A DNA stretch of 21,990 nt from a virus: positions 1 through 21,990 of the IMG/VR virus record IMGVR_UViG_3300015371_001843; one strand, 5' to 3'. The translations under genes were made by a program, and so were the position numbers. Below are positions 1 to 21,990 of this stretch, piece by piece (within the stretch, counting starts at the first letter, position 1; the number at the start of each line of letters is the position of its first letter). The notes under the pieces are model-generated. The model was not told the DNA's origin and made no database searches. It saw only the letters and a program-made list of their open reading frames with translations.

Positions 1-564
1 AAAGCCGGAAATGTCGAATTTGAGGATCTTGGACGGCGTGGCGGTATCAAACAGGCTCCAGTTACCCGATAGCCAGCTATTAGCGCCGGTCCAGGCAAAC
101 GCGCTAGCCACATTGACGGAGCCCGAGGGGATATCGCAAACGGTCTGGTCCGGACCCGCGCCGCCGTCCGTACAGGTCACGCCGCCGCCCGTAAAATTTA
201 GCCCGCTTCGCGCGGTGAGCGGCGTTCCCTCGTCTTTAATCACATGGCCCGAGCCGGTAATCGAGATGGTAACATCAGTCGCGCCCGTGCCGGCATTATC
301 GGTCGCGCTGACTCCGGCGCCCTTGAAGTTGAGGCTATTTCGCGCGGGGAGATCAACGCCTTCGTCTTGAACCTTGTGCCCGGATTGTCCGCCCGGAAAC
401 TTGCCATCGAGGATCAGGAGGTCGTTGGCGATATCTTCGCCCCACGTTCCCGGCTCATAGTTTGGAACGGTAAGGCCTAAATTGGGAGTTTGCGTTTGGG
501 CGTTAAGCGGGGAGTAAAGCGCCAGGAGAAGGAGGGGGATAACGACAATGGAAAGTTTTTTCAT
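1..564 (-). CDS. Tail-fibre-like protein with signal peptide (3' end outside window)
   Basis: This gene lies just downstream of the giant gene and is open to the left edge, giving 188 visible residues. The ATG at 562-564 is followed by a signal-peptide-like start: two lysines, a hydrophobic core (about residues 5-17) and a possible signal peptidase I site after LNA (residues 20-22). Residues 28-56 (GLTVPNYEPGTWGEDIANDL, ending ILDGKF) resemble the short N-terminal attachment motif of many phage fibre proteins. Two copies of a ~40-residue DEG-ARxxLNFxGxGV repeat follow. Then comes FDTATPSKILKFDIS, a pattern I know from fibre shafts. Its position at the end of the virion operon supports a fibre or spike role. 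A signal peptide is odd for a virion protein. It could instead be an exported surface protein encoded by a prophage. The SD is weak. Confidence 0.75.
   Translation of the reverse strand, partial: MKKLSIVVIPLLLLALYSPLNAQTQTPNLGLTVPNYEPGTWGEDIANDLLILDGKFPGGQSGHKVQDEGVDLPARNSLNFKGAGVSATDNAGTGATDVTISITGSGHVIKDEGTPLTARSGLNFTGGGVTCTDGGAGPDQTVCDIPSGSVNVASAFAWTGANSWLSGNWSLFDTATPSKILKFDISGF
130..378 (-). repeat. Two tandem ~40-residue fibre repeats
   Basis: Within the fibre-like protein, residues 63-102 and 107-145 align as H-x-x-x-DEG-x-x-L-x-AR-x-x-LNF-x-G-x-GV-x-x-TD, with a period of 44 residues. They are diverged protein-level repeats, not exact DNA repeats. More copies may lie beyond the left edge. 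Confidence 0.7.
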
Positions 565-594
565 TTCTTACTCGCTAAAAACACCTGCCTTTCT

Positions 595-609
595 CGCGCC
601 CATGGCGCG
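595..609. other. Perfect 6-bp hairpin between giant gene and fibre gene
   Basis: CGCGCC and GGCGCG flank a 3-nt loop in the 48-nt gap between the giant gene's stop (613-615) and the fibre start (564). There is no U-tract directly after the stem on either strand, so it is not a convincing intrinsic terminator. It could be an mRNA processing or stability element, or chance in GC-rich DNA. Confidence 0.25.
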
Positions 610-612
610 TGC

Positions 613-3040
613 TTACTGGTTAGCGGCTGCGTCCTCGCTCGGTGGCACAGCGCTTCTGCTTAGTCCAGGCGCGGCCCGGTACTTTTCCAATACTCGTCTG
701 CGTGCTTCAGGAGGTAAGTTACCAACAGTTGCGCGTTTCTGTAATAGAAGTTTTTTTATTTGTGCCCGCTCCTGGGGTTCGGCCACGTCCCATACCTTGA
801 GCGCCTCCTCGAGCGTCAAGCGCTTGACGCTACGCACGAGATAAGGCTGCTTGGCTTCCCTGATAATGTAGTGTGCCTGATTGATGGTGAGCCCGCCCGC
901 CCGCGCCGCCGCCATGACCTCCAGGGATGTCATTTTCCCAAGCGCATAGCGCTGCTCGATCAGCTTGGCCGTATCGTGGAGCTCGGCCTGCTCGGCGGTT
1001 TTTGCCCCTCCGGGAACTCGGCGCCGCAAAAAATCCCCAGCCACTTCCTCGGCATCGGTTCTGGCAATAGAGGCTGGCGCCGGAGTGACGCCGACAAACG
1101 ATTGCACGGTCTTACTTGCTTGCCCAGGCCCGAACATTGATTTTTCGCCCGCCGCCTTGGCGCGTTGTTTCGCGTTTCTAATCGAGAAGGGCGTGAATAT
1201 ACCGGCCACATAGTTCATCAGACCATAGACCTGTTTAATCAGCGGGTCGCCGGGGTGGCGGATCTCGGTGCCGTAGAAGTCCTGATTGTTGAGCATCTCG
1301 ATTACCGCGGAGACTGCCGGGTGAACCTTGTGCCCGATGGTGGTGAGCGGGTGTTTGTAAAAAGCGTAAACGTCTTTCCAGTATGACGGCAAAGAGACTC
1401 GCTCCTCGCGGCCGGCCGCATCCTTGCTCCCGGTTCGCGGAAAGTAGTAATCGCGCACGTCGCGCGGTTTCTCTCCGGTGGCAAGAAAGTTATAGATCGC
1501 GCCCAAAAAGCCGACCACGATCGGCAAGGCGAGAAGATAGGCCATCCGATGAGTCATCTCGGGCCTTTGTCCTCTAGCCATCCTTGCGCCCTGCATGACA
1601 AAATCGGTCGTGCCGCCGCCGAGCTCTCTCACCGTACCGATGTTCCAGCCGAGTGAGCGCACCGAGGCCATGCCCAGGTCCTTGATGACCTTGTTCGCAA
1701 AGAGATTATCGTAAACCAGTTGCCCCATGCGATTATCGACCGAATCCCAAGCCTTCTGCACTTCCTGTCTTATGCGCTGATCGTTCCAGTTGTTGTCGTC
1801 CGCACGTTCGAGTATATCGCTGGCGAGCTTGGCGAACACGCCGAGTTTTTGGCGCGGGACAATATACTCCATGACCGGCTTGCTCATCTGCTCCATGGCA
1901 GCGGGAAATGCTCTCAGTCCCAGCCGCGCCCAGTCGCCCTCCTTCCATGCCTTCCAGAAAGACTCGATCGCTTGGTTTTTATAATAGACGTCCATGAACG
2001 GGCGCCCGCCCGCCAACGCGAGCGCATCGGCCTCGCGGCTAAACTGAGCATAGCTCCCCGGTGACAGGTATTCCTTGAGGAGTCGGTTTCCTACCAGCGC
2101 GTTTTCGATCGGGCTCACAAGGGTCGCGCCGCGTGCAATAGATTTGAGCGCTTTTCCCGGTTGCCCTCTGACCGCCTGCTCGATACCGAGCGCCACGTCG
2201 CTGGTGATCGCGTCGATGGAGGTAAACCCTAAATGGAAGAACGAAAAGCCGAGTTGCGCCTGATTGAGCGTGTTGCCGAGCTTGCGTGCGGTCTGATAAA
2301 GGAGGCTTTTACTCAGTCCCGGCGAGAGAAAATTGTTAAACGATTTGGCCGCATCGGCAGGCGCGTAGTAGCTGCCGCGGTTGATAAATCCCTGCTCCGC
2401 CTCCGACCATTGGAGCACGCGAAATATCTTGTCATCGAGTAGCTGCCATCCCTCGGGGGGCTTTTTCCCGAACCGGACAAACTTGGCGAGCCCTTCCTTG
2501 ATGAGCTCGTCCTTGATCCTATGCGCCATGACATAGCGGTTCATCTCGTTTATCTTGTAAAGCGCCAAGCGCACCGGGTTATAAGTGACCGGGGTCAATC
2601 CGGCCGCAATCCCGTCTGCGGTGGTCGGAATGGTGCGCTTTTTCAAGAATGAGGCTGGCCCTTCCAATGGGCGCTTACCGTTTAGTCGGGCAAAGAGCTT
2701 TTGCGCTTGTCCCGGCTGGCTCCAGACATGCGGAAAATAGTTCTCCAGGTAATTCTCGAGCTTGCCGGTGCCGAGCGCCTGCACATCGTCGCGGCCCTGA
2801 TCGAGCATCGTGCGCAGCGCATCGGCTAATCCCACGTTGGCGGGGTCCAACTGCTTCCCGCCTGTCTCCATGGCGTCGATGAAGCGTAGAGATGGGGCAA
2901 TCGGTGCCTTATCCCATTTCTTGATCTCGAGCTCCATGGCGTGCTCGGCCTGGGCGTTTTTCCTAAACCGATCGCCGCCGTATTCCCGGATAGTTCCGCG
3001 AGTGAGATCGCGCTCCGTCTTGTCACGGTTCAAATACTGA
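613..3040 (-). other. C-terminal polyvalent-protein region with membrane-like segment
   Basis: About residues 3025-3832. The region is helix-rich and has aromatic blocks around 3100-3500. One clear hydrophobic segment starts at residue 3523 (AYLLALPIVVGFLGAIYNF). After it comes a stretch with YWKDVYAFYKHPLTTI and NNQDFYGTEI, which I recognise as a common C-terminal pattern of phage large polyvalent proteins (LPD-type domains). Its biochemical role is not known to me. A membrane segment beside a DNA-translocating helicase would suit a protein that helps DNA cross the host envelope. That is inference. Confidence 0.55.
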
Positions 3041-6000
3041 ATGATGCCGCCGCGAGTTGCCGCAACGGGAGGTCCGTTTCCCCCAGGAAGGCCGATCGAG
3101 CCGCGCTCCCCTTCGGCCTTGCGGGCGCCTACCTCTGCAGCCTCCCGTTCCTCTGCTATCCGAATGGCTTCTTCGAGTGTCGAGTTTTCCTCGATGACGC
3201 CCAATTCCTGAAGCGTCTCCATGGCGGACTGCTTACTAAATTCGCTCGCGGCAGGGTTGCTTAGTGTTTTCTCTGCGTCTTTGGCGAGTTCCTGGTTCGC
3301 TTTGTCCAGGTCCTCCACGCGCCCGCGCGCCTGCAGACGAGCCGAACGCCGGCCGGGGGCATTGCGGTCACCCAATTTTTCCGCGGTGGCCTTATTTGCT
3401 GCCTCTTCTTCTAGGCGTTGGCGGATGGTTTCCCTGATATTCTGGCGCTGTTCCTCGGGATGGTGCGCGAGTGGATAGTCGGGCTCCTTGTGAAGCGTGA
3501 CAAGCGATGAGTCAACTATGATGGGGTCTCCCGGCTTTAAGTCGCCGATCAGACCATGGGCAATCTGTTGTTCGGTATCCCTATCGGGCTTGATGGTAAG
3601 CTGCCCGTCACCGCCCACCGCGGCAATCTCGCCGTGAAACTCATCCCCTCCGTCAGTCAGTTTGGCCGTAACCGGGTCTCCGACCTGCCAGCCGGCGCCC
3701 GCCTGAAGTAACTTAACGACATCTTTTAGCTGCTCGCGTTTCTCCTTTAACTCCGCCGCCTGATCCCATGGCCGCTCAACGAAGTTCTTTAGCTCGCGCT
3801 CGTTTCTCTGTTTGGTGGCGAGCTCGACCTCTTGAGTCTCCGGGTCGCGCATGATCCGCTCGACCTGCGCCGGGACGTTCTGCAAAAACCCCGTGCCGGT
3901 GGTAAATCCGTTGTAAGTCGCCGGCCCGTCCTTGAAGCGCCAGTATATAGTGGCGACATCGGCCTCGTAGTATATCCGCTCGGGACCTTGTTTTGATTCG
4001 TCGAATACACCGCGGACGCTTGCATAAGCATCGGCAACGATCGGCCTGCCGTTTAGCTCAAAGGCACCGGCCTCTCTTCTGATACTCGCCTTTTTCTTTA
4101 ACGCATCGGCCTGGGCATCATCGAGGATGCTGCTCGCCCACGTCTCGATAGCCGCTTTTACGTCCTTCTCCCCGGTATAGGTCTTGCCGTTGAGTTTTAG
4201 CTCCGGGGTATAGCCCTTATCGAATACCCCTTTGAATTCCGCCGCCGCCTTTTTCGCCGCATCCAGTTGGCGCTCGTTAAACGGGATCACACGATCGCGC
4301 AGTTCCAATAGCTCGCGCTGGCTTCTGCTCACCTGCTCGCGGTGCGCTCCTTCCACGGAGTCAAGCGTCTTGATCTCGTTCTCGAGCTTGAATCTCTCGT
4401 AGGCGAGCGGGTTTCCCGAATAGGCCGCGAGTTGCTTCTGCATGTCCAAAAACACATCGTCGGTCGGGTCCTCGATATAATTCCCCTGATACTCGCCGCG
4501 CATAAGCTGATTTAATTGCGCCTGCTTGCGCGTGAGCATCTGGAACCGCGCCGCATCGAGACTGTCTTTAACGCCGAGCGAAATGACCTCCACCTCCTTA
4601 TTCATGTTCCCCTGTCTGACTGCCCTGGCCGTTCTCTGCTCCATCTTGGCCGGCGTGTCCGGGGTATCGACGTGTATGAGTCCTACGCTTCGGTCCGCGG
4701 CGTCAAACCCGGTGCCGAGCGTATCGGAGTGGCCGATCAGTATGCGGATATCACCGCTCTTGAATTTCTCGCGCACCGCGGCCCTTCTGGCGCCCTTGAC
4801 GCTTTGATCCATGACCACAATTTCATTGGCCGGGATGCCGCCCTTGATGAGCTTGTTCCTGATGTCCTGATGGGTGTTGAACACCGCGGCCTTGCCCGCC
4901 GCGTCGTTCTGCACGTCGAGAAATACCCAAATCGTGCCCTTGATGTCGTTGTAGTCCTTGTACAATCGTTGGATTTCTCGCACCGCCGCATTGAGCTTGC
5001 TTCCCGGATTGTCCGGGAGGGTAGGATCAATCAGGCGCATATCGACTGCGGCCTTTTTCCCCATCGTGTACATGGTGCCGGGAATCCAGTTTAACTGGCG
5101 CCTCATGCGGCCCGTTACCCTGGCGTACCCTTCGAGCTGCGAGCGAATCCAACTGATTGCCTGGGTGAGCTCGGGGGTCTGCGGTACTTCGATAATCTTG
5201 GTGCCGCCGCCCTTGATGATGGGCAAATCCTTGAGCTTCACCATGTCTTGAGTCACTACGTCGCCGGTCTCTTTCCACGCCTTGACGAGGTTCTGAGCGT
5301 TGGTGTAGCCGGTAAACCGGGTGTCCTCTTTCCATGAGCCGCCCGAGGTGAGCTCGATGTCGGTCTTGGTGTCGCCGTAATTGCTGGCGAACTGGTCGAA
5401 GAGATCAATGCCGTATTTGTTGAGCACGTCAGGGCGGAGGTAGCGCATCATGTTCCAGGCCTCCGCGCTGGTGTTGCTGATCGGCGTGCCGGTGGCGCCG
5501 AGAGTGTTTCTCCCGTTGGCGTGCTCCTGTATCCACATCATCTTGAGCTTGTTTGCTACGCCGCGCTTGGAAAAGGTCCGGTCCAGTCCCTTGATGTTGG
5601 GGCGATTGCTGGTAAAGGCGAGTTTCTTATAGGCGTGAAACTCATCGACCATCAAAAAGTCAACTCCCAACTGCTCGAAGGTGTAAGCGTCGTCGGTCCG
5701 TATGTTGGCGAGCTCCTCGAGTTGCGCCTCGACGCGGCGCTGCGCTCTTACGATGTCTCTCACTTGCGGGGAGTTTTCCCCTTCGATCCGCGCCATCTCG
5801 ATCCGGGCCCGCTCCAATTCATCGAGTTGATCCTGAATCCAGCGATCAACGCGGGCCTTATCGACCGCGATCATGTCGTACTGGCTTTGTGGAATAATCA
5901 CCAAGTCCCAATCCCCGGTGGCGATTCGCGCCATGGTGCCCGTGCGGTGCGCGGGGTCAAAATCGTGCTCGCCCGTGTGCATGATCTTGGCCGCGGGGTA

Positions 6001-9000
6001 AAGGCGCTGCGCCTCGGAGGGAAACTGCTCCGCGGTTGAGTTGTGAACCACGATCATTACCTTGTTGGCGATTCCTAGACGCTTGGCCTCCATGCCGATC
6101 GTCGTCATGATGAACGTCTTACCGTTGCCGGGGGCATGAAAGAGCCCCAAAGACTGCCGTAGCCCGCGCGTAGCAGCAACTTTCTGGTCGTCGCGCAGCG
6201 TAATAGTGTCGGTGGCGCCGGGGTAGTGCTGCCAGGAGGGGGGCCGGTGCTGCGGGAGGGTGGCGAAGTTCTGGCGCTCGTTATACAAGTCCTCCATCGC
6301 CTGCGACACGCCTTCGGTGGTCTTTATAAAACTCGAGAATTCCTTTCTGAGCCGCGCCTGCTTGGCCCGCGCATCGACTGTGAGGTTGTCGTTTCGCGTG
6401 CGCACGAGCCGATTGTTTTCGTCTCTATGAGTGTCCCAAACGATTGCCGGTCTGCCGTTTAAGGCATCGGAAATGATATCGCCGCCCGTGGCGTCCAGGC
6501 CCGCGGGGTTTTTAACTCCCCAGGTGGTCGCGTTCGCCGCCGATACCACTCTCGGCTCAGTTAGAATCCATGTCGCGGTGGCTGGGGTAAAAGTAACGCG
6601 GAGATCTCGCTGTTGGAGGATTTGCCGCGCCCACTGTTGCACGGTTGCGGGAGGTATCCAGTCCGCGCCGAGCGTGACGCTCGCCTTGCTGATCGACACG
6701 CGCTTGGGCTGAACCTTTTCCAGTTCCTCGACATGCTTTTGATAGCGCGGGTCGAGTTTCGCCGCCTCTTTTGCCGCTTCGAGCTTTTGGCGGACAAACC
6801 CGGAAAGATATTCCGGGCCGTCGTACCAGAGCCCGTCTGTGGGGTCCTGAAACGCGAGCGCGTTTTGCTCCAGGTGCGCTATTACTTGCTCGACGGGCTT
6901 TCCAGTGAGTTGGGCGATATATTCGGGGTCCGCCGCACCCTTGAAATTGGAAGAGACCTCGTAGGCGTCGGGAATCGTCTCCACGCTGGAAGGTGGTACA
7001 TTGGGGTGGCCCGTGCGCTTGGTGAGGATATCGGATTTTTGCCAGTTAGTGACGCGCTGCTGGCGTCCGTTTTTGATAGTGCGAAACGAATAGACTGGTT
7101 TTTCCAAAGAGCCGGCATGAACGAAGTCGGTATCGTCTCTTAGGTACTTCGAGCGTGCGCCGTTTATCTCGCCGTGCTTCTTTAGGTACTCATCGTACTG
7201 CTTGGCTAAATCCTTGCGGCCCGCCTCAACCTCTTTCTCGGTTGCCTCGGGGCTTTTCTCCATCGCCACTTGGCGATTACGCGCATCGCGCAGCGAGACA
7301 AACCTCTTGGCCTGCACTACCTTCGCTGGATCGTTGGCCCAAGCCGGCTTGACCGGCTTTCCGTCATGGCTCACGCGCACCACGGTATTACCGCTTACGA
7401 CGTAGGTGCCGGGTTTGCCGGTTAGTTCTCCCGGCTCTGGGGCCGCGGCAGTTTGCGGCGCCGCTGCGCCTTTGCCTAAAACATTCTCAGGGAGCTTGCT
7501 CACGGCCCCGGTGAGCTCTGCGGCGAAATCTTTGCCCGGACTCGGAAGGAGCGCCGGCATGTCTTTACCGTACTGCCTGCCCTCGAGCGACATTCTACCG
7601 AGCATCATGTCGGGGTGCTTGGCGTAATACTCGTTTAGCTTGACCGGCTTATCGTCGTAGGTTTTGGAGTCAACTACATTGTCCCAGCGCTCACCGGGAA
7701 ACGAGGTCGCGTCTTTCTTGCGTAGGAAAATAACATCGGTTGTGACTTCGGTGTTGGCGTTGCCCTTAAAGGTGGTGTTGGGCAGGCGAATCGCGCCGAT
7801 CAAATCCGCGCGTTCGGCCATGTACTGACGGGCCTTGATGCTGGTCGGCGCATCCATGGTATAGCTCGAGGTGATAAACGCGATCACGCCGCCCGGTTTG
7901 GCCGCGTCAATCGAGCGCGCGAAATAATAGTTGTGGAGATTGAAGTCGGGAAAGCGCGAGTCGTGTACGGTAATATCGGAAAACGGGACGTTGGTAATTA
8001 CAAGGTCCTGCGAGTTGGGCGCAATCTTGGCCTTCTCATACGGAGTGATGTCGATTTTCGCTCTTGGATAAAGCGCCTTGGCGATCCGGGCCGAAACGCT
8101 GTCGATATCGACTCCGCGCCAGCGCACGTTATCCTTGATGGCCTGCGGGGTAAGGCCGACGAAATTACCGACGCCGATAGCCGGCTCGAGCGCGGTGCCG
8201 CCGTGAAACCCTAAGCGCTCAACGGCGTCCCAGATTTTATTGATGACGGTGCGGCTGGTGTAGTGCTGCGTGTCGAGAGAGGCTTTCGCGGAACGGTACT
8301 CATCGGGCGTGAGGCCCTTTTTGACCTCATCGTATTGTTTGCCCCAAGCCTTCTCCCAGTTTTCCCACTCTTCTTTTTGGAAATCGTAGCGCGGCGGGCT
8401 ATCTCGGTATGCCGCCTTGCCGGAGTCAAACACGGGCTTGAGCCCGCCCCAGCCGACATATTTGGAAAGCGCGGTCTGTTCTTCGGGAGTTGGTGCGCGG
8501 CCGGTTTTTTCTAACTCGTTAAGAGTCTTGACCGCTTCGATGTTGGCGCTGACGCGAGACTTTAGCCCTACTGGGATCCAGTCGTGATCTTTAGGGAGAG
8601 AATAGTTGGGAGCTACTTCTTGTGGAGCGGTACCACCTTGTTTGCCTCCTGGCGGCGAAACCCCTCCTCCAGCGCTTCCACTCGGTCGATTATCTGCTCC
8701 TTCAACTGGGCCGGTATCCGCGGGGGCGGCGGGTCTTTCTCCTCTGGGCCTCCGCTCGGGGCGAGGATGAGCTCCACCGCCCGGTCCTCCGCCTCCAGCT
8801 CCGACATTCCCTGTTTCACCCGCTCCTTGATGTAGCGGTCCGCCTGCTGGATGTCCCTCGCCAACTGGTCCTCGATCTCCAGTATCTTGCCGCTGCGGTA
8901 GAGTTCCAGCATCCTCTCCGGCTCGTTGTCCATGAGCCACATCAGTCGCGTTCTGCCCAGCGTGTCCACTTGATTCTCCTTCTTGTTCAATTTGCGCTTG

Positions 9001-12000
9001 CGCGGGGGCGCTGTCAATGGGCTCGAGCTTGCCGTTCACCCATTTGCGGTTGACCGGCTCATCGGATGGGACGACGCGGCTTTCCTTTGCCGCCATCCAG
9101 CGCGACATGAGATCGTCGGCGTAGGCCTTGGCCTCTTCTTCGGTGGCAAACCTGAGCGCGTTGGAATTGAAGTCCGAGCCGTCGCTGATCTCCACCTTGA
9201 ACGAGCCCTTGGCGGGCGGCGCTTTAGGTTCGGCCTTCTCCGGTATTCGCCCGATCGCCTTCAGTCCCTCTTCGCCAAACTCCTGTTGAATCTCCCGTTC
9301 AAGATTATTGCGCGTGTTGTAAAAGCCCTGGGCGCGGTTGGGCTCGTTACGCTGCATCGCCAAGTTGCCCTTGTGCTCGAAGTCCTTCCAGGCGCCGACA
9401 AGTTTCTCTAAGCGTCTTGCCTTCTCGTCTTTCTTGACGTAATCGGCGTACTCCTCTGGCGTTTGAACCCTTGGCCCTGGCGCTTTGCCCTCTTCGAGTA
9501 TCCGGGGATCAACGAGACGTGACTCGTAGGGCTCGCCCTCGACCTTGATACGTAGCTTGTCGCCCTCTTTGCCGAGCACGGTTACGGGCTTGCCTTTGTA
9601 GGTAAGCGTCACGCCACCTTCTGAGTAGCGCTGCGCAAGTGCGCCGGGACTCTCGATCACTTCAATGCCGCCGCCCTTCTGTTCCTTGGCCTTCTCTACT
9701 CGCTCCTTTGCTTTGGCCTTCGCGGCTTCGCGGAGCCGTTTCTGCTCGGCCTCGGCGGCTGCAATCTTTTCCTCGATGCTCGGTTTAGCTTCGGCGGGCT
9801 TTGTTTCTGGCGTGAACGGCTGGAGGCTGTCGGCGTTAACGATCCGGACCTCTCCCATTGTCGAGGAGATTCTATAGCGGTCGCCCTCTTTCCCGACTAC
9901 CGTGGACCTTTGGCCGGGAGCGCCGACGCCAGGAGTGAAAATTACTTTATCCCCTACCTTGAATTGTGCAGGCGGCTTGGGCTCGGTCGGCGCCTCCCCC
10001 ACCGGGAGCTCCGGCTCCTTCGCCGCAATCCCTGGCTGCTCGAGCTCGAACGGCTTTTCTGTCTGTCCTACCTTGGGCCGGAGGCCTGTCTCCGGTATCG
10101 TGCGCGGTCCTTCGCGCGATCCCGGTATAACCGCCTGCGGTCCTGCCGGTGTCGGCTCGGTGCCCTTGTTGGCGAGCGCCTTGGCAAACTCGCGGTAGGT
10201 GTTCGGGAACAGTCCCGATCGGCTGATCTTTAATAGCTTGGCCTGATCGGTCTCCGATCTGAGGTAGTCGCTAACGTCCTGGCTCCTGAGCTCGTTTATC
10301 CGGTTCGCCGCGGTCTGCTTGATATCGCGCGGCGTAGAGTCCATGAGCGCCACGTCGAACAGGGTGAACGGGTCGTTTTCCTTCGCCATCCGCTCGTTCA
10401 TTTCGTGGGTCAGGTCGGTATTGAGACGGATTGGCTTGGTCTCTTGCCCTAGCTTTTCGAGCCGTCCTTTTGCCCCTTCCCCGCTGGCGATCTGCCCCTC
10501 ATCGACATTGATAAGCCCGCCATTTGGCGTCGTGACGTATTTACCGCCCGGAGGCACTTCGGGGGCCTCGCCCGGTGGTGTGGTCAGATTGGCCGCGAGC
10601 GGTTTCGATTCTGGCGGCTTTTCTGAAACGGTTGGCGCGGTGGTTTCAGCGGGTTTCTCCTTGAACCCCTCCGGCGCTGGTAGTGCTCCGCCTGTGGGCC
10701 CTGGCGGCTGTTCTCCTCCCGGCTTTGGCGCCGCTGCGGCTGGTGCTTCTGGCTTTCCTCCCCCTTTTTGGCGCCGCGCCCACTCGTCGGCGTAAATCTT
10801 GTAGCGCGGGTCCATTTGGGGATCGAGCGCGTTCATTGCGTGCTGGATATGGGCATCGCTCGATTGCCGCGCGATATCCCCGACCGCTGCCGCGTCCTCG
10901 GGCGAGAGATCGCGCAGCGGCTCGGTGGAGCTCAGTTTCGCGGCTGTTTCCGGATTGAATTTTCCCCAATCGCCAAACAGGCGCCCGCGGGCGTAGTTCA
11001 AGGCCTGACCTAAAGGTACGTGCGGCGAACCCGGCGCGTTCATTATTGCGGTATTGACCGCTCCCGCTATGTCCTGGCCGAGTGTTGGGTAAAATTCCGG
11101 CTTGATCGAACTGACCGCCTCTGTTCCTGCTCTGAACGCATCAGAAACTATTTCGGGAATTGGGTTTACGATCGCGCCAAGATCGGGCGTCGGTTTTCCC
11201 GCCAAGTCGGTTGTCATTGGCGGCTTGCCCTGTATCGCTTGCACAAGGCCCGGAAACGGCACCATCTTTTGTGCGGCCGGGGTATTAAGCGGCGGAGTCA
11301 ATGTTTGTAGTGCGCCGGTAATTAGCGCATTGCCTCCCGTGCTGATTGCCTTCCCGATTCCTTGCGGCACCGCTCCGGCGATATCCTCTCCGGACGGTGT
11401 GAATTCGTGCGCTGGCTCTGCGCCGAGATAGCTCCCAGCCGCTTTGGCAAGATTGGAAAGCCGGTCCTGCCATCCCTTCGAGGCCTCGTTCTCCGCGCGT
11501 ACCTTGGCGGCGCCGTAGAGCGGTGGCGGCGGTTCCTTGATGGCCGAGGGGATGTTGGCGCCCATGTCGGGCATTTCGGAAACCTGCAGCGGTGGCGGTG
11601 GCCCTGGCGCTTGCGGTTGCGGCTGCGGAATGAGCGATCGCAGTCGCTCTTTTATTCCGCTAAGGAGGCTTGGCGCGGCTGGTGCTGGCGCGGGCACGAC
11701 GGCCGGCGCTTTGGGCTCGAGGATATTCTTCCCCGTGGTCGTGTCGGTGACATTGCCCTCATCGTCAACGGCAAACTGCGGGTTTAACTCAGTCGGCGGT
11801 TTGGGTGGCGGTGCGGGCCGCGTGCCGGGAAAGCTCGGAAGATACGATTTTACCGTCTCCATAGACGGCATTGAGGGAAGCGCGTTTTTGATTGCGCCGG
11901 TCGCCCGCTCCATTAAGGAGGGTTGAGGAGGCGCCTTGAGTGGCTTTAGGGGCGTTACACTATCGTACTCTTCCGGCGTCACCTCGCGGAATCCGCCGCT

Positions 12001-12111
12001 GCTAGGCGGCGCGGAGCCTGCAAGTCCGCCGTAGGTGGCCGGGAACTCACCCTTGGCGAAGGGAGTTACTTTATCGTACTCCTCCGGCGCGACCTCTCTG
12101 TAATCGGCCAT
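613..12111 (-). CDS. Giant polyvalent protein: DNA methyltransferase-helicase, probably virion-delivered (DarB-like)
   Basis: This is one uninterrupted frame of 3832 residues. Its order is: a duplicated N-terminal motif (4-17, 41-54); a long Pro/Ala/Glu-rich part; SH3/KOW-like modules around 720-770 and 835-870; a small domain at about 972-1030; a Gly/Pro-rich linker (about 1035-1170); an adenine-type methyltransferase (about 1174-1480); a SNF2-like helicase (about 1965-2530); a third SH3-like module; charged coiled-coil-like stretches; and a C-terminal region with a hydrophobic segment (3523-3543). Methyltransferase-helicase fusions of this kind are known in phage and conjugative-element polyvalent proteins. 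P1 DarB is a virion-packaged, injected anti-restriction protein. From this and the putative ejection-protein genes upstream I infer injection with the genome. The ATG directly abuts the stop of the upstream gene and has no good SD, so translation is probably coupled. Confidence 0.85.
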   Translation of the reverse strand: MADYREVAPEEYDKVTPFAKGEFPATYGGLAGSAPPSSGGFREVTPEEYDSVTPLKPLKAPPQPSLMERATGAIKNALPSMPSMETVKSYLPSFPGTRPAPPPKPPTELNPQFAVDDEGNVTDTTTGKNILEPKAPAVVPAPAPAAPSLLSGIKERLRSLIPQPQPQAPGPPPPLQVSEMPDMGANIPSAIKEPPPPLYGAAKVRAENEASKGWQDRLSNLAKAAGSYLGAEPAHEFTPSGEDIAGAVPQGIGKAISTGGNALITGALQTLTPPLNTPAAQKMVPFPGLVQAIQGKPPMTTDLAGKPTPDLGAIVNPIPEIVSDAFRAGTEAVSSIKPEFYPTLGQDIAGAVNTAIMNAPGSPHVPLGQALNYARGRLFGDWGKFNPETAAKLSSTEPLRDLSPEDAAAVGDIARQSSDAHIQHAMNALDPQMDPRYKIYADEWARRQKGGGKPEAPAAAAPKPGGEQPPGPTGGALPAPEGFKEKPAETTAPTVSEKPPESKPLAANLTTPPGEAPEVPPGGKYVTTPNGGLINVDEGQIASGEGAKGRLEKLGQETKPIRLNTDLTHEMNERMAKENDPFTLFDVALMDSTPRDIKQTAANRINELRSQDVSDYLRSETDQAKLLKISRSGLFPNTYREFAKALANKGTEPTPAGPQAVIPGSREGPRTIPETGLRPKVGQTEKPFELEQPGIAAKEPELPVGEAPTEPKPPAQFKVGDKVIFTPGVGAPGQRSTVVGKEGDRYRISSTMGEVRIVNADSLQPFTPETKPAEAKPSIEEKIAAAEAEQKRLREAAKAKAKERVEKAKEQKGGGIEVIESPGALAQRYSEGGVTLTYKGKPVTVLGKEGDKLRIKVEGEPYESRLVDPRILEEGKAPGPRVQTPEEYADYVKKDEKARRLEKLVGAWKDFEHKGNLAMQRNEPNRAQGFYNTRNNLEREIQQEFGEEGLKAIGRIPEKAEPKAPPAKGSFKVEISDGSDFNSNALRFATEEEAKAYADDLMSRWMAAKESRVVPSDEPVNRKWVNGKLEPIDSAPAQAQIEQEGESSGHAGQNATDVAHGQRAGEDAGTLPQRQDTGDRGPVGEGHPAGGPLHQGAGETGNVGAGGGGPGGGAHPRPERRPRGERPAAPADTGPVEGADNRPSGSAGGGVSPPGGKQGGTAPQEVAPNYSLPKDHDWIPVGLKSRVSANIEAVKTLNELEKTGRAPTPEEQTALSKYVGWGGLKPVFDSGKAAYRDSPPRYDFQKEEWENWEKAWGKQYDEVKKGLTPDEYRSAKASLDTQHYTSRTVINKIWDAVERLGFHGGTALEPAIGVGNFVGLTPQAIKDNVRWRGVDIDSVSARIAKALYPRAKIDITPYEKAKIAPNSQDLVITNVPFSDITVHDSRFPDFNLHNYYFARSIDAAKPGGVIAFITSSYTMDAPTSIKARQYMAERADLIGAIRLPNTTFKGNANTEVTTDVIFLRKKDATSFPGERWDNVVDSKTYDDKPVKLNEYYAKHPDMMLGRMSLEGRQYGKDMPALLPSPGKDFAAELTGAVSKLPENVLGKGAAAPQTAAAPEPGELTGKPGTYVVSGNTVVRVSHDGKPVKPAWANDPAKVVQAKRFVSLRDARNRQVAMEKSPEATEKEVEAGRKDLAKQYDEYLKKHGEINGARSKYLRDDTDFVHAGSLEKPVYSFRTIKNGRQQRVTNWQKSDILTKRTGHPNVPPSSVETIPDAYEVSSNFKGAADPEYIAQLTGKPVEQVIAHLEQNALAFQDPTDGLWYDGPEYLSGFVRQKLEAAKEAAKLDPRYQKHVEELEKVQPKRVSISKASVTLGADWIPPATVQQWARQILQQRDLRVTFTPATATWILTEPRVVSAANATTWGVKNPAGLDATGGDIISDALNGRPAIVWDTHRDENNRLVRTRNDNLTVDARAKQARLRKEFSSFIKTTEGVSQAMEDLYNERQNFATLPQHRPPSWQHYPGATDTITLRDDQKVAATRGLRQSLGLFHAPGNGKTFIMTTIGMEAKRLGIANKVMIVVHNSTAEQFPSEAQRLYPAAKIMHTGEHDFDPAHRTGTMARIATGDWDLVIIPQSQYDMIAVDKARVDRWIQDQLDELERARIEMARIEGENSPQVRDIVRAQRRVEAQLEELANIRTDDAYTFEQLGVDFLMVDEFHAYKKLAFTSNRPNIKGLDRTFSKRGVANKLKMMWIQEHANGRNTLGATGTPISNTSAEAWNMMRYLRPDVLNKYGIDLFDQFASNYGDTKTDIELTSGGSWKEDTRFTGYTNAQNLVKAWKETGDVVTQDMVKLKDLPIIKGGGTKIIEVPQTPELTQAISWIRSQLEGYARVTGRMRRQLNWIPGTMYTMGKKAAVDMRLIDPTLPDNPGSKLNAAVREIQRLYKDYNDIKGTIWVFLDVQNDAAGKAAVFNTHQDIRNKLIKGGIPANEIVVMDQSVKGARRAAVREKFKSGDIRILIGHSDTLGTGFDAADRSVGLIHVDTPDTPAKMEQRTARAVRQGNMNKEVEVISLGVKDSLDAARFQMLTRKQAQLNQLMRGEYQGNYIEDPTDDVFLDMQKQLAAYSGNPLAYERFKLENEIKTLDSVEGAHREQVSRSQRELLELRDRVIPFNERQLDAAKKAAAEFKGVFDKGYTPELKLNGKTYTGEKDVKAAIETWASSILDDAQADALKKKASIRREAGAFELNGRPIVADAYASVRGVFDESKQGPERIYYEADVATIYWRFKDGPATYNGFTTGTGFLQNVPAQVERIMRDPETQEVELATKQRNERELKNFVERPWDQAAELKEKREQLKDVVKLLQAGAGWQVGDPVTAKLTDGGDEFHGEIAAVGGDGQLTIKPDRDTEQQIAHGLIGDLKPGDPIIVDSSLVTLHKEPDYPLAHHPEEQRQNIRETIRQRLEEEAANKATAEKLGDRNAPGRRSARLQARGRVEDLDKANQELAKDAEKTLSNPAASEFSKQSAMETLQELGVIEENSTLEEAIRIAEEREAAEVGARKAEGERGSIGLPGGNGPPVAATRGGIIQYLNRDKTERDLTRGTIREYGGDRFRKNAQAEHAMELEIKKWDKAPIAPSLRFIDAMETGGKQLDPANVGLADALRTMLDQGRDDVQALGTGKLENYLENYFPHVWSQPGQAQKLFARLNGKRPLEGPASFLKKRTIPTTADGIAAGLTPVTYNPVRLALYKINEMNRYVMAHRIKDELIKEGLAKFVRFGKKPPEGWQLLDDKIFRVLQWSEAEQGFINRGSYYAPADAAKSFNNFLSPGLSKSLLYQTARKLGNTLNQAQLGFSFFHLGFTSIDAITSDVALGIEQAVRGQPGKALKSIARGATLVSPIENALVGNRLLKEYLSPGSYAQFSREADALALAGGRPFMDVYYKNQAIESFWKAWKEGDWARLGLRAFPAAMEQMSKPVMEYIVPRQKLGVFAKLASDILERADDNNWNDQRIRQEVQKAWDSVDNRMGQLVYDNLFANKVIKDLGMASVRSLGWNIGTVRELGGGTTDFVMQGARMARGQRPEMTHRMAYLLALPIVVGFLGAIYNFLATGEKPRDVRDYYFPRTGSKDAAGREERVSLPSYWKDVYAFYKHPLTTIGHKVHPAVSAVIEMLNNQDFYGTEIRHPGDPLIKQVYGLMNYVAGIFTPFSIRNAKQRAKAAGEKSMFGPGQASKTVQSFVGVTPAPASIARTDAEEVAGDFLRRRVPGGAKTAEQAELHDTAKLIEQRYALGKMTSLEVMAAARAGGLTINQAHYIIREAKQPYLVRSVKRLTLEEALKVWDVAEPQERAQIKKLLLQKRATVGNLPPEARRRVLEKYRAAPGLSRSAVPPSEDAAANQ
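4522..6218 (-). other. SNF2-like superfamily 2 helicase domain of the giant protein
   Basis: About residues 1965-2530. Walker A is HAPGNGKT (1992-1999). Motif II is DEFH (2156-2159). Motif III is GATGTPI (2205-2211). Motif V lies in GHSDTLGTGFDAAD (about 2455-2470). Motif VI is QRTARAVRQG (2492-2501), with the arginine-finger pattern. All key ATPase residues are present, so ATP-driven translocation on double-stranded DNA is likely. A charged stretch at about 2110-2150, between motifs Ia and II, looks like a coiled-coil insertion. Sitting after the methylase, it resembles the DarB and mobile-element methylase-helicase arrangement. Confidence 0.85.
7672..8592 (-). other. Adenine-type DNA methyltransferase domain of the giant protein
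   Basis: About residues 1174-1480. The SAM-binding motif I is EPAIGVGNF (1309-1317). The catalytic motif IV is NVPF (1374-1377), in the place of NPPY/NPPF. A following stretch with HNYYFARSIDAAKPGGVIAF matches the usual layout of N6-adenine methylases attached to SNF2-like helicases in mobile elements. In that group I recall NVPF as a normal variant, so I expect the domain to be active. The predicted reaction is SAM-dependent adenine methylation. The target site is unknown and no separate recognition domain is evident. Confidence 0.8.
8613..8969 (-). CDS. Overprinted ORF nested in the giant gene, TnpV-like (118 aa)
   Basis: This ORF is in the +1 frame relative to the giant gene. I chose GTG at 8967-8969 because AAGGAG sits 6 nt upstream. 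TTG at 9017 is an alternative start giving 134 residues, and the frame is closed upstream by a stop at 9036-9038. Of the first 40 codons, 36 end in G or C. The giant's frame over the same bases has only 13 of 39. The protein begins MDTLGRTRLMWL, then has P-x-x-x-L-x-x-x-GK-I, acidic and Gln-rich helices, a Pro-rich hinge (about 80-86) and a basic helical tail. The first ~70 residues resemble TnpV, an uncharacterised small protein of Firmicutes mobile elements, from memory only. The giant's frame here is low-complexity Gly/Pro/Gln linker, as expected for an overprinted region. Confidence 0.7.
   Translation of the reverse strand: MDTLGRTRLMWLMDNEPERMLELYRSGKILEIEDQLARDIQQADRYIKERVKQGMSELEAEDRAVELILAPSGGPEEKDPPPPRIPAQLKEQIIDRVEALEEGFRRQEANKVVPLHKK
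8976..8981 (-). promoter_or_regulatory. Shine-Dalgarno of the nested ORF
   Basis: AAGGAG on the minus strand, followed by 6 nt (AATCAA) and then GTG. This is near-ideal spacing inside the coding sequence of the giant gene. It decides the start choice for the nested ORF. Confidence 0.65.
11950..12102 (-). repeat. Duplicated N-terminal motif of the giant protein
   Basis: Residues 4-17 (YREVAPEEYDKVTP) and 41-54 (FREVTPEEYDSVTP) match at 11 of 14 positions, 37 residues apart. A duplicated acidic/aromatic motif at the very N-terminus of a virion protein may be a docking or packaging tag. That role is inference. Confidence 0.75.
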
Positions 12112-13323
12112 TTAGTTCGCAACAAAGCGTTTAGGCTTTCCGGTTTTGGGGTCTTTCTCTGTGAGGCTCTCGTATGTCATCTTGCCGTTGAGCATACCGA
12201 TCGGCTTGCTGTTGGGTGGCCCGCCTCCGCCTCCCGGTGCGGCCGGCGCGGGTGCGGCTCCTGGTCCGGCCTTTTGTTGCTGTAGGGCCGCGAGACGGCG
12301 ACGGGACGAATCGACCAGGGCGTTGGCATCCGCTAGACGCTGAACGTCCTCGGGATCATCGCTCCCCGACTTCAAGAGAGCTTCACGGTCACGAATCGCC
12401 GCGCTGAAGATTGTGGTCGCCTTCTCCTCGGTGAGCTTGGGGTTGTTCAGTTGTTCGGTAAGCGCTTTAAGTCGGGCCGTCCTCTGGTTGATCTCGCCTG
12501 TATGGGCGGCTGCTTCCCCTGCATGAGCGCGGGAAGCGCCCGCGGCGGCATTGGCCGCGCCTGTGCGGGCACCGTAATACGTTGCCTCTTCGGGCGATAG
12601 TTGGCGGGCCGGAGGTTCGTTAGCTGGGGTAGGCTCTGACGGCCATGTCCATTCCCCGGTGGTGGGGTCTTTACTCGGGACCATGGTTCCATACGCGCCA
12701 ACTACCGGGCGCGGCGGTGTGGGCTGGCGCCTCCCTACGCCTGGAACAATTTGGGTTGCTGTGGTTTCCCCTGGCGCGATGCCGTAGTAACCCGTCTCCG
12801 GGCTTCCAAAATGCTGCATCGGTTGTTGCTTGGCCGTAAGCGCCCGCTCCGCTACTCCGAGCGCCAAGTCGGGCCGGTTCGCCGCTGCCAATGCCTCCCC
12901 GAGCTTTTGCATCTGCGGGTTAAACATCGGCTTGCTGGTGGCCGGCGCGACCTCGGTGGGCTGCGGCGCTAGAGAGCCAAAACTGGATGTTGCTGCGGTG
13001 GCCTCCGGTGGGCTCCCTTCGGTATTAAGGCCCTGCAGGCCCGCTGCCTCTTCTGAGGCAAGCCCGAGGTTTGTGGTTGATCCCGGTAATGTGGCTGCGG
13101 GTTTCTGGTCGGTTGCCTTAAATATATCCCCGAGTTTTTGGCGTAAGATAGCGTTTTGAGTGTCCTGCTTTTGCTGCTCGGCGAACTTATTGGCGATTCC
13201 CAAGCCGACATTTCCCGCCTGGGCGGCTCGATAGCCGCGCGGGCCGCTGGCCGCAAGGAGGGCGTTTAGAATCGGATAGCCAAGCTGAAAGCCCGACGAA
13301 CCTGTGATATCGCCTAAGTCCAT
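12112..13323 (-). CDS. Putative internal virion/ejection protein (403 aa)
   Basis: The start is ATG at 13321-13323, after a GGGG-containing SD. The stop (TAA) directly abuts the giant gene's ATG. Residues 15-70 form a likely helix (LNALLAASGPRGYRAAQAGN and the Gln-rich stretch after it). A Pro/Ala/Gln-rich middle follows, then a helical charged part around 260-335 (EINQRTARLKALTEQLNNPK), a Gly/Pro linker and a short basic C-terminus. I recognise no enzymatic motif. Low-complexity, helix-rich proteins just before the giant gene are typical of podovirus ejection proteins that leave the capsid with the DNA. The assignment rests on composition and position, not on a family match. Confidence 0.6.
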   Translation of the reverse strand: MDLGDITGSSGFQLGYPILNALLAASGPRGYRAAQAGNVGLGIANKFAEQQKQDTQNAILRQKLGDIFKATDQKPAATLPGSTTNLGLASEEAAGLQGLNTEGSPPEATAATSSFGSLAPQPTEVAPATSKPMFNPQMQKLGEALAAANRPDLALGVAERALTAKQQPMQHFGSPETGYYGIAPGETTATQIVPGVGRRQPTPPRPVVGAYGTMVPSKDPTTGEWTWPSEPTPANEPPARQLSPEEATYYGARTGAANAAAGASRAHAGEAAAHTGEINQRTARLKALTEQLNNPKLTEEKATTIFSAAIRDREALLKSGSDDPEDVQRLADANALVDSSRRRLAALQQQKAGPGAAPAPAAPGGGGGPPNSKPIGMLNGKMTYESLTEKDPKTGKPKRFVAN

Positions 13324-13327
13324 AGTT

Positions 13328-13825
13328 TTAATCCCCCCGCTGGCGCCTCATCATCTGCGCTGCCACCGACTCATACCCGCCCGACACTTTCGGCGTCTCC
13401 TGCGGTGGTGGTGGGGGTGGTGGTGGTTGTTGTTTGTTTCCGCCCATCATGCTGCCGAGAAGCGCATTAGGATCCACTCCCAAGTCCTTCGGTTTAAAAC
13501 TGCCTAACACCCCACCAGCGCCGCCGCCCGCTGCGCCACTTGCCGCTGTGCTGCTCGCCGCGGGCATTGCGAAAGTGGTTCCCGCGCTGCCCATGAGCTC
13601 ACTGGCCGTTCCTGATGTCGCCGCTGGGGCAGAGGCAAAGATACCCGGCATGGAGCCGCCCGCTGCACCGCCCGCTGCGCTCGCCATCCCGCCACTGGCC
13701 GCACCAGCCGCTCCGCCTATGAGCGCCGATTTGCCGATGCCCCATCCCTTTTCGCCTGACGCTGCCGCCTTTCCGGCCCCAAGAGAGGCGCCGATCACCG
13801 CGCCGCCAATCAAAAACCAACTCAT
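13328..13825 (-). CDS. Gly/Ala-rich hydrophobic protein, putative ejection protein (165 aa)
   Basis: I chose ATG 13823-13825 because it forms an ATGA overlap with the cupin stop and opens with MSWFLIGGAVIGASLGAG, a hydrophobic glycine-zipper-like segment. The frame extends upstream to 13963, but that part has shadow-like composition. The middle is Gly/Ala/Ser-rich with repeated GxxxG spacing (about 25-125). A run of eight prolines lies near residues 140-147, before a short charged tail. Such proteins occur next to ejection proteins in podovirus late operons and may insert into membranes. I know no specific family for it. Confidence 0.6.
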   Translation of the reverse strand: MSWFLIGGAVIGASLGAGKAAASGEKGWGIGKSALIGGAAGAASGGMASAAGGAAGGSMPGIFASAPAATSGTASELMGSAGTTFAMPAASSTAASGAAGGGAGGVLGSFKPKDLGVDPNALLGSMMGGNKQQPPPPPPPPQETPKVSGGYESVAAQMMRRQRGD

Positions 13826-14319
13826 TTCTTCGTCTCTCCGAGTTCTAGCTCCTCCAGCGAGGAGATTAGCCCCAACTCTTCGTAGGTGGGCGCAATTACC
13901 TCGTCCTCGATCTCCTTCAAGAACTCCTCGCCCCGGTACGCCGTTAAGTGGACCGTGGTCCAAATGGTCTCTTCCTCCGCGTACACCGCCCGCTTTAACC
14001 CCGGCTCAGAGACAAACGTGCAAGGCGCCTCAAATAACTGCTTCCCAAACTCGGTATTGACGGAAACCTTCCCCGCCATCAGAAAATTTAGGTGCGCGTG
14101 ACGGTGAATCTTCCCAATAACGAGAGAGCCTTTGGGTAAGCGAATCTGCCGCGCATAGGTGCAGCAGCCGTACTTCTCATTTATGGGAGAAAAGTAGTGT
14201 GTGAGCGTGCATTGATCCGCCACGCTCTCCATGCGTCCGTCCGCAATCATTTCGGCCATTTCGGCCTGTGCCTTTAGAATCGACTCACGAAACTTGACCT
14301 TCTCGACTAGCTCGTTCAT
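13822..14319 (-). CDS. Cupin-fold protein in the virion operon (165 aa)
   Basis: The ATG at 14317-14319 overlaps the upstream stop as ATGA. After a helical N-terminus (about 1-40), residues 45-125 fit one cupin barrel. KGSLVIGKIHRHAHLNFLMA holds an H-x-H-x-H pattern (H72, H74, H76), followed by G83, P99 and H124, which could complete a metal site. The glutamate of the classical cupin motif 1 is not evident. An acidic helix (residues 133-165) ends the protein. I know of similar stand-alone cupin-like proteins beside phage structural genes, without a known function. It may be a small virion component or a metalloenzyme. The fold call is moderate and the function is unknown. Confidence 0.6.
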   Translation of the reverse strand: MNELVEKVKFRESILKAQAEMAEMIADGRMESVADQCTLTHYFSPINEKYGCCTYARQIRLPKGSLVIGKIHRHAHLNFLMAGKVSVNTEFGKQLFEAPCTFVSEPGLKRAVYAEEETIWTTVHLTAYRGEEFLKEIEDEVIAPTYEELGLISSLEELELGETKK

Positions 14320-15143
14320 TTCGACGCGCTCGTAGTCTTTACCTGAGAGCCAAAGCTCGACGGCAACTGGCCCAAGATTCCGTAAGTGCCCTGCTCGGCC
14401 AATCCCTGGCGGCGTAGGAAATCGTTTTGATCTGCGGCGCCCTGCTCGGTGCCCACTTGCCGCTCGGTCGCTCCGGTGGTGAGTAGGGACTGTAGGCCGG
14501 CAAGCCTGCGCTGAACCTCCTGGTTGCCGAGGCCCGCGTACTGGCCCGCGCTATTTAATTCTGTGGATGTTTGGCGTCCGATCTGGTTCTCGCTTGCCGC
14601 TTGCTCGCGCCCGATCCTCGCCTCGTTGGCCGATTGTTCGCGCTGTAGTGCCTGCTGAGTGGCCGGATAGAGATAGCCTGCGGCCCCGCGTGCCATGGCA
14701 TCGCCCGCCGAAGTCGATTTTCCAAGCCCCATGAGCCCGTACTGGTTTTGTATTCCCGGCTCCGCTTGCGACTTGTAGGCGTTGTACGCTGCGGCAATTG
14801 AGGGATCGTTGGCAAACGTGGCCCCGGTTGCCAGTCCGCTCTGGCCGGCATACGGCATGGAGGTCTGGCCGGCGTACTGGTTGGCGTTATTGAGGCTTCC
14901 GTAAGCGGAATTCTCTCCCGCCGTGAAATCGCCCACCGAGTTCGCATCGCTTGAGGCCCGTGTCTGGTTGGCCGACATTCCCGGTACATTGGCCGGGTGC
15001 GACGTCATGTACTCGCCCGGACTAAACCCCGGCTGGTCCTGCAGGTCGCCCACCTTGCCGGCCGTCTTGGTCGTGAGCCCCTTTAGCTCCTCGGGAATAT
15101 TATTGGTTTGGGTACTCTTGCCGGAACCGCTTGAACCGCCCAT
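14316..15143 (-). CDS. Putative internal virion/ejection protein (275 aa)
   Basis: I chose ATG 15141-15143 because it forms a TAATG overlap with the GNAT stop and follows a GAGAGGGAA SD. The frame is open to 15266, but the extra 41 residues look like a shadow of the GNAT gene. The protein is rich in Gly, Ala, Ser, Gln and Tyr. The N-terminal part has FSPGEYMTSHPAN. The middle (about 85-175) has repeated Ala/Gly/Tyr helices. The C-terminal half has Gln/Glu-rich heptad-like helices (around REQSANEARIGREQAASENQ). This style is common in podovirus core/ejection proteins. The GSSGSGKST near the N-terminus is probably not a real P-loop, because no Walker B or NTPase fold follows. Confidence 0.6.
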   Translation of the reverse strand: MGGSSGSGKSTQTNNIPEELKGLTTKTAGKVGDLQDQPGFSPGEYMTSHPANVPGMSANQTRASSDANSVGDFTAGENSAYGSLNNANQYAGQTSMPYAGQSGLATGATFANDPSIAAAYNAYKSQAEPGIQNQYGLMGLGKSTSAGDAMARGAAGYLYPATQQALQREQSANEARIGREQAASENQIGRQTSTELNSAGQYAGLGNQEVQRRLAGLQSLLTTGATERQVGTEQGAADQNDFLRRQGLAEQGTYGILGQLPSSFGSQVKTTSASK

Positions 15144-15640
15144 TATAGTTCCCTCTCTACCTGGATCATGTCGAGCTTGAAGCCGTAGCACATCGAAAAG
15201 AGCCGCTTCATTTTCTCGGTTTTGGTCTCTGCGATAATCTTGTTGCAGTAGTGCGTCTTGGCCCAATCGACCACCAAATCGAGCCCCGCCCGCATTAACC
15301 CCATTGGCGCTACCGCCTCATCGTCAATCTCGTACTGAAGCACTAAGGCGCGGCGCTGGTTGGACCAGGGCGGAACCGAAATGACTGTAACCAGATGCCC
15401 GACGAGCTCTTCGTCCTGAATCGCCCCCAGGATAAAAAATCCCTGCTGCACCGCGGTAAAGTCCTTCATAATGTGGTTGACAAGGAGCGCCGGCATGGTG
15501 TCTGGACAATATTGCTCGGCAAATTTCCCGATTCGCTCGAGCATCGACGGCATGAGACTCCAGCAAAAAGGCTTGTCCTTGGAGAATGCGACGATAGACG
15601 CGAGGGCGTCGATATCTTCTTGGGTGGCAAGCTCAATCAA
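15143..15640 (-). CDS. GNAT-like acetyltransferase fold protein (165 aa)
   Basis: The start is TTG at 15638-15640, with GGGGAG 6 nt upstream and a TTGA overlap with the previous gene. The order fits a GNAT fold: an N-terminal helix after a Thr-Gln-Glu-Asp turn; strands at about 67-75 (GFFILGAIQ) and 79-88 (LVGHLVTVIS); strand 98-105; a helix at 113-129; strand 133-139 (NKIIAET); and a helix running into MKRLFSMCYGF, like the usual C-terminal Asn/Met-x-x-x-GF signature. The acetyl-CoA loop (Q/R-x-x-G-x-G/A) is not clear, so activity is uncertain. GNAT-like genes occur in phage structural clusters. Their substrates are mostly unknown, and I do not assign one. Confidence 0.6.
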   Translation of the reverse strand: MIELATQEDIDALASIVAFSKDKPFCWSLMPSMLERIGKFAEQYCPDTMPALLVNHIMKDFTAVQQGFFILGAIQDEELVGHLVTVISVPPWSNQRRALVLQYEIDDEAVAPMGLMRAGLDLVVDWAKTHYCNKIIAETKTEKMKRLFSMCYGFKLDMIQVEREL

Positions 15641-15885
15641 AAGGAGCTCCCCGAGAAGCGGATTCTCAGTCCCGTACTGTAGATAATTAGATTGCGCGTG
15701 CTCCCGGCGCCCTGCTCGACCAGCATCAGGCCGTCGAGCTTGGGGTCCGCGGCGGGTAGATTGGCGGTAAGGACGACCAGCGGCCCGTCGATCAGCTTGT
15801 TGATGACGTGGCCGTACTGTCTGAGCGTGCTCAGGTCGGCAACCACCGGAGACTCGTTGACTTTTCGTTCCTTTTCTAGCGCCAT
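15637..15885 (-). CDS. Small conserved-looking hypothetical protein (82 aa)
   Basis: ATG at 15883-15885, preceded by AAGGAA about 6 nt upstream. The stop overlaps the TTG of the GNAT gene. After a charged N-terminus, residues 20-82 look beta-rich (PLVVLTANLPAADPKLDG, then LMLVEQG and LIIYSTGLRIRF). I cannot name a family. Its position directly after the nozzle gene, once the endonuclease insertion is ignored, suggests a small virion or assembly protein. Confidence 0.6.
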   Translation of the reverse strand: MALEKERKVNESPVVADLSTLRQYGHVINKLIDGPLVVLTANLPAADPKLDGLMLVEQGAGSTRNLIIYSTGLRIRFSGSSF

Positions 15886-15896
15886 GCGAATTTCCT

Positions 15897-15902
15897 TATG
15901 AT
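15897..15902 (+). promoter_or_regulatory. Possible -10 box for the 178-aa HNH gene
   Basis: TATGAT lies 12 nt before ATG 15915. The -35 region (around 15873-15879) is poor. If real, it would give a very short leader. It is supported mainly by the similar, stronger layout at the other plus-strand HNH gene. Confidence 0.3.
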
Positions 15903-15914
15903 ACAGTGGCAGTC

Positions 15915-16451
15915 ATGCCCAAGCTTAAAGATCGTGTCGGCCAGCGGTTCGGAAAACTGGTTGTCACAAAGCTCGTTGATACTGGGCCACAGCGGCATGA
16001 CGCACGCTGGCTTTGCGTCTGCGACTGCGGGAATCAGAAAATCGTGCTGTCGTCCAACCTTGGCAGAAACGTGAGAAGCTGCGGCTGTTGGCGTCGTGAG
16101 AAAATCAAGATACGGAATCAATCTCACGGATGCTCGGCCAGGGAAGCTATCGCTGCCGAATACAAGGCTTGGCGTGGCGCTAAGAAGCGATGCTTTAATC
16201 CGACCAATCCTTCGTACAAAAACTATGGTGGACGCGGCATCACGATGTGTGAGGAATGGAAGAATAGCTTTGAGGCGTTCTTTCAGCATATGGGACCACG
16301 CCCGAGCCGGGGATATTCTCTCGACCGCATTAACAACAACGGAAATTACGAACCGGGTAACTGTCGGTGGGCAACGTGGACCGAACAGGCGAACAATAGA
16401 CGACCGTATCCGGCTCATCTCCAACGCCCCCGCCGTACAGCGTCAACGTAG
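15915..16451 (+). CDS. Free-standing HNH-type homing endonuclease (178 aa)
   Basis: It lies on the opposite strand to the operon, between the nozzle and an 82-aa gene. I chose ATG 15915; GTG 15906 is the other option. A Cys cluster typical of this family (C34, C36, C38, C56, C58) forms a probable zinc ribbon after GQRFGKLVV. Then come YKAWRGAKKRCFNPTNPSYK and YGGRGI, and an HNH-like core with LDRINNNGNYEPGNCRWAT (residues 136-154) and QANNRR. I recognise this as a common phage HNH family. The likely role is to nick or cut DNA and spread its own gene. Its 3' end overlaps the nozzle gene's 3' end by 37 nt. Confidence 0.85.
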   Translation: MPKLKDRVGQRFGKLVVTKLVDTGPQRHDARWLCVCDCGNQKIVLSSNLGRNVRSCGCWRREKIKIRNQSHGCSAREAIAAEYKAWRGAKKRCFNPTNPSYKNYGGRGITMCEEWKNSFEAFFQHMGPRPSRGYSLDRINNNGNYEPGNCRWATWTEQANNRRPYPAHLQRPRRTAST

Positions 16452-17965
16452 CTTCCACGCCAGATAACCGGATGAATGGACGATCCCTCAAAGCGCATCG
16501 AGAGATACTTGGAGGTGACTCTGTGGCCGGTGATGTAGGGCCCCGGTAGGCCGATATCAATTATGTCCTGCTGCCCGGAGAGCTGGCGCTTCTCGCCCGA
16601 CTTGCTGTAGCCCACCTTGACCGTTATCTCCTGTATTTTGGGCTTTTGCTCGAACCGATGCTCAATGGAATTGACGGTTGCCATATTGGCGCCGCCGCCG
16701 AGCGGAGTGAGCCCGGTCTCCGCAACAAAGTCGATCGGGGTGCCGTTATCGGTCTCGCCGGTAAACGTGTGCGCCTGTCCGGTCGATTCCCCGCCGAGGA
16801 TGGTGCGGAGCACGTTTCCCTGGCCGAGCTCGCCGAGCGTCTTGGTGATCGAGCCGAGAGGCACGGTCAACTGGCCGAGCGTGAGCGGCGTAATGAGCCT
16901 GACGTACTCGCCCGCGGTGAATTTCTTTGTCCCCCACTTGAGCGGCTGGATGGCGCCGGTCTGCTCCTTGATGATGACTCCCTTATCGGGCTCCCCTGAG
17001 CCGCCCCGCTGCGGATAGACCAAAAGTATCTCGCGGTACTTGGCGTCGTAGGCCATCCAGGAGCGCCCGATCGCGGAGAAGTCCATGGTCTCTGCGAGAT
17101 ACACTCGCGCATGATCGCCGCCGAAGTCCGACACCGCATCGAGGGTGTAAATCTTTAGCTTGCCGTTAAGCGCAAGATAGACCAGGGCGCCGTTGCCGAG
17201 TTTCACATAGCCCAGAGTGGAAGCGGCCCCTTCGTCTTTCGGCACCGCAATGTAGTCGAATCGGAAAGGATCAACACCGCCCTGCGCGGAGGCGCGGTGG
17301 ACCGCATCGCTCTTGATGATCGCGCCGACGAGATTTCCCATCTCTTCCATGATGACGATTTCGCCCGCGGTATCGGCGTGTAAAACCACCTGCACGCTGC
17401 CCCAGCCGCTGTCGGGATCGTTAAAGGTCGAGGTATCGGTTGCCACGGGCGAGACCGTGCTGCCGGTTTTTAGGTTCCCGAGGATGACGTGGTTATTGAG
17501 GATCATCATGCAGCGGGCAACGGGCGGAGAGCCGCCGATGTCCAAGTATCCCGGCGCCACTCCGTCCCATTTTTTCGGCGGGTCCTTTGCATTGACGCCT
17601 AACAGCAGCGTGCCGCCCGCCTTCTGAAACACGCGAAACACCTGCTGCTCGGTGCTTGCGGTGAGCGCGGTGCCTGTAATCGCCGTCCAAACCCCAGTGC
17701 TGAAATTAAAAGACTTCCAGCCCGCGATCGTGGCGCCGACTAATCGAAGCAGGCCGTCACTGTGATCGAAGTGGATAAACCCGGTCGGGCGAGCTCCCAG
17801 AGAGTTCCCGTAGGCCGTGAGCCCGTCGCGCGTGCGAAAGTCGCGGTCGCGTAGAATGAAATTCTCGCTCTCAGATAATCCGTCCGGGCCGATCCGCTCC
17901 CGGTCGGTTGCCGCAAATAGGCCCAGCGTCGGGACTGGAATAGGTATGGGAGCGCCAGCGGCCAT
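16415..17965 (-). CDS. Tail nozzle/stopper protein, P22 gp10-like (516 aa)
   Basis: The ATG at 17963-17965 follows the previous TAA by one base. The opening has a Pro-rich start and then DRERIGPDGLSESENFILRD and the downstream RTRDGL. This is the usual beginning of podovirus nozzle or packaged-DNA-stabilisation proteins. The rest is beta-rich with repeated short strands (GFIHFDHSDGLLRLVGATIA, AYDAKYREILLVYPQ), which suits a beta-propeller. The C-terminus is basic (VRRGRWR). The protein would close the portal-adaptor channel and form the tail tip. Its place after the adaptor supports this. I am confident of the nozzle/hub role, less so of the exact family. Confidence 0.75.
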   Translation of the reverse strand: MAAGAPIPIPVPTLGLFAATDRERIGPDGLSESENFILRDRDFRTRDGLTAYGNSLGARPTGFIHFDHSDGLLRLVGATIAGWKSFNFSTGVWTAITGTALTASTEQQVFRVFQKAGGTLLLGVNAKDPPKKWDGVAPGYLDIGGSPPVARCMMILNNHVILGNLKTGSTVSPVATDTSTFNDPDSGWGSVQVVLHADTAGEIVIMEEMGNLVGAIIKSDAVHRASAQGGVDPFRFDYIAVPKDEGAASTLGYVKLGNGALVYLALNGKLKIYTLDAVSDFGGDHARVYLAETMDFSAIGRSWMAYDAKYREILLVYPQRGGSGEPDKGVIIKEQTGAIQPLKWGTKKFTAGEYVRLITPLTLGQLTVPLGSITKTLGELGQGNVLRTILGGESTGQAHTFTGETDNGTPIDFVAETGLTPLGGGANMATVNSIEHRFEQKPKIQEITVKVGYSKSGEKRQLSGQQDIIDIGLPGPYITGHRVTSKYLSMRFEGSSIHPVIWRGSYVDAVRRGRWR

Positions 17966-17966
17966 T

Positions 17967-18740
17967 TTATCTTAGCCTGTGGACCTCGAAGCCCACGCCC
18001 GACACGCTGTTGGATATCGACGCGCCGCTCCACTGAACGTCCACTTGAAGGTTCTTTATTTGCGTTGTGTCCTCGGCCAAAAGCGCCACGCGATGTAGCG
18101 TCCAGGTATTCGTGATGCCGCCCCAGGTGAGGGAGGCCGCTTCGGCGCCAACCCCGGCGATAAGACTTAAACACTGGGAGTTGGTGACACCGCGGTTGGC
18201 TAGGCGAAATCCGAGCGTGATTCCGAAATTGGCCTGGGTAATGCCGCTGTTGTTGTTCAGTACCGGCGTCAGCGCCAGCGCGTTTCCGAAGATGATCCGA
18301 AACGTAAGGCTTGCGCCGTTCAGAATGGTATTGACGAAGGCATTGATATGGCCCTCGACAATCCCATCGACGCCAAGGTAATTGGCCGGCACTCCGGTAG
18401 TGTAAAATGACGATATCGCCGCGGTGTTAAAGACCGTCACCCCGCCGCCGCCCGCAAGGCTTACGGGAACGCGCCGTACCGCGCCGTCATGGTACTTGAG
18501 CACAAAGCCGTTGCGCCCGAATTCGCCTAGCGCTGCGGGATCGCCGCCGAGCTCCTGAAAGACCGCTTTGGTGAGGCCGCTTGCCGTAGCTCCGAACATT
18601 GCCGCCGCAATCTGGGTGTCGATCGGGATGCCGAGAAGGTCACAGAGCGCCTTTTCCAGGTCGCTAACCTTGTCGTCCACCTGATCGCCCGTGGTGGCAT
18701 TGGTCATTCGGACCGACTGTAGGGAGTTCGGTAAGCTCAT
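17967..18740 (-). CDS. Beta-rich structural protein, possible neck or head fibre (257 aa)
   Basis: ATG at 18738-18740 with GGGG upstream, 4 nt after the adaptor stop. Residues 14-40 form a short amphipathic helix that may trimerise (DDKVSDLEKALCDLLGI). Residues 75-90 (FVLKYHDGAVRRVPVSL) lead into a Gly turn. The C-terminal part (about 95-257) is beta-rich, with FRIIFGNALALTP, LGFRLANRG and a closing GVGFEVHRLR, as in jelly-roll modules of virion decorations. I know no named family. The gene sits between adaptor and nozzle, which favours a neck, collar or head-fibre protein over an enzyme. Confidence 0.6.
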   Translation of the reverse strand: MSLPNSLQSVRMTNATTGDQVDDKVSDLEKALCDLLGIPIDTQIAAAMFGATASGLTKAVFQELGGDPAALGEFGRNGFVLKYHDGAVRRVPVSLAGGGGVTVFNTAAISSFYTTGVPANYLGVDGIVEGHINAFVNTILNGASLTFRIIFGNALALTPVLNNNSGITQANFGITLGFRLANRGVTNSQCLSLIAGVGAEAASLTWGGITNTWTLHRVALLAEDTTQIKNLQVDVQWSGASISNSVSGVGFEVHRLR

Positions 18741-18744
18741 TTAA

Positions 18745-19458
18745 TTACCCCGGATAATCCGAAACGGGCTGACGCGCGGTGGTGCGCGAGCGGGCGTCCT
18801 CGATCTCCATGTTGCGGGCGATCTTGTCGGCCTTCTCCATCCAGAGCCCGACGCGCTCGTCCTCGAACCCCCACTTGGTCGCCTCCACCAGCCCCGCGTA
18901 AAGAAGATAGTCCCACGCCTGCTTGGTGAACTCGTTTTCGGGCTCCTGCTCGGTTAAGTCGGGCGGGAGGCCCCACCAGTTGCGATAAATGGTAAAGACG
19001 CGGTTAGGAACGGGCCCAAGCTGGATTTTCCCCGCCCAGACCGTATAGATACGCGGCTCGCCTAAATCGGCCTCGCCAAAGGCGCCCTGGCCCATTGGCT
19101 GCTGAAACGTGGATCCGAACAGGCCCGAGGCCGGAAAGGTCTTATCGAAGGTGTCTTTGTCGGTGTAGCCGATCCAGGTGGTGTCGCTACTACTGCTGCT
19201 GTTTGTGGTGTACCAGAAACTGCGCGGCTTGGACCATCCTTCCGGAGTATCGTAGTCGCGGATATGAAGGCGAGTTCTGAAGGTGTCTGAGCGTTCGGTA
19301 AAGCGGGTCTCTCCTGGCCTGCACCAGTCCCGCATTACGACATTGATGATTTCCGCGGCGCTTGCTTGATCTAACTCATTGAGCGTGATGCCGAGCCATC
19401 GGTGCAGCATCCCAGGCAGGCCGGGAGCCCCGATCAAATCTAAAAGGGTTTTCGCCAT
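18745..19458 (-). CDS. Head-tail adaptor protein (237 aa)
   Basis: ATG at 19456-19458, with no clear SD. The N-terminal helices (residues 1-45, ASAAEIINVVMRDWCRPGE) are followed by a beta-rich middle (about 55-170) and a C-terminal helix pair (about 180-235: LTEQEPENEFTKQAWDYLLY, EATKWGFEDERVGLW). The final pattern of Asn-Glu, Trp/Leu-rich helix and ERVxLW is what I know from podovirus adaptor proteins of the SU10/P22 gp4 type. Those form a ring between portal and nozzle. The order adaptor, neck candidate, nozzle agrees with this role. Confidence 0.7.
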   Translation of the reverse strand: MAKTLLDLIGAPGLPGMLHRWLGITLNELDQASAAEIINVVMRDWCRPGETRFTERSDTFRTRLHIRDYDTPEGWSKPRSFWYTTNSSSSSDTTWIGYTDKDTFDKTFPASGLFGSTFQQPMGQGAFGEADLGEPRIYTVWAGKIQLGPVPNRVFTIYRNWWGLPPDLTEQEPENEFTKQAWDYLLYAGLVEATKWGFEDERVGLWMEKADKIARNMEIEDARSRTTARQPVSDYPG

Positions 19459-19465
19459 TCATGGA

Positions 19466-19714
19466 TTACCGATCGAGTTTCCCACCTACCGAGGTGCTCA
19501 ATTTGGAGGGCGTCAAAAGTGGCTGGCGCTTGTTTCTGACAACGGCGTCCTTACTGCGCCCGTTCCCGGAGCTATCGGTGACTCCGCCCGACTCTACGCG
19601 GGTGACGGATAGCTTCGAGGTTTTCTTTCGCGGCGGCTTGGCGATGCCGGTATCGACATGGCGATACTTCTTAACGTCGCTCGAAAGCCCTCTTGCCCCA
19701 GCGAGCCGCGACAC
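19466..19714 (-). CDS. Small basic paralogue 4 of four (82 aa)
   Basis: GTG start at 19712-19714, one base after the stop of paralogue 3. It opens MSRLAGARGLSSDVKKYRHV, matching the shared pattern M-S/P-R-hydrophobic-x3-R-x4-DV-x2-Y/F. A second shared block, VTRVESGGV, pairs it with paralogue 3 (VVRVEAGGV). The rest is basic and low in aromatic residues, probably disordered. I know no function. It directly precedes the adaptor gene. Confidence 0.65.
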   Translation of the reverse strand: MSRLAGARGLSSDVKKYRHVDTGIAKPPRKKTSKLSVTRVESGGVTDSSGNGRSKDAVVRNKRQPLLTPSKLSTSVGGKLDR

Positions 19715-19715
19715 G

Positions 19716-19958
19716 TTACACCCCTACCGCGTGCCCGCTCGTGACGCGGACCTTCTTCATTACCGTCTTGCCGCGAGAAGGAGAGCCGGTGCCCTTTACC
19801 GGATGGCTATTGACGCCGCCCGCTTCTACGCGCACTACCCCGTCTTTTAGCTTGGTGCTCTTTACTTGGGGCTTGCCGGCCGTTCCGGTATCCACCGCGC
19901 CGCTCATGTACTTGCGCACGTCCTTTTTCTGCGCGCGCACATCGTTTAGTCTTGGCAT
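19716..19958 (-). CDS. Small basic paralogue 3 of four (80 aa)
   Basis: ATG at 19956-19958. The SD (AGGAG) lies inside the 3' end of the upstream HNH gene, 11 nt from the ATG. It opens MPRLNDVRAQKKDVRKYMSG, the shared N-terminal motif with Pro in place of Ser, and has VVRVEAGGV at about residues 41-49. The tail is Lys/Gly-rich. It is closest to paralogue 4. Function unknown. Confidence 0.65.
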   Translation of the reverse strand: MPRLNDVRAQKKDVRKYMSGAVDTGTAGKPQVKSTKLKDGVVRVEAGGVNSHPVKGTGSPSRGKTVMKKVRVTSGHAVGV

Positions 19959-19963
19959 TTGGT

Positions 19964-20452
19964 TTACGCTCCTGGCACCTGGGCCTTTTTATTCCAGGGA
20001 ATTCGTGACTTGTGTTCCCTGATTGTTTTGCGACGATGACAATTCGGGCAAAGCGTCACGAGGTTGTTCGGGTCGTGTGCGAGTTCTGGGGATTGGCATC
20101 TTGGGATGATGTGATCGACTTCCATTATTTCTACTTCTCTAAAACCGCATATTTGGCAGGTGTAGTCATCCCTAATGAGTGCCTGCGTTTTCCAGTATCT
20201 CCAGCCTCCGCCGTTCCAGTGATGATTGACTGGCCCTTTGCCGCGTGACATTCGCGCCCGCGACTCGGGGTTCATTTTCTTGTGGCCTTTTCTCAGCGCT
20301 TGTTTGTGAGCTTCCGACAATGGCCGCGACATTCTGGCACGAGACGCCGCGCTCATGTTCTCGAAACCCTTTCTCAATGCCTGTTTGTGCGCTTCTGATA
20401 AGACCCTCGCTAGATTCTTATTTTTTTCCCGCATATCGCGGTATTTTACCAC
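19964..20452 (-). CDS. HNH endonuclease with two NUMOD3-like repeats (162 aa)
   Basis: Read in operon orientation. The start is GTG 20450-20452 or ATG at 20432-20434. Either way it overlaps paralogue 2 and has no clear SD. Two near-identical ~25-residue repeats (LSEAHKQALRKG) resemble NUMOD3 DNA-binding motifs of homing endonucleases. The C-terminal HNH is complete: C99-x2-C102, V-D113-H114, N130 and C135-x2-C138-H139. Zinc is likely bound by the four cysteines. It sits between paralogues 2 and 3 and carries the SD of paralogue 3 in its last codons. It is probably a mobile homing gene. A terminase-linked HNH is less likely at this location. Confidence 0.85.
   Translation of the reverse strand: MVKYRDMREKNKNLARVLSEAHKQALRKGFENMSAASRARMSRPLSEAHKQALRKGHKKMNPESRARMSRGKGPVNHHWNGGGWRYWKTQALIRDDYTCQICGFREVEIMEVDHIIPRCQSPELAHDPNNLVTLCPNCHRRKTIREHKSRIPWNKKAQVPGA
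20246..20401 (-). repeat. Two tandem 25-residue repeats in the HNH protein
   Basis: Residues 18-42 and 45-69 both start LSEAHKQALRKG and end SRARMS, with small changes between. At the DNA level they are similar but not identical, so the duplication is not brand new. Confidence 0.75.
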
Positions 20453-20642
20453 GATGCTTGTCGAGTTTGTTGATTAATGCCCCAATCGCCGCTCCTTTCC
20501 CCTTGGCCGCTTCAATTCGCGCAAAATTTCCGGTCGTACCTTTTTGACCAAGCGCTTTAACAATACCTTTGCCCTGCGGCTTTGGCTTTCGATACGAGGC
20601 CACATCCACGCTGGTGACGCGGCCCCCTTTCACCCGGCTCAT
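20418..20642 (-). CDS. Small basic paralogue 2 of four (74 aa)
   Basis: ATG at 20640-20642 with an AGGAG-containing SD and an ATGA overlap with paralogue 1. It opens MSRVKGGRVTSVDVASYRKP, close to paralogue 1. The rest is Lys/Gly-rich, with a helix around 45-62 (ARIEAAKGKGAAIGALINKL). Function unknown. The charge and size could suit a DNA- or capsid-interior-binding role. Confidence 0.65.
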   Translation of the reverse strand: MSRVKGGRVTSVDVASYRKPKPQGKGIVKALGQKGTTGNFARIEAAKGKGAAIGALINKLDKHRGKIPRYAGKK

Positions 20643-20893
20643 CTCCCACTCCTTCCTCTGCCTCTCATGCCGCCACCACCCATCATGCCGCCACCCATCA
20701 TATCGGTGTCCTGCTCGGGCATGGTGGTATCGCCTGCGCCCTCGTCCATCCCGCCTGCGTCCATCGGCATTGGCCGCGCCGTTGGCGTTACCTTCTTGGC
20801 TGGGAATCCCTTTTTCTTAAACGGAGGGGCCTTTTTTTTGGTAAACGCAGCTACGTCCATGCTGCTCGCGCGTGCTCCCTTGATTCGGCTCAT
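20639..20893 (-). CDS. Small basic paralogue 1 of four (84 aa)
   Basis: ATG at 20891-20893, overlapping the previous stop as ATGA. An AAGGAG lies only 2 nt upstream, which is shorter than ideal. It opens MSRIKGARASSMDVAAFTKK, then a Lys/Pro-rich basic part and a Met/Gly/Asp-rich tail (about 42-84). The tail is low-complexity and its sequence is not shared by the other three paralogues. Function unknown. Confidence 0.65.
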   Translation of the reverse strand: MSRIKGARASSMDVAAFTKKKAPPFKKKGFPAKKVTPTARPMPMDAGGMDEGAGDTTMPEQDTDMMGGGMMGGGGMRGRGRSGR

Positions 20894-21204
20894 TTCTCCT
20901 TACCCCCTGTTATCATCTGGCCCTTGCGGGTCATTTTGTTGCTCATGGTGCCGCGGGCGCCCTGGACCGCGATCGGCCCCTCTTCCTCGACGGGCGGCTC
21001 CGATAATGCCGCCTTCGCCTCGATCTCTTTCATTGCGGCGATCTCTTCGGCGGTCTCTACCGGATGAATGAACACCCCGTAGCCGTCCGACCCCTCGATC
21101 AAGCGCTGCACGTCCGGGTCGTCGGTGGCAAACAGGCCGTTTACAAAGTAGTGGTTGCGGATGGAGTAGGATTTGAATTTGTTGCAAATGTATGAACGCT
21201 TCAC
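20890..21204 (-). CDS. Small hypothetical phage protein (about 104 aa)
   Basis: I prefer GTG 21202-21204 because GGAG lies 9 nt upstream. ATG 21217-21219 (109 aa) has no SD. It opens KRSYICNKFKSY, has a compact N-terminal part with DPDVQRLIEGSDGYGVFI (about 30-47) and ends in an acidic Glu-rich and then a basic tail. I recall similar short proteins near phage capsid genes, but no function. It ends in the ATGA overlap with paralogue 1. Before the HNH insertion it would have directly followed the glycosyltransferase gene. Confidence 0.6.
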   Translation of the reverse strand: MKRSYICNKFKSYSIRNHYFVNGLFATDDPDVQRLIEGSDGYGVFIHPVETAEEIAAMKEIEAKAALSEPPVEEEGPIAVQGARGTMSNKMTRKGQMITGGKEK

Positions 21205-21210
21205 TATAAT
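21182..21210 (+). promoter_or_regulatory. Sigma-70-like promoter for the 211-aa HNH gene
   Basis: TTGCAA (21182-21187) and a perfect TATAAT (21205-21210) are separated by 17 bp. The start site would fall near 21217, at the ATG of the endonuclease, so the transcript would be nearly leaderless. The -35 matches consensus at 4 of 6 positions. Confidence 0.55.
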
Positions 21211-21217
21211 GATCTCC

Positions 21218-21853
21218 ATGGCTGGCGGTCGTTTATGGACTCCCGAAGAAGATCGGTTTCTAAGGCACAATCGAGAACAGATGACGCTCGCCCAACTGGG
21301 AGAAAAGCTTGGCCGTTCCTGGAGGTCGATAAACGTTCGGTGCTCAAAGCTGGGTATCGTAATCTATCGCCCCTGGACAGAACATGACGAGAAGGTTTTG
21401 CGGGACTACTACCAAAAGATGTCTCTCCGTAAGTTAGCTGCCGATTTGCACCGTACCGAAGTGGCCGTTCGACAAAGATATTTTGAACTTGGCCTCGTGT
21501 CATTTCATCACTACCCCAAAGGAACCAAGTGCGCCGTTAGGGATTGCACCTCCGACCGAGAACAAGGTCCGTGGTGCCGCCTGCATTATCACCGCTGGTA
21601 CCGCGGTGGTGATCCTGGAGAACCTGATAGAAGGCGGGCGCGGCATGGCGAAGGCAAGGGACGCCGGCAGGCTGTTTGCAACGGCAAGAAAGCATACAAA
21701 TATCGAGTAGAGTGGGAAAAGATTCACGGTCCAATTCCTGCGGGCTATCTTATTCATCACAAAAACGAGAACCCCAAAGACGACTCCCCCGACAATCTTC
21801 AACTTGTCACTCGCGCCGAACATGCGCGTCTCCACAGCAAAAAGCATCAGTAA
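21218..21853 (+). CDS. Free-standing HNH homing endonuclease with tandem SANT/Myb-like domains (211 aa)
   Basis: It is opposite to the operon. I chose ATG 21218 because it sits just after a promoter-like element. TTG 21173 and ATG 21209 are upstream options. Residues 7-47 (WTPEEDRFLRHN) and 53-93 (WTEHDEKVLRDY) are two SANT/Myb-like helix-turn-helix repeats. A zinc-finger-like block follows (C105, C110, C120, H123, then HYHRWYRGGDP). The HNH is GYLIHHKNENPKDDSPDNLQ (177-196) with H202. This family is common in phages. It should bind DNA through the N-terminal repeats and cut or nick it. Its 3' end overlaps the glycosyltransferase stop by 7 nt. Confidence 0.85.
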   Translation: MAGGRLWTPEEDRFLRHNREQMTLAQLGEKLGRSWRSINVRCSKLGIVIYRPWTEHDEKVLRDYYQKMSLRKLAADLHRTEVAVRQRYFELGLVSFHHYPKGTKCAVRDCTSDREQGPWCRLHYHRWYRGGDPGEPDRRRARHGEGKGRRQAVCNGKKAYKYRVEWEKIHGPIPAGYLIHHKNENPKDDSPDNLQLVTRAEHARLHSKKHQ

Positions 21854-21990
21854 ACCTTCTTGCCTATATGGCCGCTCACGATCCCGTCGTCGCGGATTAC
21901 CTTCAGCCCTGTCGCTCTAGCTTTTTGGAGAAAATAAACGTCCTCGCCGGTCGGGTATTCACAACGAAATCGCGGCTTTTCCACTTTCTT
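21847..21990 (-). CDS. C-terminus of a GT2-like glycosyltransferase (5' end outside window)
   Basis: Forty-seven residues and a TGA at 21847-21849 are visible. The piece has YPTGEDVYFLQKARATGLKV, then RDDG and GHIG, and ends KVY. The order ED-x2-F, an Ala-x3-Gly-x-x-V turn, Asp and GH is the usual C-terminal part of GT-A fold family 2 glycosyltransferases, where the Asp and His help bind the metal and nucleotide sugar. The rest is outside the window, so the substrate cannot be judged. Phage enzymes of this type may modify virion or host surface sugars. Confidence 0.6.
   Translation of the reverse strand, partial: KKVEKPRFRCEYPTGEDVYFLQKARATGLKVIRDDGIVSGHIGKKVY

Follow-up and report, generated by a model that had tools for sequence, protein, structure and literature searches.

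Sequence comparisons give us high confidence that a small open reading frame (ORF) lying within a giant phage gene is itself a genuine gene that encodes a protein and overprints its host in the +1 frame. The window, meaning the whole stretch of DNA that was analysed, is a viral contig of 21,990 bases. Its nested gene (8613..8969, minus strand) is tnpV-like and encodes 118 amino acids between a GTG start and a TAG stop; it was characterised from the sequence, a family HMM, and an AlphaFold2 model. Relatives carry a conserved protein at the same site and in the same frame, and substitutions in these relatives indicate that the nested frame is constrained while the giant frame over it is simply kept open.

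The Giant Gene and Its Nested ORF

The host gene (613..12111, minus strand) encodes a DarB-like polyvalent antirestriction protein of 3832 amino acids, which presumably protects phage DNA against restriction by bacteria. It matched phrog_10089 (DarB-like antirestriction) with an E-value of 0 over its methylase-helicase part. With a methylase-helicase dyad in a very large ORF, it is one of the DarB-like polyvalent proteins (PMC5512222). The methylase region (7600..8610, minus strand), located by tblastn and alignment, served as the anchor and lies directly downstream of the nested gene. This region was matched by 104 phage records in tblastn searches, and its mean column identity was 61% in an alignment of nine sequences. 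The nested ORF begins at offset 3142 of the giant and ends just before the methylase region; in translation, the giant residues that it overprints (1048-1166; 8616..8969, minus strand) form a linker rich in Gly, Pro, and Gln.

An earlier note on this DNA had placed the ORF in the +1 frame with a GTG start, preceded at 6 bases by the Shine-Dalgarno (SD) sequence AAGGAG. Rechecking the sequence gave the same coordinates, frame, and start, with the SD at 8976..8981 (minus strand). The third-position counts in that note were also correct: 36 of the first 40 nested codons end in G or C (0.86 over the whole ORF), and the giant-frame GC3 over the nested ORF is 0.35, which falls in the bottom 0.6% of windows along the giant.

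We compared the window protein with public families and with the family built from its relatives. No Pfam family was found for it at E<=1, and direct searches with this protein alone returned no PHROG, phage, or viral-contig match. The nested-family HMM scored it at 13.5 bits (E 4.9e-5), the top score among 13 out-of-frame ORFs in the region, and none of 5000 shuffled sequences scored as high. In a profile-profile comparison, its probability of matching the nested family was 9%. A less sensitive profile search of the window record with the family alignment found nothing; the local HMMER run, which is more sensitive, did match. AlphaFold2 predicted a five-helix model (pLDDT 83) with the same helix order as the model for the protein of Erwinia phage PEp14, although the two models are not independent because their alignments share members. 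The HMM matches indicate that the window protein is a divergent member of the family, joined to TnpV through the family and not directly.

The ORF could in principle be open by chance in a GC-rich linker, with no nested gene in the window: GC content is 59%, other +1 ORFs in the giant reach 97 codons, and database searches with only the window protein matched nothing. However, the nested ORF is the longest +1 ORF of the 3832-codon giant, and it has the right site, frame, SD, and third-position bias as well as the HMM score given above. We consider a chance ORF very unlikely, mainly because the relatives have a conserved protein and a conserved SD at the same site and in the same frame.

Among the other phage genes of the window, three ORFs resemble HNH-type endonucleases in translation (15906-16451, plus strand; 19964-20452, minus strand; 21173-21853, plus strand). 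The small basic ORFs at 19466-19714, 19716-19958, and 20639-20893 (minus strand) have alike starts (M[SP]R[LI] ... DV) and are perhaps paralogues.

Distribution of the Nested Gene

Relatives whose methylases are only about 40% identical have a +1 ORF at the same site. The first such relative was locus L001, and further nested ORFs were found in phages of Erwinia, Pseudomonas, Vibrio, Klebsiella, Agrobacterium, Microcystis, and Sinorhizobium. Eight nested phage proteins have 17 invariant columns in common. A search with the nested-family profile retrieved 68 viral loci and 26 genomic ones. A nested match and a methylase hit occur together in 92 loci, and in every one of them the small ORF is +1 and inside the methylase-carrying ORF; these loci represent 74 distinct nested sequences, a few phages being present twice. 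The methylase-carrying ORF starts only shortly upstream in four of the 92 (L007 and L041, both from PBC5, L021, and L105).

An independent sample of 80 loci, 75 of them distinct, was fetched by the methylase alone. Most of the 80 have a family-HMM match just upstream, always in the +1 frame; a few of the matches are weak or about 1.5 kb away. A +1 ORF of at least 80 amino acids occupies the site in 92% of the 75 distinct loci versus 30% of control windows, and a +2-frame ORF is found there in 8%. The ORF and its SD, on whose presence in homologous phages the earlier note had made its claim depend, are thus retained in relatives (the SD is described below).

Several methylase loci that lack a family-HMM match have other-looking small helical +1 proteins just upstream of the methylase (L149, L150, L164, L170, L184, L109, L119, L165, and L011). 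One group of these starts MQTLYKPS..YP; they are possibly very diverged members or replacements. In L150 (269-1276), a +1 stretch of 336 open codons that contains an HNH/homing-endonuclease-like sequence lies in an open giant frame and is possibly another overprint or an insertion.

The nested gene is absent from P1 DarB and from a Streptococcus suis SNF2 gene, so a methylase-helicase is not always in need of it. P1 ulx, located downstream of darB, was considered as a stand-alone homologue and rejected, as it gave no match. A tblastn search of plasmid records with the nested member from the Agrobacterium phage also gave no match. In an Anaerolineales genome (L104), a separate copy of the family is situated 23 nt upstream of a methylase-helicase ORF. 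A stand-alone ORF of 263 codons in Pseudidiomarina (L095:3971-4759) is TnpV-like in its N-terminal part and hydrophobic in its C-terminal part.

Maintenance of the Giant Frame and Initiation of the Nested Frame

We recoded each nested protein synonymously, following the codon usage of its own giant. In 6.7% of the trials the outer frame remained open, which corresponds to 5.0 of 74 sequences, whereas all 74 were observed to be open; the combined probability of this outcome is not to be taken literally because the 74 share ancestry. T-ending codons were found in none of the 1645 contexts in which the T would make a stop, versus 190 expected. These counts indicate that the outer frame is maintained over the nested gene, and the excess of open giant frames over the recoded expectation suggests that both frames are probably translated.

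Were the giant not translated through the nested gene, the locus would consist of two genes flanking the small one. The host ORF is indeed broken near the site in PBC5 (L007) and in a prophage contig (L021), and in Fibrobacter (L105) it starts just upstream. Against these cases stand the 74 stop-free giant frames, as well as the 53 stand-alone TnpV genes, none of which has a spanning frame; we regard a two-gene arrangement as highly improbable.

Programmed frameshifting into the nested frame would place a TnpV-like tail on the N-terminal half of the giant. The upstream ORF of PBC5 is in frame with the nested segment, which speaks for this reading, but PBC5 is a single record and may carry an indel. 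Several phages have a stop two codons ahead of the nested ATG, and an SD match of at least 4 nt precedes 96% of the nested ATGs at the conserved start versus 17% of control +1 ATGs. Because of this difference, internal initiation is favored over frameshifting, which appears extremely improbable.

Substitutions in Close Relatives

The earlier note had proposed comparing synonymous and non-synonymous change in both frames and had held that selection acts on the nested frame while the giant frame only stays open. We ran this comparison in eight groups of close relatives, with each change classed in both frames; the pairs overlap in ancestry. Selection was measured in relatives and not on the window's own sequence because searches found no close relatives of the window itself.

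Position 1 of the giant codons is position 3 of the nested codons. Over the nested gene, the shares of substitutions at giant codon positions 1, 2, and 3 are 0.56, 0.24, and 0.20. The corresponding shares are 0.18, 0.08, and 0.74 in the methylase, and 0.21, 0.13, and 0.66 upstream of the nested gene. Over the overlap, dSN/dSS for the nested frame is 0.20 versus a dNS/dSS of 1.00 for the giant frame, and dNN/dNS for the nested gene is 0.25. On either side of the nested gene, constraint falls on the giant frame (0.15 and 0.26), with the alternative frame neutral (~1). The pattern held in all eight groups and in 20 of 21 disjoint pairs (sign test, p 2e-5). By these ratios, the nested frame is under purifying selection in the relatives, with its residues conserved, and the giant's residues over the nested gene drift neutrally in close relatives, in agreement with the earlier note.

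Relationship to TnpV

The resemblance to TnpV (PF14198) that the earlier note had reported stands for the family and not for the window protein directly. A profile search of the 118-aa window protein against PF14198 gave no hit at E<=1, and the TnpV cut-off was not reached in the Pfam scan. The C-terminal motif MNNIR..AEEIV..ELIY, seen in the classical TnpV alignment, is not present in the window protein. For the family, hmmscan detected TnpV in five of eight phage nested members (best E 4.3e-4, below the cut-off), and two nested genomic members pass the PF14198 cut-off of 27 (L101 with 39.1 bits and L105 with 38.8 bits). An hhalign profile-profile comparison of the nested family with TnpV gave an E-value of 3e-5 and a probability of 73% over 50 columns. 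According to these profile matches, the nested family is homologous to TnpV, the two having a core in common. They differ in that TnpV genes are known from transposons, where they stand alone, whereas the nested family is overprinted in a giant gene.

Eight of the TnpV genes sampled in Firmicutes are nested, all in the +1 frame, and six of these have a methylase match in their 3-kb locus. Where a Firmicutes TnpV gene lies close to such a methylase, it is nested in the same frame, within a methylase-helicase gene. The other 53 TnpV genes are stand-alone, with no spanning ORF and no methylase within their 3-kb loci; partnership with a methylase therefore cannot be the role of the whole family.

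Fold Comparisons

Fold searches with the family model returned no significant solved structure. The best PDB match was PG0816 (2APL), with a probability of 0.80 but an E-value of 1.1; we take 2APL to belong to DUF1896 (PF08989). In Bacteroidota, DUF1896 genes are located directly upstream of methylase-helicase ORFs and overlap them by about 40 nt in four of four loci (L229-L232). The DUF1896 proteins are like the nested family in their position beside a methylase-helicase ORF and in the weak fold match, but they are longer and not nested, and no sequence similarity between the nested family and DUF1896 was found. We keep this possible kinship as a lead only.

The only strong hit in the viral fold library was a segment taken to be PBC5 orf33. 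In Sinorhizobium phage PBC5 (L007:1-4437), the giant is divided, and orf33, the ORF on the upstream side, continues in frame into the TnpV-like segment; in the PBC5 annotation, the small ORF is the tail of this larger annotated ORF. An identity of the family matches as the PHROG 938 "endolysin" was rejected because the match is explained by orf33, which enters the nested frame at its 3' end.

Discussion

Ribosomes would start internally on the giant's mRNA, so that each transcript would yield two products, the giant antirestriction protein and the small one. There is roughly an even chance that the small protein serves the methylase-helicase as a helical partner. Such a dedicated partner could be an assembly factor, a holdase, or a regulatory subunit. 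This role is suggested by the distribution of the small gene, which tracks the methylase-helicase module, both in the giants of phages and in methylase-helicase genes of Firmicutes, and does not follow the variable N-terminal modules.

The small protein might instead be a factor of the DNA-binding or excision type, present at the locus but with no role alongside the methylase-helicase. The name TnpV suggests such a function, TnpV has been reported in S. suis integrative elements (PMC9815147), and most of the sampled Firmicutes TnpV genes stand alone with no methylase within reach. On the other hand, about 90% of the methylase-selected phage loci have the gene along with the methylase module, and the nested Firmicutes copies too are within methylase-helicase genes. 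We consider this explanation rather unlikely.

Under the partner reading, the partner gene may once have been located directly upstream of the methylase-helicase gene. Upstream domains would then have been fused on, with the reading frame running through the partner gene in another frame and the gene itself not being deleted. We put forward, tentatively, a broader possibility: TnpV-like, and possibly DUF1896-like, helical proteins could be general companions of methylase-helicases, kept in cis by overprinting in polyvalent giants, and required for antirestriction activity or packaging.

Classical nested phage genes are Rz1 in Rz and E in D of phiX174. Completely overlapping coding sequences have also been described for ardD, which is antisense in tniA (PMC3533173). 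The nested gene and its giant share with these three pairs the complete overlap of two coding sequences. In contrast to them, the embedded family has stand-alone relatives, the outer frame evolves neutrally where the two genes overlap, and both phages and conjugative-type elements carry the arrangement.

In a text search, Iyer et al. 2017 (PMC5512222) did not refer to overlap, frameshift, or TnpV. More widely, text searches of the literature, covering mainly open-access papers, found no description of the nested gene. Nested phage genes and TnpV are each known; as far as could be checked, their combination is not.

In the 21 phage records with tblastn matches, the small ORF is never annotated on its own, so the finding adds a conserved protein to these phages. 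Gene finders that forbid long overlaps will overlook the nested gene in every genome that has it. The arrangement recurs in very different phages and mobile elements, beyond the one window. As an example of overprinting in nature it is unusually clean: a fusion seems to have swallowed an older gene, over which the outer frame evolves neutrally. For the TnpV family, the finding supplies a concrete candidate partner to test.
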